Assembly: GCF_013407855.1 (NCBI RefSeq)
Contig: NZ_JACBZH010000001.1
Location: 6,262,001-6,326,000, forward strand
Reading direction: 5' to 3'
Source of the DNA: Actinopolymorpha rutila
GTDB lineage: Bacteria > Actinomycetota > Actinomycetes > Propionibacteriales > Actinopolymorphaceae
Length of the DNA: 64,000 nucleotides
Shown: piece by piece, positions 1 through 64,000 of the stretch
How positions within the stretch are numbered: the stretch's first letter is position 1
Layout of the letters: the number at the start of each line of letters is the position of its first letter
Position numbers and translations under genes: made by a program
Notes under the pieces: generated by a model
What the model was told of the DNA's origin: nothing
Seen by the model: the letters and a program-made list of their open reading frames with translations, nothing else
Database searches by the model: none

Positions 1-380
1 TCGGAGGCGTCGAGCACCACCCACGCGAACACCCGCGGCCGCGTCGCCTCGGTGACCACACAGGTCACCCGGCCGACACCACCGTGCGCGAACCGGTTCG
101 TGGCCGCGAACCGCGCGCCGGCCACCGGACCGCGGCCGGGGTCGCGCCAGTGCGCCTCGACGCACTCCGGGCTCCACTCCCCGATCCGGGTCACGTCGGC
201 GAGCAGGTCCCACATCCGTTCCGGTGGTACGTCCACGACCCGCTCCAGGTCGACCCGCGCCCCGTGTACCTGGATCACCAGTTCTCCGCCCGGTTCGTCT
301 CGTACGCCGCGAACGCCTCGTACGTCTGACACATCGGATTCCGTGCGCACTGCTTCCTTACCGGATACCCGTTGCCGCAT
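1..380 (-). CDS. SRPBCC (polyketide cyclase/START-like) family protein, 3' end beyond window
   Basis: Reading the minus strand from an ATG at 380 gives an open frame of 126 codons running off the left edge. After an irregular ~30-residue N-terminus comes a typical SRPBCC opening: a strand ending in a VDVPPERMWDLLADV-type segment, then IGEWSPE and a Trp-containing strand. SRPBCC proteins are ligand-binding helix-grip folds; the ligand here is unknown. A Shine-Dalgarno-like GAGGAGG lies about 6 nt before the ATG. The C-terminal helix that closes the pocket is outside the window. Family call is good, function open. Confidence 0.75.
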   Translation of the reverse strand, partial: MRQRVSGKEAVRTESDVSDVRGVRGVRDEPGGELVIQVHGARVDLERVVDVPPERMWDLLADVTRIGEWSPECVEAHWRDPGRGPVAGARFAATNRFAHGGVGRVTCVVTEATRPRVFAWVVLDAS

Positions 381-400
381 GTGTTCCTCCTCACTCCCTC

Positions 401-430
401 TCCGCTCCATGTCCGCTCCCAGTCCGCTCC
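401..430. repeat. Three 8-bp direct repeats, 11-bp period, upstream of the SRPBCC gene
   Basis: TCCGCTCC occurs at 401-408, 412-419 and 423-430. The array lies 20-50 bp before the minus-strand start at 380, where an operator or promoter would sit. One helical turn of spacing would suit a multimeric regulator, but this is inference. The remainder of the gap up to 600 shows no gene. Confidence 0.5.
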
Positions 431-601
431 CTGTCGGTTGCCGTCGACCACCTGACGAGCGACTCCGGGTCACATCGACAACGCTCCGCGACCGAGGCCG
501 CACCGGGGTGGCCGGGAAGGAACGAACCGAACGCCCGGAAGCGGCCCCGCGAACCCCGCCGGTCCGCCTCCTGCCGACCAGCGAGCAAGGGTGCGCTGAT
601 C

Positions 602-613
602 TAGGCTCTCCGG
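602..613 (+). promoter_or_regulatory. TAGGCT -10 box, probable leaderless start of prsW-like gene
   Basis: TAGGCT at 602-607 is followed by six bases and then the ATG at 614. No Shine-Dalgarno sequence lies between them. Transcription starting 6-7 nt after the box would begin at or next to the ATG, giving a leaderless mRNA, a common arrangement in actinobacteria. No clear -35 box is visible. Confidence 0.55.
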
Positions 614-1873
614 ATGAGCGCGACCCCTTCCCCCTCCGCTCAGTCCGGGCTGCCCGGTCTGCCGGGCGGCCGCACCCTCGTGCCGTTACGCCCCTGGGCC
701 GGCCGGCACCGCAACCGCCGCAGAGTGCTCGCGCCGGTCGGCCTCATCGTGGTGATGGCCGCACTCGTCACCCCGCTGATCGGGCTCACCGTCCTGGGCG
801 CGGGACCAGAGCCCGCGGCGCTCGGCACCTTCTTCGCGTTCCTGCCGGTCGTCCCGGTGGTCGCGGTGTTCTTGTGGATCGACCGGTGGGAGCCCGAGCC
901 CGGTCGGCTGCTGCTGATGGCGTTCCTCTGGGGAGCCGGAGTGGCGGCGCTCGCCGCGGCGGTCAGCAACTTCGCGCTCAACTACGCCTGGTCGCGCACC
1001 GTCGGCACCGAGGTCGGCGACCTGGTGAGCACCGTGGTGACCGCACCGTTGGTGGAGGAGGCGGTCAAGGGTGCGTTCCTGTTCGCACTCCTCGCCACCC
1101 GCCGGCGCGAGGTGGACGGCGTCGTCGACGGGATCGTCTACGCGGGCCTGGTCGGGGTGGGGTTCGCGTTCAGCGAGAACATCCTCTATCTCGGCACCGC
1201 GATCGCCGAGGGCGGACTCCACGGCGGCATCATGCTGTTCGCCCTGCGGTGCGTGCTGTCGCCGTTCGCCCACCCGATCTTCACCGGGATGACCGGGCTC
1301 GCCGTCGGCATCATGGTGCGCAGCCGGCGACCGATCCGGTTCGTCTACCCGCTGGCGGGTTACCTCGTCGCCGTCGGCCTGCACGCGCTGTGGAACGCCT
1401 CGGCGTCGCTGCTCAGCCAGCCCGGCTTCCTGCTCGTCTACGCCCTCTTCATGGTGCCGGTGTTCGCCGCGATGGCGATGGTGGTGCTCTGGCAGCGGCG
1501 CCGTGAACAGCGCATCGTGGCGAGCCAGCTGCCGCGGTTCGTCGCCGCCAACTGGATCTCGCCGGAGGAGGTACGCCTGCTGTCCAGCCTGGCCGGACGC
1601 AGCGGATGGCGCTCGGCGGTGAAGCGCAGGTGGGGCGCCGAGGCTGCCCGGGCCGTCCGCGACTACCACACCGCCGTCACCGAACTCGCGTTCTTCTACG
1701 ACCGCTACCAGCGCGGCGCGATCGGGTACGACGCCGACCACTGGCGCGACGACCTGATCGGCAAGGTGCTGGAGGCCCGCGAGCGGGCCGTGCTGCACCC
1801 GCGGGCGATGGCGACCGCCGAGGAGGTCACCGGTCCGCCGCCGGCCCACCGATCGGCCGAACCGATCAGCTGA
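614..1873 (+). CDS. PrsW family intramembrane metalloprotease
   Basis: A 419-residue polytopic membrane protein of the PrsW/CPBP-like family, which cleaves within or beside membranes; PrsW of Bacillus cuts the anti-sigma factor RsiW. Hydrophobic segments begin at about residues 40, 72, 98, 140, 172, 205, 243 and 270. The catalytic motifs are all present: EEAVK at 148-152, FAFSEN at 184-189, HPIFTG at 220-225 and HALWN at 257-261. A soluble ~120-residue C-terminal tail follows the last helix, longer than in the minimal family. No anti-sigma gene is adjacent, so the substrate is unknown. It converges on the dha operon with a 34-bp gap. Confidence 0.9.
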   Translation: MSATPSPSAQSGLPGLPGGRTLVPLRPWAGRHRNRRRVLAPVGLIVVMAALVTPLIGLTVLGAGPEPAALGTFFAFLPVVPVVAVFLWIDRWEPEPGRLLLMAFLWGAGVAALAAAVSNFALNYAWSRTVGTEVGDLVSTVVTAPLVEEAVKGAFLFALLATRRREVDGVVDGIVYAGLVGVGFAFSENILYLGTAIAEGGLHGGIMLFALRCVLSPFAHPIFTGMTGLAVGIMVRSRRPIRFVYPLAGYLVAVGLHALWNASASLLSQPGFLLVYALFMVPVFAAMAMVVLWQRRREQRIVASQLPRFVAANWISPEEVRLLSSLAGRSGWRSAVKRRWGAEAARAVRDYHTAVTELAFFYDRYQRGAIGYDADHWRDDLIGKVLEARERAVLHPRAMATAEEVTGPPPAHRSAEPIS

Positions 1874-1907
1874 GCCCGTCAGCTGAACCCGATCGGGCGA
1901 GCGGCCG

Positions 1908-4364
1908 TCAGCCGAGCCGACCCCGCAGGGCAGCCTTGACGTCGGGTACCGCACTCGGCGTCATCGAGAGTTCGTCCACGCCCATCCGAATCAGCCGGAC
2001 CGCCGCGTCCGGCTCCCCCGCGAGCTCGCCGCACACCGCGACGTGCCGACCGGCCGCTCGCGCGGCGTCGACGAGCGTCGCCAGCAGCCGCCACACCGCC
2101 TCGTGGCCGGGCTGGTAGAGGTCGCCGACCGCGTCGTTGGTCCGGTCAGCGGCCATGACGTACTGCGTGAGGTCGTTGCTCCCCACACTCACGAAGTCGA
2201 CCTCGGCGCAGATCTCGTCGGCGGCCAGGGCGGCCGCCGGGACCTCGACCATCACCCCGACCTTCGCCGGCCGGGCGAACGCCGTCCCCTCGGCCGCGAG
2301 CTCCCGGGCCGCCTCCTCGACCAGGAGCCGGAACCGCCGCGCCTCCGCCGCCGTCGTCACCATCGGCGCCATCAGCCAGACCTCGCCGCGCCCGTACGCC
2401 GCGCGCAGCACCGCCCGCAGCTGGGTCCGCAACAGGTCCGGGTGCGCGAAGGCGTAGCGGAGCCCGCGCAGCCCGAGCGGCCCGTGACGCCACGGGTCGA
2501 GGTCCAGGGCCGGCAGCAGCTTGTCCCCGCCCACGTCCAGGGTGCGGACGACCGCGCGCCGGTCACCGAGCTCGGCCAGCACCTCGCCCAGTTCCTCGGC
2601 CTGCTCGTCCTCGCCGGGCAGGCGGGGCCGGTCGACGTAGAGGAGTTCGGTACGCAGCAGACCCACCGCGTCCGCACCGGCGGCCACCGCGGCGCGCGCC
2701 TCGGCCGTACCGCCGACGTTCGCGCTCACCGTCACCGGCGTCCCGTCGGCACGCACCACCGTGCTCGCGGCCTCCGCGCGGGCCCGCTCCCGGTCGGCGG
2801 CGAGGTCGCGGGCGGCCTGCCGGGCGGCGGACAGCTCCGACTCCGGCGGGTCGACCCGCACCTGCCCGGTACGCGCGTCCAGGACCACCGGCGTACCGTC
2901 GCGAACGTCCAGCACCGCCGGGCCGAGCCGGACCACCATCGGCAGGTCGAGGCCGCGGGCGAGGATTGCCGCGTGGGACGTACGCCCGCCGCGCGCGACC
3001 GCCAGGCCGGCCACCCCGGCCTCGCCGAGGGCCGCGACGTCGGAGGGAAACACCTCCTCGGCGACCACGACGGCACCGGAGACGTCCTCCGGTCGTACCG
3101 ACGGCCGGGCGTCCACGCCCAGCGCGCCGAGCACCGCGCGGCCGAGGTCCTCCACGTCCACCGCGCGTTCGGCCACCTGGTCCGCGCCGCCGGCCAGCAG
3201 GTCGCGCGCCTCCAGCACGGACCGCCACCAGGCCACCTCGGCCGGCGTGGCCCGGTCGAGCTTCGCCTCCGCTCCCGCGTGCAGCGCCGGGTCGGCGAGC
3301 ATCGCCTGGTGGGCACCGGCGATGTCGGCGCCGGACCCGCCACCGGCGGCTCGGCTGCCGAGTTCGGCGTCCACCTGCTCGACGGCGGCGGCCAGCCGCC
3401 TGCGTTCGGCCATCGGGTCGTGGGTGCCACCGGTCGGCGGCAGCCGGGGTTCGGTACGTCGCAGATGCCGGGCCGGCGCCACCACCAGCCCGGCCGAGGC
3501 GCCGACACCTCGCAGAGTGCCGGGCTCGGGCGCCGCGGACGCCGCGGGCTCGGCCCGCGCCGACGGCTCGGGCGGCACCGGAGGCCCGGCTGCCGACATC
3601 TCTTCGTCCAGCTCTCCGAACCCCGCGTCGGCCAGGGCGAGCACCGCGTCCACGGCTGCCCGGGCGTCCGGACCGGTCGCGGCGACCTCGATCTCCGCGC
3701 CCACCCGCAGGCCCTGGGCGACCACCGTGAGCACACCGGCCGCGTCCGCCCCGGGGCTTCCCGGCCGGCCGACCGTGACCCGCGCGTCGTACTCCCGAAC
3801 CAGGTGCGCCAGCGCCGCCGCCGGTCGGGCGTGCAACCCGGCCGGGTTACGCAACGTCGTCCGCGCCCGTTCCTCGCCCTCGACAGGCTCCTCCGCCGGC
3901 CCCCGCGACTCCGGTGACTCCGGCGACTCCGGCATCCCTGCCATGCTCGCCCCGGCGGTGGGCGCGTACGCAGCCCGCGCCTCGGCGGCGACCTCGGCCG
4001 GCCCGGCGCCCCCTGCCGCGGTGGTAGCGGCCGCGACCGCGCCCTCCACCAGCGGCGCGTCAACGAGCAGAACCCGGTCCGCCTGGTCCGGGTCGAGCGT
4101 CTCCAGGACGAGTTCGGCAGTGAGCTGCGCGCTGCCCAGGTCGTACAGCACGACCACGCCGGCACCTTCGTCCGGACCCGCCTCGGCGAGCACGGACGTC
4201 ACCGCCGCCAGGATCGCGTCGAAGCTGGTGCCCACCCCGCCGTCGTCGGTACCGCCGACCGCGCGGATGTCCACCTCCGGCGCCATCTGGGCGGCGAGGG
4301 TGCGTACGCCCTCGGCCAGGGTGGCCACGTGTGCGACCAGAACCAGCCCGACCGGCGTCGCCAT
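1908..4364 (-). CDS. dhaM: PTS-dependent dihydroxyacetone kinase phosphotransfer subunit DhaM with full Enzyme I
   Basis: 818-residue multiphosphoryl transfer protein that feeds phosphate from PEP to ADP bound on DhaL. Three modules are seen: an EIIA-Man-like DhaM domain (1-135; His12 in VAHVATLAEG), an HPr domain (about 168-255; GLHARPA with His178) and Enzyme I (about 283-818; GGRTSHAAILARG with His464). E. coli DhaM ends in a truncated Enzyme I; here the PEP-binding C-terminal barrel is complete (EVPAAAL, GSNDLTQY, CGELAGE), so the protein may take phosphate directly from PEP (inference). The first linker holds a 9-bp in-frame triple repeat encoding PES-PES-PES (3907-3932). Last gene of dhaKLM; its ATG lies 2 nt after the dhaL stop. 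Confidence 0.95.
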   Translation of the reverse strand: MATPVGLVLVAHVATLAEGVRTLAAQMAPEVDIRAVGGTDDGGVGTSFDAILAAVTSVLAEAGPDEGAGVVVLYDLGSAQLTAELVLETLDPDQADRVLLVDAPLVEGAVAAATTAAGGAGPAEVAAEARAAYAPTAGASMAGMPESPESPESRGPAEEPVEGEERARTTLRNPAGLHARPAAALAHLVREYDARVTVGRPGSPGADAAGVLTVVAQGLRVGAEIEVAATGPDARAAVDAVLALADAGFGELDEEMSAAGPPVPPEPSARAEPAASAAPEPGTLRGVGASAGLVVAPARHLRRTEPRLPPTGGTHDPMAERRRLAAAVEQVDAELGSRAAGGGSGADIAGAHQAMLADPALHAGAEAKLDRATPAEVAWWRSVLEARDLLAGGADQVAERAVDVEDLGRAVLGALGVDARPSVRPEDVSGAVVVAEEVFPSDVAALGEAGVAGLAVARGGRTSHAAILARGLDLPMVVRLGPAVLDVRDGTPVVLDARTGQVRVDPPESELSAARQAARDLAADRERARAEAASTVVRADGTPVTVSANVGGTAEARAAVAAGADAVGLLRTELLYVDRPRLPGEDEQAEELGEVLAELGDRRAVVRTLDVGGDKLLPALDLDPWRHGPLGLRGLRYAFAHPDLLRTQLRAVLRAAYGRGEVWLMAPMVTTAAEARRFRLLVEEAARELAAEGTAFARPAKVGVMVEVPAAALAADEICAEVDFVSVGSNDLTQYVMAADRTNDAVGDLYQPGHEAVWRLLATLVDAARAAGRHVAVCGELAGEPDAAVRLIRMGVDELSMTPSAVPDVKAALRGRLG

Positions 4365-4366
4365 GC

Positions 4367-5020
4367 CTACGCGGAGTGGTCGGCGACGTCGGCGAACACC
4401 CGGAACAACAGCGCCGACGACGTGGCGCCGGGATCCTGGTGACCGGCGCTGCGCTCGCCGAGATAGCTCGCCCGGCCCTTGCGGGCGATCAGCGGGATGG
4501 TGGCCCGCATGCCCTCCTCGGCGGCGTCGGCCGCCGCGGCGAGCGCCTCCCGGGTGGATCCGCCGGCCGCGACGACGCGCTCGGCCGCCTGCACGGCCGG
4601 GTCCCAGGCGTCGACCATCGTCTTGTCGCCCACCTCGGCCTTGCCGCGCGCCACCACGCCGCCCAGGCCGGCCCGCAGGGCACCCGCGAGGTCGGCGGCG
4701 CCGAGCTCGTCGCGCCCCTTGACGCTGGTGGCGGCACGCAGGAACGCCGTGCCGTACAACGGGCCCGCGGCTCCCCCGACCTTGGAGATCAGCGCGGTCG
4801 CCACCGCCTGGAGCACGTCGGCGGGCGTACCGGGCTCGGTCTCGGCAAGCCGGTCCACCGCCGCCTTCATGCCGCGGTCGAGGTTCTCACCGTGGTCCGC
4901 GTCCCCGATGGCGGCGTCGAGTTCGATCAGGTACGTACGGTTGGCCGCCACCACGGCCGCGTAGTCGGCCACCACGCGGAGCAGGTCCCGCGTGGTCATC
5001 GACAGGTCATCGGAGGGCAT
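4367..5020 (-). CDS. dhaL: Dihydroxyacetone kinase ADP-binding subunit DhaL
   Basis: 217 residues. DhaL holds ADP as a fixed coenzyme, is rephosphorylated by DhaM and passes phosphate to dihydroxyacetone on DhaK. The Mg2+/nucleotide-binding aspartates are in DAAIGDADHGENLDRG (Asp35, Asp40, Asp42). GGAAGPLYGT and the C-terminal DPGATS segment are also typical. The ATG at 5020 follows the dhaK stop by six bases, so translation is probably coupled. An in-frame ATG seven codons downstream is an alternative start. Confidence 0.95.
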   Translation of the reverse strand: MPSDDLSMTTRDLLRVVADYAAVVAANRTYLIELDAAIGDADHGENLDRGMKAAVDRLAETEPGTPADVLQAVATALISKVGGAAGPLYGTAFLRAATSVKGRDELGAADLAGALRAGLGGVVARGKAEVGDKTMVDAWDPAVQAAERVVAAGGSTREALAAAADAAEEGMRATIPLIARKGRASYLGERSAGHQDPGATSSALLFRVFADVADHSA

Positions 5021-5026
5021 GCGGCG

Positions 5027-6028
<1,002 letters not shown>

Positions 6029-6080
6029 CCCCGCACCCTCCCACCGTGCAGTCCTGGCGTCACCCTGTTGGTCCTCCCGG

Positions 6081-6139
6081 GTTCGGTCCCACCGAGTTCG
6101 GTCCCACCGGGTTTTTGGGCTCCCGAGTTCGGTCCTACC
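6081..6139. repeat. Three 13-bp direct repeats upstream of dhaK
   Basis: GTTCGGTCCCACC at 6081-6093 and 6096-6108, and GTTCGGTCCTACC (one mismatch) at 6127-6139. Spacing is 15 and 31 bp. They lie 53-111 bp before the dhaK ATG. They could be operator sites for the dha operon or, given how common short tandem duplications are in this window, neutral slippage products. Confidence 0.5.
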
Positions 6140-6250
6140 CGAGCGCTCCGCCGCCGACCCCTGACTCGGCCAGGGGGCAGCGCCGGGGAACGATTCGGCC
6201 TACGGTGAAGACACCCAGCGCTTCTGCCCGGTCACTCGCGGGAGCGCCAC

Positions 6251-6264
6251 TACACTGCCCAACC
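6251..6264 (+). promoter_or_regulatory. TACACT -10 box, probable leaderless start of the VapB-like gene
   Basis: TACACT at 6251-6256 is followed by eight bases and the GTG at 6265. No Shine-Dalgarno sequence precedes the GTG. The geometry suits transcription starting at the start codon. No convincing -35 hexamer was found. Confidence 0.5.
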
Positions 6265-6561
6265 GTGATCTTCAAGCGCGTCGGCGACGGACGCCCCTAT
6301 CCCGAGCACGGCACGACCCAACGCGAGTGGGCCGAGCTGCCGCCGCGCCCGATCCGGCTGGACCAGTTGGTCACCACCAAACGCACCCTCGATCTGGACA
6401 CCCTCCTCGCGGAGGACTCCACCTACTACGGAGATCTCTTCGCCCACGTGGTCGAATACCAGAACGAGCTGTACCTCGAGGACGGCTTGCACCGGGCACT
6501 GCGAGCCGCCCTGCACCAGCGCATGGTGTTGCACGCCCGCGTGCTTCGGCTCAAGGGCTGA
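6265..6561 (+). CDS. VapB-like antitoxin-family small protein
   Basis: 98 residues from a GTG start. The pattern (IFKRVGDGRPYPEHG, then RPIRLDQLVTTKRTLDL, LLAEDSTYYGDLFAHVVEYQ, and LYLEDGLHRALRAAL) belongs to an actinobacterial family usually annotated as type II toxin-antitoxin VapB-like. No PIN-domain toxin is adjacent, and the gene is followed 29 nt later by a LytR_C-domain gene, a pairing I recall from other actinobacteria. A housekeeping or regulatory role is therefore as likely as an antitoxin role. An upstream in-frame start would add residues that look non-native. Confidence 0.7.
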   Translation: MIFKRVGDGRPYPEHGTTQREWAELPPRPIRLDQLVTTKRTLDLDTLLAEDSTYYGDLFAHVVEYQNELYLEDGLHRALRAALHQRMVLHARVLRLKG

Positions 6562-6590
6562 GGATTTCCCGAACGGGGAAGGGGGCGCAC

Positions 6591-7163
6591 ATGGCATGGG
6601 ACGACACCGCCGAGCTACGCAGAGCCCGGCGGCGGCGCAGGCGGAGGATCCGCGGTCCCCTCACCCTGGTCGTCCTCATCGGCCTCGTCGCCGGAGCCGG
6701 GTGGTTCGGCTGGCACGCGGTCCTCAGGGCCATCCCGGGCGTCGGGCCGGACCTCGTGTGCAGCACACCCTCGCCGGGCCAGAAGCAGCGGATCACGGCC
6801 ACCAAGGTGATCGTGAACGTCTACAACGCGAGCAAGATCGGCGGACTCGCGGAGCGTACGGCGACCGACCTCCGCCAGCGCGGCTTCACTGTCGGCACCG
6901 TGGCCAACGACCCGAAGAAGGCGACCGTGAGGGTCGCGGAGGTTCGCGGCCGGGCCAAGGACGCACCGGAGGTCATCCTGGTCGCCGCGCAGGTCGCCAA
7001 GGAGAAGGTCAGCGTGGACGACCGGACCGACGCGAGCGTCGACCTGGTCCTCGGCAGTGACTTCCACGGCTTCGTCACCAAGGCGCCGACGGCCATGGAC
7101 GTCACCACCACCGTGCCGGTCTGTGTGAAGCCGAGTCCCACGCCGGGCGGCGTCGCCGGCTGA
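6591..7163 (+). CDS. LytR C-terminal domain envelope protein
   Basis: 190 residues. A positively charged N-terminus (RRARRRRRRR) leads into one membrane helix (about 22-40), then an extracellular domain. Residues ~68-155 match the LytR_C fold (VIVNVYNASKIGGLAERTA, then RGFTVGTVAND), also found behind LytR-CpsA-Psr phosphotransferases. The catalytic LCP domain is missing, so this is a stand-alone LytR_C protein, probably bound to the outer membrane face; its partner is unknown. The ATG at 6591 is chosen for the GGGAAGGGGG ribosome binding site 8 nt upstream. Confidence 0.85.
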   Translation: MAWDDTAELRRARRRRRRRIRGPLTLVVLIGLVAGAGWFGWHAVLRAIPGVGPDLVCSTPSPGQKQRITATKVIVNVYNASKIGGLAERTATDLRQRGFTVGTVANDPKKATVRVAEVRGRAKDAPEVILVAAQVAKEKVSVDDRTDASVDLVLGSDFHGFVTKAPTAMDVTTTVPVCVKPSPTPGGVAG

Positions 7164-7180
7164 CGGCCCGCACGCCACCT

Positions 7181-7220
7181 GCCGGCCCCGCGGCCCGACC
7201 CTCCCGGGATCAGGGCCGGC
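7181..7220. terminator. Weak GC hairpin between convergent genes
   Basis: GCCGGCCC at 7181-7188 pairs with GGGCCGGC at 7213-7220 (8-bp stem, 24-nt loop). It sits between the LytR_C gene and the convergent antiporter gene, overlapping the latter's stop. There is no T-run, so terminator function is uncertain. Confidence 0.3.
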
Positions 7221-8745
7221 GGACCCACCGCATCCGCGGGTGCGTCGTCGACGGGTGGCCTTCCAGCCAGCCCGCCAGCCGGCCCGAACGGCTCACCGAC
7301 CGCAGCCGGCGTTCGGTGGCCTCGCGTACCCGCCGCGGAGCGACCACGAGCAGGTCGTCGCCCGCCTTCAGGATCGTGCGCAGCCCGGGCACCAGGCTGC
7401 GGCCCTCGCGGACCACCAGCGCCACCGACGCCCCTTCGGGCAGCCGCAGCTCCCCGACCTCGACGTTGGCCAGCCGGGACCGGGGCAGGATCCGGATCTG
7501 CAACAGGTCTGCGTCCAGGCGTTCCAGCGGCGCGGCCTCCACGTCGAGGTCGCGCACCTCGTCCTCGCCGCCGAGCCGCAGCACCTTGCCCACCCACGGC
7601 AGGGTCGGAGCCTGCACCAGCGTGAACACCACGACCAGGACGAAGACCACGTTGAACAACCGGTCGGCGCGCTCCAGCCCGGCGGCCAGCGGGATGGTGG
7701 CGAGCACGATCGGCACCGCACCGCGCAACCCGGCCCAGGCGAGGAACACCTGGTCGGGTATCCGCGGCCGGAACGGCAGCAACGACACCACCACCGACAG
7801 CGGCCGGGCCACGAAGGTCAGCGCCAGCCCGCCGACCAGGCCGGCCAGGACGTCGCTCCAGTCCAGCCGGCTCGGCCAGGCGAGCAGTCCGAGCATCACG
7901 AACAACCCGATCTGGGCCAGCCACGCGAGCCCCTCCACGAAGGACCGCGTGGTCGGCCGGTGCGGGAGTTCGGCATTGCCGAGCACGAGGGACGCGACGT
8001 AGACGGCGGCGAAACCACTGCAGTGCACGAACGACGTGAACGCGTACGCCAGCACCGCGAACGACACCACCGCCAGCGGATACAGGCCCGACGACGGCAA
8101 CGCCACCCGCCGCAGCAGCCATGCACCGCCCCACCCGATGATGAAGCCGAGCACCGTGCCGCCGGCGAGCTCGCCCGCGATCAGCCCGACGATGCGGGGT
8201 ACGCCCTCGTGCGTCAGGGCGGAGGAGCTGAGCAGGGTGACCAGCAGGACGGTCGGGGCGTCGTTCAGGCCCGACTCGGCCTCCAGAACCCCCGCCAGCC
8301 GGCGGGGCAGCGGCACCTTCCGCAGCACCGAGAACACCGCCGCCGCGTCGGTGGGCGAGGTGACGGCGCCGAGGAGCAGGGAGAGCCGCCAGCCGAACCC
8401 GAGCGTGCCGTGCACGATCACCGCCACCACGACCACACTGACCGCGATTCCGACGGTGGCGAGGACGAGCCCGGGCAGCATCGACCCGCGTACCTCGGCC
8501 CATCGGGTGGTGAGGCCACCTTCGGTGAGGATGACCACCAGGGCGGCGAAGCCGAGCGCATGGGCGAGCTGGGCGTCGTCGAACCGGATGCCGAGCCCCA
8601 CCTCGCCGAGCGCGACGCCCATCGCGAGGTAGATCAGCAGGCTGGGGAACCCGAACCGCACCGACGCGCGGACGGCGAGGATCGCCAGCAGCAGGACCAG
8701 GGCGCCGTACAGCAGGAAGTCGTTGAGCTCGGCGACTGTGATCAT
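7210..8745 (-). CDS. Potassium/proton antiporter (CPA1 family with TrkA_C domain)
   Basis: 511 residues. The first ~385 form a 12-helix cation:proton antiporter with the GLTTRW, GAVTSPTDAAAVFSVLR and LESGLNDAPTVLL motifs; the TSPTDAA and LNDAP aspartates are the expected ion-exchange residues. Residues ~410-480 are a cytoplasmic TrkA_C regulatory module (RSRLANVEVGELRLPEGASV, LKAGDDLLVVAP). Such CvrA/NhaP2-type proteins export K+ or Na+ in exchange for H+. The ATG at 8745 has GGGGAGGT just upstream and puts the first helix at the right place; a longer frame to 8820 adds non-native sequence. It lies downstream of tRNA-Ser, separated by a terminator. Confidence 0.92.
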   Translation of the reverse strand: MITVAELNDFLLYGALVLLLAILAVRASVRFGFPSLLIYLAMGVALGEVGLGIRFDDAQLAHALGFAALVVILTEGGLTTRWAEVRGSMLPGLVLATVGIAVSVVVVAVIVHGTLGFGWRLSLLLGAVTSPTDAAAVFSVLRKVPLPRRLAGVLEAESGLNDAPTVLLVTLLSSSALTHEGVPRIVGLIAGELAGGTVLGFIIGWGGAWLLRRVALPSSGLYPLAVVSFAVLAYAFTSFVHCSGFAAVYVASLVLGNAELPHRPTTRSFVEGLAWLAQIGLFVMLGLLAWPSRLDWSDVLAGLVGGLALTFVARPLSVVVSLLPFRPRIPDQVFLAWAGLRGAVPIVLATIPLAAGLERADRLFNVVFVLVVVFTLVQAPTLPWVGKVLRLGGEDEVRDLDVEAAPLERLDADLLQIRILPRSRLANVEVGELRLPEGASVALVVREGRSLVPGLRTILKAGDDLLVVAPRRVREATERRLRSVSRSGRLAGWLEGHPSTTHPRMRWVRRP

Positions 8746-8807
8746 CGCCGGCACCTCCCCCCGCCCCCGGTCGACCCCGGTGGGGCCCAATTCTTCGCCA
8801 ATGCCGA

Positions 8808-8844
8808 AGGGCCTGGGCACGTCAGGTACTCGTGCCCAGGCCCT
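8808..8844 (-). terminator. Strong terminator after tRNA-Ser
   Basis: A perfect 14-bp stem, AGGGCCTGGGCACG at 8808-8821 pairing with 8831-8844, with a 9-nt loop. On the minus strand it begins 8 nt after the tRNA 3' end and is followed by a T-containing stretch. It should end tRNA transcription before the antiporter gene. Confidence 0.85.
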
Positions 8845-8851
8845 CCTGCTG

Positions 8852-8936
8852 CGGTGGCGGTGGGATTTGAACCCACGGAGGGTTGCCCCTCACACGCTTT
8901 CGAGGCGTGCTCCTTCGGCCGCTCGGACACGCCACC
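8852..8936 (-). tRNA. tRNA-Ser(CGA)
   Basis: Minus-strand sequence folds as a class II tRNA: acceptor GGTGGCG/CGCCACC, discriminator G, anticodon stem CACGC/GCGTG with loop CTCGAAA (anticodon CGA, reading UCG), a long variable arm, and T arm GTGGG-TTCAAAT-CCCAC. The CCA end is not encoded (CAG follows). The long variable arm and the identity elements fit serine. It lies just upstream of tadA on the plus map, but both are transcribed leftward. Confidence 0.95.
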
Positions 8937-8970
8937 GCCGGGTAGGTTACCGGACGGGGCGGGAAGCGCC

Positions 8971-9408
8971 TCACACGCCCCGGCGGGCGGCGAAGAACCG
9001 CCGCAGCACCTCGCCGCACTCCTCGGCGAGCACGCCCCCGACGACCCGCGGCCGGTGGTTGAGCCGGCGGTCGCGTACGACGTCCCACAACGAGCCGACC
9101 GCACCGGCCTTGTCGTCGTACGCACCGAACACCACCTGGTCGACCCGGGCCTGCACCAGCGCGCCCGCGCACATCGTGCACGGCTCGAGGGTCACGACGA
9201 GCGTGCAGCCGGAAAGCCGCCACTCACCCAGCGCGGCGGCCGCCTCCCGGATCGCCAGCATCTCCGCGTGGGCGGTGGGGTCGCCGGTCGCCTCCCGCGC
9301 GTTGCGCCCCCGGCCGATCACGGCGCCGTCGGGGCCGAGTACGACACAGCCGACGGGTACGTCACCGGTGTCCGGGGCCAGCGCGGCCTCGGCGAGGGCG
9401 GCCCGCAT
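8971..9408 (-). CDS. tadA: tRNA(Arg) adenosine-34 deaminase TadA
   Basis: 145 residues. TadA converts A34 of tRNA-Arg(ACG) to inosine. The zinc-binding motif is complete: HAE at 47-49 (His47 ligand, Glu49 proton shuttle) and PCTMC with Cys77 and Cys80. N- and C-terminal helices match the family. It is downstream of two TadA-associated genes on the same strand, a conserved actinobacterial neighbourhood. The 65-bp gap upstream is rich in CCGGACCC-type stutter repeats. Essential in most bacteria. Confidence 0.95.
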   Translation of the reverse strand: MRAALAEAALAPDTGDVPVGCVVLGPDGAVIGRGRNAREATGDPTAHAEMLAIREAAAALGEWRLSGCTLVVTLEPCTMCAGALVQARVDQVVFGAYDDKAGAVGSLWDVVRDRRLNHRPRVVGGVLAEECGEVLRRFFAARRGV

Positions 9409-9473
9409 CGGGTCCTCCCAGCCGGACCCCTCGCACCCGGACCCTTCCCCGCCGGGCCCCTCCCCGCCGGAGC

Positions 9474-10007
9474 TCAGCGGACGGCCTCGAGCGCCTCGGC
9501 GAACCCCAGGCGTTCGGCCAGGAACGCCACCGCCGCCGCGGGGGGCGTGCCGATCGCCTCCGCCAGGCGGTTGAGGTCCTCGGCCCGGATGCCGAGGTCG
9601 TCCAGCAGCCCGGCCTCGCCGATGGGTTCGGACGGCAGCTCGACCGGCTCGTCCTCGTCCTCGTCGAGGTCGGTGGCCGGCACCGGCACCTCACCACCAA
9701 CGTCGCCTGCGACCACGGCGGCGAGCCGGTGTTCCTCCGCCAGCTCACTCACCAGGGCCTCACCGACCGGAGAGCGGAACGTCTCGGCCCCGTCGGACAC
9801 GTACACCCTGGGTTCCTCGTCGCCTTCCACCCGAACGACGCCGAACCAGTTCTCCTCCTCGACGAAGACCAGGACGATCTCGTCGTCGGACTCGACCTGA
9901 TGTACCGCGTCGACCACGTCCTCCACGGTCTCCACGTCGTCGAGGTCGGTCTCACTCGCCACCCACTCGCCCCCACTGCGGGCGAACGCCGCCGCGAAGT
10001 ACGACAC
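9474..10007 (-). CDS. tRNA adenosine deaminase-associated protein (copy 1)
   Basis: 177 residues, acidic. The opening SYFAAAFARSGGEWVASETDLDDVETVEDV and the strand IVLVFVEEENWFGVVRVEGDEEPRVYVSD match the family named for its place next to tadA in actinobacteria; biochemical function is not established. The start is set at the GTG at 10007, because family members begin with a (M)SYFAA-like segment and an AAGGA lies 11-15 nt upstream. An alternative GTG at 10040 adds 11 residues. A minus-strand TAGGTT box at 10090-10085 may be its promoter. Confidence 0.8.
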   Translation of the reverse strand: MSYFAAAFARSGGEWVASETDLDDVETVEDVVDAVHQVESDDEIVLVFVEEENWFGVVRVEGDEEPRVYVSDGAETFRSPVGEALVSELAEEHRLAAVVAGDVGGEVPVPATDLDEDEDEPVELPSEPIGEAGLLDDLGIRAEDLNRLAEAIGTPPAAAVAFLAERLGFAEALEAVR

Positions 10008-10084
10008 CGCGCACCATTCCTTCGAGTTCTCGATCTGCACCTACGGCTTGTCTGGACCTGTCTTTCGCCGGGGTCCGCGATCGA

Positions 10085-10090
10085 AACCTA
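10085..10090 (-). promoter_or_regulatory. TAGGTT -10-like box before TadA-associated gene
   Basis: On the minus strand TAGGTT spans 10090-10085. Transcription would start near 10078, about 40-70 nt ahead of the candidate GTG starts. It resembles the other TAGGNT boxes in this window. No -35 box is clear. Confidence 0.35.
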
Positions 10091-10144
10091 AGGGTCGCGA
10101 TCCACGACGGTGCGGGTCGGCCGACATGCACATGGTCGGCGTGG

Positions 10145-10639
10145 TCAGCCGACCGAGGCCTCGACCGCCCGCTGGAACGCCGGGCCGTACCCGAGGCGCT
10201 CGGCGATCTTGGACAACATCTCGTCGGGGTAGAGGTCGAGGTCGTCGCACAGGGCGCCCATCTCCATCGCGGCCATGCCGAGGTCGGCCACGATGGTGAG
10301 GTCGCCGGCGGGCTGTGCCTGCTCCTCGTCGTCCTCGATGGGAACCGGCAACGCCAGCTCGTCGAGGACCTCCCGGGCCAGCGGCCAGTCGGTCGCCGCG
10401 GTCACGTCGGAGAGGAGGTAGCGCACCTCGTCGCCCACGACCCGGACCAGGATGAAGAAGTCGTCGTCGACCGAGACGGAGCCGATGCAGCCGATGTCAC
10501 CCTGCATCTGGCGCAGCGTGCGCACGAACGTGTCGAGGTCGCGCGCCGCCGTGGTCGCCAGTGACGACGCCCGCCAGCAGCCTTCCTCGAGGTAGGTGAC
10601 CACCGCGAAGTCGATCGCCGTGCTGCTCTCCTCGGCCAT
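10145..10639 (-). CDS. tRNA adenosine deaminase-associated protein (copy 2)
   Basis: 164 residues, distantly similar to the gene downstream: both have a two-residue-spaced acidic strand (DDFFILVRVVGDEVRYLLSDV here), a central linker of Asp/Glu, and a C-terminal helix pair ending in LGMAAMEMGALC and AERLGYGPAFQRAV. It looks like an old tandem duplicate. The ATG at 10639 (MAEESS) is chosen; an ATG three codons upstream at 10648 is equally possible. Function unknown. Confidence 0.75.
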   Translation of the reverse strand: MAEESSTAIDFAVVTYLEEGCWRASSLATTAARDLDTFVRTLRQMQGDIGCIGSVSVDDDFFILVRVVGDEVRYLLSDVTAATDWPLAREVLDELALPVPIEDDEEQAQPAGDLTIVADLGMAAMEMGALCDDLDLYPDEMLSKIAERLGYGPAFQRAVEASVG

Positions 10640-10760
10640 GTAGGGCATCGTGGCAGACCCGCGCGAAAATGCACCGGCTTTTCCCGCCCTTTGTTCGCCC
10701 GATCCGTACCTTTTCGCGGAACTTCCACCGAAGTTCCACCGAACCCGGACCGCACGCCTT

Positions 10761-10790
10761 GATCGGACGTACGCCTCGATCGGACGTACG
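10761..10790. repeat. Two 13-bp direct repeats, 17-bp period
   Basis: GATCGGACGTACG at 10761-10773 and 10778-10790, upstream of TadA-associated copy 2 and abutting the 3' end of the next gene. A second pair, TTCCACCGAA, sits at about 10723-10742. Both could be operator halves or slippage products. Confidence 0.4.
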
Positions 10791-10794
10791 ACGG

Positions 10795-11199
10795 CTACAG
10801 CGCGCGGCGCAGGGCCTTGCGCTGCCGGCGGAGCTGGTTGGCCCGGACGGCGAACAGGTCCTTGGCCTCGGCCAGGTCGCGCAGCAGCGCGGCCCGGCGG
10901 CGCAGGCGTTCCCACTCGCGTTCGGTCAGGGGGCGCGGGTCCGCCGCCTCGGAGGCAGCGGAGGAGGTGGCGGAGGCGGCAGCGGGGGAAGTGGCGGAGG
11001 CACCGGTGGCGTGGTCGGGGGTACGGCCGGCAGTCGAGCCGGTACCTGGACCAGGAGCTGAGCCGGTGGGACGCGCTCCGGGGTCGCCGGGAGGGCTCGT
11101 GGCCTGCGTGAGAGGTGTGACCCAACCGCCGCGGACCGCGCCTGTCGCCGACGCGTGGAGAGCTGGCGAGTCCGACTGCCGTCTCTGTGCTGCGCTCAT
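10795..11199 (-). CDS. Small hypothetical protein with a basic C-terminal helix
   Basis: 134 residues from the ATG at 11199 (a 159-residue form from 11274 is possible). The first ~90 residues are low-complexity Ala/Ser/Thr/Pro. The last ~45 (LTEREWERLRRRAALLRDLAEAK, then a basic helix) look like genuine heptad-bearing helix. No recognised domain. It occupies the space between upp and the TadA-associated genes. Weak ribosome binding site. May be a real DNA/RNA-binding or scaffold protein; could be a spurious ORF. Confidence 0.4.
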   Translation of the reverse strand: MSAAQRRQSDSPALHASATGAVRGGWVTPLTQATSPPGDPGARPTGSAPGPGTGSTAGRTPDHATGASATSPAAASATSSAASEAADPRPLTEREWERLRRRAALLRDLAEAKDLFAVRANQLRRQRKALRRAL

Positions 11200-11423
11200 G
11201 ACCCTGACCGCCGATCCAGACGATCCCCGTTGTGACGAAGGGGCCACCAGCCGGGTTTGGGCGACCCCAGACATGCCTCACTAAAGGTGGACCTTGTCCC
11301 GGGACCGGAGCAATGTCTATGACCGGTTTTTTCAGGCAGAGTTGCACTTTTTACGTGCCAGGCGCGCCCTCGGGGCGGATCGCTGGCTCTCCGAGAGGAC
11401 GTGTTCACGGTGCGGGTTCGGCT

Positions 11424-11469
11424 CCACCACCGCTCCCACCGCAGGGCCCACCACCGCTCCCACCGCAGG
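11424..11469. repeat. Two 22-bp direct repeats upstream of upp
   Basis: A 22-bp unit beginning CCACCACCGCTCC occurs at 11424-11445 and 11448-11469 (24-bp period), both copies identical. It lies 38-83 bp before the upp ATG. The gap from 11200 to 11423 contains A/T-richer sequence but no gene I can support. Confidence 0.55.
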
Positions 11470-11493
11470 CTCCGGCTCCGCGCCGCGATGGCC

Positions 11494-11506
11494 TAGGGTC
11501 ACGCCC
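11494..11506 (+). promoter_or_regulatory. TAGGGT -10 box, probable leaderless start of upp
   Basis: TAGGGT at 11494-11499, seven bases, then the upp ATG at 11507. No Shine-Dalgarno sequence precedes the ATG. The same arrangement is seen before several other genes here. Confidence 0.5.
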
Positions 11507-12157
11507 ATGCGGATCCACGTCGCCGACCACCCTCTGATCGCGCACAAACTCACCGTGCTGCGAGACGCCGGTACCGACTCCCCGACGTTCCGGCTGCTCA
11601 CCGACGAGCTGGTCACGCTGCTCGCGTACGAGGCCACCCGGCACGTCCGGACCGAGCCGGTCACCGTGACCACCCCGGTCGCCGAGGCGGAAGGCATCAA
11701 GCTGGCGGCGCCCAAGCCGCTGGTCGTGCCGATCCTGCGCGCCGGCCTCGGGATGCTGGAGGGCATGGTGCGGCTGCTGCCCACCGCCGAGGTCGGCTTC
11801 CTCGGCATGGTCCGCGACGAGAACACGCTGAAGGCCTCGACGTACGCCCAGCGGATCCCCGAGGACCTGTCCGGCCGGCAGTGCTACGTGCTCGACCCGA
11901 TGCTGGCCACCGGCGGGACGCTCGCCGACTCCGTGCGGTTCCTGGTCGAGCGGGGCGCCGACCACATCACGGCGGTGTGCCTGCTCGCCGCCCCGGAGGG
12001 CCTCCGCTTCCTCGAACGCGAGCTCGCGGAGCTCGAGTCGGAGGGCGTCCCCGTCACGATCGTCACCGCCGCGGTCGACGACCACCTCAACGAGCACGGT
12101 TTCATCGTCCCGGGGCTCGGCGACGCGGGCGACCGGCTGTACGGCATCGCCGGCTGA
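11507..12157 (+). CDS. upp: Uracil phosphoribosyltransferase
   Basis: 216 residues. Converts uracil and PRPP to UMP in pyrimidine salvage. Seen: the type I PRTase fold with [15 protein letters not shown], the PRPP loop [12 protein letters not shown], and the uracil-binding tail [11 protein letters not shown]-terminus [16 protein letters not shown] is canonical, which fixes the ATG at 11507 and rejects an open frame extending ~70 codons upstream. Single gene, followed by 183 bp before the glycosyltransferase. Confidence 0.96.
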
Positions 12158-12266
12158 GCTGTCCGACCCGCTGTCCGACCCGCCGGCCCGACCCTGGCCG
12201 ACTCCATGCGCTGAGTTGCCCGACCGAATGTCCAACCCATCTGCCCGACCGACCTGACCCTGACGG

Positions 12267-12287
12267 TTACCGGTCCCTTACCGGTCC
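12267..12287. repeat. Two 10-bp direct repeats, 11-bp period, before the glycosyltransferase
   Basis: TTACCGGTCC at 12267-12276 and 12278-12287. They lie 54-74 bp upstream of the ATG at 12341, on the same face of the helix, so an operator is plausible. The sequence around them (12158-12260) carries degenerate CCGACC stutters. Confidence 0.4.
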
Positions 12288-12340
12288 ACAGGTTTGTCGA
12301 CGGGACGTCCGGCCCATGCTGACGGCATGGGGGGATTCCC

Positions 12341-13867
12341 ATGGGCGTGAAGGTCAGCGTCGTCGTCCCGGTGTACAACCTGGGAGCCGATCTCGACGCC
12401 AGCCTGGAGTCTCTGCTGGGCCAGTCCCTGGGGCCCGGTGAGTACGAGATCCTCATGGTGGACGACGGCTCACACGACGGGACCGCCCAGCGGCTGGAGA
12501 AGCTCGACCGGCTGCATCCGCCGCTGCGCGGCATCATGGCCGCCCACACCGGCGGGCCCGGCCGGCCGCGCAACATCGGGATCGAACGCGCTCATGGCGA
12601 GTACATCTACTTCCTCGACCCCGACGACCGGCTCACCCCGAACGCGCTGGAACGCATGTACGCCACGGCCGCCCGTACGAACGCCGACATCGTGATCGGA
12701 AAGCTGGTCGGCCACGGCGGCCGGTCGGTCTCCCGGCACGTCTTCCGGGCGTCCCGGGACCAGGCCGACCTCGTGGAGGACCAGCTGTTCGGGCTGCTGA
12801 CACCGCACATGCTGTTCCGGTCGGCGTTCCTGGCCGAGCACCACCTGAGGTTCGCCGAGGGCGCGGCCAGGCTGGGCGACCAGCTTTTCGTCGCGCAGGC
12901 GTACTTCCGGGCGAAGGTGATCAGCGTGCTCGCCGACGAGGTGTGCTGCCACTGGATCCGCCGGCCCGAACGCGAGCAGGCCGCCCGCCGGTTCGACCCG
13001 CGGGCTTACTACCGCGCCCTGCGCGGAGTGCTCGACGTCGTGGACAGCCACACCGCTCCCGGCGACGAACGCGACCAGATCTACGCGCAGTGGTACGACG
13101 CGGAGATGCTCCGCCTGCTGGGCGCCCGGACGTTCGGCGGACTGCCGGTGCGGTACCGCCAGCACCTCCTCTACCGCGAGGTCGGCAAGCTGGCCGCGGA
13201 GCGGTTCGGCCCGGCCGTGGAGACCTGGCTGCCGCTGTCGATGCGGGTCCGGGCGGGACTGCTGCGCGCCGGGGCGTACGCCGACATCGCCCGGCTGGCC
13301 CGCGCCGAACGCGAGCTGACCGTGGTGCCAACCCTGGAACGCGTCGACTGGGACGGCGACCACCTGCTGATCCGGGTCAGCGGCCGGTTGACCTACGCCG
13401 ACGGGCGCCCGGTGACCTTCCACCGGTTGGGCGGCCGGTTGCTGTGGCAGCCGCCGGTGCCGCTGCGGGTCGACGTACCCGAGGACGCCTACGACGTGAC
13501 GGCCGCGATCAGCCGCAGCCGGCTGGACGTGTACGTACAGAACCGCAACGACTCCGGCGACTACCGGCTGCCGACGACCAGCCACCTGGTGCCCGACACC
13601 GCCGACGAGACCGAGCAGGTCGTGCTGCGCGGCACGGCCCGGCTCGACCCGCGCGTCGCGAAGGCCGGCCGCCCGCTGGAGGACGGGCTGTGGGACTGCT
13701 TCGTGCGCGCGGACAGCTGTGGCTGGGACGTGCAGCGGCGGATCGCCCGGCCGAGCCTCTACCAGACCGAACCGCCCTGCTCCAGCCACGTCGTGGGTAC
13801 GGGAACGCTGGTCGAGCCGCACTGGACCACGCTGGGCAACCTCAGCGTGCGGGTCGCCGCGATCTGA
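12341..13867 (+). CDS. Family 2 glycosyltransferase, two-part, TarP/TarS-like architecture
   Basis: 508 residues. The N-terminal ~230 form a GT-A fold: VSVVVPVYN at the start, DDGS at 41-44 for nucleotide sugar, DPDD at 93-96 for metal. A helical segment (230-320) and a beta-rich C-terminal region (325-508) follow. That arrangement resembles wall teichoic acid glycosyltransferases TarS/TarP, so decoration of a cell-wall polymer is a reasonable inference, not shown. No signal peptide or membrane helix. Stands alone, convergent with the ABC exporter genes. Confidence 0.85.
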   Translation: MGVKVSVVVPVYNLGADLDASLESLLGQSLGPGEYEILMVDDGSHDGTAQRLEKLDRLHPPLRGIMAAHTGGPGRPRNIGIERAHGEYIYFLDPDDRLTPNALERMYATAARTNADIVIGKLVGHGGRSVSRHVFRASRDQADLVEDQLFGLLTPHMLFRSAFLAEHHLRFAEGAARLGDQLFVAQAYFRAKVISVLADEVCCHWIRRPEREQAARRFDPRAYYRALRGVLDVVDSHTAPGDERDQIYAQWYDAEMLRLLGARTFGGLPVRYRQHLLYREVGKLAAERFGPAVETWLPLSMRVRAGLLRAGAYADIARLARAERELTVVPTLERVDWDGDHLLIRVSGRLTYADGRPVTFHRLGGRLLWQPPVPLRVDVPEDAYDVTAAISRSRLDVYVQNRNDSGDYRLPTTSHLVPDTADETEQVVLRGTARLDPRVAKAGRPLEDGLWDCFVRADSCGWDVQRRIARPSLYQTEPPCSSHVVGTGTLVEPHWTTLGNLSVRVAAI

Positions 13868-13897
13868 GTCCCGGCAGGTCCTGGCGTAGGGCCGACC

Positions 13898-14659
13898 TCA
13901 CTCCGGGCGGGGGTCCCAGCGGAACCGCCGGACGGCGACCAGCGCCCCGGCGACACCCCACGCGGCCAGTACGCCGAGGCTGGTCCAGGCGAACCCGCCG
14001 TGGCCGAACGCTCCGAGCAACGCCTGGTTGAACGGCCGTACCGGCAGGAAGTCCGCGACCCGGTTGACCACGTCCGCGTGGATCGGCATGTACGTGCCGG
14101 ACACGAACACCAGCGGGAAGAGGACGAACTGCACGACCGCGGGCGCGGCTTCGGCGTTGCGGATCAGCGAGGCCACCCCGACGCCCAGCGCGCAGAAACC
14201 GGCCGCACCGAGCACGAGTGTCACCGCCAGCGCCGGCCACTGGGAGGGGCCGGGCAGCGGCACGCCGAAGACCCGGCCGATGCCGAGGATGAGCAGGACG
14301 TCCACGACGCTCACCAGGACGCAGTGCGCCAGCAGGCCGAGGAAGTACGTCCCGCTCGGCAGCGGAGTGGCCCGGACCCGTTTGAGCAGGCCGTTCTGCC
14401 GGCGCGTCGACAACACGATCGCGAGCTGGCTGTAGCACGCGCCGAGGACGGAGGTCGCCGCGATGGTGCCCACGTAGTACTGCAGGGCCGTGAGCCCGAA
14501 GAAGTAGTCGCTCGGGCCGATGCCGCCGAACAGCAGGCCGAACACGGTGATGATCAGTACGGGAAAGGCGAACGTGAAGAACGCGCTCTGCGGGTTGCGC
14601 CAGAACGTCAACTGCTCGTAGCGGATCTGGTGCCACAGCAGCGCGAGGTCGCGGCTCAT
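13898..14659 (-). CDS. ABC-2 type transporter permease
   Basis: 253 residues with six predicted membrane helices, starting after a short cytoplasmic N-terminus (RYEQLTFWRNPQSAFFTFAFPVL), typical of ABC-2 drug/polymer exporters. The ATG at 14659 overlaps the TGA of the upstream ATPase gene by 4 nt (ATGA) and has GGAGAGGAG upstream. It forms the channel of the exporter with its ATPase neighbour. Substrate unknown; daunorubicin-like resistance exporters and lipid or polymer exporters share this design. Confidence 0.92.
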   Translation of the reverse strand: MSRDLALLWHQIRYEQLTFWRNPQSAFFTFAFPVLIITVFGLLFGGIGPSDYFFGLTALQYYVGTIAATSVLGACYSQLAIVLSTRRQNGLLKRVRATPLPSGTYFLGLLAHCVLVSVVDVLLILGIGRVFGVPLPGPSQWPALAVTLVLGAAGFCALGVGVASLIRNAEAAPAVVQFVLFPLVFVSGTYMPIHADVVNRVADFLPVRPFNQALLGAFGHGGFAWTSLGVLAAWGVAGALVAVRRFRWDPRPE

Positions 14660-15687
14660 CGGGAGCTCCTCTCCAGGACGGTCTTGGACGAGTCGGCTTC
14701 GAGCGAGTCGGCTTCGCGCGAGTCGGGGTCGGATGGGCGCTCGCCCGCCGCGCCCGTGAGGCGTAGGTAGACGTCCTCCAGGCTGGGGCGTTCGACGGTG
14801 AGGCCCTCGAGTACGGCACCCGCGCCGAGCGCCCAACCGGTGAGCCGGTGCAGCGTCCCGGTCGGCTCCGCGGTCTCCACGGTCACCAAGCCGCCGCGGT
14901 CCGGGCCGGCCACTGACTCCCCCGCCGCCACCGGTATCCCGTCGAGCGTCCAACCGCCGGGCAGGGCGAACCGGACCCGCGCCCGGGCGTTGTCGCGGCC
15001 GCCGAGCGTGGTGGGCGTCCCCTCGGAGATGATCCGGCCGCCGGCGATCACCGCCACCCGGTCGGCGAGTTCCTGCGCCTCCTCCATGTAGTGGGTGGTG
15101 AGCACGATGGTCGTTCCGGCCGCGCGCAACCGGCGTACGAGCTCCCAGGCGCCCTGCCGGGCGGCGGGGTCGAAGCCCGTCGTGGGTTCGTCGAGGAACA
15201 GCAGGCTCGGGTTGCCGATCATGCCCAGCGCGAGGTCCAACCGGCGCTTCTGGCCACCGGACAGCGAGCGGACCTTCCGGCGCCGCTGCTCGGTGAGGCC
15301 GACCAGGCCGATCACCTCGTCCACGTCGCGGGGAGCGCGATAGTAGCCCGCGTCGCGCGCGATCGTCTCGCGTACCGTGAGGTGCGGCTCCACCGCGATG
15401 TCCTGCAGCACAAGGCCGATCCGCTCACGTAGCTCCCGTTCTCCCGACCGGTCGCCGGGGTCGATGCCGAGCACCTCGACGTGGCCCGAGTCGCGGGTAC
15501 GGAAACCCTCGAGGATCTCGAGGCTGGTCGACTTGCCGGCGCCGTTGGGTCCGAGCAGGGCGAAGATCTCTCCGTGCCGGACCGTGAAGCTCACACCGCG
15601 TACGGCACGGACGGGGCCGTAGCTCTTGTGGAGGTCCGCCACCACGACGGCGTTCCCGTCGGGGGCGGTACGGGTCTCGTTGGTCAC
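14656..15687 (-). CDS. ABC transporter ATP-binding protein (ABC-2 exporter)
   Basis: 343 residues from a GTG at 15687. Walker A GPNGAGKS at 46-53, signature LSGGQ at 142-146, Walker B LLFLDEP at 162-168, and a DrrA-like C-terminal domain. The C-terminus carries a 15-bp in-frame repeat, three units at 14689-14733, encoding DSREADSLEADS-like acidic stutter. Coupled by a 4-nt overlap to the permease. The frame is open further upstream to 15876, but that part overlaps the divergent promoter of the next gene and is not native-looking. Confidence 0.92.
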   Translation of the reverse strand: MTNETRTAPDGNAVVVADLHKSYGPVRAVRGVSFTVRHGEIFALLGPNGAGKSTSLEILEGFRTRDSGHVEVLGIDPGDRSGERELRERIGLVLQDIAVEPHLTVRETIARDAGYYRAPRDVDEVIGLVGLTEQRRRKVRSLSGGQKRRLDLALGMIGNPSLLFLDEPTTGFDPAARQGAWELVRRLRAAGTTIVLTTHYMEEAQELADRVAVIAGGRIISEGTPTTLGGRDNARARVRFALPGGWTLDGIPVAAGESVAGPDRGGLVTVETAEPTGTLHRLTGWALGAGAVLEGLTVERPSLEDVYLRLTGAAGERPSDPDSREADSLEADSSKTVLERSSR

Positions 15688-15733
15688 CCGCTCAGTCTGG
15701 GTACGGCGCGACGGCTCGCACCACGGCGTTCGG

Positions 15734-15767
15734 TTGCCATCGCGTGCGACTTTCGTAGGGTCCGCCG
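15734..15767 (+). promoter_or_regulatory. Promoter TTGCCA-N16-TAGGGT
   Basis: TTGCCA at 15734-15739, 16-bp spacer, TAGGGT at 15756-15761. A GTG in frame with the downstream hydrolase lies six bases after the -10 box (15768), so the transcript could be leaderless from that GTG; alternatively it has a ~75-nt leader to the ATG at 15843. Confidence 0.55.
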
Positions 15768-15842
15768 GTGCGGTGTCGCTTGTCGGTGAATGGGAATACC
15801 GTGAGCGCACCCGAACCACCGCTGCCTGCCGAGGAGCGCGCC

Positions 15843-16397
15843 ATGACCACCCTGAGCGACCGTCCGCACACCGCACTGCTGGTGATCGACGTGCAGAACG
15901 ACGTCGTCGCAGGCGCCCACAACCGCGACGCCGTTGTCGCCAACATCGCCGCGCTCGTGGACCGGGCCAGGTCCGAGAACGTCCCCGTGGTGTGGGTGCA
16001 GCACTCCTCCGCCGACAACCTGCCGGTGGGCAGCGACGGCTGGCGGTACGTCCCCGAGCTCACCCAGAAGGACTCCGAACCCGTTGTGCACAAGCGGTAT
16101 CCCGACTCGTTCGAGGACACCGACCTCGAGGCGGTCCTCGCCGAGCGCCGTATCGGACGCCTCGTCGTCGCCGGCGCGCAGACCGACGAGTGCATCCGCT
16201 CCACGCTCCATGGAGGAATCGTTCGGGGGTACGACGTGACGCTGGTCGGTGACGCCCACACCACCGAGGACCTGTCCGAGTGGGGCGCGCCCACGCCCGA
16301 CAAGGTCATCGACCACACGAACCTCTACTGGGCAAACCACACCGCTCCCGGCCGGGAGGCAGGAACGGTCACCACCGATTCCGTGGACTTCGGCTGA
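15843..16397 (+). CDS. Isochorismatase-like cysteine hydrolase
   Basis: 184 residues. Seen: LLVIDVQND with catalytic Asp16, Lys84 in VVHKRYPDSF, the cis-peptide segment VVAGAQTDECIRST with nucleophile Cys117. These are the Asp-Lys-Cys triad of the isochorismatase/nicotinamidase superfamily. Substrate cannot be read from sequence; small amides or carbamates are usual. Start chosen at ATG 15843, which has GAGGAG seven bases upstream; an in-frame GTG at 15768 directly follows a -10 box and would add 25 residues. Monocistronic. Confidence 0.88.
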   Translation: MTTLSDRPHTALLVIDVQNDVVAGAHNRDAVVANIAALVDRARSENVPVVWVQHSSADNLPVGSDGWRYVPELTQKDSEPVVHKRYPDSFEDTDLEAVLAERRIGRLVVAGAQTDECIRSTLHGGIVRGYDVTLVGDAHTTEDLSEWGAPTPDKVIDHTNLYWANHTAPGREAGTVTTDSVDFG

Positions 16398-16488
16398 CCG
16401 TCTCCACGCACCACCGCTCTACTCGTCGCTGTCGGCCGAGCCCGCGTCCCCGCAACCTGCGGTTGACAGGTACCTGGGAACCACGTTT

Positions 16489-16537
16489 TTGTCCACAGGT
16501 AGCGGATCAGTTGCACATCAGATCTCCTTGTGGACAA
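16489..16537. promoter_or_regulatory. Pair of inverted DnaA boxes (TTGTCCACA)
   Basis: TTGTCCACA at 16489-16497 on the plus strand and the same 9-mer on the minus strand at 16537-16529, centres 40 bp apart. This is the high-GC (Streptomyces-type) DnaA-box sequence. They lie in the 177-bp gap before the DUF222-HNH gene, just upstream of its -10 box. They may let DnaA regulate that gene or mark a DnaA-binding locus; no AT-rich unwinding element or dnaA/dnaN gene is near, so a chromosome origin is unlikely. Confidence 0.6.
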
Positions 16538-16562
16538 CGGATCTCGCAGCCGCGGCGGCCTC

Positions 16563-16574
16563 TAGGCTTCGAAC
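16563..16574 (+). promoter_or_regulatory. TAGGCT -10 box, probable leaderless start of the DUF222-HNH gene
   Basis: TAGGCT at 16563-16568, six bases, then ATG at 16575: the same hexamer and spacing as at 602-614. No Shine-Dalgarno sequence is present between box and start. Confidence 0.55.
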
Positions 16575-18452
16575 ATGCATTCGACGACGCAGGACCTTCC
16601 CGGCACCGGTGGCAGTGGAGCCGTCGGCCGGTTGAGGGCTGCGCTGGCCACGATCCGCGCCGGGGTGGAGGAGGCTTTGTCGACGCCGACCACGTGGGTG
16701 GAGGTCGGTGAGCTGGGGGCGCTGATCGGTGAACTGGAGGCGGAGAAGGCACGGACCGACGCGCTCACCCTGGCCTGGGTCCGCCAGGCCGAAGCCGGCG
16801 ACATCGGGAAGACCACGGGTGCGGCGACCACCGCGGCGTGGTTGCGTACCGCGCAGCGGATGTCGAAGACCGAGGCCTCCGCCACCGTCGGCCTGGCCCG
16901 GGACCTGGACCGCACGGTCACCCTGACAGCCCGCGCGTTGGCGCGGGGAGAACTGTCGTTCAAGCACGCCCAGGTGATCGCGTTCGCGGTCAAGGACCTG
17001 CCCACCTGGATCGGTCCCGAACAGCGGATGAAGGCCGAGGAATACCTGATCACCTGGTCCAAGCGACGTAACCCCGACGACATACGCCTGCTGGGCCGGG
17101 CGTTGCTGCAGTACCTCGCACCACAAGAGTGGGAACGCCGGCTCGGGAAGGAGCTCGGCGACGCCGAACGTGCCGCCGAACGCAAACGGTCCCTGCGCTA
17201 CCTGGCCAACGGGATTCCGGGGTCGGAAACCGTGGTGATCAAGCTGCCGGTGGTGGAGATGGAAGCCCTGCGGAAGATGGTCGAGGCGCTGATCGCCTCC
17301 GACACCCGCCCCGACCCCGACGAACGCCCCCTGGACCAAAAGTGCGGGGACGCCTTCGCCGAACTCCTCGCCCAGTGGGCGCAGCAGCAGGCATCCCCCA
17401 ACAGAGGACGCGGACGCGACTGCGTCACCGTGCTGATCGGACTGCAGCAACTGATGAACGGCACCGGGTTCGGCACCATCGACGACCTCAACCCCGTCCG
17501 CCCCATGCCCTGCAACTGCCAAACCCCCGACGCCAAACGCCAAGCCCAGCGCAAGACCCGACAGCAGAACACGAGCACCAACGACACCGGCAGCACCACG
17601 GGCACCAAGCCCACAAGGTCGAAGACCACCAGGAACGAGCACGGCAAGGTCCCCGGCGACACCGAGCGCGAAGCCGGGACTGGTGGCGGTGTCGTCGACC
17701 CGGAAGCAAGGACTGACTCCGGCGAGACCACCAGACCAGCCCCGACCGGTGACCTGGGTACGGCCGGCGCCGAGTGCAGGGCGGCTACGCGGGAAGCTCA
17801 ACCAGACAAGGAGAAACCGCCGGGCGATCCGGGTGGGGTCGCCGACCGGATACCCGAACCCCGAGAACCCGAGCACCACCCACAACCACATACCGAGACC
17901 GGAGCGGATCCAACAGGTGAAGCAGATCCGGAGGTAGACGCCGAACCCGAGGAGAGTGCGGCGGGGCCGGAGGCTGCCATCGACCACACCGGCCCCATCG
18001 ACCCCCACGACGGCTGCCAGAAGTGTGGCGGTGGTGGGTCGGCCTGGATCCTCGGCCTCCGAGGAGAACCGCTCTCAGTCGCCACCATCCGCAGGATGGC
18101 CTGCGACGCCAACATCATCCCCGTCGTCCTCGGCGGCAACGGCGAAATCCTCGACATCGGGATGGCCGACCGGTTCTTCACCGAACCCCAACGCCGAGCA
18201 CTCGCCATCCGCGACGGGTCCCACTGCCACTTCCCCGACTGCCAGGTCCCCGAACGCCGCTGCGTCGCCCACCACATGAACCCGTGGGACCACTTCGGCC
18301 CCACCAACCTCGCCAACGGAGTGCTGCTCTGCAAGACCCACCACACGTTCGTCCACCACAAAGGCTGGACAGTCCGCATGGGCGACCACGGCCACCCCGA
18401 GTACATCCCGCCCGAGTGGGTGGACCCGCAGCAGAAAGTACGCCGGCCATGA
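16575..18452 (+). CDS. DUF222 and HNH endonuclease domain protein (13E12 repeat family)
   Basis: 625 residues. N-terminal ~300 residues are the helical DUF222 domain (ALTLAWVRQAEAGD, AQRMSKTEASATVGLAR, ARGELSFKHAQVIA). A ~230-residue linker (about 320-480) is low-complexity Gln/Thr/Gly/Glu. The C-terminal HNH nuclease has HCHFPDC, RCVAHH, and LCKTHH with its second Cys-rich corner and catalytic His. The family includes REP13E12 proteins of mycobacteria, which occur in many copies and may be mobile; only one copy is here. Role unknown. A leaderless -10 box and two DnaA boxes lie upstream. Confidence 0.88.
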   Translation: MHSTTQDLPGTGGSGAVGRLRAALATIRAGVEEALSTPTTWVEVGELGALIGELEAEKARTDALTLAWVRQAEAGDIGKTTGAATTAAWLRTAQRMSKTEASATVGLARDLDRTVTLTARALARGELSFKHAQVIAFAVKDLPTWIGPEQRMKAEEYLITWSKRRNPDDIRLLGRALLQYLAPQEWERRLGKELGDAERAAERKRSLRYLANGIPGSETVVIKLPVVEMEALRKMVEALIASDTRPDPDERPLDQKCGDAFAELLAQWAQQQASPNRGRGRDCVTVLIGLQQLMNGTGFGTIDDLNPVRPMPCNCQTPDAKRQAQRKTRQQNTSTNDTGSTTGTKPTRSKTTRNEHGKVPGDTEREAGTGGGVVDPEARTDSGETTRPAPTGDLGTAGAECRAATREAQPDKEKPPGDPGGVADRIPEPREPEHHPQPHTETGADPTGEADPEVDAEPEESAAGPEAAIDHTGPIDPHDGCQKCGGGGSAWILGLRGEPLSVATIRRMACDANIIPVVLGGNGEILDIGMADRFFTEPQRRALAIRDGSHCHFPDCQVPERRCVAHHMNPWDHFGPTNLANGVLLCKTHHTFVHHKGWTVRMGDHGHPEYIPPEWVDPQQKVRRP

Positions 18453-18553
18453 GGACCTCGGGCCGGAGAGTGCCACCCGGGCACGTCACACCCGCCCTGG
18501 CCACACCCTCCCCGGTCACCCCTGAGCAGGTCACTCCTGCCCAGGGCCCGCCC

Positions 18554-19939
18554 TCACACCGAGCGGAGCGCGGCGACCAGCCTCGTCAACGACTCCTTGG
18601 CGTCACCGAACAGCACGGTCGTCTTCGGGTCGTGCAGCAGGGGGTTCTCGATCCCGGCGAACCCCGGTCTCATCGACCGCTTGAGGAAGACCACTGCCTT
18701 GGCCTCGTCGGCGTTCAGGATCGGCATGCCCGCGATGGGCGAGCCGAACGGCTCACGTGCGGATGGGTTCACCACATCGTTCGCACCGACCACGAGCGCC
18801 ACGTCGGTGGCCCGAAACTCCGGGTTGACGTCGGCCATCTCCACCAACTGCTCGTACGGCACGTCGGCCTCGGCGAGCAGCACGTTCATGTGGCCCGGCA
18901 TCCGGCCGGCTACCGGGTGGATGGCGTACACGACCTCCACGTCGCGCGCGGCCAGTGCCTCGGCGAGTTCGCGCAGCACATGCTGTGCCTGCGCGACGGC
19001 CAGCCCGTACCCAGGGATCAGCACCACCCGGCGCGCGTACCCCAGCATCACCGCGATATCCCCGGCACCGGCCGACTTCACCGGCCGGGAACTCTCCTCC
19101 GTCGCCCCCTGCGTCGACGGCCCGGCGAGCCCACCGAACAGGATCGTCGTCACACTGCGGCCCATCGCCTGGGCCATCAGCCTGGTCAGCAACGAGCCGG
19201 CCGCACCGACCAGGGTGCCCGCCACCAGCAACAACGCGTTGCCCAGCAGATAACCACTCGCGGCCACCGAGAGACCGGTGAAGGCGTTCAGCAGCGACAC
19301 GACGATCGGGACGTCCGCGCCGCCGACCGGCAGCACCAGCAGCACACCCACGCCGAGCGACAGCACCGCCAGCACGATCCCGAACACCACCGACCCGAGC
19401 AGGACGGTGGTCACCGCCGCGGCAAGGGTCAGGACCAGGACGCCGCCGTAGACCAGCCGCGTGTGGGGTACGACGATCGGCCGGCCGGGCACCCAGTCCT
19501 GCAGCTTGCCGAACGTCACCAGCGAACCCGCGAAGCTCACCGCGCCGACCAGCACCGTGAACGCCACCGCGATCCGGACGCCCACTCCCGCGTCGGCGAT
19601 CTCGCCGAGTTCGAGCAGCGCCACCAGGGCGGCCGACGCACCGCCGACACCGTTGAACAACGCCACCAGTTGCGGCATCGCCGTCATCACCACCCGGCGG
19701 GCGGCGACCGCGCCCACCACGGCGCCGAGGGCGATGGCGACCAGGATCGGGAGAAGATGGGCAGGGCGTACGGCGGCGAACGTCAGGGCCACCGCGAGCA
19801 CCGCGCCGGCGGCACCGACGAGGTTGCCGATCCGCGACGTGCGCGGTGCGGCCAGTCCGCGCAGGGCGAGGATGAAGCACACCGCCGCGACGAGATAGCC
19901 GAGCTGCGCCCACACGGGCGTCGTCGTGGGGTCAGCCAT
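18554..19939 (-). CDS. pntB: NAD(P) transhydrogenase subunit beta
   Basis: 461 residues. Forms, with PntA, the membrane enzyme that uses the proton gradient to reduce NADP+ with NADH. N-terminal half has about nine helices; C-terminal domain III binds NADP(H) (VILIPGYGLAVAQAQ, GRMPGHMNVLLAEA, GANDVVNPSAR, VFLKRSM). The ATG at 19939 overlaps the end of pntA2 by 8 nt, matching family N-termini; extension to 19984 only reads a GLLPGLLPGP repeat. Third gene of the pnt operon. Confidence 0.94.
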   Translation of the reverse strand: MADPTTTPVWAQLGYLVAAVCFILALRGLAAPRTSRIGNLVGAAGAVLAVALTFAAVRPAHLLPILVAIALGAVVGAVAARRVVMTAMPQLVALFNGVGGASAALVALLELGEIADAGVGVRIAVAFTVLVGAVSFAGSLVTFGKLQDWVPGRPIVVPHTRLVYGGVLVLTLAAAVTTVLLGSVVFGIVLAVLSLGVGVLLVLPVGGADVPIVVSLLNAFTGLSVAASGYLLGNALLLVAGTLVGAAGSLLTRLMAQAMGRSVTTILFGGLAGPSTQGATEESSRPVKSAGAGDIAVMLGYARRVVLIPGYGLAVAQAQHVLRELAEALAARDVEVVYAIHPVAGRMPGHMNVLLAEADVPYEQLVEMADVNPEFRATDVALVVGANDVVNPSAREPFGSPIAGMPILNADEAKAVVFLKRSMRPGFAGIENPLLHDPKTTVLFGDAKESLTRLVAALRSV

Positions 19940-20252
19940 GACGTCTGGGGGTCCTGGCAGGAGTCCTGGCAGTAGTCCTGGCACGGAACATCTCCAGCAT
20001 TCGGTCGGTCACCACGAAACCGCCCACGAGGTTCAGCGTCGCGAGGAACACCGCCACCAGTCCGACCCAGAGCTCCACGGTGTCGCGGGCCCGGCCGGTC
20101 ACCAGGATCGCCCCGATCAGGATCACGCCGTGGATCGCGTTCGCACCCGACATCAACGGCGTGTGCAACGTCGTGGACACCTTCGAGATGACCTCGTACC
20201 CCGTGAACGCGCTGAGCACGAAGACGGTCAGCAGAGCGACTCCCTCGGTCAC
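19932..20252 (-). CDS. pntA2: NAD(P) transhydrogenase subunit alpha, membrane part (PntA2)
   Basis: 106 residues, three helices with LLTVFVLSAFTGYEVISKVSTTLHTPLMSGANAIHGV, the standard domain II opening of split PntA. Its C-terminus (RTTARTPARTPRRHG) is encoded by a 12-bp triple repeat at 19951-19986. Directly follows pntA1 with no gap (stop at 20253, start at 20252). Split alpha subunits are common in actinobacteria and alphaproteobacteria. Confidence 0.93.
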   Translation of the reverse strand: MTEGVALLTVFVLSAFTGYEVISKVSTTLHTPLMSGANAIHGVILIGAILVTGRARDTVELWVGLVAVFLATLNLVGGFVVTDRMLEMFRARTTARTPARTPRRHG

Positions 20253-21377
20253 CTACCCCACCTCCCCGAGGAGTTCGAGTGTCGGCCGGTGGACCACCTC
20301 ACCCGCGTGGGTCACACAGGTGGCGGACAGGATGTCATCACCGAAGTCGAGATGCAGGACACCGACCCGCACCATCAGCAACAGCACGTTGACGACGTTG
20401 TGTCCGTAGAGTTCGCTGGCCGGCCGCGGCAGCTGACTGGCCACGTTCGAACCGCCCCAGACCAGCACGCCCTCGACCATCACCTCGTGCCCGGGAATGC
20501 TGCCCTCGACGTTGCCGCCCTGGTCGGCGGCCAGGTCGACCACCACCGAACCCGCGCGCATCGCTGCGACCATGTCGGTGGTGACCAGCACCGGCGCGGT
20601 CCGGCCGGGCACTGCCGCGGTGGTGATCAGCACGTCGGCGGCGGCGACGTGCGGGGCGAGCAGCTCGCGCTGCCGGGTGGCGCGTTCCTCGGTCATCTCC
20701 CGCGCGTAACCTCCGGCGCCCGCGAGCGGCGGCAGGCCGAGCTGCACGAACTTCGCGCCGACGCTCGCCACCTCCTCCGCCGAACTCTCGCGTACGTCGT
20801 AGGCCTCCACCACCGCACCGAGCCGGCGCACTGTGGCGATCGCCTGGAGCCCGGCCACCCCGGCGCCGAGCACCAGTACGGTCGCCGGCCGCACCGTGCC
20901 GGCCGCCGTCATGAACAACGGGAAGAACCGCTGCAGACGTTCGGCGGCCACGATCGCACCGCGGTAGCCCGCGACCATCGACTGCGACGACAACGCGTCC
21001 ATCGGCTGCGCGCGGGCGGTGCGCGGCACGAGGTCCATCGAGAACGACGTGATGCGGCGCTCCCGCAGCCGGCGGACGAGCGGACCCTCCTCCGCCGTCG
21101 GCAGGAACGACACTGTCACCACACCCTCGCCGAGCTGGCGGGCGGTGCTGAGGTTGATCGGCTGCACCGACACCACGATGTCGGCACCGGTGAGCACCTC
21201 CTCGCTCACCTGCGCGCCCACCGCGCGGTAGTCGTCGTCGGTGGCGCCCGCCTCGTTGCCGGCACCGGACTCCACCGACACCTCGACGCCCGCCGCCAGC
21301 AGCCGGGGAAGCTGCTCCGGCAGCAGCGCGACGCGGCGTTCGCCGGTCCTGCGTTCCCGAAGTACGGCTATCCTCAC
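20253..21377 (-). CDS. pntA: NAD(P) transhydrogenase subunit alpha, NAD-binding part (PntA1)
   Basis: 374 residues; domain I, which binds NAD(H). RERRTGERRVAL at the N-terminus, the Rossmann segment VLVLGAGVAGLQAIATVRRLGA, and the mobile loop VLITTAAVPGRTAPVL are seen. Start is the GTG at 21377, giving the canonical MRIAVLRE opening; the frame is open to 21503 but that part overlaps the divergent gene. A TATGGT box 8 nt before this GTG suggests a leaderless transcript for pntA1-pntA2-pntB. Confidence 0.93.
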   Translation of the reverse strand: MRIAVLRERRTGERRVALLPEQLPRLLAAGVEVSVESGAGNEAGATDDDYRAVGAQVSEEVLTGADIVVSVQPINLSTARQLGEGVVTVSFLPTAEEGPLVRRLRERRITSFSMDLVPRTARAQPMDALSSQSMVAGYRGAIVAAERLQRFFPLFMTAAGTVRPATVLVLGAGVAGLQAIATVRRLGAVVEAYDVRESSAEEVASVGAKFVQLGLPPLAGAGGYAREMTEERATRQRELLAPHVAAADVLITTAAVPGRTAPVLVTTDMVAAMRAGSVVVDLAADQGGNVEGSIPGHEVMVEGVLVWGGSNVASQLPRPASELYGHNVVNVLLLMVRVGVLHLDFGDDILSATCVTHAGEVVHRPTLELLGEVG

Positions 21378-21385
21378 GGGCGGCC

Positions 21386-21391
21386 ACCATA
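21386..21391 (-). promoter_or_regulatory. TATGGT -10 box, probable leaderless start of the pnt operon
   Basis: TATGGT on the minus strand (21391-21386), eight bases before the GTG at 21377. No Shine-Dalgarno sequence precedes that GTG. A plus-strand TAGGTT box at 21413-21418 serves the divergent hydrolase, so the two promoters are back to back within ~30 bp. Confidence 0.5.
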
Positions 21392-21412
21392 CGGCACCCC
21401 CGGACGCGGAGG

Positions 21413-21418
21413 TAGGTT
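21413..21418 (+). promoter_or_regulatory. TAGGTT -10 box of the dienelactone hydrolase gene
   Basis: TAGGTT at 21413-21418 on the plus strand; transcription would start near 21425, leaving a ~42-nt leader with GAAAGGAG just before the ATG at 21467. Confidence 0.45.
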
Positions 21419-21466
21419 CGGAGCCGTGCCCGGACAGCGGTACCTCACCGACGAAAGGAGCGCCCC

Positions 21467-22240
21467 ATGTGCTTCGCCGCGGATGCCCTGCCTCCCGACC
21501 CACCCGGTGGCGCCGAGCCCGTCGCCGGCTCCCGCATCACCCTGACCGCCGCCGACGGCGCCACGTTCGGCGCGTACGAGGCGGACGCGCCCGCATCCAG
21601 TGGTGCCGGTGTGGTGGTGATGCCGGACGTGCGCGGTCTGTTCGGGTTCTACGAGAACCTCGCCGAACGCTTCGCCGGTGTGGGCATCGACGCCGTCGCC
21701 ATCGACTACTTCGGTCGTACGGCCGAAGAACCGCCACACGCGCGCGGTGACGACTTCGACTTCCGCTCCCACGTCGCCCGCACCACACCGGAATCGGTCG
21801 CGGCCGACGTCGGCGCCGCGGTGGACCGGCTGCGGGCCCGTGGCCGGGTGACCTCGGTCTTCACCGTCGGCTTCTGCTTCGGCGGGTCGTACTCCTTCCT
21901 CGCCGCGTCACGCACCGACCTCGCCGGCGTGGTCGGCTTCTACGGCGGCATGCGCCAGCGGGTGGAAGGCGGCCCGACGCCGATCAGCGAGGCCGCGCGG
22001 TACAACACGCCGGTGCTCGGCCTGTTCGGCGGCGCGGACCAGAGCATCCCGCCGGAGAAGGTCGAGGAGTTCCGGGCCGCGCTGGAGTCCGCCGGGGTCG
22101 AGCACACGCTGCACACCTACCCGGGCGCGCCGCACAGCTTCTTCGACCGCAGCTTCGACGACTACGCGGCCGAGTGCGCCGATGCGTGGACCCAGGTACG
22201 GGAGTTCATCGCCATCCGCTCCGGCCCCCGGCCCGCCTGA
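21467..22240 (+). CDS. Dienelactone hydrolase family protein
   Basis: 257 residues, alpha/beta hydrolase. Catalytic triad visible: nucleophile Cys in GFCFGGSYS (~residue 131), Asp in FGGADQSIPP (~187), His in GAPHSFFDR (~222). Cys in place of Ser is the dienelactone hydrolase signature. These enzymes open lactones in chlorocatechol catabolism, but most chromosomal members have unknown substrates. ATG start with GAAAGGAG upstream. Divergent from pntA. Confidence 0.92.
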   Translation: MCFAADALPPDPPGGAEPVAGSRITLTAADGATFGAYEADAPASSGAGVVVMPDVRGLFGFYENLAERFAGVGIDAVAIDYFGRTAEEPPHARGDDFDFRSHVARTTPESVAADVGAAVDRLRARGRVTSVFTVGFCFGGSYSFLAASRTDLAGVVGFYGGMRQRVEGGPTPISEAARYNTPVLGLFGGADQSIPPEKVEEFRAALESAGVEHTLHTYPGAPHSFFDRSFDDYAAECADAWTQVREFIAIRSGPRPA

Positions 22241-22395
22241 CGCGCAGAGGCCGACCCGCCGAGCCCGACCCGCCGGGTCGGGTCGGCCGAGCCGGTCAGC
22301 GAAGCCGGTGGTGGGTGGCCCGCGGGTGGCCGGGCCGGTCGCGGACCGGTCCCAGCTGGCGGGCAGGCGCTTTCCACCGCTCGCGAAGGTGGCCT

Positions 22396-25698
<3,303 letters not shown>

Positions 25699-25699
<1 letters not shown>

Positions 25700-25733
25700 G
25701 CAGGTAGCCGGTAGGTAGCAAGCAGGTAGCCGG
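25699..25733. repeat. Direct repeat after beta-galactosidase stop
   Basis: AGCAGGTAGCCGG at 25699-25711 and again at 25721-25733, with a TAGGTAGCA partial copy between. It spans the stop codon region of the beta-galactosidase gene. Probably slippage-born. Confidence 0.45.
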
Positions 25734-25748
25734 CACCGGCGAGTACGA

Positions 25749-25792
25749 GCGAAGCGGCGGTCCTATCCCGAGGGGTCGGACCGCCGCTTCGC
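25749..25792. terminator. Bidirectional terminator between beta-galactosidase and VTC genes
   Basis: A perfect 15-bp stem: GCGAAGCGGCGGTCC at 25749-25763 pairs with 25778-25792, with a 14-nt loop. It sits in the 111-bp gap between two convergent genes and should serve both. Confidence 0.85.
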
Positions 25793-25810
25793 TGTTCGGA
25801 CCGAGCGCTG

Positions 25811-26833
25811 TCACGCAGCTGGTAGCGGACCGATCCTGACGCCGGCGTCGGACTGGCCGGCCCCTGGGTCCGCAACGTCCCACTCGCGTAGGTGGGATTT
25901 CGGACGCCAGTCGAAGTGGTGACGTAGAACGCGGTTCCACGGGTTGGTCACAACTGTGGGGTTGAGAAGGGCGAGGGCAACGCAGTATTTGCTGATGCTG
26001 ACCGGCCGGACTCCGAGTTCGCGGAGAATCCGGTCGGCAGCGCTCCTGCCGCCGACTGTCTTGCTCTCGACGAGGATCTGGTCCGTGAGCCCGCCGGCTG
26101 TCCGACCGTGGTGCTCGCAGACGAGGTCGAGGTCGCAGGTGAAACGGTTTCCTTCTTCGAGGTCGACGAGGGTTCCGCGAAGGTACCTGGTGGTGACGAC
26201 CGGTGCCAGCGCGGGCGCGCTGATGCCGTACTCGGTGTGGAGCAGGTCGTCGAGAAGACGGTGGCCCTGATCGGTGAGCACTGCACGATGCTCGGTCGCG
26301 TGAGGGAAACGGGTCTTGATGGTCTGGGAGCGCCGGCCTTTCAGTTTGACCTCGAGCATGCAGATGTCGGAGTCCACATAGGTGCGCGTACGGACCTTGT
26401 AGCGGAGTCGGCGGCCCTGCAGATGCTGGCGGTAGAGGTGGAGCTGAGGGGTGTCGAAGTACACCGACTCGTACTGGAACAGTCGGCGGTCATCGATCTC
26501 CAGGACGGAGTACCGCTCGCCGAGCCGGGTGAGAAGCTCGGTGAAGGTTTGGGTGGGAACGAGGTACTTGCGGTCGACCCGGGACTGCAACTCTGCCTGC
26601 TCCAGCACTGTCGGCAGGTCCACTGCGGTCAGCGGTGCGAGGGCGTCGGCGACGAGCGCGCTGGTGCGGGTCGGGAGCTCGGCAGGGTGTGGCGTCACGA
26701 CGGGAGTCGTCGTGGGGGTCGACACGGGGGTCGACACGGGGGTCGACACGGAGGTCGACACGGAGGTCGACACGGAGGTCGACACGGGGGTCGACACGGA
26801 GGTCGTCACGGAGGTCGTCACGGAGGTCGTCAT
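25811..26833 (-). CDS. VTC-domain polyphosphate polymerase-like protein
   Basis: 340 residues. Residues ~70-320 form a VTC domain, the tunnel-shaped triphosphate-binding fold of yeast Vtc4: basic strands RVDRKYLV, LRYKVRTRTY, CMLEVKLKGRR, VTTRYLRGT, plus VESKT. The domain makes or binds polyphosphate. The first ~45 residues are a Val/Ser/Thr/Pro repeat from a 12-bp minisatellite. ATG at 26833 overlaps the stop of the DUF4956 gene (ATGA), which confirms that the repeat is translated. VTC and DUF4956 genes are paired in many bacteria, often with CotH kinases, which are absent here. Confidence 0.88.
   Translation of the reverse strand: MTTSVTTSVTTSVSTPVSTSVSTSVSTSVSTPVSTPVSTPTTTPVVTPHPAELPTRTSALVADALAPLTAVDLPTVLEQAELQSRVDRKYLVPTQTFTELLTRLGERYSVLEIDDRRLFQYESVYFDTPQLHLYRQHLQGRRLRYKVRTRTYVDSDICMLEVKLKGRRSQTIKTRFPHATEHRAVLTDQGHRLLDDLLHTEYGISAPALAPVVTTRYLRGTLVDLEEGNRFTCDLDLVCEHHGRTAGGLTDQILVESKTVGGRSAADRILRELGVRPVSISKYCVALALLNPTVVTNPWNRVLRHHFDWRPKSHLREWDVADPGAGQSDAGVRIGPLPAA
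26706..26833. repeat. 12-bp coding minisatellite (about 10-11 copies)
   Basis: Units of GTCGACACGG(A/G)G repeat from 26718, with diverged GTCGTC variants at both ends (26706-26717 and 26802-26833). Seven central units differ only at one position. Read on the minus strand each unit gives four residues (VSTP, VSTS or VTTS). It makes the N-terminal tail of the VTC protein. Confidence 0.95.
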
Positions 26834-27462
26834 GGTGCAACCCGGTCGAGTTGGCGGGCGACGTACGTGGGGGCGGTGCGGCGGTCGAAGAGGCGGAACC
26901 GCACGTCGACGACAGTGATGTCACGCACCAGGTCGAGTTCACGGACGACACAGTGTTTGACCTTGCCGGCCAGGAGTTGTTCAAGGACTGCGTAGAGGCG
27001 GCCCGGGTCAGGGTAGGCGGCGTCGAGGGTGACCGTCTGCCGTCGGGTCCGGACGAGTAGTCGAGGGTGGTCCGCGACGTACATGACAGCGAGGAGCGTC
27101 GCGGACAGCGCGGGCGTGAACCACACGCGTCCCGTGTGCAGCCCGTTGATGAGACCGAGGGCCAGGGAGATGAAGTAGTAGGCGACCTCCTCCTGGGTGA
27201 TCGAGTCCGAACGCAGCCGGACGATCGACAATATGCCGAACAATCCAAAGCCGAGGCCCAGGCCGGTGGCGGCGCCGGCGCTGGCGAGGAGGGTGGTGAC
27301 GACAAGGACGCCGACGTTGAGAGCGATGTACGCCAGCAGCAGGTCGCGACGGTAGTAGCGCCGGAAGTACACGAAATAAGCCAGGATGCTGATGGCGACC
27401 AGGTCGGCGATCAGCGCCGTCCAAAGGTTGTCGGCGATTAGTGCCGTCCAAAGGTTCCGCAT
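26830..27462 (-). CDS. DUF4956 family membrane protein
   Basis: 210 residues. About four hydrophobic segments (within ~20-120), then a ~90-residue cytoplasmic domain. GLGFGLFGILSIVRLRSDSITQEEVAYYF is the family signature. The ATG at 27462 has GAGGAGAAG upstream; a GTG-type extension to 27492 is less likely. Residues 3-20 are a perfect tandem NLWTALIAD duplication from a 27-bp DNA repeat. First gene of a two-gene operon with the VTC protein. Probably forms a membrane complex with it (inference). Confidence 0.88.
   Translation of the reverse strand: MRNLWTALIADNLWTALIADLVAISILAYFVYFRRYYRRDLLLAYIALNVGVLVVTTLLASAGAATGLGLGFGLFGILSIVRLRSDSITQEEVAYYFISLALGLINGLHTGRVWFTPALSATLLAVMYVADHPRLLVRTRRQTVTLDAAYPDPGRLYAVLEQLLAGKVKHCVVRELDLVRDITVVDVRFRLFDRRTAPTYVARQLDRVAP
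27403..27456. repeat. 27-bp tandem duplication in the DUF4956 N-terminus
   Basis: Two 27-bp copies, 27403-27429 and 27430-27456, differ at two positions, both silent: each codes NLWTALIAD on the minus strand. The frame is kept. The remaining gap to 27730 is relatively AT-rich, contains no gene I can support and must hold the promoter of the DUF4956-VTC operon. Confidence 0.9.
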
Positions 27463-27730
27463 CACTTCTCCTCGAAGACAGCCGGTGTTCACTGGCCGTT
27501 GACGTCGGCCGGATGTATCCAGAATCGGCGATGCCTGGCGACGATGCGGGGTCTTTGAGCACGGGTTGAGAGGTCTCTCATCTGGTTCGTGGCGGTCACG
27601 GTGGATGACGTATCGGTCGTCCAGGGACGTCCGGAAGAGGGCACTCCGACTACACCTGACACCTTGGGGCCACGTCCATCAACCCCTTGTCAGCAACGGC
27701 TTTTTGTCGGCAACCACTTCTCGGGGAACG

Positions 27731-29035
27731 TCACTGGCCGGGCACCTCTGTCGTGGGCCAGGACACCAGCAGCCGTACGGACCGTTTGTCGACGACGTGC
27801 TTTCCCTCGTACGTCCCGGTGTCGTCGGCGCCGCCGGGAAGCGGCAGCGCCTCGACCCGCAGCCGCTCGCCTCCGGGGCGGCCAGCGTCGTCCCACGCCC
27901 GGGCCGCGGTCACCAGCCGGGTGGCCAGTGCGGACCCGTCGGCGCCGTAGCCCCGGACCACCAGCGGCGCCGCCGTCGACCGGTCGTCGGTCCGCGGCCT
28001 CGCCAGCAGCGCGGCACTTCCGTCGGCCACCAGTCCCGAACCCATCGCGGCCGACGGGCCGGACGGGCCGTCGTAGACGACCGGCAACTCCACGGGTCCA
28101 CGTTCGATCGCCTCGGCGCCGGCGTACATCCCACAGCTGTCCGGTTCGGTGAGCGCGAGCCAGCCGAAGAGGCCGTCCACGAGTTCGGGGGTGGTCAGCT
28201 CAAGTCCGGTGGCGATCTCGACCGGAGGCGCGGTCAGAGCCTCCCCCAGCACGTCGACGTCGACCTCGCGCTCGTCGTCGACCGACAACGAGATGCCGGC
28301 GTCCTCGGGCGCACCGATCCGGAGCCGCCGTCCTGGCCCGGCGGCCAGCCCGCGCAGCGGCATGAAGCCGCAGGTGTGCGCCGACCGGCTGCGCCAGCGC
28401 CACCGCGCTCCGGCGTTCCCACCGACTGCGTCGACTGGTTCGAAGGCGATCGACCGCATCACACCCCGCAGGTCCAACGGCACCACCAGCCGGCCGTCAA
28501 CCGCGAGTTGCTCGTACCACGCCGGCGGCAGGTCCCACGCGCCGGCGGTGACGATCATCCGGTCGTACGGCGCATCGTCGGGCACCCCCAGCGCACCGTC
28601 CCCGCACACGACGCGCACCCGCGCGTACCCTGCCGCGACCAGTGCGTCCCGGGCCGCGTCGGTCACGTCGGGCTGCAGGTCGATCGTGGTGACGCTGCCG
28701 GTCGGGCCGACCAGGTGCGCGAGCAGCGCGGCGTTGTAGCCGGTGCCGGCGCCGATCTCCAGCACCCGGTGGCCGGGCCGCACGTCCAGCTGCTCCAACA
28801 TGATCGCCATGATCGCCGGCTGCGAGGACGAACTCGTCGCCGTACCCTCGGCGTCGCGACGGGTGACCACCGCCTCGTCGGCGTAGGCCTCCGCGGCCGG
28901 TACGCCGGGCAGGAACAGGTGCCGCGGCACCGTCGTCAGTGCGTCCGCCACCCGCTGGTCGTGCAGCACGTCGCGCGCCACCAGGTCGGCGACGAGCGTG
29001 TCCCGCAGCGCGCGCAAGTCCGGCTTGACAGCCAC
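27731..29035 (-). CDS. Protein-L-isoaspartate O-methyltransferase-like protein, FxLD-type length
   Basis: 434 residues. The N-terminal ~220 form a PCMT-like SAM methyltransferase (VPRHLFLPG, SQPAIMAIMLEQL, SAM motif VLEIGAGTGYNAAL at 91-104, YDRMIVTAGAWDLP). The C-terminal ~210 residues (GLELTTPELVDGLFGWLALTEPDSCGMY onward) match methyltransferases linked to FxLD lanthipeptides in actinobacteria, which methylate isoaspartate-forming sites. I found no FxLD-like precursor peptide or lanthionine synthetase in the window, so this may be a stand-alone repair-type enzyme. Confidence 0.75.
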   Translation of the reverse strand: MAVKPDLRALRDTLVADLVARDVLHDQRVADALTTVPRHLFLPGVPAAEAYADEAVVTRRDAEGTATSSSSQPAIMAIMLEQLDVRPGHRVLEIGAGTGYNAALLAHLVGPTGSVTTIDLQPDVTDAARDALVAAGYARVRVVCGDGALGVPDDAPYDRMIVTAGAWDLPPAWYEQLAVDGRLVVPLDLRGVMRSIAFEPVDAVGGNAGARWRWRSRSAHTCGFMPLRGLAAGPGRRLRIGAPEDAGISLSVDDEREVDVDVLGEALTAPPVEIATGLELTTPELVDGLFGWLALTEPDSCGMYAGAEAIERGPVELPVVYDGPSGPSAAMGSGLVADGSAALLARPRTDDRSTAAPLVVRGYGADGSALATRLVTAARAWDDAGRPGGERLRVEALPLPGGADDTGTYEGKHVVDKRSVRLLVSWPTTEVPGQ

Positions 29036-29079
29036 TCAGCCCACCCCAGCCAACCTCTCAGTCATCCTCACAGCCCACC

Positions 29080-30039
29080 TCAGGGAACCCGCGCCTCGAG
29101 CGCGTCGTCGCCGGGCGGAAGCTCCGGATCGGCCTCCTCGCGTTCGGCCTGGTCCACGTCGATCCGGTCGGTCCAGCGCGCGTCGGGGTCCGGTTGTGGG
29201 ACCGATGCCAGCAGCAGCTGGGTGTACGGGTGCTTCGGCGTGTGCATGACCTCCGCCACCGGGCCCTGCTCGACCACCCGGCCTCTCGTGATCACCATGA
29301 CGTCGCCACCGACGTAGTAGACGGTGGACAGGTCGTGGGTGATGAACAACGTCGTCATGCCGTAGTCGCGCTGGAAGTCGACCAGAATGTCAAGGAACAG
29401 CTTGCGCACCTGCGCGTCCAGCATGGACACGGGTTCGTCGGCGATGATGAACGCCGGCCGCAGCATGTGCACCCGGGCCAGCATGACCCGCTGGCGCTGC
29501 CCGCCGGACAGCTGGTGCGGGTAGCGACCGAGCACCTGGCCGGGGTCGAGCTTCACCGCCCGCAGCGACTCCTCCATCAGCTCACCGGCCTGCTCCTTCG
29601 ACCGGGTCAGACCGAACTTCCTGATGGCGCTGCGCAGCACGCGGTCCACCCGGTAGACGGGGTTGAAGATGGCGTACGGATCCTGGAAGACCGGCTGCAC
29701 GTTGCGCCGGTAGTCGTCGTACTCCGCCCGCGACAGCTTCGAGATGTCCTTGCCGCCGTAGGTCACCGAACCCGAGCTGGGTGCCTGCAGGCCGAGGATG
29801 ATCCGGGCGATGGTGCTCTTGCCGCTGCCGCTCTGCCCCACCAGGCTGACGATCTGCGGCGGGTCCGAGCGCAACGCGAACGACGTCTCGTGTACGGCGG
29901 TGAGGAAGCCGGTCGCCGAGCCCCGGGCGTGGAACCGCTGCACCACCTGCCGCAGCTCGATGTCCTTGCCCCGCCTGTCACCGGGCCGTGTGTCGCGCGC
30001 CTGGGTGTCCTGCGCCTGGGTGTCCCGCGCCTGGCTCAC
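29080..30039 (-). CDS. Peptide/oligosaccharide ABC importer ATP-binding protein (OppF/DppF type)
   Basis: 319 residues. Walker A VGQSGSGKST (68-77), Q-loop VFQDPYAIFNPVYRV, signature LSGGQRQRV, Walker B AFIIADEPVSMLD, and the oligopeptide-type C-terminal HPYTQLLLASVP. The N-terminal stutter QARDTQAQDTQARDT comes from a 15-bp repeat at 29990-30034. The GTG start at 30039 overlaps the upstream stop by 4 nt (GTGA). Last gene of the SBP-permease-permease-ATPase-ATPase operon. Confidence 0.94.
   Translation of the reverse strand: MSQARDTQAQDTQARDTRPGDRRGKDIELRQVVQRFHARGSATGFLTAVHETSFALRSDPPQIVSLVGQSGSGKSTIARIILGLQAPSSGSVTYGGKDISKLSRAEYDDYRRNVQPVFQDPYAIFNPVYRVDRVLRSAIRKFGLTRSKEQAGELMEESLRAVKLDPGQVLGRYPHQLSGGQRQRVMLARVHMLRPAFIIADEPVSMLDAQVRKLFLDILVDFQRDYGMTTLFITHDLSTVYYVGGDVMVITRGRVVEQGPVAEVMHTPKHPYTQLLLASVPQPDPDARWTDRIDVDQAEREEADPELPPGDDALEARVP
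29990..30034. repeat. 15-bp coding repeat, three copies, N-terminus of OppF-like gene
   Basis: GTGTCGCGCGCCTGG, GTGTCCTGCGCCTGG, GTGTCCCGCGCCTGG at 29990-30004, 30005-30019, 30020-30034; each codes five residues (QARDT-like). Confidence 0.85.
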
Positions 30040-30965
30040 CGCACCTCACTCTCCCTCTGCTGCCGGCCGCCGGGCTGCTGGTTCCTGTGCTGCCAGGGCG
30101 CGTCGCCGATCCGCGGGATCGACTCGATCAGGCTGCGGGTGTAGGGATGCTGGGGCTGTTTGAAGACCTGGCGTACGTCACCCACCTCGACCACGCGTCC
30201 CTCGTACATCACCGCCACGCGGTCGACGAGCTGCGCGTGCACGCCCATGTCGTGGGAGATCACCACCAGCGTCACGCCGAACTGGTCGCGCAGGTCGCCG
30301 AGGCTCTGCAGGATGACCCGCTGGATGGTCACGTCCAGCGCGGTGGTGGGTTCGTCGGCCACCACCAGGTCGGGTTCGAGCGCGATGGACATCGCCATCA
30401 GCACCCGCTGCTTCATGCCGCCGGACAGCTCGTGCGGGTACATCCGGGACACACCGGGGTCCAGGCCCATCGAGCGCAGCAGCCGCGGGATCATCTCGTC
30501 GATCTCGCCCCGCCGCCGGCCGGCGTGTTCGAGGATGACGTCGCGGAACTGGTCGCCCACCCGCATCACCGGGTTCATGGAGTTCATCGAACCCTGCGGG
30601 AGGTACGACAACGCCCGCCAGCGCAGTGCCCGCAGCCGGCGTTCGTCCACCTTGAGCAGGTCGACCGACGGCCCCTCGCTCGGGTGGAAGGCGATCTCCC
30701 CGCCGGCGACGTAACCGGGCGGGCGGAGCAACCGCAGCAGCGACACCGCCATCGTGCTCTTGCCGCTGCCGGACTCACCGGCGATGCCGAGGATCTCGCC
30801 CCGTCGCACGGTCAGGTCCACGCCGTCGACGGCGGCGACGTCACCGCCGGTCGTGCGGTAGTGGACCTTCAGCCCCTTGATCTCCAGCACCGGCCGCTGC
30901 TGCGCGGCGTCCGGCGGCGGAGGGTTCGGAGGCGTCGCGGGTTCGGTCGCGCTGGCCCTAGGCAC
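30036..30965 (-). CDS. Peptide/oligosaccharide ABC importer ATP-binding protein (OppD/DppD type)
   Basis: 309 residues from a GTG at 30965 with GAGGAG upstream; overlaps the preceding permease gene by 8 nt. Walker [19 protein letters not shown] signature, Walker [13 protein letters not shown], and [15 protein letters not shown] at the C-terminus, typical of OppD/DppD. Pairs with the downstream OppF-like ATPase. Confidence 0.94.
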
Positions 30966-31833
30966 CGGCGACTCCTCTCAGTCGCGGGTTGTAGACCTCT
31001 TCCAACCCGATGTTGCAGAGGTTCAGCGCGGCGAACAGCAAGGTGAGCAACAGGATCGGCGCGACGAACATCGGCCACGCGCCGAGCGTCAGCGCACCGG
31101 TTCCGATCGCGCTGAAGATGATCTTCCCCAGGTCGATGGTCTCGCCCGGCCCGAGCCCGATCACCTCCAGGCCGACCAGCGCGAAGATCGCGCCCAGCGC
31201 GGACGAGGCGAAGCCCACCCCGATGTAGGGAAGCATGTTGGGCAACAGCTCGTAGGCGATGATCTCCAGGTCGCGGAACTTCGTCACCTTGGCGAGTTCG
31301 ACGTACGGTCGCGCCCGCAGGCTCAGCACGTGCGCGCGGATCGTCCGGGCCGCGAAGGGCCAACTGAACACCGCGAGCATCAGCGCCACCTGCGTGATGC
31401 CGACGTTCTTGGTGTACGCCGACAACGCGATCAGCAGCGGGAAGCTCGGCACCACCAGCACCATGTCGGTGAACGTCGACAGCACCCCGTCGACCGCACC
31501 GCCCTTGTATCCAGCGATGAACGCCATCAGCACGCCCACGATGGTGGAGATCACCCCGGCGATCGCGCCGACCTTCAGCGACACCGCGAGGGCGCCGATC
31601 GTCATCGCGAACACGTCCCGGCCGAACTGGTCGGTGCCGAGCCAGTGGGCGGGCGAGGGCACCTGCCACTTCTCGTACGCCGCGATCGCCACCGGGTCCT
31701 GCCCGCCGCCCACCGCCGAGGCGATCAGCGGACTCGCCACCGCGGTGAGGATCAGCAGCACGAGCAGCGCCAGGCCGGTCGTCAACTTCCAGTTGCTGGT
31801 GAGCACGCGCCCCAGGCCACGTACCAGTTTCAT
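30958..31833 (-). CDS. ABC importer permease (DppC type)
   Basis: 291 residues, about six helices, with the DppC N-terminal domain and HWLGTDQFGRDVFAMTIGA, the hallmark of OppC/DppC subunits. The ATG at 31833 sits five bases behind GGGAG; a GTG two codons upstream lies inside that ribosome binding site and is less likely. Confidence 0.93.
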   Translation of the reverse strand: MKLVRGLGRVLTSNWKLTTGLALLVLLILTAVASPLIASAVGGGQDPVAIAAYEKWQVPSPAHWLGTDQFGRDVFAMTIGALAVSLKVGAIAGVISTIVGVLMAFIAGYKGGAVDGVLSTFTDMVLVVPSFPLLIALSAYTKNVGITQVALMLAVFSWPFAARTIRAHVLSLRARPYVELAKVTKFRDLEIIAYELLPNMLPYIGVGFASSALGAIFALVGLEVIGLGPGETIDLGKIIFSAIGTGALTLGAWPMFVAPILLLTLLFAALNLCNIGLEEVYNPRLRGVAGA

Positions 31834-31842
31834 GCCCACTCC

Positions 31843-32904
31843 CTAACGCCAGTACTTGACCCGCGGATCGAGCAGCGGGAGCAGGAGGTCGAGGATGAGG
31901 TTGGCGGTGAGGACCGCGAAGATCGCCAGGTTGGTGACACCCAGGATCGTGTTGAAGTCGAGGATCTGGATGGCGTTCACCAAGGTCGCGCCCAGCCCCG
32001 GGTAGTTGAACAGCTGCTCCACCAGCACGTTGCCGTTGAAGATGAAGCCCAGCGAGATCCCGAACGCGGTCACCTGCGGGAGGTAGCAGTTGCGCAGCGC
32101 GTACTTCGTGAGGATCTTCCGCGGCCGCAGCCCCTTCGCCTGGGCGTAGGTGAGGTAGTCCTCGCCGAGCACCGGCACCATCAGCATCCGGGTGGACAGC
32201 AACCAGCTGAACACCCCGATCACCACGATCGACAGGCTGGGCAGCAGGCCGTACTTCAGCAGGCTGAACACGAACTCCGGTGAGATGCCCGGTGTCAGCC
32301 GGGCGTTGTACGCCGAGCGCGCCGGCAGCCAGGCCAGCTGGTAGGCGAAGACGAACGTCAGGATCAGCGCCAGGAAGTAGTACGGCACGTGCGACAACGC
32401 GATCGCCAGGTTGGTGACCAGGTCTGCACCGGCCTTGCCCCGCCGCCACCCGGCGAGCGCACCGACCAGCAGGCCGATCACCCAGGCCAGCACCGCGGAC
32501 AGCCCGAGCAGGCCGACCGTCCACGGCAGCGCCCGCATGATGACGTCCTGGGCCGGTGTCGGGTAGTTGAGCAGCGACGGCCCGAGGTCCTGCTGGAACA
32601 GCACGCGGTACATGTAGTGCAGGTACTGCGAGAAGAGGTTGCCGTCCAGGCCGAACTCCGAACGGTAGCGCTCGATCACCGCCGCGCTGGCCTGCGCGTT
32701 GTAGACGTAGTTCTGCTGCAGGGTCTGGATGAACGTCTGGATCGGGTCGCCCGGGATCAGCCGGAAGAAGAAGAACGCGACCGTCACCGCGCCCCACAAC
32801 TCCACGAGATAGAGGCCGAACCTTCGGACGGCGTAGCTCGCGAGGGGGTGCGCGGCGAGCCAGGACCGCATCCGTCCCGGCTCGACCGCGACCTCCGAGC
32901 TCAC
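31843..32904 (-). CDS. ABC importer permease (DppB type)
   Basis: 353 residues, GTG start at 32904 overlapping the substrate-binding protein stop by 4 nt (GTGA). N-terminal helix VELWGAVTVAFFFFRLIPGDP is the OppB signature, followed by a ~90-residue periplasm-side insertion (QNYVYNAQASAAVIERYRSEFGLDGN) and the EAA-like cytoplasmic loop YLTYAQAKGLRPRKIL. Confidence 0.93.
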   Translation of the reverse strand: MSSEVAVEPGRMRSWLAAHPLASYAVRRFGLYLVELWGAVTVAFFFFRLIPGDPIQTFIQTLQQNYVYNAQASAAVIERYRSEFGLDGNLFSQYLHYMYRVLFQQDLGPSLLNYPTPAQDVIMRALPWTVGLLGLSAVLAWVIGLLVGALAGWRRGKAGADLVTNLAIALSHVPYYFLALILTFVFAYQLAWLPARSAYNARLTPGISPEFVFSLLKYGLLPSLSIVVIGVFSWLLSTRMLMVPVLGEDYLTYAQAKGLRPRKILTKYALRNCYLPQVTAFGISLGFIFNGNVLVEQLFNYPGLGATLVNAIQILDFNTILGVTNLAIFAVLTANLILDLLLPLLDPRVKYWR

Positions 32905-34748
32905 TTCTTCCCCGTGGGCTGGAGCTTCCCGATCACGAACATGAACTGTCCCCACCAGTTGTTCGGGACCTGGTAGAGGTCGTCGCCGGTCGGCCAGCCC
33001 TTCCAGTACGTCGTGTTGTAGTACGACGGGTAGGCGGTCTGGATGACCGGGATCACCGGCAGCCGCTTGTAGTACTCCGCGAGCGCCTGCTGCATCAGCG
33101 GCTTGGCCTCCGGGCTCTCGGGGTTCATCACCGCGAGCCGCTGGGACAGCGCGTCCAGCTCGGGGTCGTTCAGCCGCACCTCGTTACGCCCGACCGAGTT
33201 GACGCCGATCTTCTTGGCGTACTTCCCCTGCAGGCCGACGTAGAGCTGGTTGGGGTCCCAGGAGACGCTGCACACCCACTGCGAGGAGATGTCGAACTGG
33301 CCGCGCTCGAACTTCTCGCTGTGCACCGAGCCGCTGTAGCTGCGGATGTTGGCGGTGACGCCGAGCTTCTTCAGCTCGCTGACGATGAGCTGGCCGATGA
33401 CGAACTCCGCGCCGTCGACGCCGGACGGCGTGATGACCTCGATGGTGGCCGGCTTGCCCTTCCACATGCGCTTGCCGCCGGCGCCCTTCTTCGCACCCAT
33501 CTCGTCCAGCAGCTGGGCGGCCTTGGCCGGGTCGTACTCCATCTTGTACTTGCCGGCGACCGACGCGACCTCCCACTTGTCGTTGCCGTCGTAGTCGGCC
33601 CAGGGGTACTGGGCGGTCGGCGTCTTCACCGGCCACACCGTCGAGCCGACCTTCTGCCGGTCGATGACGTAGGAGATCACCCAGTGCATGCGGGGGTCGC
33701 CGATGATGCCGCGGGCCGGGTCGCAGTTCAGCCACAGCGCACGCGGGCACGGGTCGTGGAACGGCGTGGTGACGAGGTTCGGGTAGCCCTGGCTGCGCAG
33801 CGACTTCGCGTGCTGCTCGTCCAGCGAACCGACGTCGAACTCCGCTCGCTTGAACGCCTGGCTGGCCGCGTCCTGGGACTGCGCGGTCGACTGGAAGATG
33901 ACGTACTGCACCTTCGGGTAGAACTTGTCCTTGTTCCAGTAGTCGGGGTTCAGCTTCCAGACGAACATCTTCTGGCTGGCGATCGCCTTGTCCAGCACGT
34001 ACGGTGCGGTGCGGATGGGCGGGTTGTCGCGGAACTTCGTCGGGTCCTTGCCCTCCCAGATGTGCTTGGGCAGCACGTCGAACCCGCTGGCGATCGTGCA
34101 GATGAAGCCGTAGTGCAGCCGTGGGTTCGGCTTGGACAGCTCCATGATCGCGGTGTGCGGATCGGGGGTGGAGACGTCCTTGACGAAGTCCTTGAGGTCG
34201 CCGCCACCGCCGAGGAGCTCGGCGTTGTCGCGCATCAGCAGGACGGTGAACTTGAAGTCCTCGGAGGTGAACGGCTTGTTGTCGCTCCACTTCGCCTTCG
34301 GGTCGAACCTGAACGTCAGCGAGGTGAAGTCCTTGTTGTACTCGTAGCCGGTCGCCAGCCACGGCATCAGCTCGCCGGTCGGCAGGTTGAGGTAGAAGAG
34401 ATACTCCCGCCCCACGGTGTCGAAGCCGTTGCCGGCCGCGTTGCCGTTCGGGATCCGCAGGTTGAAGCTGTTGAAGACCTGGTAGTCGACCTGGCCGATG
34501 ACGAGAGTCTTGTTCCGCGGCGTCGGGATGTTCGCCTTGCCGACCGCGGGCTCGTTGTCGGCGCCCTCCGGCTTCTTGCCGTTGCCGGAGTAGCTGCCGC
34601 CACTACTGGAACACCCGCTGAGGAAGCCGCCGCCGAACAGCAGCGCGGCACCGGCGCCGAGGCCGGTCTTCAGCGCGTCGCGTCGGTTCATGAGCTGATA
34701 GCTCAACACCTCTTCGACGTTCTCGAACTTGCGGTCCGACGACTCCAT
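32901..34748 (-). CDS. Extracellular substrate-binding lipoprotein (SBP_bac_5 family)
   Basis: 615 residues. Unusual 20-residue n-region precedes NRRDAL (Tat-like twin arginine), a hydrophobic stretch and lipobox LSGC with Cys46, so lipoprotein export by Tat is likely. Mature domain shows WSDNKPFTSEDFKF and YVDRQK-like segments of family 5 binding proteins (peptides, or oligosaccharides in many actinobacteria). The ATG at 34748 has GGAGGTG upstream; the frame extends to 34892 but that is leader. First gene of the importer operon; ligand not predictable. Confidence 0.92.
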   Translation of the reverse strand: MESSDRKFENVEEVLSYQLMNRRDALKTGLGAGAALLFGGGFLSGCSSSGGSYSGNGKKPEGADNEPAVGKANIPTPRNKTLVIGQVDYQVFNSFNLRIPNGNAAGNGFDTVGREYLFYLNLPTGELMPWLATGYEYNKDFTSLTFRFDPKAKWSDNKPFTSEDFKFTVLLMRDNAELLGGGGDLKDFVKDVSTPDPHTAIMELSKPNPRLHYGFICTIASGFDVLPKHIWEGKDPTKFRDNPPIRTAPYVLDKAIASQKMFVWKLNPDYWNKDKFYPKVQYVIFQSTAQSQDAASQAFKRAEFDVGSLDEQHAKSLRSQGYPNLVTTPFHDPCPRALWLNCDPARGIIGDPRMHWVISYVIDRQKVGSTVWPVKTPTAQYPWADYDGNDKWEVASVAGKYKMEYDPAKAAQLLDEMGAKKGAGGKRMWKGKPATIEVITPSGVDGAEFVIGQLIVSELKKLGVTANIRSYSGSVHSEKFERGQFDISSQWVCSVSWDPNQLYVGLQGKYAKKIGVNSVGRNEVRLNDPELDALSQRLAVMNPESPEAKPLMQQALAEYYKRLPVIPVIQTAYPSYYNTTYWKGWPTGDDLYQVPNNWWGQFMFVIGKLQPTGKK

Positions 34749-35089
34749 CGGGGCACCTCCATGCATACGCCGAACATTGGGACAGTGCGTCGGCGCCAGA
34801 CATCTGGGCACACCGATGTACGCCCACGAGGGGCGTGAAAGAAGAGCGGGATGTAACTGAGGGGCGACTCGGCACTGCGTGACGCCGCCCAAGTAAATTC
34901 CTGCGGACAGGGGGAGTCAACAGCCTGCGCACGGACAGTGGTTGCCAGATCTGGACCTGTGTTCAAGTTTCGAAACCAGGGCCACGGGTAATCCCCGGAG
35001 ACTGGGGTGTCCAAGGTCGGCAACCCGCGAGGCAAACCCCGCAGAAGCCGGGAACACTGGCCGGTACGCATGCAAGCTGGGAGGTTGGC
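34749..35089. other. 341-bp divergent intergenic region
   Basis: No gene supported. Contains the promoter region of the ABC importer (minus) and of the ANTAR gene (plus). Visible items: palindrome GTTTCGAAAC at 34967-34976 and a short CCCC/GGGG hairpin near 34996-35010. Downstream of these an unstructured G/C-rich leader runs to the GTG at 35090. No riboswitch consensus recognised. Confidence 0.5.
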
Positions 35090-35998
35090 GTGTCCCGGGA
35101 ACAACGCATCACCGAGGCATTCGTCGAGTTGGCCGGCACCGCGGTGAACCACGACGACACCGCCGACTTCCTGCGGCTGTTCGCGCAACGATGTGCCGAC
35201 CTGGTGGACGCGGCCGGCGCCACCGTGATGCTCGCCGACGACCACGGCCGGCTCGGTCTCGCCGCCACCTCCTCACCGGCGGTCCGGCTGGCGGAGGTCA
35301 CCGGTCTACGTGTCGGCAGCGGACCCGGCCCGGAGGCCTACGCACTCGGCCGCCCGGTGGCCTGTCCCGACCTGCACGCACCGCCGGAACGCTGGGACCG
35401 TTTCGCCGCCGCCGCCCGCGCCGAGGGATACGCCTCCGCGCACGCGTGGCCCCTGCGCGACCGTGACGAGGTGCTCGGTGCGGTGGAGCTCTACCGCACC
35501 ACGTCCGGTCCATACGACGAACCCGATGCCGAGCTCGCCGGGGCACTGGCCCACGTCGCCGCCATCAGCCTGCTGCGCGGACGCCGGCAACAGCGCGCCG
35601 ACGTGCTCACCCGGCAACTCCAGCAGGCCCTCGACAGCCGGCTGGTCATCGAGCAGGCCAAGGGCGTACTCGCCGAACGCCGCAGCCTCGGCATCGACCA
35701 GGCGTTCGTCCTGTTGCGCGGCCACGCCCGCCGGCACCAGATGCGGCTGGCCACGCTGGCGGGCCAGGTCCTCGACGGCACCGCGGACGGCAGCCTCATC
35801 GGCCACCCGGACCCGCGTACGGCCGGCAAGGGACCAGCACCCGCCGAGTCCGCGCGTACGGCCGGGAGATCACCGGGCGTCCGGCCGCAGCCACAGCCGC
35901 AGTCGCCGCGCACCCAGCCCGCCCGTCCCGGACCCGCCGACCTGGCCAGGCTGAGTGCACGCCGGCCGACCGGACAGCCGCGTCCGGACCGCCCCTGA
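35090..35998 (+). CDS. GAF and ANTAR domain regulatory protein
   Basis: 302 residues. GAF domain ~20-160 (DAAGATVMLADDHGRLGLAATSS, WPLRDRDEVLGAVELYR), ANTAR ~172-232 (LQQALDSRLVIEQAKGVLAERRSLGIDQAFVLLRGHARRH). ANTAR domains bind paired hexaloop RNA hairpins to block termination; the GAF domain likely senses a ligand. The ~70-residue Pro/Arg/Ala tail is disordered. GTG start with GGGAGG upstream. Target RNA not identified here. Convergent with the CofE-like gene. Confidence 0.9.
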   Translation: MSREQRITEAFVELAGTAVNHDDTADFLRLFAQRCADLVDAAGATVMLADDHGRLGLAATSSPAVRLAEVTGLRVGSGPGPEAYALGRPVACPDLHAPPERWDRFAAAARAEGYASAHAWPLRDRDEVLGAVELYRTTSGPYDEPDAELAGALAHVAAISLLRGRRQQRADVLTRQLQQALDSRLVIEQAKGVLAERRSLGIDQAFVLLRGHARRHQMRLATLAGQVLDGTADGSLIGHPDPRTAGKGPAPAESARTAGRSPGVRPQPQPQSPRTQPARPGPADLARLSARRPTGQPRPDRP

Positions 35999-36007
35999 CG
36001 ACAGCCC

Positions 36008-36028
36008 CGCCGGGAAACCCCGCCGGCG
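36008..36028. terminator. Small hairpin between convergent ANTAR and CofE-like genes
   Basis: CGCCGG at 36008-36013 pairs with CCGGCG at 36023-36028, 9-nt loop, in a 30-bp convergent gap. No T-run. Confidence 0.4.
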
Positions 36029-36709
36029 TCAGCTCGACCGGACCACCGCGAACGGCGTACCCGTCAGCCGCTGCCGCATCGGGTTGTCGGCCAGGACCGC
36101 GACGAGCGTCGAGGCCGGCATCGAGCGGGACGAGACCGCACGCACCGAGCCGCCGAAGTCGTTGATGTCCACGATGGCGACGCCCACGCCGAGCCGGCGC
36201 TCGAGGTCGGCGCACACCCGCGCGGCGTGCTCGGGTTCGAACGGCGGGAACAGCAGGTGCTCGTACGGCGGACGGCCGCCGTCGATGTCGCGGGCCAGCG
36301 ACCCGGCGATGCGGTAGAACGTCCCCTTCACCCCGAAGAACCGCCCGACCGCGCCACCCGCCGCCGCGGCGTAGATGCGGGCCCGTCCGGTCCTCCACAG
36401 GACGTACGCCATCTTCTCCGGCACCGACAGCCCACGGGAGCCGGGGCGGGGCCGGACGAACGACGCGAGCAGACGCGCCTCGCGTCCCACCCGTATGTCG
36501 CCGGTCGGCACCCCACCGTCCTCGAGCAGCAGGGCGACCTTCTCGCTGATCGCCACGGTGTCGCCGGGTTCCAACTCGAAGAGGTACTCCGACAGCACCT
36601 CGGCCAGGTCGTCCTTCTCCGTCAGCCAACGGGTCCTCACCGGAAGCCGCTGGAAGGACCGCCCGTCCACGGTGATCTTCGTCCAGGTGCGCGCCGCAGA
36701 AACCGACAT
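36029..36709 (-). CDS. CofE-like (F420-0:gamma-glutamyl ligase superfamily) protein
   Basis: 226 residues from an ATG with GGGGGAGAG upstream. GDTVAISEKVALLLEDGG and the tail segment FGVKGTFYRIAGSLARDIDGG, then VDINDFGGSVRAVS resemble the F420-0:gamma-glutamyl ligase fold, though the family includes many proteins of unknown role. It stands alone, without fbiA/fbiB. An LLM-type oxidoreductase 14 kb away may use F420. Function is therefore only superfamily-level. Overlaps no neighbour; a ~200-bp gap with an AT-rich patch (36785-36810) lies upstream. Confidence 0.55.
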   Translation of the reverse strand: MSVSAARTWTKITVDGRSFQRLPVRTRWLTEKDDLAEVLSEYLFELEPGDTVAISEKVALLLEDGGVPTGDIRVGREARLLASFVRPRPGSRGLSVPEKMAYVLWRTGRARIYAAAAGGAVGRFFGVKGTFYRIAGSLARDIDGGRPPYEHLLFPPFEPEHAARVCADLERRLGVGVAIVDINDFGGSVRAVSSRSMPASTLVAVLADNPMRQRLTGTPFAVVRSS

Positions 36710-36915
36710 GACTCTCCCCCGTCCAGCGCGTCGTCGCCAGGCAAAAGCCAGTCTCAACGCCAGGCAACGCGCCGGTTAAGGGATGAGATCTTTCTAATTT
36801 GTCCGCGCATTCGGGAATCTGCAGGACCGATTCCGTTGCGGCGGTCAGAATGTCGGTTTCCCGGTCCTGGCTCGACGAGCCGGTCGAGATCAGCGGCGTG
36901 ATCAGCCGCGCGTGA

Positions 36916-37605
36916 TCAGCCGTGGGATCCGACCGCGACGTTCTCGCCGACGAGCCGGTATCCCTGACCGCGTACCGTCTGGATGCGCTCCGAACCGAGT
37001 TTGCGGCGGAGGTACCGCACGTAGACGTCGACCACGTTGGAGCCGGGGTCGAAGTCGTATCCCCAGACGTGGGACAGCAGTTGTTTACGGGACAGCACCT
37101 GGCCGGGATGGCGCAGGAACATCTCCGCGAGCAGGAATTCCCGGGTGGTCAGGTCGACCGCCCGGTCTCCGACGACGGCACGCCTGGTGCGCAGGTCCAG
37201 GGAGAACTCGCCGTGGCGTACCACCGTGACCGGCGGGCGCGGAACCGCGTTCAGGCGAAGGCGAATCCGGGCCAGCAGCTCCTCGAACCGGAACGGCTTG
37301 CTCATGTAGTCGTCGGCCCCGCCCTGCAGGCCCGCGACCGTGTCCGCGACCGACGTGCGCGCGGTCAGAATCACCACGGGGATGGCGTTACGCGCCTCCC
37401 GCAGTCGCCTGAGCACGGTGAACCCGTCCTTGCCCGGCAGGCCGAGGTCGAGCACCATCAGGTCGTATTCGCCGGACGCGGCCTGACGCAGCGCCGAGTC
37501 CCCGTCGGTGACGGTGGTGGTGTCCAGCCCGTTGCCCCGCAGGCCCTTCTCGATCAGCGACGAGATGCCCTGCTCGTCCTCGGCGATGAGGATGTGGGTC
37601 ATCAC
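36916..37605 (-). CDS. OmpR/PhoB-family response regulator
   Basis: 229 residues. Receiver domain 1-120 with phospho-acceptor Asp53 (MVLDLGLPG), acidic pocket AEDE at 8-11 and Lys in MSKPFRF; winged-helix C-terminal domain 127-225 (TTREFLLAEMFLRHPGQVLSR, VDVYVRYLRRKLG, IQTVRGQGYRL). Start has AAGGAGTC upstream. Divergent from a histidine kinase gene; the two form the likely pair, although they are not co-transcribed. The kinase-gene operon includes murJ. Confidence 0.95.
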   Translation of the reverse strand: MMTHILIAEDEQGISSLIEKGLRGNGLDTTTVTDGDSALRQAASGEYDLMVLDLGLPGKDGFTVLRRLREARNAIPVVILTARTSVADTVAGLQGGADDYMSKPFRFEELLARIRLRLNAVPRPPVTVVRHGEFSLDLRTRRAVVGDRAVDLTTREFLLAEMFLRHPGQVLSRKQLLSHVWGYDFDPGSNVVDVYVRYLRRKLGSERIQTVRGQGYRLVGENVAVGSHG

Positions 37606-37629
37606 CGGACTCCTTCCGACTCGTTACGT

Positions 37630-37645
37630 CCGGTACAAGTGCCGG
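37630..37645. promoter_or_regulatory. 16-bp near-palindrome in the regulator/kinase divergent gap
   Basis: CCGGTACAAGTGCCGG at 37630-37645: arms of seven bases match at six. It lies 25 bp before the response regulator ATG and ~80 bp before the kinase start, a sensible place for autoregulation by the regulator. GATAAT at 37686-37691 may be the kinase -10 box. Confidence 0.4.
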
Positions 37646-37726
37646 CCATAACTGCGATTCCCCCGCCAATTGAGTCGTAACTTCGGATAATGAGGCGGAT
37701 CGAATCGAGGGCAACTGGGGCAATCT

Positions 37727-39274
37727 GTGGCTGTGAGCATTGGCGGGTATTCACCGCACCAACTGGTGCGCGTGCCGCGGGCAGCACGGATCCGTGTTCT
37801 CGGTTGGCTGGTGGCGTTGTGCGCCGTGGTGATGGCCGCGGCCGGCGGTGCCGTGATGGCGATAGAACACGGCCGCATGACCTCAGAAGTCGACGTCGAA
37901 CTGAGTCGCGATGTCCGCCAACTCGCGACCTCGCAGCCGGTGCGGCTCGACCCCGGCAGCGGGCAGGCCGTCGCGCCGACGCGCCGGGACTTCTCGGCCG
38001 CGTTCGCCGCCCACCCGCCGCGACCGGACGAGGCGTACTTCGGCTTCGTCGACGGCCTGCTGCTCGCCCGGTCGGCCGGCAGCGACCTCGCCGGCCCGGC
38101 CACCTTCCGCGGTGTCCTGTCCGTCGCACGGGCGACAGCCCAGAAGACAGCCCAGAAGACAGCCCAGACAAAAGCCCGGACAACAGCCGACGGCGCCGCG
38201 CCCGGCGAGGTGGCGGCCGCCGACGACCTGCGCCTGCTCAGCACGTCTCTGCCCGGCACAGCCGGCCACCGCGCCACGCTCGTGGTGGCCAGGGACACCA
38301 CGCGGCTGAATGCCGGCCTCTACGCGGCGTTCCGCACGTACGCCCTCGTCGCGCTGGCCGGGCTGGTCCTGCTGGCCCTGGCCGGGTTCGCGGCCACCGG
38401 CCGGATCCTCACCCGCCTGCGGCTGCCGCTACGCGCCACCACGGGGCAGCCGCTCGCCTTCGCACCGTTCACGCTGCACCGGCAGGTCCTCGACGACGCG
38501 GGCCACGAGCTACGGACGCCGATCACCATCATGCGCGGGCACCTCGAACTGCTGAACCCGAACGACCGGGCCGAGGTCGCCGCCACCCGCGAACTGGTGC
38601 TGGACGAACTCGACCGGATGGCCCGGCTCGTCGACGACCTGGCGACCCTGGCCACCGCCGACCGGCCGGACTTCCTGCGGCCCGCCCCGGTCAACGTCGG
38701 CGTACTCGTCAAGGAGATCGCCGAGAAGGCCCGGACCCTCGGGAACCGCGACTGGGTGGTCGAGGCCAGCGCCGACGCCACCGTGGTCGCCGACGCACAG
38801 CGGCTGACCCAGGCCCTGCTGCAGCTGGCCGACAACGCCGTACGCCACACCGCCGAGGACGACACCATCGCTCTCGGCTCCGCTGTCGACGAGAGCATCC
38901 GGATGGCCAGGCTGTGGGTCCGCGACACCGGCCCGGGAGTGAGCGAGGCCGACCAGGAACGCATCTTCGGCCGGTTCGAGCGCGCCGCCCAGGAGGAGCC
39001 GGGGTCCGGTTCGGGGCTGGGTCTCGCGATCGTGGCCGCGATCGCGAAGGCGCACGACGGCCGGGTCGTGCTGTACTCCACGCCCGGCGTCGGTTCGACG
39101 TTCACCGTGCTGATCCCGCTGGTGGGCAGCGGCACCGAGCAGGCCGGCGACCGCGCCGGCGAACGGGAGCCCGTGTCCACCGGCCACGCCGGCAGGCGTA
39201 CCGAGGTGGTCGAGGGCGCCGACGACGACGCGGCGCGGATCCCTGCCTCCGGCCATGTCCGGGTGATCCGCTGA
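37727..39274 (+). CDS. Sensor histidine kinase
   Basis: 515 residues. TM1 ~22-44, extracellular domain ~45-200, TM2 ~205-226, HisKA with DDAGHELRTP (His260), N-box QLADNAVRHT, G1 DTGPGV, G2 GSGSGLGLAI. Within the extracellular domain residues ~137-153 are an AQKT-type stutter from a 12-bp repeat (38135-38182). The stimulus is unknown. GTG start; another GTG follows two codons later. The end overlaps murJ by 4 nt (CTGA). Divergent from the response regulator gene. Confidence 0.93.
   Translation: MAVSIGGYSPHQLVRVPRAARIRVLGWLVALCAVVMAAAGGAVMAIEHGRMTSEVDVELSRDVRQLATSQPVRLDPGSGQAVAPTRRDFSAAFAAHPPRPDEAYFGFVDGLLLARSAGSDLAGPATFRGVLSVARATAQKTAQKTAQTKARTTADGAAPGEVAAADDLRLLSTSLPGTAGHRATLVVARDTTRLNAGLYAAFRTYALVALAGLVLLALAGFAATGRILTRLRLPLRATTGQPLAFAPFTLHRQVLDDAGHELRTPITIMRGHLELLNPNDRAEVAATRELVLDELDRMARLVDDLATLATADRPDFLRPAPVNVGVLVKEIAEKARTLGNRDWVVEASADATVVADAQRLTQALLQLADNAVRHTAEDDTIALGSAVDESIRMARLWVRDTGPGVSEADQERIFGRFERAAQEEPGSGSGLGLAIVAAIAKAHDGRVVLYSTPGVGSTFTVLIPLVGSGTEQAGDRAGEREPVSTGHAGRRTEVVEGADDDAARIPASGHVRVIR
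38135..38182. repeat. 12-bp coding repeat, four copies, in the kinase sensor domain
   Basis: ACAGCCCAGAAG twice, then ACAGCCCAGACA and AAAGCCCGGACA (38135-38146, 38147-38158, 38159-38170, 38171-38182). Confidence 0.85.
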
Positions 39275-40824
39275 GCGGGGGCCGGCGGGCTGCCGTCGTC
39301 CGCTCCTCCGCACTCCTCGTCGGGCTCACCGCCGTCAGCCAGGTGCTCGGCTTCGCCCGGGACGCGGTGATGGCCGCGGTGTTCGGTGCGGACGCCGCCG
39401 TGGACGCGTTCCTCGTCTCCCAGGGCGTGATGAACGTCGTCCTCGGGCTGGTCTCCGGAGCCATGGCCAGGTCGCTGGTGCCGCCGGTGGCGCGGGCGGT
39501 CGACGAGAACCGCCCGACGGAAGGGCAACGCACTGTCCAGGTCGCCTTGACAGTGACGATGGCCGTCCTGCTGGTGGCGTCCGCGGTGATGTTCGTCCTC
39601 GCCGACTCGGTGGTCGACGTACTCGCACCCGGCTTCGACCCGCACACCGAGACCCTGGCCATCACGATGACCCGCATCGTCCTGGTCGCGACGGTGTTCG
39701 TCTCCGGCACCAACCTCCTGGCCGGCGCCGCCCAGGCACACGGCCGGTTCTTCTGGGCCGGGGTGCAGGGCGTGCCGTTCAACCTGGTGATGATCGCCGC
39801 GATGGTCGCCTTCGGCGGGCGGTACGGCGTGGCCGCGCTGGCCGGCGGTTTCGTCGTCGGGTCGGCCGCCCGCTTCGCCGTCCAGCTTCCGGCGGTGCGC
39901 GGCATCGGCCTGCGGCTGCGGCCCTCGCTGCACATCCGTGACCCCGGTTTCCGGGAGATGACGCGGATGGTGCCGCCGCTGCTGGTGGGCAGCGCCATCG
40001 TCAACGTCAACACGACGGTCGACCGCGCGGTCGGCTCCGCCCTGGGCGCCGGCACGATCTCCTCCCTCAGCTACGGCTGGCGGGTGGTCACGCTGGCCGA
40101 GGTCGTCCTGGTGACGGCGTTCGCCACCGCGTTGTTCCCCGCGTTCAGCGCACTCGGCCGGCCCGAGCGCCGGGGAGAGCTTCGCCGCGCGACCGGACGG
40201 GTTCTCGGTGTGGTGCTCGTGGTGATCACCCCGGTGGTGGTGGTGCTCGCGGTGGCGGCCAAACCGATCGTCGTGCTGCTGTTCGCCCGGGGCAGCTTCG
40301 ACGAGCGGGCCGTCCACCTGACCACGCTGGCCGTGTCGACGTACGCACTGGCGCTGCTCGGCCTCGCGGTGCGCGAGGTGGTGGCCAGGGCGAGCCTCGC
40401 GGTCGGCGACAGCCGCGCACCGGTGCTCACCGCGCTGGGCGCGATGGGCGTGAACGTCGTGGGCGACCTGACCCTCGGTGTGCGGTACGGCGTGCCCGGA
40501 CTGGCGGCGTCCACGTCGATGTCGGTGTTGCTGGCCGCGACCGTGCTCAGCGTGCTGACCGCCCGGCGCCACCGGGCGCTGGCGCTGGCGCCGATGGCGC
40601 GGACGGTCCTCGCGGTCGCGGCCGCAGCGGCGGCGTCGGCGGCGACGGGCGCGCTGGTGTCGCGGCAGCTGCCGGACGGGGGTGCCCGGGAGGCGCTGGT
40701 CTCCCTCGCCGCGACCGGTGCCTGCTGCCTGCTGACGTACGCCGTGGTGCTCGTGCTCACCCGGGTGTCCGCGCTGGCCGATCTGCGTACCGCCCTGCAG
40801 GACCTGACCAGCAGGCGCCGCTGA
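39271..40824 (+). CDS. murJ: Lipid II flippase MurJ, probable CTG start
   Basis: About 517 residues, ~14 helices. VGLTAVSQVLGFARDAVMAAVFG is the conserved MurJ TM1 and RMVPPLLVGSAIVNVNTTVDRAV and SSLSYGWRVVTL match the family's central region. MurJ moves lipid II outward for peptidoglycan synthesis. No ATG, GTG or TTG lies in frame between the upstream codons and TM1; the only suitable start is CTG at 39271, which overlaps the kinase stop as CTGA. The first in-frame GTG/ATG (39367/39370) would delete TM1. The upstream in-frame extension (to 37690) is shadow of the kinase gene. Confidence 0.85.
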   Translation: MSGGRRAAVVRSSALLVGLTAVSQVLGFARDAVMAAVFGADAAVDAFLVSQGVMNVVLGLVSGAMARSLVPPVARAVDENRPTEGQRTVQVALTVTMAVLLVASAVMFVLADSVVDVLAPGFDPHTETLAITMTRIVLVATVFVSGTNLLAGAAQAHGRFFWAGVQGVPFNLVMIAAMVAFGGRYGVAALAGGFVVGSAARFAVQLPAVRGIGLRLRPSLHIRDPGFREMTRMVPPLLVGSAIVNVNTTVDRAVGSALGAGTISSLSYGWRVVTLAEVVLVTAFATALFPAFSALGRPERRGELRRATGRVLGVVLVVITPVVVVLAVAAKPIVVLLFARGSFDERAVHLTTLAVSTYALALLGLAVREVVARASLAVGDSRAPVLTALGAMGVNVVGDLTLGVRYGVPGLAASTSMSVLLAATVLSVLTARRHRALALAPMARTVLAVAAAAAASAATGALVSRQLPDGGAREALVSLAATGACCLLTYAVVLVLTRVSALADLRTALQDLTSRRR

Positions 40825-40885
40825 GTGCCGTCGACCGCTCCCGTCGCACCGAGCGCCGTCGACCAGGCCTCGTCAAGGCGCGCTT

Positions 40886-40904
40886 GCGCAAGTCCGGCTT
40901 GCGC
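40886..40904 (+). terminator. Hairpin downstream of murJ
   Basis: GCGCAAG at 40886-40892 and CTTGCGC at 40898-40904 pair around a five-base loop, ~60 bp after the murJ stop. No T-run. Confidence 0.4.
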
Positions 40905-40979
40905 CCGGAACCATCAGCCGCACGGCTCGTCTGCGGCATCTCTCCCCCGAATGTCGGCCCGCGCCGCCGGACCCGCGCA

Positions 40980-40985
40980 TAGGCT
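40980..40985 (+). promoter_or_regulatory. TAGGCT -10 box of the hopanoid operon
   Basis: TAGGCT at 40980-40985; transcription near 40992 gives a ~50-nt leader that carries AAGGAG ten bases before the hpnC ATG. No clear -35. Confidence 0.45.
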
Positions 40986-41042
40986 GATCCACGTCGCTCT
41001 GGGTCGACGGGGGCTTGGGGAGATACGCCCAAGGAGCTCGCC

Positions 41043-41972
41043 ATGTCCGACAGACCGGACAGCCTGCACAACGCGGACGGGCCCGCGATCGCCCGGTTCG
41101 GGCTCGGCGGGGCCGACAATGCCGTCGATCCGTGGTCGAAGGCGGCAGCGGAGAACTTCCCGGTCGCGCTGCGGGTGGTGCCCGTACGTATCCGGCAGGA
41201 CCTGGAGGCGGTCTACCGCTACACCCGGCACGTCCACGACATCGGGGACGAGTCACCCGCCGACCGGTCGGCGGTGCTCGAGCGGCTGGCCGGCATCGAG
41301 GCGGACGTCCGCGCGCTCTACCACGGTGACCCGGTGAACGATCCCGTCGTCGCCGACCTCGCCTCGCTGGTGGCCAGGCAGCGGATACCCGCCGATCCGT
41401 TGCTACGGCTGGTCGAGGCCAACCGGCGCGACCAGCGCGTCCACCGGTACGACACGTTCGCGGACCTGCTCGACCACTGCCACTACTCCGCGGACCCCGT
41501 GGGCGAACTCGTCCTGCTCGTCTTCGGCCGGGCCACCGCCGAACGCGTCCGCCGCTCGAACCAGATCTGTACGGCACTTCAGCTGCTGGAGCACTGGCAG
41601 GACGTGGGCGAGGACTACCGCCAGGGCCGGATCTACCTGCCGCGGGAGGACCTGCGGGCGTTCACCGTCGGCGAGGAGGAGCTCGGCCAACCCCGGGCGA
41701 GCGAGGCCCTGCGAGCGCTGATCGCCTTCGAGACCGCCCGGGCAAGGAACCTGCTGGAGGCGGGCGCACCGCTGCTGGGCACCCTGTCGGGCTGGGCGCG
41801 GGTGAGCCTCGCGGGCTACGTCGCGGGCGGGCGGGCCACCTGTTCGGCGCTTCGCCGCGCCGACTACGACCCGCTGCGCCGGGTGCCGCGGCCCACGTCG
41901 CCGGTGATCGCCGGGGCCTGGCTGCGGAGCATGTTCGGTTCCCGGCGTACTCCGGCCGGTCGCCGGGGATGA
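41043..41972 (+). CDS. hpnC: Squalene synthase subunit HpnC
   Basis: 309 residues. Squalene/phytoene synthase fold with Asp-rich motifs RYTRHVHDIGDE and HWQDVGEDYRQGR. HpnC converts presqualene diphosphate to hydroxysqualene in the HpnCDE route. First gene of a seven-gene operon; ATG with AAGGAG upstream. Usual length. Followed by hpnD after 7 nt. Confidence 0.94.
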   Translation: MSDRPDSLHNADGPAIARFGLGGADNAVDPWSKAAAENFPVALRVVPVRIRQDLEAVYRYTRHVHDIGDESPADRSAVLERLAGIEADVRALYHGDPVNDPVVADLASLVARQRIPADPLLRLVEANRRDQRVHRYDTFADLLDHCHYSADPVGELVLLVFGRATAERVRRSNQICTALQLLEHWQDVGEDYRQGRIYLPREDLRAFTVGEEELGQPRASEALRALIAFETARARNLLEAGAPLLGTLSGWARVSLAGYVAGGRATCSALRRADYDPLRRVPRPTSPVIAGAWLRSMFGSRRTPAGRRG

Positions 41973-41979
41973 GAAGGGG

Positions 41980-42960
41980 ATGAACGTCGACCAGGCCTAC
42001 CGCGAGTGTGCGGCGATCACCCGCCGGGAGGCACGGAACTTCTCGTACGGCATCGCACTGCTTCCCGGGCCGAAGCGGCGCGCCCTGTCGGCGGTGTGCG
42101 CCATGGCCCGCCGCGTTTACGACATCGGCGACGGCGACCTGCCCGTGGCCGAGAAGCTGCGCCGGCTGGCGGTGGTGCGCACCCAGGTCGAACGGCTCCT
42201 GGCCGGTCCGCCGCCCGATCCCGGCGAGCCCACCGACTCCACCGAGCCGGCGGCCGACCCGGTGGTGGTCGCACTGGCCGACGCCGCGCGGCGGTTCCCG
42301 ATCCGGCTGGACGCCCTCCTCGAACTCCTCGACGGGTGCGAGGCCGATGTCCGGGGGATGCGGTACAAGACGTTCGAGGACCTGGTGGGCTACTGCCGGC
42401 AGGTCGGTGGCTCGGTGGGCCGGTTGTCGCTCGGAGTGTTCGACCCGCTGTCCTACGCCGAGGCCGAGCCGCTCGCGGACACCCTCGGCGTCGCGGTGCA
42501 GCTCACCTGCCTCATCCGCGACCTGTACGACGACCGGCTGCGCGGCCGGATCTACCTCCCGGCGGCCGACCTGGACGACTACGCCTGCACCCTGGAACTC
42601 CGCGAGCCACGCGAGCCACACGAGTCACACGAACGCCGCGAGGGACCCGACACCGGGCATGGTGACGGCGAGCCGCGCTCCGGCGCCGCCGACGAGGGCC
42701 TGCTCGACCCGGACAGCTTCGCAGACCTGGTGCGGTTCGAGGCGAACCGCACGCGGGCGTGGTACGTCCGCGGCCTCACCCTGCTGCCGCTGCTGGACCG
42801 CCGCAGCCGGTCGTGCACGGCGGCGATCGCGGGGGTCCACCTGCGGCTGCTCGACCGGATCAGCGCCGACCCCGACCTCGTCCGCACCCAGCGCCTGGAG
42901 TCGCCGACCGGGGCGAGGCTGGCGGCGGCGGCGCGGGCGCTGACCCGAGGTGACGCATGA
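41980..42960 (+). CDS. hpnD: Presqualene diphosphate synthase HpnD
   Basis: 326 residues. MARRVYDIGDGDLP and LIRDLYDDRLRGRIYLP carry the Asp-rich motifs for condensing two farnesyl diphosphates. A hydrophilic insertion of ~35 residues (about 206-240) is partly made of a 9-bp repeat (REP/HES stutter, 42601-42636), placed where a surface loop would be. ATG start with GAAGGGG upstream. ATGA overlap with hpnE. Confidence 0.94.
   Translation: MNVDQAYRECAAITRREARNFSYGIALLPGPKRRALSAVCAMARRVYDIGDGDLPVAEKLRRLAVVRTQVERLLAGPPPDPGEPTDSTEPAADPVVVALADAARRFPIRLDALLELLDGCEADVRGMRYKTFEDLVGYCRQVGGSVGRLSLGVFDPLSYAEAEPLADTLGVAVQLTCLIRDLYDDRLRGRIYLPAADLDDYACTLELREPREPHESHERREGPDTGHGDGEPRSGAADEGLLDPDSFADLVRFEANRTRAWYVRGLTLLPLLDRRSRSCTAAIAGVHLRLLDRISADPDLVRTQRLESPTGARLAAAARALTRGDA
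42601..42636. repeat. 9-bp coding repeat, four copies, in hpnD
   Basis: CGCGAGCCA twice, then CACGAGTCA and CACGAACGC (42601-42636). Frame kept; the encoded loop is absent from the usual HpnD length. Confidence 0.75.
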
Positions 42961-44366
42961 CGTCGGTCGTGGTGGTCGGCGGCGGCCTGGCGGGGATCGC
43001 GGCCGCGGTCCGGCTGGCCGACCGGGGTGCCCGGGTGACGCTGCTGGAGGCGCGCGCGCACCTGGGCGGTGCGACGTACTCACTGGACCGGCCAGCGGTC
43101 GCCGGCCGGTCCGGCCTGGTCGCCGACACCGGTCAGCACGTGTTCCTGCGGTGCTACCACGCCTACCGCGCCCTGCTGGAACGCCTCGACGTGGCCGCGC
43201 TCGCACCGGTGCAGGACCATCTGGCGATCCCGGTGCTGCGACCGGGCGAGCATGCGGACAGGCCGGACTGGATCTACCGCACCCGGCGCGGACCGGCGCC
43301 GCTGCACCTGGCCCGGTCGCTGGTGGCGTACAAGCCGTTGACCCCGCTGGAACGGCTCCGCGCCGGCACGGCCACGCTCGCGCTGCGCCGGGTCGACCCG
43401 GACGACCCGCGCCGGGACACCGCGACATTCGGCGAGTGGCTGCGCGAACGCCGCCAGTCCGGGCGGGCGATCGAGCGCCTGTGGGGGGTGATCGCGGTCG
43501 CCGCGCTGAACCTCCCACCGGACGAGGCGTCCCTCGCGCTGGCCGCCAAGGTGTTCCGCACCGCGTTCCTCGGCCGGCCCGAGGCGGCCGACCTCGGCGT
43601 ACCCACGGTGTCCCTGCGGCAGTTGCACGCCCAGCCGGCGGGCCGGCTGCTGGAAAGCCTCGGGGTCGACGTACGCACCAACGCGAAGGTGCTGGCCATC
43701 GAGCCGGTTTCCGATGTCGGCACCGACCCGGCCACCGAGCGGTTCGTCGTGCGTACGCGTACCGGCGAACTCTCCGCGGACGCCGTGGTGGTAGCGGTCC
43801 CGCACCAGGCCGCCGCCCGGCTGGTGCCGGCCCGCGCGGTGCCCGACGAGGGGCGGGAACGCTGGGCCCGGTTGGGTTCGGCACCCATCGTCAACGTCCA
43901 CTTGCGCTACGACCGCCGGGTGACGGCGTTCCCGTACGCCGGTGCGCTCGACTCGCCCGTGCAGTGGATCTTCGACCGTACGCGCGCCGCGGGAGTGGAC
44001 CGCGGCCAGTACCTCGTGGTGTCGGTGTCGGCCGCGCACGCCGAGGTCGCCATGCCCACCGAGGAACTCCGCCGTACGTACGCCAACGCGGTGGACGACC
44101 TGCTCCCGGGCGCGCGCAGCGCCCAGGTGGTCGAGTCGTTCGTCACCCGCGAACCCCACGCCACGTTCCGCCAGGTCCCCGGCACGGCGGCGTTGCGTCC
44201 ACCCACCCACACCGGACTTCCCGGGCTCACCCTCGCCGGCGCGTGGACCGCCACGGGGTGGCCGGACACCATGGAGGGCGCGGTACGCAGCGGCCTGCGG
44301 GCGGCGGACGCGCTCTCCCTCACCAGGACCCCGACTTCGCGACCCCTTGGAGAGGCCCTGCCATGA
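42957..44366 (+). CDS. hpnE: Hydroxysqualene dehydroxylase HpnE
   Basis: 469 residues. FAD-binding VVVVGGGLAGIAAAVRLADRG at 4-24, then DTGQHVFLRCYHAYR and the C-terminal FAD segment GLTLAGAWTATGWPDTMEGAVRSG. Reduces hydroxysqualene to squalene, last step of HpnCDE. ATG overlaps hpnD stop (ATGA). The next gene overlaps its own stop in the same way. Confidence 0.94.
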   Translation: MTSVVVVGGGLAGIAAAVRLADRGARVTLLEARAHLGGATYSLDRPAVAGRSGLVADTGQHVFLRCYHAYRALLERLDVAALAPVQDHLAIPVLRPGEHADRPDWIYRTRRGPAPLHLARSLVAYKPLTPLERLRAGTATLALRRVDPDDPRRDTATFGEWLRERRQSGRAIERLWGVIAVAALNLPPDEASLALAAKVFRTAFLGRPEAADLGVPTVSLRQLHAQPAGRLLESLGVDVRTNAKVLAIEPVSDVGTDPATERFVVRTRTGELSADAVVVAVPHQAAARLVPARAVPDEGRERWARLGSAPIVNVHLRYDRRVTAFPYAGALDSPVQWIFDRTRAAGVDRGQYLVVSVSAAHAEVAMPTEELRRTYANAVDDLLPGARSAQVVESFVTREPHATFRQVPGTAALRPPTHTGLPGLTLAGAWTATGWPDTMEGAVRSGLRAADALSLTRTPTSRPLGEALP

Positions 44367-45388
44367 CGCTGCTCCCCACCGAACTCCGCATCGCCGAGAC
44401 CCACCGGATGGTCGAGCCCGTCCTGCTCGCCGCACTCGACCGGCTCGACGCGGACACCCGGCGCGCCTGCGGCTACCACCTCGGCTTCTGGGACTCCGAC
44501 GGCCAGTTCCCGGCCGAACCCATCACCCGCGGCAAGGGCCTTCGTTCGGTTCTCGCGGTGCTGTCCGCGCAGGCTGCGCAGGCTCCGCCGGAGGTGGGCG
44601 TTCCGGCCGCGCTCGCCTGCGAACTCGTGCACAACTTCTCGCTGCTGCACGACGACGTGATCGACGGCGACACCGAACGCCGGCACCGGCCGACGGTGTG
44701 GGCGCGGTTCGGCGTGCCCGACGCGATCCTCGCGGGCGACGCGCTGCTGTCCCTGGCCAACGAGGTGCTCGCCGAGGCCGACTCCGTTCATGTCCACGTG
44801 GCCGTACGCCGGCTGGGTGAGACCGTGCGGCAGCTGATCGCGGGCCAGACCGCCGACATCGCGTTCGAGAAGCGCGACGACGTGACGCTCGCGGAGTGCA
44901 CGAGCATGGCCGCGGACAAGACGGCCGCCCTGCTGGCGTGTTCGGCCTCGCTCGGCGCCGTGCTAGCGGGCGCGCCGGCCACGCTGCTGGCGGCGCTGAC
45001 GACGTTCGGCCGGCACGTGGGCATGGCGTTCCAGCTCACCGACGACCTGCTCGGCATCTGGGGCGACCCGGTGCGCACCGGCAAGCCGGTGTTGTCCGAC
45101 CTGCGGGCGCGGAAGAAGTCCGTTCCGGTGGTCGCCGCGCTCACCGCGCCGACGATGGCCGCGGACGAGTTGCGCGACCTCTACCGCCGGCCCGACCCGC
45201 TGGACGAGACCGAGCTCGCCCGGGCCGCGTCCCTGGTCGAGCAGGCCGGTGGCCGCGGCTGGACCGAGGACGAGGCGGACCGCCAGCTCGCGTCCGGGAT
45301 CCGTGCGCTGGCCACGGTCGACCTGCCCGGCCCGGTGCGCGACGACCTGACCCGGATCGCGGGCCAGCTGCGTGGACGGAGCACCTGA
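44363..45388 (+). CDS. Polyprenyl diphosphate synthase (farnesyl/geranylgeranyl type)
   Basis: 341 residues. First Asp-rich motif LLHDDVIDGD, second LTDDLLGIWGD, GKGLR for pyrophosphate, and KKSVPVVAAL. Builds prenyl diphosphates from IPP and DMAPP; in this operon it probably supplies farnesyl diphosphate to HpnD. ATG overlaps hpnE stop as ATGA. Its stop and the next ATG share one base (TGATG). Confidence 0.92.
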   Translation: MTLLPTELRIAETHRMVEPVLLAALDRLDADTRRACGYHLGFWDSDGQFPAEPITRGKGLRSVLAVLSAQAAQAPPEVGVPAALACELVHNFSLLHDDVIDGDTERRHRPTVWARFGVPDAILAGDALLSLANEVLAEADSVHVHVAVRRLGETVRQLIAGQTADIAFEKRDDVTLAECTSMAADKTAALLACSASLGAVLAGAPATLLAALTTFGRHVGMAFQLTDDLLGIWGDPVRTGKPVLSDLRARKKSVPVVAALTAPTMAADELRDLYRRPDPLDETELARAASLVEQAGGRGWTEDEADRQLASGIRALATVDLPGPVRDDLTRIAGQLRGRST

Positions 45389-47334
45389 TGGCCGGCCTGT
45401 CCCCGTACCCGGAGTACCACAAGGCCCCGGAGCCCCAGAAGCATCCGGACGACGACGCGCAGGCCCACGCGGCGCTGGAACGTGCCGTCGAGCACCTGCT
45501 GGACCTGCAGGACCCCGCCGGCTGGTGGAAGGGCGAGCTGGAGACCAACGTCACGATGGACGCCGAGGACCTGCTGATGCGGCAGTTCCTCGGCGTACGC
45601 ACCGACGAGCAGACCACGCAGTCGGCGGCCTGGATCCGAAGCCAGCAACGCGACGACGGCTCGTGGGCGAACTTCCGGTTCGGGCCGGGCGACGTGTCCA
45701 CGTCGGTGGAGGCCTACGTCGCGCTTCGGCTGGCCGGTGACGACCCCGACGACCAGCACCTCAAGCAGGCGCGTCAATTCATCCTTGACAACGGCGGAGT
45801 CGAGGCCGCCCGGGTGTTCACGAAGATCTGGCTGTCGTTGTTCGGCGAGTGGAGCTGGGACGACGTGCCGGCGCTGCCTCCGGAGATCGTGCTCGCCCCC
45901 CACTGGGTGCCGTTCAACGTGTACGACTGGGGCTGCTGGGCACGGCAGACCCTCGTGCCCCTCACCATCCTCGGCGCACTCCGGCCGAACCGCCCGCTCG
46001 GGGTGAGCATCGACGAGCTGCGCACCGGGACGCCCGAACCGCCACCGGACCGGGCGACCACCTGGCGGGGCGCGTTCGCCCGGCTGGACCGGGCCCTGCA
46101 CCGCTACGAACGCCACCCGGTCAGGTCCGTGCGCAGGCTGGCCTTGCGCCGGGCCGCGGAGTGGGTCGTCGCCCGGCAGGAGAAGGACGGCTGCTGGGGC
46201 GGCATCCAGCCGCCGTGGGTCTACTCCCTGATGGCGCTGCACGCGCTCGGCTACCCACTGGACCACCCGGTGCTGACCGCGGGCCTGGCCGGCTGGGAAC
46301 GCTTCACCATTCGCGAGGACACCCCGCACGGCACCGTACGCCGGATCGAGGCGTGCCAGTCGCCGGTCTGGGACACCGCACTCGCCCTGGTCGCGCTCGG
46401 CGACGCGGGCGTGGACCCCGAGGCCGGCCCGATGGTGCGGGCGCGCGACTGGCTGCTGGCGGAGGAGATCACCGTACGCGGCGACTGGTCCGTGCGGCGG
46501 CCGCGCACCCCCGCCGGCGGCTGGGCGTTCGAGTTCGACAACGACGGCTACCCCGACACCGACGACACCGCCGAGGTGGTGCTCGGCCTGCGCCGGACCG
46601 CCGAGACGCCGCGGCTGGAGGAGGCGGTACGCCGGGCCCGGGTCTGGCTGCGCGGCATGCAGTGCCGGGACGGCGGCTGGGGCGCGTTCGACGCCGACAA
46701 CACCCGCGAACTCGCCTACCAGTTGCCGTTCTGCGACTTCGGTGCGGTCATCGACCCGCCCAGTGCGGACGTCACCGCGCACGTGGTGGAGATGTTCGCC
46801 CACGAGGGGCACGCCGACGACCCGGAGGTGCAGCGCGCGGTGCGCTGGCTGCTGGACGCGCAGGAGGCGGACGGGTCGTGGTACGGCCGGTGGGGCGCGA
46901 ACCACGTCTACGGCACCGGCGCGGTCCTGCCCGCGCTGGTGGCCGCCGGACTCTCCCGGCACGACCGCGCGGTCGTCCGGGGCGCGAACTGGCTGACCGC
47001 GCACCAGAACGCCGACGGCGGCTGGGGCGAGGACCTGCGCTCCTACTCCGACCCGTCCTGGGTGGGCCGGGGTACGTCGACCGCATCCCAGACCGCGTGG
47101 GCACTGCTGGCGCTGGAGGCCGCCGGGCTGCGCGACTCCCCCGCCGTCCGCGCCGGTATCGCCTGGCTGGTGGCCACCCAGCGCCCCGACGGTGGCTGGG
47201 ACGAGCCGCAGTTCACCGGCACCGGGTTCCCCGGCGACTTCTACATCAACTACCACCTCTACCGGCTGGTGTTCCCGGTCACCGCGCTCGGCCGGCTGCT
47301 CGCCCCGGCAGGCGACCCACAGGACCGAGCGTGA
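45388..47334 (+). CDS. shc: Squalene-hopene cyclase
   Basis: 648 residues. DTDD at 390-393 is the protonating DXDD motif. QW repeats are many (for example [48 protein letters not shown]). Cyclises squalene to hopene/hopanol at the membrane surface. Normal length. Eleven nt after its stop lies the next gene. Confidence 0.96.
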
Positions 47335-47345
47335 GGGGAGCTGCG

Positions 47346-48866
47346 ATGCCGGCGGAGTACGTCCTGTGCGCACCGACCCGGTTGGAGGCGGCCGCCGTCC
47401 GGCGCGGCCTGGCCGGAGACGCCTCCGCCAGGGTGCTGCGTACGGGCATGGGCCGGCGGCACGCCGAGAGCGCGGCTCACCTGCTCGCACACACCGGCCC
47501 GCCGCCGTCAGGCGTCGCGGTGACCGGGGTGGCCGGCGCGCTCGACCCCGGCCTCGCACCGGGCGACGTGGTGGTGGCGACGGAGGTACGCGCGGGCGAG
47601 CGCACCGTCGCGTGCCCGAGCGCGCAACTGCTGGCCGCCCGGCTGGCCCGGCTCGGCCTGACCATACGCACCGGGCCCGTGGTGAGCCGGGAGCGGCTGG
47701 TCAGCGGAGCCGCCCGGACCGCGCTGCGCGACACCGGCGCCCTCGCCGTCGACCTGGAGTCCGGCTGGCTCGCCGCCGGCCTGCCCACCTCCACCGCGAC
47801 CGCGTGCGTGCGGGTGGTCGCCGACCCGGCGACCGGTCCGTTGTGGCGGCCGGTGACGCTCGCCCACCTACGGACCGCGGTACGCACGCTCGCCACCGTC
47901 GCGCCTGCCCTGGCCGACTGGGGTGCGGCGACCGGGGCGCGGACGGTCCTGCTTCCCAACCCGCGCTCGTTCTGCGCCGGTGTGGAACGCGCCATCGACA
48001 TCGTGGAGCGGGTCCTCGCCCAGCGCGGCGCTCCGGTCTACGTCCGCAAGCAGATCGTGCACAACTCCCACGTCGTCGCCCGGTTGGAGGGCCTCGGCGC
48101 GGTGTTCGTCGAGGAGCTGGACGAGGTGCCCGCGGGCGCCACCGTCGTCTTCTCCGCCCACGGTGTGTCTCCCGGCGTACGGAAGGAGGCCGCCGCCCGC
48201 GGCCTCGGCGTCGTGGACGCGACCTGTCCCCTGGTGGCGAAGGTGCACAGCGAGGCACGCCGGTTCGCCGACCGCGGCGACACCGTGCTGTTCATCGGAC
48301 ACGACGGGCACGAGGAGACCCAGGGCACCGTCGGCGAACGCCCGGGCAGCACGGTACTGGTGGAGGACCTCGCCGGCGCCGCCCGCGTGCGGGTACCCGA
48401 CCCGGACCAGGTGTCCTACCTCGTACAGACCACGCTCGGAGTGGACGAGGTCGCCGAGATCGTCGACGTCCTGCACGAACGCTTCCCCGCGCTGCAGGGG
48501 CCCGCGTCGGACGACATCTGCTACGCCACCACCAACCGTCAGCACGCCCTGCGGTCGGTCGCCCGGCAGGCCGATCTCGTCCTGGTGGTCGGCTCCCGGA
48601 ACTCCTCCAACGCCAACCGGCTGGTCGAGCTCGCCCGCCGCCTGGGCACCCCGGCACACCTGATCGACGACCCGGGCGGCATCGACCTCGCCTGGCTCAC
48701 CGACGCGGCGACGGTCGCGGTCACCGCGGGCGCATCGACGCCCGCGTCCCTGGTGGACGCGACCGTCGACGCGCTGCGCGGCCTCGGCCCGGTGGACGTG
48801 CGCGAGCACGTGGTCACCACCGAGGACATCGAGTTCACCCTGCCGAAGGAGGTGCGCAACCCATGA
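47346..48866 (+). CDS. Fusion of HpnG-like nucleosidase and IspH (HMBPP reductase)
   Basis: 506 residues, one uninterrupted frame. Residues 1-~195 resemble HpnG/MTA-SAH nucleosidases: [31 protein letters not shown], catalytic-type DLESGWLA; expected to release adenine from adenosylhopane. Residues ~200-506 are a complete IspH with Fe-S cysteines Cys210 (SFCAG), Cys294 (ATCPL), Cys392 (DICYATTN), plus SAHGVSP and GHEETQGT. No ATG or GTG near the junction permits a separate IspH start. The ATG at 47346 follows GAGGGGAG. The stop overlaps hpnH (ATGA). IspH reduces HMBPP to IPP and DMAPP. Confidence 0.93.
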
Positions 48867-49873
48867 CCATGCCGATGCGGCAGAGCCTGCGAATCGGGCG
48901 GTACCTGCTGGCCCAGCGCCTGCGTGGCCGGGAGAAGTTTCCCCTGCTGGTCGAACTCGAGCCGCTGTTCGCCTGCAACCTGCAGTGCGCGGGCTGCGGC
49001 AAGATCCAGCACCCGGCCGACGAACTCCGTCGCCGGATGCCGGTCGAGCAGGCGGTGGCCGCGATGGAGGAGTGCGGCGCACCGATGGTGTCCATCGCCG
49101 GCGGCGAACCACTCATGCACCCGGAGATCGACCGGATGGTCGACGAACTCGTGCGGCGGAAGATCTACGTCTTCCTGTGCACCAACGCGTTGCTGGTACG
49201 CAAGTGGTGGGACCGCTTCGACTTCCGGCCGTCGCGCTACTTCGCGTTCGCCGTGCACATCGACGGCCTGCGCGAACGCCACGACGCGTCGGTGGACCAC
49301 GATGGCGGTTTCGACGAGGCGGTGGCGGCGGTCAGGTTCCTGCAGGCACAGGGATTTCGGGTCACCACGAACACCACGTTCTTCACCAGCGACAGCCCGC
49401 AGAACGTCATCGACGTGTTGGACTTCCTCAACGACGACCTGCACGTCGACCAGATGATGGTGTCGCCGGCGTACGCGTACGAGAAGGCACCCGACCAGGA
49501 CCACTTCCTCGGCGTCACCCAGACCAGGGAGCTGTTCCGCAAGGCGTTCGCGAACGGCAACCGTGCGCGCTGGCGGCTCAACCACTCACCGCTGTTCCTG
49601 GACTTCCTCGAGGGCAAGGTGGACTTTCCCTGTACTGCTTGGGGAATCCCGTCGTACTCGCTGTTCGGCTGGCAGCGGCCATGTTACCTGATGAGCGACG
49701 GGTACGCCGCGACCTACCAGGAACTGGTCGAGGAGACCGACTGGGACAGCTACGGCCGGGGCCGGGACCCGCGGTGTGCCAACTGCATGGCCCACTGTGG
49801 GTACGAACCGACGGCGGTGCTGGCCACGATGGGGTCGCTGCGCCAGTCGCTGCGGGCGATCGCCGGCGACTGA
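48863..49873 (+). CDS. hpnH: Adenosyl-hopene transferase HpnH (radical SAM)
   Basis: 336 residues. CX3CX2C cluster motif CNLQCAGC at Cys38, Cys42, Cys45, [10 protein letters not shown] for SAM, SPYM-like C-terminus with [13 protein letters not shown]. Attaches a 5'-deoxyadenosyl group to diploptene. It acts before HpnG. ATG overlaps the fusion gene stop. Last gene of the operon; ispG and dxs, found next to hpnH in Streptomyces, are not here. Confidence 0.94.
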
Positions 49874-49900
49874 CAAGCGCCCGTTGACAGGCGCGGTGGC

Positions 49901-50662
49901 TCAGCCGTCGCCGCCCCAGCGCTCGGCCAACCGGTGGTAGGTCGTCGGCGCCAGCGAGCGTACGGCCACCGGGACCCGGAGCCAGGCGGGTACGACGACC
50001 TCGGCCTGGTCGCGTTCGACGGCCCGCACCAGCGCGGCCGCCACCCGCTCCGGCGGGATCGGCCGCGGGAAGCGCCGGGCGTAGGGCGCGCCACGCCGGA
50101 CGAAGAAGTCGGTGTCCACCACGCCCGGGACCACTGTGCTCACCCCGACTCCCGCACCGGCGACCTCGGCCCGCAGGCTGACCGCGAACACGTGCAAGCC
50201 CGCCTTGACAGCGGCGTACGCGGACTCACCGGCGACCCCCAGCACCGCGGCGATGGAGGAGACGAAGACGAGGTGGCCGGAGCCGCGGGCGGTCATCGCC
50301 GGTAGCACGGCCCGGGTGAGCAGCATCGGCGTACGGAGGTTGACCGTCAGCAGCCGGTCCAGGTCGGCGCCGTCCACGTCCACCGCCGGGCCGACGGCAC
50401 CGACGCCGGCGTTGTTGACCAGCAGGTCGGGCGCCTGGTCCCGGTCTGCCAGCCGGGCCGCCAGGCCCGCGACGTCAGCGGCGTCAGCGAGGTCGGCGAC
50501 CAGCGTCTCCCCGCCGGTGGACCGGGCCACCGCTGCGAGCCGGTCGGTGTCCCGGCCGACGAGCAGCAACCGGCAGTCGGCGGCGGCCAGCCGCTCGGCC
50601 ACCGCACGCCCGATCCCGCCGGATGCGCCGGTCACCACCGCGAACCGCTGGGCGACCCGCAC
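49901..50662 (-). CDS. Short-chain dehydrogenase/reductase
   Basis: 253 residues, classical SDR: TGASGGIG at 11-18, NNAG, SSIAAVLGVAGESAYAAVK with catalytic Ser, Tyr and Lys, PGVVDTDFF. GTG start directly abuts the stop of the LLM oxidoreductase gene, so the two are co-transcribed. C-terminal ~30 residues (VVPAWLRVPVAVRSLAPTTYHRL) form a membrane-associating helix common in lipid-modifying SDRs. Substrate unknown. Confidence 0.9.
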   Translation of the reverse strand: MRVAQRFAVVTGASGGIGRAVAERLAAADCRLLLVGRDTDRLAAVARSTGGETLVADLADAADVAGLAARLADRDQAPDLLVNNAGVGAVGPAVDVDGADLDRLLTVNLRTPMLLTRAVLPAMTARGSGHLVFVSSIAAVLGVAGESAYAAVKAGLHVFAVSLRAEVAGAGVGVSTVVPGVVDTDFFVRRGAPYARRFPRPIPPERVAAALVRAVERDQAEVVVPAWLRVPVAVRSLAPTTYHRLAERWGGDG

Positions 50663-51586
50663 TCACACCTCCCGCAGCAGCGGAGCGAGACGAGCGAACT
50701 GCTCGGTCGCCGTGCGCAGGTCGGGCGCCACCGGTTGAACCAGGACGTGATCGGCGCCCGCGGCGAGGTGTTCGCGGACCCGGCGCGCGACGGCGGCCTC
50801 GTCACCCCATGCCAGCACCGCGTCCACGAACCGGTCGCCGCCGATCTCGTCGGCGTCGAACCCGAGGCGCACGAAGTTGGTCGCGTAGTGGCCCTGTTTG
50901 GCGGTGAGGACCGGCCCGACGTACTCCGTCACCAGCCTGCGCACATCGGAGCGGTTCGAGGCGAGCACCACCATCTGGTGCGGGACGACGAGCTTGTCCG
51001 GGCCGACGGCCTTGCGGGCACGGGCGGTCTGCTCGACCGGCATCAGGAAGGGGTGCACGCCGTCCGCGCGCTCGCGAGCCAGGTCGTGCATCCGCGGACC
51101 GAGCGCTCCCAGCACCCGGGCGAACGGCGTCGACGGATGCGGCGGCGCGGCGGCGGCCGCGTCCATGTCGTCGAGATAGCCACGCATCCGCCGCAGGGGC
51201 CGGTCGTCGTACGTCTGCCCACCCGCGCGCTCCACGACGGCTCGCGCGCTCACGCCCAGGCCGAGCACGAACCGGCCTGGGTATGCCTGGGCAAGGGTCG
51301 CCGCGCCGCCCTGCATGGCCGCAGGATGGCGAGCCCAGATGTTCGCCACGCCGGCGCCGACGACGAGGCGCCGGGTCGCGGCGAGCAGGAGACCGAGGTG
51401 GGCGAAGATCTCCTTGCCACCGATGCGGTCGCCGGTCCACAGCGAGCCGTACCCCAGGTCCTCCGCGGCGACCACGGCATCGCGTTCGGCTTCGGGAGTG
51501 GTGATGTCGAGCATGGCCGGCGGCAGCCACACGCCGACCCGGCCCAGCGCGGCTCGCGCGGTGGCGACCGACCCGGTCGACGTCAT
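50663..51586 (-). CDS. LLM class oxidoreductase (F420-dependent type)
   Basis: 307 residues, luciferase-like monooxygenase barrel: GYGSLWTGDRIGG, LVVGAGVANIWARHPAAMQ, GRFVLGLGVS and the F420-family C-terminus HLAAGADHVLVQPV. This matches actinobacterial F420-dependent oxidoreductases. Substrate unknown. Follows the DUF6458 gene after ~30 bp, and runs into an SDR gene. Confidence 0.88.
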   Translation of the reverse strand: MTSTGSVATARAALGRVGVWLPPAMLDITTPEAERDAVVAAEDLGYGSLWTGDRIGGKEIFAHLGLLLAATRRLVVGAGVANIWARHPAAMQGGAATLAQAYPGRFVLGLGVSARAVVERAGGQTYDDRPLRRMRGYLDDMDAAAAAPPHPSTPFARVLGALGPRMHDLARERADGVHPFLMPVEQTARARKAVGPDKLVVPHQMVVLASNRSDVRRLVTEYVGPVLTAKQGHYATNFVRLGFDADEIGGDRFVDAVLAWGDEAAVARRVREHLAAGADHVLVQPVAPDLRTATEQFARLAPLLREV

Positions 51587-51617
51587 GGCACGCGATCGGA
51601 GTTCGCCTCGCCCCGCA

Positions 51618-51884
51618 TCACACCTCGGGCGGGACGTCGGTCTCGCGGTAGACGCGCCGCTCGGCGGTGGTCTGCCGGCCGTTCTCGATGACCTGCCGCT
51701 CGCTGATCGAGGCCGCCCGGCGCCGCTTGTTCCACAGCGTCAGCGTGATGGCCAGGATGCTCGCGCCGGTCAGCATGAACACCCAGCCCACGACGTCCAG
51801 GCTCAGCCAGTCCGGCTGAGCCTTCACGGCGAAGGCAAGGATCGCCCCGAATGCGATGAGAAAAATGCCCGCGCCGATACTCAT
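51618..51884 (-). CDS. DUF6458 family small membrane protein
   Basis: 88 residues. Two helices (~3-20 and ~30-50: GAGIFLIAFGAILAFAV, DVVGWVFMLTGASILAITLTLW) and a basic tail with RQVIENGRQTTAERR. The family is small, actinobacterial and of unknown function. ATG start. Confidence 0.85.
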   Translation of the reverse strand: MSIGAGIFLIAFGAILAFAVKAQPDWLSLDVVGWVFMLTGASILAITLTLWNKRRRAASISERQVIENGRQTTAERRVYRETDVPPEV

Positions 51885-52013
51885 GTCGGAACCTCCGTCG
51901 AACGTCGCGTACCCCCATATTCAACTACTTTCCGGCGGCCGACTCCGGCACCCGCACATCGTGGGCGCGTGCGGGGTACCGGAGTCGGCCAGCGGCGGTG
52001 GCCACAACGGCCG

Positions 52014-52916
52014 CTACGGCAGCCGGCCGCCGGTGACACCGAGGATCTGCCCACTGACGAAGCTCGACTCCTGGGAGGCCAGGAACACGAACGCGGGCGC
52101 GAGCTCGGCCGGTTGGCCGGGCCGGCCCAGCGGCGCGTCCGCACCGAACGACGCTGCCTTCTCCGCGGGCATCGACGCCGGGATGATCGGCGTCCACACC
52201 GGACCGGGCGCCACGGAGTTGACCCGGATGCCGCGCTCGGCGAGCTCCTCCGCGAGGCCCTTGGTGAACGTCACGATGGCGCCCTTGGTGGTGGCGTACG
52301 GCAGCAGCGCCGGCGTCGGCTGGTAGGCCTGGATCGAGGAGGTGTTGATGATGGTGCCGCCCTCGGGCATCGACGGCAGCACGGCCTGGGTGAGCCAGAA
52401 CATCGCCAGGATGTTGGTGCGGAACGTGTGCTCCAGCAGGTCCGACGGGATCTTGTCGAAGCTGTCGAAACTCATCTGGTACGCCGCGTTGTTGACCAGG
52501 ATGTCGACCTGGCCGAACTCCTTCACCACCTGGTCGGCCAGCCGGCGGCAGTCGCCCTCCTCGCTCAGGTCGGTCGCGAAGCGCAGCACCTTGCGGCCGG
52601 CCTCCTCCACGACCCGCGCGGTCTCGGCCGCGTCGGACTCCTCGGCCTCGAGGTAGGCGACCGCCACGTCGGCACCCTCGCGGGCGAAGGCCAGGGCGAC
52701 GGCCCGGCCGATACCGGAGTCACCACCGGTGATCAGCGCCTTCTTGCCCTCCAGTCGGCCCAGCCCGCGGTAGGTGTCGTAGCCGTAGTCGGGCTTGGGG
52801 TCCATCTCCGAGTCCAGGCCGGGGTGTTCCTGGGTCTGCCCGGGAAAGTCCGGGCGGGGGTGCTGGTGTTGCGGGTCCTGCTGGGTCGCCTGGTCCGGTT
52901 GGTCGCGCTGTGTCAT
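52014..52916 (-). CDS. SDR family oxidoreductase with disordered N-terminus
   Basis: 300 residues. The N-terminal ~45 are Gln/Asp/Pro-rich (MTQRDQPDQATQQDPQ...), followed by TGGDSGIGRAVA at 63-74, NNAAYQMSF, TSSIQAYQPTPALLPYATTKGAI, and PGPVWTPIIPASMP. Similar to stress-related SDRs (YghA/YdaD type, general stress glucose-dehydrogenase-like). ATG 52916 has GGGAGATCC upstream. It heads a four-gene minus-strand run, though a 130-bp gap separates it from DUF6458. Confidence 0.9.
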   Translation of the reverse strand: MTQRDQPDQATQQDPQHQHPRPDFPGQTQEHPGLDSEMDPKPDYGYDTYRGLGRLEGKKALITGGDSGIGRAVALAFAREGADVAVAYLEAEESDAAETARVVEEAGRKVLRFATDLSEEGDCRRLADQVVKEFGQVDILVNNAAYQMSFDSFDKIPSDLLEHTFRTNILAMFWLTQAVLPSMPEGGTIINTSSIQAYQPTPALLPYATTKGAIVTFTKGLAEELAERGIRVNSVAPGPVWTPIIPASMPAEKAASFGADAPLGRPGQPAELAPAFVFLASQESSFVSGQILGVTGGRLP

Positions 52917-53159
52917 GGATCTCCCAGCTCGTGCACTTGTGATGGCCCGCCGGTCGCCGCCGCGGAACGCTCGTGCCGGGGACTTACCCCGTAAGTCCCT
53001 CCGATCACGTACGGGAGCGACCCACCCGTCGCTCCGTTTCGCACCGGCGACCACCGGTCCTCCTTCTCGGACAATCCGCCCAGGTCAGGCGCGGTTTGCC
53101 TGCCGCCGGTCCGGGACGCAGGCTGGCAGTGAGGGGTGCCTGCCGCGTACCGGAACCGC

Positions 53160-53177
53160 GAGGAGAGTGAGGAGAGT
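53160..53177 (+). repeat. Tandem duplication of the ribosome binding site before the Dps-like gene
   Basis: GAGGAGAGT is perfectly duplicated at 53160-53168 and 53169-53177; the GTG start follows at 53181. The second copy is too close (3 nt) for ideal spacing, the first is ~12 nt away. Confidence 0.6.
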
Positions 53178-53180
53178 TCC

Positions 53181-53654
53181 GTGACACAAGGACACGCCAA
53201 GATCACCAGTGAGGTCTCGGGCAAGGACGTCGCCAAGGTCCTGCAGCCGGTCCTGGTCGACCTCGTGGGCCTGGCCCTGAACGGCAAGCAGCTGCACTGG
53301 CACGTGCGGGGCCGCTACTTCCTGCCCGTCCACGAACGACTGGACGCCGTGATCGACGACGCCCGCGAGTTTGCCGACACCGTCGCCGAACGCCTGGTCG
53401 CGCTCGACGTGCTCGCAGACGGGCGGCCCGCGACAGTGGCGACGACCACCAACCTGCCGGAGGTGGCGCCGGGCTTCACCAGCGACGACAAGGTCGTCGG
53501 CGCCGTCGTCGACCAGCTCGACGCCACGATCGCGCGGGCACGCGCGGCGATGGAGGCGCTGGAGACGACGGACACGGTGAGCCAGGACATCGTGATCGAG
53601 GCCCTGCGGGCGCTGGAGAAGCACCGCTGGATGTTCGCCGCCCAGCTCGGCTGA
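53181..53654 (+). CDS. Dps/ferritin-like stress protein
   Basis: 157 residues, GTG start. Four-helix Dps-type: VLVDLVGLALNGKQLHWHVRGRYFLPVHERLDAVIDDARE carries the ferroxidase His and Asp/Glu set of HWHV and D(x)DDAREFADTVAERL, with EKHRWMFAAQL at the end. Dps proteins oxidise iron, bind DNA and protect against peroxide. Monocistronic; stress induction likely but no regulatory site recognised. Confidence 0.9.
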   Translation: MTQGHAKITSEVSGKDVAKVLQPVLVDLVGLALNGKQLHWHVRGRYFLPVHERLDAVIDDAREFADTVAERLVALDVLADGRPATVATTTNLPEVAPGFTSDDKVVGAVVDQLDATIARARAAMEALETTDTVSQDIVIEALRALEKHRWMFAAQLG

Positions 53655-53679
53655 GCCGCCCGAAGCCCGAGCTGCGCGG

Positions 53680-55584
53680 CTACTTCGCCTCCGACCAGCG
53701 GGCGACCACGCTGACGTCGGCGACGAAGCGGACCGAGCTGCCGGACGCCCAGAACGCCGCCGTCGACTCCAGCGCGCTCGTCAGCAGTGCGGCGGCCGCG
53801 TCGGTGTGCTCGGCGGGTACGTGCAACAGCAACTCGTCGTGCAGGCACAGCACGATCCGGCCGCCGAACGGGCGCAGGCCGGTGCGCACCGCCGCCGCCC
53901 ACGCCTTGAAGAACTCTGCCGCCGCACCCTGGACGACGGCGTTCCGGGCAAACCTGCCGTGGCCATGACGCCGGGCCCGGTCCGATGGCCGCGAGCCCGG
54001 TGGTGCGTCGGCCGCGAGAGGGTCCACGAGGTCGTCGCTGCCTTCGCCGCTGTCGCCCTCGCCGGGGCGGAGCCGGATCAGCCGGCCGCCGTGCGTACGG
54101 ATGTCCCGGCCGACCAGGCCGGCCTCCTCGGCCGCACGGAGGTAGCCGATCGCCCGTGGGTAGGCGCGCTCCATCCGCCGCAGGGCCGCACCGGCCGTGC
54201 CGGAGGTCTGGCCGTACATCGCGGCCAGGACGGCGACCTTCGCGGTCGGCCGGTCACAGTGCAGCTGCGCGGCGACCGGGGCGTACAGGTCGTCGGCGCG
54301 CGCGGCCCGGGCCAGCGCGGCGTCGCCGGACACCACCGCCAGCACCCGGGGTTCGATCTGGCCCAGGTCGGCGCGGACCAGCACGTGGCCTGGCTCGGCG
54401 GCGACCGCCACCCGCAGCCCGGCGGGGAGGTTGTGCAGCCCGGCGCCCGCGGTCATCCGGCCGGCCGCGCCGTCGGAGGCCGCCCAGGTCCCGCGCAACC
54501 GGCCGTCGGCACCGACGTGCCGGTCGAGCCAGCCGTAGCCGTAGGTCGTGGCGATGCGTTCGGCCTTGCGCCAGTCGAGGAACGCGGCCACGCCCGGATG
54601 GGAGTCGCGGAAGGGCTCCAGCCGCCAGGACCGGGTGTCGGGAACGTGCAGCCCGATCCGGCCAAGCAACTCGCGTACCTGCACGGGGTTGCGCAGGTCG
54701 ACGCGCCCTCCGCCCTCGGCCGAGCCGGAGCGGAAGAGGTCGACCACCGCGGCGTCCCGGTCTGCCCGGGCGGCCGTCTCGGCGGCGGGAGTGGCCAGGC
54801 GGGGTCCGACGAAGCCCGAGATGTACTGCTCGGCCGCCCGGCGGTCGAGCGGAAGCCCGTCGTGCTCCAGCTCCACGGCCAGCAGGGCGGCGGCGGACTC
54901 GGCATACGCGGTGAGGACGGCCAGCGGGAGCACCCGGGGAGTGGCCCGCGGGTCGGGTAGTGCCCGCAGGCCGGCGTCCTGGGCGGCGCGGACCCGCAGG
55001 GCGAGCGCGGCCCACCTGGCCGCGCGGTCGAGCACGTCGTCCGCGCGACCTCTCACGTGGTCGGCGAGCCAGTCCTGGCCGGCCAGGTCGGCCCGCAGCT
55101 GGCCGTCGTGGGTGAAGAGGTCGGCGGACCCGGCATCGGAGCCGACGTCGGTGCCGGCCCCGGAGCCGGCACCGGTGTAGGCGGCGGGCTCGGACCAGTC
55201 GAGCAGGGTCACCTCCCGCCGGGGCGGGGATGGCTCGGGCAGGCCGGTGGCGGCGGCCCACACCGCGGCCGGGTCGTCGCGCCGGCCGCCGAACAGCACC
55301 CGGTGGGTGGCGGCGAGGTCCCAGCAGGCGCGGACCCGGACGTCCGCTGCGAGCAGCTCGCCGGCTGTGGTGCGGGCGTCCCACCAGACCCACCTCGGCC
55401 GCAGCTCCCGGTCGAGCTCGGCGACCAGCCCGGCAGGATCGGCGCACGGGACGGCCCGGCGGTGGCCGTCGACGGCGAGGCCGACGCCCTGGCCGCGGAC
55501 CACGACCAGCGCGACGCAGCGACCGGGCGTGGCTTCCACCAGCCGAGCGAGCTCGGCCGTCGACCACGGCTCCATGCTGATCAT
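53680..55584 (-). CDS. PolA-family DNA polymerase (exonuclease/polymerase fusion, short)
   Basis: 634 residues. C-terminal half (~310-634) is a family A polymerase: motif A RADLGQIEPR, motif B KVAVLAAMYGQTSG, motif C LHDELLLHVP, so catalytic Asp and His-Asp-Glu are present. The N-terminal ~300 residues align in length with the bifunctional 3'-5' exonuclease/polymerase seen in Streptomyces, but I do not see a clear DEDD set, so the nuclease may be inactive. A Gly/Ala/Ser stutter lies at ~134-150. Start at 55584 or 55575. Extra to polA, probably repair. Confidence 0.85.
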   Translation of the reverse strand: MISMEPWSTAELARLVEATPGRCVALVVVRGQGVGLAVDGHRRAVPCADPAGLVAELDRELRPRWVWWDARTTAGELLAADVRVRACWDLAATHRVLFGGRRDDPAAVWAAATGLPEPSPPRREVTLLDWSEPAAYTGAGSGAGTDVGSDAGSADLFTHDGQLRADLAGQDWLADHVRGRADDVLDRAARWAALALRVRAAQDAGLRALPDPRATPRVLPLAVLTAYAESAAALLAVELEHDGLPLDRRAAEQYISGFVGPRLATPAAETAARADRDAAVVDLFRSGSAEGGGRVDLRNPVQVRELLGRIGLHVPDTRSWRLEPFRDSHPGVAAFLDWRKAERIATTYGYGWLDRHVGADGRLRGTWAASDGAAGRMTAGAGLHNLPAGLRVAVAAEPGHVLVRADLGQIEPRVLAVVSGDAALARAARADDLYAPVAAQLHCDRPTAKVAVLAAMYGQTSGTAGAALRRMERAYPRAIGYLRAAEEAGLVGRDIRTHGGRLIRLRPGEGDSGEGSDDLVDPLAADAPPGSRPSDRARRHGHGRFARNAVVQGAAAEFFKAWAAAVRTGLRPFGGRIVLCLHDELLLHVPAEHTDAAAALLTSALESTAAFWASGSSVRFVADVSVVARWSEAK

Positions 55585-56025
55585 CCTGCCCGTGACCACC
55601 GACAGTCCCGCCGGACAGTCCCGGCAGACCGTCCCGGCAGTCCTGGCGGACAGTCCCATCGGGGACGGCCGACGCCGTTGGCCGGATCGTCCAGGGTCCA
55701 AGGTCCTCAGAACCGGACCGGAATTCGCCGCAGATTTTCCCGCAATACGGACATCGAGCTTGGCATTCGTCCGGTCGATCCCGCAAACTGCCCAAGGTCG
55801 GCCACGGGGGCCGAACCGGCAACACAACGCAAAAGCACCATCGCACCACGGCTCCCGGAAGGCTTCCGGCGCCGGCACATCTGCCGGCGTCCACCGTTCG
55901 TCGCGTGATCTTCCTTTGCCCCGCGCACCCCCGCCCGCTCGGCGGAGTCCGGTGCGCAGTTGCGGGCTGCCCGCGTCCTGGGGACGTGCCGTGAACGCGC
56001 CGCCACTGACGAAGGAGATCGCTCG
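55585..56025. other. 441-bp divergent intergenic region with CAGTCCC repeats and an 8-bp hairpin
   Basis: No gene supported. Near the PolA-like start, 55601-55657 holds four to five stutters of (C)GGACAGTCCCG/CCGGCAGTCC. A perfect hairpin, CGCCGGCA at 55870-55877 pairing with 55882-55889 (4-nt loop), sits ~140 bp before the M23 gene. The stretch 55690-55850 is relatively AT-rich and may hold promoters. Confidence 0.5.
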
Positions 56026-57003
56026 ATGCCGCCGAAACCGCCGCGACGCAGGTCAGCCCGACATCGCTCCGACGGCCCCAGCGGCCTCGCCCGTCCCGGC
56101 GACAGTGCTCGTACTCCCCGCCGGCCCCTTCGCGTACTCGCGGTCGTCGCCGGCGTACTCGCCCTCGCCGCGGGCGCGGTGACCCCGTGGATCCTCACCC
56201 GCCAGGCCGGGCACCTCGACGACTCCGCCGCGAAGGTGGCGGCGTACGACTCGGTGAGCAAGCAGGTCGACACGGCCCGCGAGCGCGCCGGGCGTGAGCG
56301 CGCCTCCCGCTCGCAGACCCGGGTGGCACCGCCGGCGAAGCCGACCGCCACGGCGACCCCCACGCCGAAGTCCACACCGAAGGCGACGAAGAAGCCGACC
56401 CCGAAGGTCACCAAGAAGGCCACGCCGAAGCCGAAGGCGACCCCGAAGGCCGCGAAGAAGGCCACGAAGAAGACCGCCCCGAAGCCGAAGGCCACCAAGA
56501 AGGCGGTCGTCAGGAAGCCGGTGGTCAAGCGCTCCGGCGACGGCCGTCCCAACTTCGCGCTGCCCGCCAGGTGCGGCACCAAGCTGCGGTTCACGACCTA
56601 CGTCGGACACGCCCCGGACGACATGAAGATCGACTTCTTCAACGAGAGCGGACCGACCGACGGCATGGTCGTGGGGGCCTCGGCCGCCGGCACCGTGGTC
56701 AAGCTCTCCGAGCCGGGCGGAGTGAAGATCGACCACGGCAACGGGTGGTACACGCTGTCCCTGCACATGCAGGAACGCGACGTCTCCGTCGGCCAGAAGG
56801 TCAAGCAGGGCCAGCGGATCGGCCTGGCCGGCGCGGTCGGCACCGGCGTCTCCCACCTGCACTACGAGCAGATCTACGACAGCAACCACGACGGCTGGGC
56901 CGACAGCCCCGGCGAGATCACGCACTCGCGTCTGCAGGGCGTGCTGTACTCCGTGCAGCCCGGCGGCGCCGAGCCGGTGGTGGCGAGCACCAACTCCTGC
57001 TGA
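56026..57003 (+). CDS. M23-type (LytM) cell-wall peptidase-like protein
   Basis: 325 residues. Basic N-terminus, one helix ~35-58 (VLAVVAGVLALAAGAVTPWIL), a ~80-residue Lys/Pro/Thr repeat linker (~95-177, KKATPKPKAT type), then the M23 fold: GAVGTGVSHLHYEQIYD holds the HLH metal ligands, DHGNGWYTLSLHM the aromatic core. The first ligand pair (HxxxxxxxD in GHAPDDMKIDF) has unusual spacing, so activity is uncertain. The linker likely spans peptidoglycan. ATG with GAAGGAG upstream. It precedes a kinase gene, in the same direction. Confidence 0.82.
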   Translation: MPPKPPRRRSARHRSDGPSGLARPGDSARTPRRPLRVLAVVAGVLALAAGAVTPWILTRQAGHLDDSAAKVAAYDSVSKQVDTARERAGRERASRSQTRVAPPAKPTATATPTPKSTPKATKKPTPKVTKKATPKPKATPKAAKKATKKTAPKPKATKKAVVRKPVVKRSGDGRPNFALPARCGTKLRFTTYVGHAPDDMKIDFFNESGPTDGMVVGASAAGTVVKLSEPGGVKIDHGNGWYTLSLHMQERDVSVGQKVKQGQRIGLAGAVGTGVSHLHYEQIYDSNHDGWADSPGEITHSRLQGVLYSVQPGGAEPVVASTNSC

Positions 57004-57017
57004 GCGTCTCGGCCGGT

Positions 57018-57050
57018 ACGCCGGCCACACGCCGGCCACACGCCGGGCAC
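57018..57050. repeat. 11-bp direct repeat, three copies, after M23 gene
   Basis: ACGCCGGCCAC at 57018-57028 and 57029-57039, ACGCCGGGCAC at 57040-57050. The third copy forms the left arm of the terminator hairpin. Confidence 0.75.
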
Positions 57051-57075
57051 CGGTCGCGTGACCGATGCCCGGCGT
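57040..57075 (+). terminator. Hairpin terminator after M23 peptidase gene
   Basis: ACGCCGGGCA at 57040-57049 pairs perfectly with 57066-57075; inside it GGTC/GACC adds four pairs around GCGT. A 14-pair imperfect stem 37 bp after the stop. No U-run. Confidence 0.6.
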
Positions 57076-57102
57076 ACCGACGAAGCACTTCGCGACACGC
57101 CC

Positions 57103-57108
57103 TAAGCT
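57103..57108 (+). promoter_or_regulatory. TAAGCT -10-like box before the kinase gene
   Basis: TAAGCT at 57103-57108; transcription near 57115 would leave an 80-nt leader. Matches the TANNNT pattern of other boxes. GTG start follows at 57195. Confidence 0.35.
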
Positions 57109-57194
57109 CGGCCGTGACGTAGAACAAAGCGGAACCGAGCCGGGAACAGTCGCCGGCACGATCCGGCCGATGCCTCGAGACGGAGTGAGCGCGC

Positions 57195-58724
57195 GTGCGG
57201 CCCCTGGGAACAGCCGACCCGACCCGGATCGGCGCCTATTCCCTGCGCGGCCGGCTGGGCAGCGGTGCGATGGGCACCGTCTACCTCGGCACCTCACCGG
57301 GCGGCCGGGCGGTCGCGGTGAAGGTCGCCCGCACCGACCTGGCCGACGACCCGGAGTTCCGCGAGCGGTTCCGTCGCGAAGTGGCGATGGCCCGTTCGGT
57401 CGGCGGCTTCTGGACCGCCACCGTCGTCGACGCCGACTCGGAGGCGCCCCAACCGTGGCTGGCCACGGAGTACGTCGTGGGTCCCACCCTCCAGCAGGCG
57501 GTGTCGGAGTACGGCCCCCTGCCCGCGCCCGCCGTACGCCGGCTGGCGGCCGGGCTGACCGAGGCGCTGCAGGCGATCCACGCGGCCGGGCTGATCCACC
57601 GTGACCTCAAGCCGTCCAACGTGCTGCTCGCGGCCGACGGCCCCCGGGTGATCGACTTCGGCATCTCCCAGGCGCTGGAGGGAGTACGCCTGACCGCCAC
57701 GGGCGAGTTCCTCGGCACGCCCGGCTTCCTGGCGCCCGAACAGATCAGCGGTGCCGGCGTCGGCCCCGCCACCGACCTGTTCGCGCTCGGCGCCGTACTC
57801 GCCTTCGCCGCGACCGGGCAGGGGCCGTTCGGCAGCGGACCGACCGACGCGCTGATGTATCGCGCGATGCACGACGAACCCACCCTCGACGGCCTGTCCT
57901 CCGATCTCGTCGGTGTGGTGCGGGCCTGCCTGGACCGCGATCCGGCCCGTCGGCCGACGCCAGGGCAGGTGCTGGACCGCATCGGTGGTATCGACCCACC
58001 AGGGCCGGACGGGTCGGACTGGCTGCCGGCGCCGGTCCAGACCCTCGTGCAGCAGTACGCCACCCACCTGCACACCACCCCCGCTCCGGAGGTGCCGTCC
58101 GCCGAGCGGCAGGCGCCGCCGGTTGCCGAACAGGCGCCGCCATCCGGGTCGGGAGTCGGGCCTGGCGAGCTGGAGAGACGGCCCGCCGCGCCGGCGGCGT
58201 CGGCCACCGACGGCGGCACGGTGCGCTTCCGGACCAACCGGCTGCCCGGGCTGATCATCGCTGCCTGCCAGGTCGTCGTCGGGTTCGCCCTGGCCGGCTG
58301 GGCCGGGCAGGCGTCCGGCTCCGACCCGGTCATGCGGGTGGTCGCGGTCCTCGCCTTCGTCGTCATGTTCGTCCTGGCCACCAGGCATCTGATCCGGTCG
58401 GCGCGGCGCGGGTTCGCGCTGGAACTGAGCCGGCAGGGACTGATGGCGGCGAAGGGGCGGCGCCGCTGGCAGATCCCGTGGGAGACGGTCGCTCGGGTGC
58501 GGGTGGTCGGCGACCGCTCCGAGCCGTGGGTGGTGGTGTGGCTGGTGGACGGCTGGACGCCGCCGCGCAAGCTGGCCGGCCGGGTGTTCCGCACGTACCA
58601 CGGCGGCTACCGGCTCTACCCCGTCGGCCACCAGGACGGCCGCCGGTCGCGGGCCCGGGAGATGGACGAGGTGCGGTCCGCGCTGGCCTGGCACGCCCGG
58701 CGCGCCTTCGATCCCAGCGCCTGA
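57195..58724 (+). CDS. Serine/threonine protein kinase with membrane and PH-like C-terminal part
   Basis: 509 residues. Kinase domain 10-270: LGSGAMGTVYLG (21-32), Lys43 in AVKVAR, HRDLKPSN with Asp137, DFG at 154-156, GTPGFLAPEQ activation segment. Then a Pro/Ala linker (~290-340), two helices (~349-385) and a ~120-residue cytoplasmic domain (GRRRWQIPWETVARVRVVGDRS) resembling bacterial PH-like domains. No extracellular PASTA module. Target unknown. GTG start. Next to a cell-wall peptidase gene, so wall-related signalling is possible. Confidence 0.92.
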   Translation: MRPLGTADPTRIGAYSLRGRLGSGAMGTVYLGTSPGGRAVAVKVARTDLADDPEFRERFRREVAMARSVGGFWTATVVDADSEAPQPWLATEYVVGPTLQQAVSEYGPLPAPAVRRLAAGLTEALQAIHAAGLIHRDLKPSNVLLAADGPRVIDFGISQALEGVRLTATGEFLGTPGFLAPEQISGAGVGPATDLFALGAVLAFAATGQGPFGSGPTDALMYRAMHDEPTLDGLSSDLVGVVRACLDRDPARRPTPGQVLDRIGGIDPPGPDGSDWLPAPVQTLVQQYATHLHTTPAPEVPSAERQAPPVAEQAPPSGSGVGPGELERRPAAPAASATDGGTVRFRTNRLPGLIIAACQVVVGFALAGWAGQASGSDPVMRVVAVLAFVVMFVLATRHLIRSARRGFALELSRQGLMAAKGRRRWQIPWETVARVRVVGDRSEPWVVVWLVDGWTPPRKLAGRVFRTYHGGYRLYPVGHQDGRRSRAREMDEVRSALAWHARRAFDPSA

Positions 58725-58732
58725 CGCCGTAC

Positions 58733-58764
58733 GACTGGCCGAAGGGACTGGCTGAGCGACTGGC
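58733..58764. repeat. Three GACTGGC direct repeats after the kinase stop
   Basis: GACTGGC at 58733, 58746 and 58758 (12-13 bp period), in the 45-bp gap between convergent genes. No hairpin terminator seen. Confidence 0.35.
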
Positions 58765-58769
58765 CGGAG

Positions 58770-59153
58770 TCAGCCGCCGTCGGACAGGTCGTGTCTCGGG
58801 TCGTACGCCGCGACCCAGTAGTACCCGCCGTCCGGCTCGTAGTCGTAGATCAGCGCGGTCGACCCGGGCGGTAGGTCCTCCTCGCCGTTCTGGCGGACCT
58901 GGATCCGCGTGGCCGCCCCGTCCGGCCCGGGCGCGTCGGCCGTACCGACGTACCGGTCGACCCGCACCGAGCGGGTGGTGCACACCTGGCCGAGGAGCGC
59001 GCGATGGGTGGCGAACGGGTCGGGCTCGGAGCCTCGGCGCGGGCACAACCTGACCAGCCGGCCGGGCGAGCCCGCCGGCACGACGGCGACCAGCAGCACA
59101 ACGAGCAGTACGACGGCAATCAGCGCGATGGCGAGCGCGGCGTACGCGTCCAT
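58770..59153 (-). CDS. Small membrane-anchored hypothetical protein
   Basis: 127 residues. One N-terminal helix (~5-26, AALAIALIAVVLLVVLLVAVV), then a cytoplasmic or extracellular beta-rich domain with CTTRSVRVDRYVGTADAPGP and STALIYDYEPDGGYYWVAAYDP. This could be a NfeD-like or OB-like fold but I do not recognise the family. ATG at 59153 with GGGAGGGAACG upstream. Function unknown. Confidence 0.7.
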   Translation of the reverse strand: MDAYAALAIALIAVVLLVVLLVAVVPAGSPGRLVRLCPRRGSEPDPFATHRALLGQVCTTRSVRVDRYVGTADAPGPDGAATRIQVRQNGEEDLPPGSTALIYDYEPDGGYYWVAAYDPRHDLSDGG

Positions 59154-59210
59154 CGGTTCGTTCCCTCCCGCCACCGCACGCCGCATGTCCTGGGCGGAGT
59201 GGCGGGGGGA

Positions 59211-60422
59211 CTATACCGCGCCGACGATCATGTTCTCGGCCAGCATCCGAACCACCTCCCGGGCAGCCGCCCGGCCGGCCCGGTTGGCTCCGACGGTGCT
59301 CGCGGAGGGGCCGTACCCGACCAGGTGCAGGCGCGGCTGCGCCACCACCCGGGTGCCGTCCATCCGGATGCCGCCGCCCGGTTCGCGCAGCCGCAGCGGC
59401 GCGAGGTGGCCGAGGTCGGGACGGAAGCCGGTCGCCCACACGATGACGTCCGCGGGCACGAACCGCCCGTCGGACCACAGCACACCGTCGGGCAGGATCC
59501 GGTCGAACATCGAAAGCCGGGTCAGCGCGCCCTTGCGCAAGGCTTCCTTGACGACAGTGGTGTACGCCAGTCCGGTGACGCTGACCACGCTCTGCGGCGG
59601 CAGCCCGGCGCGTACGCGTTCCTCCACCCGCGCCACCGCGGCCCTGCCGTCCTCGCGGGTGAAGCTGTCGCGGAAAACCGGCGGGCGACGGGTCACCCAG
59701 GTGGTCGCGGCGGCCACGTCCGCGATCTCGGACAGGATCTGTGCGGCGGAGTTGCCGCCGCCCACCACGACCACGCGCCGGCCGGCGAACTCCGCCGGGC
59801 CGCCGTAGCCGGCCGAGTGCAGTTGCCGCCCCGCGAAGTCGGCGGCACCGGGGTAGGCCGGCCAGTAGGGCCTGCGCCAGGTACCGGTCGCGTTGATCAC
59901 CGCGCGGGCTGCCCACTCCCGGTTGCCCGCGCCGACCAGGAGCCGGTCGCCGTCCTCGCGCACGCTGTCCACCGGGACCGGGCGCAGCACCGGCAGGTCG
60001 TTGCGGCGTTCGTAGGCGGCGAAGTAGTCGGCCACCACCTCGGCCACCGGCCGGCTCGCGTCCGCGGAGTCGTCGGGGTCGGCGGTGCGGTCGGTGCTTT
60101 CGGCAGTACGGAACCGGCTGCCCGGCAGGTCGAAGATGCCGTGCACCTTGGCCATGGTGAGCGTCGCGGGCCGGTGCCGCCACGCACCGCCGGGCAACGG
60201 GTCGGCGTCCAGCACCACGAACCCGGTTCCGCGCGCCGGCCCGTCGCGCCGCAGGTGGTACGCGCTGGACAGGCCGGCCTGCCCCGCTCCGATCACCACC
60301 ACGTCGACCTCGCGCCGAGTGTTCGATTCGTCCGGGCTGCCCACGCCCTGTCCAACCAGCGAAGCGGCCGAAGCCTTCCCGGCAACGGAAAGGGCGGACG
60401 TCGGCCCGAACGTCCCGGTCAC
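59211..60422 (-). CDS. FAD-dependent monooxygenase/oxidoreductase (FMO-like)
   Basis: 403 residues. FAD site VVVIGAGQAGLSSAYHLRR (42-60), NADPH site VVVVGGGNSAAQILSE (~217), ATGTWRRPYWP and ATGFRPDLGHL for the C-terminal motif. Group B flavin monooxygenase or related YhcZ/CzcO-type oxidoreductase. An N-terminal ~35-residue tail is probably disordered. It follows the phytanoyl-CoA dioxygenase-like gene by 15 nt on the same strand, so the two are likely co-transcribed. Confidence 0.88.
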   Translation of the reverse strand: MTGTFGPTSALSVAGKASAASLVGQGVGSPDESNTRREVDVVVIGAGQAGLSSAYHLRRDGPARGTGFVVLDADPLPGGAWRHRPATLTMAKVHGIFDLPGSRFRTAESTDRTADPDDSADASRPVAEVVADYFAAYERRNDLPVLRPVPVDSVREDGDRLLVGAGNREWAARAVINATGTWRRPYWPAYPGAADFAGRQLHSAGYGGPAEFAGRRVVVVGGGNSAAQILSEIADVAAATTWVTRRPPVFRDSFTREDGRAAVARVEERVRAGLPPQSVVSVTGLAYTTVVKEALRKGALTRLSMFDRILPDGVLWSDGRFVPADVIVWATGFRPDLGHLAPLRLREPGGGIRMDGTRVVAQPRLHLVGYGPSASTVGANRAGRAAAREVVRMLAENMIVGAV

Positions 60423-60437
60423 TGCTCCACCGTTCTG

Positions 60438-61268
60438 TCAGGACATCACGGACGCCCCGTCCTCGGCGTCGACGGGCGCCGCCGAGAAGATCGACCGCAC
60501 ATGGTCAGGCCAGGCCCGCCAGGTGGCCGCGGGCACCCGGAGCGAGTGCGCCCGCCAGGACAGCCAGGACCGCTGGTAGACCACGGCGAGCATGGAGCGG
60601 GCATCGCCGGACTCGTTGGGTACGCCGCGGTGCCACAGCCGCAGGTCGCGGACCACCACCGATCCGGCCGGCACGTCCATCCGGGCCGACGCCAGCGCCT
60701 GGGCCCTGGTGGTGAGGTCGACGTCGGCGTCGTCGGCCGAGTCCACGATCAGGTGCGACGCCGGCCAGACCTCCGTGCTGCCGTTCTCCCGGGTGAAGTC
60801 ACACAGCGGGATGTTGACGACGACCGCCGTGGTGGGGGTGGGTACGCCGAGGTCGGCGCCGAAGACCGGGCCGGCGTCTCGGTGCACCCGTTGGTACGTC
60901 GAACCCGGGAACGCAGTGTTGGAGTTGTAGTACGAGCAGTGGAAGTTCTCGCCGAGAATGCCGGTCAGCACCTTCACCAGCAGCGGGTGCGCGACCGTCT
61001 CCACGTCGGAGAACGGCGGCACCAGCGGCAGCTGCATCTGCACGTGTTTGCGGCCGTCGGTGGGCTGCACCCGATCGGAGGAGTTGCCGCCGGAGGTGTC
61101 GTGGCCGAGCTCGGCTCGCAGCAGTTCGTCGTACGCCGAACGCAGGGCCGCCACCCGCCCCACGTCGAACACGTCGGGCAGCACCAGCATGCCCGAGTCA
61201 CGAAAGGTGCGCCGCGCCGTCGCCAGTGCCTCGTCGTCTCGCAGGTCCACCAGCCCGCCCTCCTCCAT
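60438..61268 (-). CDS. Phytanoyl-CoA dioxygenase family protein
   Basis: 276 residues from ATG 61268. Double-stranded beta-helix 2-oxoglutarate/Fe(II) enzyme: HRDAG gives the proximal His and Asp, HRGVPNESGDARSMLAVVYQRSW the distal His and 2-OG-binding Arg. The family hydroxylates lipids or amino-acid-like metabolites. Start is supported by a promoter TTGATT-N18-TACGTT 20-50 bp upstream; longer ORF to 61370 adds promoter sequence. Co-transcribed with the flavin enzyme. Substrate unknown. Confidence 0.85.
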   Translation of the reverse strand: MEEGGLVDLRDDEALATARRTFRDSGMLVLPDVFDVGRVAALRSAYDELLRAELGHDTSGGNSSDRVQPTDGRKHVQMQLPLVPPFSDVETVAHPLLVKVLTGILGENFHCSYYNSNTAFPGSTYQRVHRDAGPVFGADLGVPTPTTAVVVNIPLCDFTRENGSTEVWPASHLIVDSADDADVDLTTRAQALASARMDVPAGSVVVRDLRLWHRGVPNESGDARSMLAVVYQRSWLSWRAHSLRVPAATWRAWPDHVRSIFSAAPVDAEDGASVMS

Positions 61269-61286
61269 CGTCCATACGAACCTGTG

Positions 61287-61316
61287 AACGTAGGTGTACG
61301 GCGTTTGGGAAATCAA
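61287..61316 (-). promoter_or_regulatory. Promoter TTGATT-N18-TACGTT for the dioxygenase-monooxygenase pair
   Basis: On the minus strand -35 TTGATT at 61316-61311, 18-bp spacer, -10 TACGTT at 61292-61287; transcript start near 61280 and ATG at 61268. Best two-box promoter seen in the window. Confidence 0.55.
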
Positions 61317-61926
61317 GGAAACCCGAACCGATGCGGCCGACTCCGGACACCTGCCCGAACGCTTGGTCACCGCCGATCACCACGTGATGGGTGTCCCGTC
61401 ACCACCAGCCGGAATTTCCGCGAACGACATCTCCCGGTAGCGCGCCGAGGGCCGGCCGAGGGTTCTGAGTTCGGACGTTGAACGCGAAGCTGTCATGCCT
61501 CGGACGCTACGAAAGCCCTTCCTGGCAACGCGTCCCCCACGGAGCCAGGTTCGCCGTCGTGCCGCGGAGGCAGCGATACCAACCTGGTACATGACCGAGA
61601 ATGCCGTTGTCATTGACACTTCACCACCCCGTCATTAGCGTCCCGTTCACGTCTTCGCCCCCGGGTGTGCCGTGTCCGCCGGCGAAGCGTTTCCACGCAC
61701 CGAACGCAGCACTGCCATGCATCGAACGCATCACCGCAGCACGTTCCGGATCCAAAGCTTTGACACGCATTGAGATGTGAAGTCACCACACGCAGTTTCC
61801 AGACCTCGTGGGCGAGGCGGTGAGCATGCGTACGGCCGTCTTCCCGCGCTCCGTACCGATGTGTCCTCCTCCGCCCCGCGGGTCGCTCGACCTTGCTGAC
61901 AGCTGGGCTGATCGCTGGAGGTACGC
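61317..61926. other. 610-bp intergenic region with no supported gene
   Basis: Between the divergent dioxygenase and the second ABC importer. An 80-codon minus-strand ORF (61377-61619) lacks codon bias and ribosome site and is rejected. Visible: an imperfect palindrome TACCAACCTGGTA at 61577-61589, AT-richer sequence to 61640, TTGACA at 61760-61765 without a matching -10. May be a regulatory region for both sides. Confidence 0.5.
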
Positions 61927-63741
61927 ATGTCTCCCATGTCGCCGGACGGTTCGCGACGGGACTTCCTGAAGCTCACCGGACTCGCCACGTCCGGCCTGGT
62001 CCTGGCCGCCGCCTGTGGTACCCCCGAGGCGCCACCCGGACCGCAACCCTCGCAGACGTCCTCCCGCCCGGTCCCGCGTGGCAAGCCGAAGTCGGTGCCC
62101 CGGGAGAAGACCCTGATGCTGGCCAACGGCGACGGGTCCGACGTCGGCATCTGCAACCCGTACGCCTCCGGCTTCAACCACCAGCGCGGGCTGGCGGCGA
62201 TGTTCGAGCCGCTCTACTTCTACTCCGCGTTCACCGGCGAGACGATCCCGTGGCTCGCGGACGGCCAGCCGACCTACACCTCCGACAACACCCAGGTCAC
62301 CATCAAGACCCGCAAGGACGCCAGCTGGAGTGACGGAAAGCCGTTCACCGCGGGCGACGTGGCGTTCACCCTGATGATGCTCAAGGACAAGAAGAACACC
62401 GCGATGCAGTACTCCGCGGACATGCGGGAGTGGGTGAAGAGCGCCCGCGCGGTCGACGACAACACCGTCGAGATCAGCTTCACCAAGCCCGCCCCGAGGT
62501 TCGTCTTCGACTACCTGTACATGAAGAACGACCTGGGCATCTTCCTGGTACCCGAGCACATCTTCTCCCAGCAGAAGAAGCAGGCGGAGTTCCTCTTCTA
62601 CGACCCGGCGAAGAAGTGGCCGGTCGTCACCGGCCCCTACCAGATGGTGGACTGGACCAACCAGCGCCGGCTGCTGGACCGGCGCGACGACTGGTGGGCG
62701 GTCAAGGCCCAGATCGCCGAGCAGCCCGGGCCGCAGCGGGTCATCGTCGTCCCGTTCACCGACCCGACCAACACCGCGCAGCGGCTGATCAACAACGAAC
62801 TGGACTCCTCCCTCGACCTGCGGCCGCCGGTGATCAAGCAGGTGGTGAAGGAGAACCCGAAGGTCGTCACCTGGACCGGGCGCTCCGCGCCCTACGGCTA
62901 CATCGACTGGTGGCCGCAGTCGCTGTTCTTCAACTGCGCGGTCCCGCCGTACAACGACCCGGACGTACGACGGGCGGTCAACCACGCCATCAACCGCGAC
63001 CAGCTGGTGTCGGTGGGATACGAGGGGGCGGGGACGATCTCGCAACTGCCGTTCCCGAACTTCCCACCGCTGCAGAAGTACTTCGACGCGATCCAGTCGC
63101 TCCTGCAGCGCTACCCCACCAACGCCCACGACCCGGCCAAGACCGAGCAGATCATGACCAGCAAGGGGTTCAAGAAGGACAACCAGAACCTCTGGGTGGA
63201 CAAGTCCGGCAAGCGGGTGGACGCCACGATCTACGGCCTGCAGGACCTCACCACCGACTACGGCCCCATCCTGGCCGAGCAGTTGCGGGCCGCGGGATTC
63301 AACGCCTCCCACCAGGCGCCCTCGGACAGCGGGACGCGGATCGCCGACGGCTCGGCGAAGCTGTTCCTCTTCGGCTTCGCCGGCGCCATCGCCGACCCCT
63401 ACCCGTCGCTTGAGCTGATGCACTCCCGGCACGTGTCCAAGATGGGGGTGCAGGGCGACATCAGCACCCGCTGGAAGAACGCCGACTACGACAAGATCGT
63501 GGAGCGGATGAGCAGTCTGCCGGTCGGTGACCCGGGCGAGCTGCCGCTGTTCGTACAGGCGATGGAGATCTATCTCAAGAACCTCCCGCACACGCCGTTG
63601 CTGCAGTGGCTGCACCGGATCCCGTTCAACACGACGTACTGGACCGGCTGGCCGTCCAAGTCCGACCCGTACCTGCCGGGGGCGTTCTGGTTCAAGACAC
63701 TTCCACTGGAGCTCAGCCACCTCAAGTCCGCGAAGGGGTGA
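61927..63741 (+). CDS. Extracellular substrate-binding lipoprotein (SBP_bac_5 family), second importer
   Basis: 604 residues. Twin-arginine motif SRRDFLKLTG, hydrophobic stretch, lipobox LAAAC with Cys30: Tat lipoprotein. SGFNHQRGLAAMFEPLYFY, WSDGKPFTAGDVAFTL, DVRRAVNHAINRDQLV and IQ-like termini match family 5 binding proteins. ATG with GGAGG upstream. It is not a close copy of the first SBP at 32.9 kb, so a different ligand is likely. Only this gene and the start of the first permease are in view. Confidence 0.92.
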   Translation: MSPMSPDGSRRDFLKLTGLATSGLVLAAACGTPEAPPGPQPSQTSSRPVPRGKPKSVPREKTLMLANGDGSDVGICNPYASGFNHQRGLAAMFEPLYFYSAFTGETIPWLADGQPTYTSDNTQVTIKTRKDASWSDGKPFTAGDVAFTLMMLKDKKNTAMQYSADMREWVKSARAVDDNTVEISFTKPAPRFVFDYLYMKNDLGIFLVPEHIFSQQKKQAEFLFYDPAKKWPVVTGPYQMVDWTNQRRLLDRRDDWWAVKAQIAEQPGPQRVIVVPFTDPTNTAQRLINNELDSSLDLRPPVIKQVVKENPKVVTWTGRSAPYGYIDWWPQSLFFNCAVPPYNDPDVRRAVNHAINRDQLVSVGYEGAGTISQLPFPNFPPLQKYFDAIQSLLQRYPTNAHDPAKTEQIMTSKGFKKDNQNLWVDKSGKRVDATIYGLQDLTTDYGPILAEQLRAAGFNASHQAPSDSGTRIADGSAKLFLFGFAGAIADPYPSLELMHSRHVSKMGVQGDISTRWKNADYDKIVERMSSLPVGDPGELPLFVQAMEIYLKNLPHTPLLQWLHRIPFNTTYWTGWPSKSDPYLPGAFWFKTLPLELSHLKSAKG

Positions 63742-63745
63742 GCCG

Positions 63746-64000
63746 GTGTCGTGGCGCTACCTGGTTCGCCGCATCCTGCTGCTGTTGCTGGTGATGTGGA
63801 CAGCGGCGACGATCAACTTCTTCATCCCCAAGCTCAGTCCGCGCGACCCGATCAAGGAACGCCTGCAGCTCGCCGCGACCCAGGGTGGGCGCAACCAGAC
63901 CGGTCTGCAGGCGATGGCCGACGCGTACGCCCATCAGTACGGCCTGGACCAGCCCCTGTGGAAGCAGTATCTTCACGCCCTGCTCAAGGTGGTGCAGTTC
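63746..64000 (+). CDS. ABC importer permease (DppB/OppB type), 5' part
   Basis: 85 codons run off the right edge. GTG start four bases after the SBP stop. WRYLVRRILLLLLVMWTAATINFFIPKL is the first helix of DppB/OppB permeases, though the PxxPxxP motif (RDPIKERL) is less typical. Rest missing. Confidence 0.88.
   Translation, partial: MSWRYLVRRILLLLLVMWTAATINFFIPKLSPRDPIKERLQLAATQGGRNQTGLQAMADAYAHQYGLDQPLWKQYLHALLKVVQF

What the first reader, a model, noticed from the sequence alone, without database searches (positions are those of the whole stretch)
47346..48866. In-frame fusion of an HpnG-like nucleosidase with IspH inside a hopanoid operon
The sequence shows one uninterrupted 506-codon frame. 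Residues 1-195 carry nucleosidase motifs ([22 protein letters not shown]); residues 200-506 are a full-length IspH with all three Fe-S cysteines (210, 294, 392). Codons around the junction contain no ATG or GTG, and the nearest GTGs upstream lie within the nucleosidase, so separate translation of IspH is unlikely. HpnG (adenosylhopane to ribosylhopane) and IspH (HMBPP to IPP/DMAPP) act at opposite ends of the same pathway. In Streptomyces the two are separate genes, to my recollection. The fusion may co-set dosage, or couple an Fe-S, oxygen-sensitive step to hopanoid tailoring.
Basis: partly seen in the sequence, partly recalled or inferred. Interest (0 to 1): 0.7.

Follow-up and report, generated by a model that had tools for sequence, protein, structure and literature searches.

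The report
Hopanoid nucleosidase fused to IspH
One soil-bacterium gene joins an enzyme that probably trims a membrane lipid (a hopanoid) to one that makes the lipid's building blocks; the fusion is shared by many actinobacteria, and worn-down copies of it sit beside protein-shell (encapsulin) terpene genes.

Summary
Window 47346-48866 is one 506-codon frame: an HpnG-like nucleosidase (about 1-195) joined almost without linker to a full IspH (200-506), between squalene-hopene cyclase and hpnH in a tight hopanoid operon. It is no assembly error: of 93 genomes with a nucleosidase match among 394 of the class, 49 have the junction in frame (46 complete, two cut by contig ends, one frame-broken further on), as do four genomes outside the class. 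Catalytic residues are conserved in both halves. It is not the only IspH: 60 of 60 fusion genomes have another IspH match, three of these partial or in pieces. Fused IspH, one MAG excepted, lies in a clade apart from housekeeping IspH (100/99), so I read it as a hopanoid-dedicated IspH made in fixed ratio with HpnG. No adjacent-but-separate pair was seen.

Unexpected: the same clade holds IspH encoded beside encapsulin-type prenyl transferases, mostly with family 2B shell genes. Fifteen of these keep a stripped nucleosidase remnant lacking the catalytic acids, so they probably descend from the fusion. The 'sole, essential ispH' idea fails; coupling is untested. My paper searches showed no description of fusion or remnant.

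The parts
47346..48866 (+). HpnG-like nucleosidase / IspH fusion gene, 506 aa; ATG 11 bases after the SHC stop, purine-rich ribosome-site-like stretch before it; stop overlaps the hpnH start (ATGA)
47346..47930 (+). nucleosidase half (residues 1-195); catalytic positions E14, E138, D160 by analogy with MTA/SAH nucleosidase E12, E174, D197 (roles recalled)
   Evidence: Pfam PF01048; profile match to MTAN structures; Foldseek match to MTAN; conserved in every distinct fused domain that has a letter at the site
47943..48863 (+). IspH half (residues 200-506), with C210, C294, C392 and H239, H272, H322, E324, T362, S420, S421, N422, S464
41043..41972 (+). hpnC, squalene synthase
   Evidence: TIGR03464 280.4 bits, over cut-off 250.45
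41980..42960 (+). hpnD-like, presqualene diphosphate synthase
   Evidence: best match TIGR03465, 216.3 bits, below its cut-off of 278.6
42957..44366 (+). hpnE, hydroxysqualene dehydroxylase
   Evidence: TIGR03467 405.6 bits, over cut-off 283.05
44363..45388 (+). polyprenyl diphosphate synthase, related to family 2 encapsulin cargo type 4 (399.5 bits, below the cut-off of 450)
   Evidence: scanned within a longer frame; start read
45388..47334 (+). squalene-hopene cyclase
   Evidence: TIGR01507 717.1 bits (scanned within a longer frame); start read
48863..49873 (+). hpnH, radical SAM adenosyl-hopene transferase
   Evidence: TIGR03470 509.2 bits

Best explanation
This is a bifunctional protein made by an old fusion of hpnG with a duplicated ispH, inside the actinobacterial hopanoid operon. 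The N-terminal half most likely removes adenine from adenosylhopane (the HpnH product) to give ribosylhopane. The C-terminal half is a working [4Fe-4S] HMBPP reductase that makes IPP and DMAPP, six C5 units being needed per squalene. The two halves share no intermediate, so the fusion probably works by dosage: it places a hopanoid-dedicated IspH, beside the housekeeping copy, under the hopanoid operon and in fixed 1:1 ratio with a tailoring enzyme. Shown here: one frame, conservation, intact active-site residues, purifying selection, a second IspH, a separate IspH clade, operon position. Inferred: both activities, the dosage role, a single 53 kDa product in the cell. Descent, inferred from trees and the remnant: the fusion is old; some lineages seem to have dropped the IspH half, and one line lost most of the nucleosidase half after its IspH moved to encapsulin-type terpene clusters.
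For: Domains, frame and operon. Junction in frame in 49 of 93 genomes with a nucleosidase match among 394 of the class, 46 of the 49 complete, and in 4 genomes outside the class. Further IspH match in 60 of 60 fusion genomes; in this genome ispG gives one match and dxs one full match plus one weak partial one, so of these three only IspH is clearly duplicated. Nucleosidase E138 and D160 in 63 of 63 distinct fused domains, E14 in 60 of 60 with a letter there; of 12 IspH cluster/substrate residues checked 11 are identical in 64 of 64 distinct fused IspH domains, the twelfth (S421) is S in 40 and A in 24. Fused IspH, L186 excepted, lies apart from housekeeping IspH with 100/99 support. AlphaFold model pLDDT 90.5, pTM 0.88; Foldseek finds IspH-HMBPP complexes (TM up to 0.94 of target) and MTA nucleosidases. 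Supply logic: close unfused relatives sit beside prenyl transferase and, in part, Dxs or IspG genes, and 19 of 40 unfused hopanoid loci have IspG and 24 of 40 Dxs nearby.
Against: No activity or protein was measured. HpnG model TIGR03468 is not passed (72.9 of 187.1 bits). Unfused lineages make do without an IspH in the cluster, so a fused IspH is not needed for the pathway. The IspG contrast (0 of 36 fused against 19 of 40 unfused loci) is confounded by one genus, g30; Dxs is near 2 of those 36 fused loci (4 of the fused loci printed, at a looser cut-off). L186, a fusion in a MAG at a contig end, carries a housekeeping-type IspH. One fusion (L091 = G340) is frame-broken inside IspH. Neither tree makes the fused rows one clade.
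Confidence: 0.72

Rival explanations
1. The IspH half has been recruited to reduce a hopanoid side-chain intermediate (for example ribosylhopane to bacteriohopanetetrol, a step whose enzyme is unknown), and is fused to HpnG because HpnG makes its substrate.
For: The enzyme from ribosylhopane to BHT is stated to be not yet established (PMC12583986, passages); IspH is a reductase; the fusions seen with flanks lie in hopanoid loci.
Against: The cluster and HMBPP-binding residues are conserved in 64 of 64 distinct fused domains, only S421 varying. Close relatives sit beside prenyl transferase, and in part Dxs and IspG, in loci where no SHC or HpnH was found in the stretches searched. HpnG-like genes beside hpnH without IspH are common (43 of 93 genomes).
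Confidence: 0.05
2. The nucleosidase half cleaves another adenosyl compound, such as 5'-deoxyadenosine or MTA/SAH, protecting the radical-SAM step of HpnH, and is not an adenosylhopane nucleosidase.
For: The closest solved structures are MTA/SAH nucleosidases; TIGR03468 is not passed.
Against: Among the nucleosidase/phosphorylase models matched in NCBIfam, HpnG scores best (72.9 bits, next 48.4); the gene lies between SHC and hpnH in most loci where both are seen; unfused genes in the same slot score alike.
Confidence: 0.13
3. The fused frame is read, but the cell uses two polypeptides, by proteolysis or an internal GTG start.
For: GTG codons lie 84, 123 and 129 bases upstream of the aligned IspH start in this gene.
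Against: No start offset is shared by all 32 loci; the junction is modelled as a helix (170-195) running into the first IspH strand (199-205) with high confidence; the gap between the two profile matches is 6-15 bases in the 58 fused loci listed (ten of them repeat a place).
Confidence: 0.07
4. Assembly or sequencing artefact that merges two genes.
For: None for this gene.
Against: Same in-frame fusion in the five other genomes of the genus searched and in many families; no adjacent separate pair was seen in the 44 unfused genomes.
Confidence: 0.005

Closest known systems
[quoted passage not shown] E. coli IspH, PDB 3ke8)
   Same: 158 identities in 307 alignment columns (51%), all three cluster cysteines and all nine substrate residues checked
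   Different: Attached to a nucleosidase, encoded in a hopanoid operon, in a clade apart from housekeeping IspH
HpnG, hopanoid-associated phosphorylase/nucleosidase (TIGR03468)
   Same: Best NCBIfam nucleosidase match, same slot between SHC and hpnH, three catalytic acids kept
   Different: Scores below the curated cut-off, as do the unfused actinobacterial genes tested; carries IspH at its C-terminus
Bifunctional IspH / ribosomal protein S1 (NF000907 model name)
   Same: IspH with an extra fused domain is already a known kind
   Different: There the partner follows IspH (206-482 of ours matches 8-280 of the 671-position model); here the partner is N-terminal and belongs to the hopanoid pathway
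Fused HpnCD in SD2 Acidobacteria and some Actinobacteria (PMC5462960, passages)
   Same: A fusion of two hopanoid-pathway genes
   Different: HpnC and HpnD both act in squalene synthesis; HpnG and IspH act at opposite ends of the route
Family 2B encapsulin prenyl-transferase operons (PMC8346489, passages)
   Same: Such loci hold the close IspH relatives, several with the nucleosidase remnant; the paper says PT systems often encode terpenoid-precursor genes
   Different: No SHC or HpnH found in the stretches searched; nucleosidase half reduced to a stub without the catalytic acids, or absent

Membership tests
IspH (TIGR00216 / PF02401) | Profile match over curated cut-off | tested here: met
   289.6 bits (cut-off 187.85) and 296.3 bits (cut-off 24.5); the narrower PRK01045 models are missed, some narrowly (413.6 of 444, 401.2 of 420, 384.8 of 389, 223.9 of 276)
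IspH (TIGR00216 / PF02401) | Three Fe-S cysteines and HMBPP-contacting residues (H41, H74, H124, E126, T167, S225, S226, N227, S269 in E. coli; roles recalled) | tested here: met
   All 12 identical in the window protein; across 64 distinct fused domains 11 of 12 invariant, S421 is S in 40 and A in 24
IspH (TIGR00216 / PF02401) | IspH fold | tested here: met
   Model pLDDT 90.5; Foldseek top hits are E. coli IspH entries, TM up to 0.94 of target
IspH (TIGR00216 / PF02401) | HMBPP reductase activity | not testable with these tools
   Needs enzyme assay or rescue test
HpnG (TIGR03468) | Score over curated cut-off 187.1 | tested here: not met
   72.9 bits; two unfused genes in the same slot of g30 genomes score 78.7 and 77.7, so the model fits these actinobacteria poorly; I call ours HpnG-like, not a formal member
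HpnG (TIGR03468) | Nucleosidase fold and catalytic acids | tested here: met
   PF01048 41.5 bits over 25.1; E14 60 of 60 with letters, E138 63 of 63, D160 63 of 63 distinct fused domains; Foldseek MTAN matches
HpnG (TIGR03468) | Position in a hopanoid cluster next to hpnH | tested here: met
   SHC - fusion - HpnH in the window and in most related loci; in some Frankia loci hpnH lies about 0.5 to 5.5 kb further on, and in L045 none was found in the stretch
HpnG (TIGR03468) | Adenosylhopane cleavage | not testable with these tools
   Needs enzyme assay

The most novel reading that the evidence does not exclude
The nucleosidase domain is also a docking module for IspH. In hopanoid operons it would place IspH at a membrane-side hopanoid complex with SHC and HpnH (IspH and HpnH being two Fe-S enzymes that could share reductant). 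After the IspH moved to encapsulin terpene operons, the nucleosidase lost its catalytic acids but a segment of roughly 110 residues with the motif CPAA-LL-GELRRRG was kept because it still ties IspH to the prenyl transferase or shell, so that precursor supply is held at the nanocompartment. If true, a dead enzyme became a targeting tag, and the fusion records how a MEP enzyme entered an encapsulin system.
Probability: 0.15. Interest if true: 0.75.

Novelty: new variant of a known kind. Interest (0 to 1): 0.5.

Why it matters
It shows that in Frankia and several other actinobacterial families isoprenoid precursor supply is hard-wired to hopanoid tailoring, with an IspH paralogue of its own. In Frankia hopanoids form the vesicle envelope that shields nitrogenase from oxygen (PMC12501873, passages), and the squalene-lipid cluster is over-produced in nodules (PMC8951365, passages; that the fusion is in that cluster is my inference), so this IspH is a natural target for study there. 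It also bears on annotation: a survey by the HpnG model's cut-off would miss this gene. The nucleosidase remnant links hopanoid operons to encapsulin-type terpene operons by descent, which the passages I read do not mention.

Tried and rejected
Rejected: assembly artefact (recurrence); the fusion as the only ispH; HpnG and IspH as adjacent separate genes elsewhere (no such pair in 44 unfused genomes with the stretches fetched; contig ends cut some of these short). A single clade of fused nucleosidases was tested and rejected (AU p 0.0008), because unfused genes of G347, G072/G050 and G118 fall among them; I read these as losses of the IspH half, but repeated fusion cannot be excluded: that tree has long branches, many open forks and an outgroup that is not clean. 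The IspH tree does not make the fused rows one clade either (4 changes).

Led nowhere: paper searches for the fusion and for the encapsulin link showed no description of either in the listings and passages I read; only open-licence PMC papers are held, so this is weak evidence of novelty. No database of domain architectures was available. PMC5462960 says in one passage that ispH clusters with shc and hpnH in SD1 Acidobacteria but in another that the cluster is ispA, shc, hpnH; I make nothing of it. Foldseek listed no nucleosidase for the remnant model (50 best of 1261 shown); the remnant is supported by sequence only. That model rests on 10 rows and is weak at residues 1-19 and 65-72.

Rows dropped and biases: trees used hand-picked rows (85 and 55 IspH rows, 56 nucleosidase rows). 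The counts used distinct sequences with score floors of 60 and 250 bits, and for the IspG/Dxs tally only distinct loci whose stored stretch runs 5 kb past the nucleosidase. One search looked at 20 IspH proteins beside a prenyl transferase (L088 apart, which is housekeeping-type in the tree): 8 have the stub, 12 do not. The shuffle test used those 8 only. The class search used a profile that contains the stub, so its ranking favours stub carriers; the 7 of 9 is not a frequency, and an eighth high match without stub coverage (G315:C19) was not fetched. Shell genes were seen for 12 of the 15 stub carriers; L058, L238 and L241 showed the prenyl transferase but no shell gene in the stretch held, and L062 and L065 (no stub) likewise. 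L243 and L244 showed only Dxs beside IspH.

Full report
The observation. Window 47346-48866 on the + strand is a single frame of 506 codons. Pfam finds PNP_UDP_1 at 20-164 and LYTB at 201-477. NCBIfam finds IspH over cut-off (TIGR00216, 289.6 bits against 187.85) and, among the nucleosidase models matched, HpnG best but below its cut-off (72.9 against 187.1). Two unfused genes in the same slot of g30 genomes score the same (78.7, 77.7), so the low score is not peculiar to this gene. I therefore say HpnG-like.

The setting. The genes form a tight operon: hpnC, hpnD, hpnE, polyprenyl synthase, SHC, the fusion, hpnH. The fusion starts 11 bases after the SHC stop, and its stop overlaps the hpnH start as ATGA. 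In the whole genome ispG gives one match and dxs one full match plus one weak partial one, neither in this window; IspH has two, one of them stand-alone.

Not an artefact, and not rare. The five other genomes of the genus searched and one of two others of the family carry the fusion over its whole length at 68-94% identity. A scan of named genomes gave whole or nearly whole fusions in Actinopolymorpha, Frankia, Protofrankia, Actinomadura, a Pseudonocardia MAG and a Solirubrobacterales MAG. Of 32 loci then in hand with both domains, 31 read in frame without a stop (three are the window itself, and L007/L034 are one place); the exception is L091, Candidatus Frankia californiensis. In 394 genomes of the class, 93 had a match to the nucleosidase profile. 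I looked at the locus of each: 49 have IspH joined in frame, 44 do not. Of the 49, 46 are complete, two are cut by contig ends on the nucleosidase side (L134, L186), and one (L098, the same place as L091) loses the frame after about 64 IspH positions. Of the 44, 43 lie beside hpnH and one (L188) is a distant nucleosidase without hopanoid genes in its stretch. No locus had the two as adjacent separate genes. In 396 genomes of the phylum 24 matched: four fusions outside the class (G471, G584, G662, G689), the window's own, eleven unfused g30 genomes, and eight weak matches without IspH in the short stretches held.

A second IspH is the rule. A PF02401 search in 60 fusion genomes found an IspH match besides the fused one in 60 of 60; in G159 and G662 it is partial and in G584 in two pieces. 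The fusion is an extra paralogue.

Both halves look active. On all distinct sequences in hand, E138 and D160 of the nucleosidase are present in 63 of 63 fused domains and E14 in 60 of 60 that have a letter there. They correspond to E174, D197 and E12 of MTA/SAH nucleosidase (roles recalled; PDB titles name Glu12 and Asp197 mutants). In 64 of 64 fused IspH domains the three cysteines, H239, H272, H322, E324, T362, S420, N422 and S464 are identical; S421 is S in 40 and A in 24. dN/dS against four congeners is 0.16-0.31 and 0.08-0.21. AlphaFold gives pLDDT 90.5 and pTM 0.88, with a helix 170-195 running into an IspH strand at 199; Foldseek matches IspH-HMBPP complexes and MTA nucleosidases.

Where the IspH half comes from. 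In a tree of 55 IspH domains the fused ones and those beside encapsulin-type prenyl transferases stand together against housekeeping IspH with 100/99 support; the window genome's second IspH lies among the housekeeping ones. Exception: L186, a fusion at a contig end in a MAG, has a housekeeping-type IspH although its nucleosidase is sister to that of L051 (100/99); its IspH is 75% identical to the other, partial, IspH of that genome, so it is not a simple copy. I leave it open.

Losses. In the nucleosidase tree the unfused genes of G347 (98/94), of G072 with G050 (inside a group with 97/96) and of G118 (98/91, with a fused one) sit among fused ones, while the g30 genes form a separate group (100/100). 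In G347 the IspH is gone and a low-complexity tail follows the nucleosidase. L064, a MAG, has SHC, IspH and hpnH with no nucleosidase found between. The simplest account is an old fusion followed by losses of either half; the trees do not force it.

The unexpected branch. IspH proteins encoded beside a prenyl transferase form one group (76/85) nested among the fused ones (99/83, 99/92). For three loci NCBIfam names the neighbours: family 2B encapsulin shells (758.3, 776.9, 769.1 bits, cut-off 400), prenyl-transferase cargo (456.5 and 472.9, cut-off 450), a terpene cyclase cargo just under its cut-off (1198.9 of 1200); in a fourth, L058, dxs and ispG. A tblastn table shows the wider pattern, with some loci lacking a shell hit. 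Of 20 such IspH proteins looked at (L088 apart), eight (L054-L056, L058-L061, L094) carry upstream, in frame, a stub that matches the nucleosidase profile around positions 60-107 with best-domain scores of 12.0 to 28.4 bits; the other 12, among them all the loci of the same order (L010, L012-L017, L234), do not. Each of the eight beats the best of 500 shuffles of itself, closest for L059 with 12.0 against 11.1. A class search with a profile that includes the stub (so biased towards stub carriers) gave as its seven best L235-L241, all with the stub at 16.0 to 24.8 bits on the nucleosidase profile, which was built without them; L243 and L244 (g30) lack it. The stub lacks the regions of E14, E138 and D160 and keeps VAD then CPAA-LL-GELRRRG; its modelled structure drew no nucleosidase in the 50 matches listed. 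All 15 stub carriers have the prenyl transferase and 12 a shell gene in the stretch held. I read the stubs as fossils of the fusion, so that this IspH line descends from an HpnG-IspH protein. Why part of the stub is still conserved is open; docking is a guess.

How it most likely works. The halves act at opposite ends of one pathway and share no intermediate, so channelling is unlikely. A fixed ratio and shared expression of a precursor enzyme with a tailoring enzyme is the economical reading. The comparison with unfused loci fits it loosely: 19 of 40 have IspG and 24 of 40 Dxs nearby, against 0 and 2 of 36 fused loci (four fused loci with Dxs at the looser cut-off), as if lineages add different MEP enzymes to the same operon. 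One genus supplies most of the unfused loci, so this is weak.

Literature. I read passages, not whole papers: PMC5462960 (HpnCD fusion), PMC4447401 (a table row for lytB and remarks on hopanoids), PMC12583986 (HpnG step, enzyme after ribosylhopane unknown), PMC8346489 (prenyl-transferase encapsulin operons often encode terpenoid-precursor genes), PMC8951365 (squalene-lipid cluster over-produced in nodules), PMC5745019 and PMC12501873 (Frankia hopanoid genes). None of these passages mentions the fusion. Searches for it; for the encapsulin link.

Verdict. Real, conserved, probably bifunctional; not the sole IspH; a new variant of a known kind (IspH fusions and hopanoid-gene fusions exist). The nucleosidase fossil beside encapsulin-type genes is the more surprising part.

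Noticed in passing
L054-L056, L058-L061, L094, L235-L241: IspH beside encapsulin-type prenyl transferase (12 of 15 with a family 2B shell gene in the stretch held) carries a remnant of the HpnG-like nucleosidase without the catalytic acids; the segment CPAA-LL-GELRRRG is conserved.
   Followed up: yes
L091:8001-9477 (same place as L098, G340): Candidatus Frankia californiensis Dd1: the junction is in frame but the frame breaks after about 64 IspH positions; decay or assembly error, not resolved.
   Followed up: partly
L186 / L266 (G159 MAG, contig start): Nucleosidase fragment fused to a housekeeping-type IspH, unlike the other fusions in the tree: domain replacement, second fusion, or MAG chimera.
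   Followed up: partly
L064:1-3481: MAG hopanoid locus with SHC, IspH, hpnH and no nucleosidase found between them.
   Followed up: partly
L139:8001-8801: HpnG-like gene with a repetitive low-complexity tail where related genomes have IspH.
   Followed up: partly
G002:C1:3476106-3476397: Two short IspH-like pieces in a congener, perhaps a broken third IspH copy.
   Followed up: no
window 44363-45388: The polyprenyl synthase of the hopanoid operon scores 399.5 bits on the family 2 encapsulin cargo model (cut-off 450), so it is kin to the encapsulin cargo enzymes.
   Followed up: no
PDB 9ql0: Top Foldseek hit is an E. coli IspH entry titled as crystallised in the presence of adenosine hemisulfate; only the title was seen, any link to adenine released by HpnG is speculation.
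   Followed up: no
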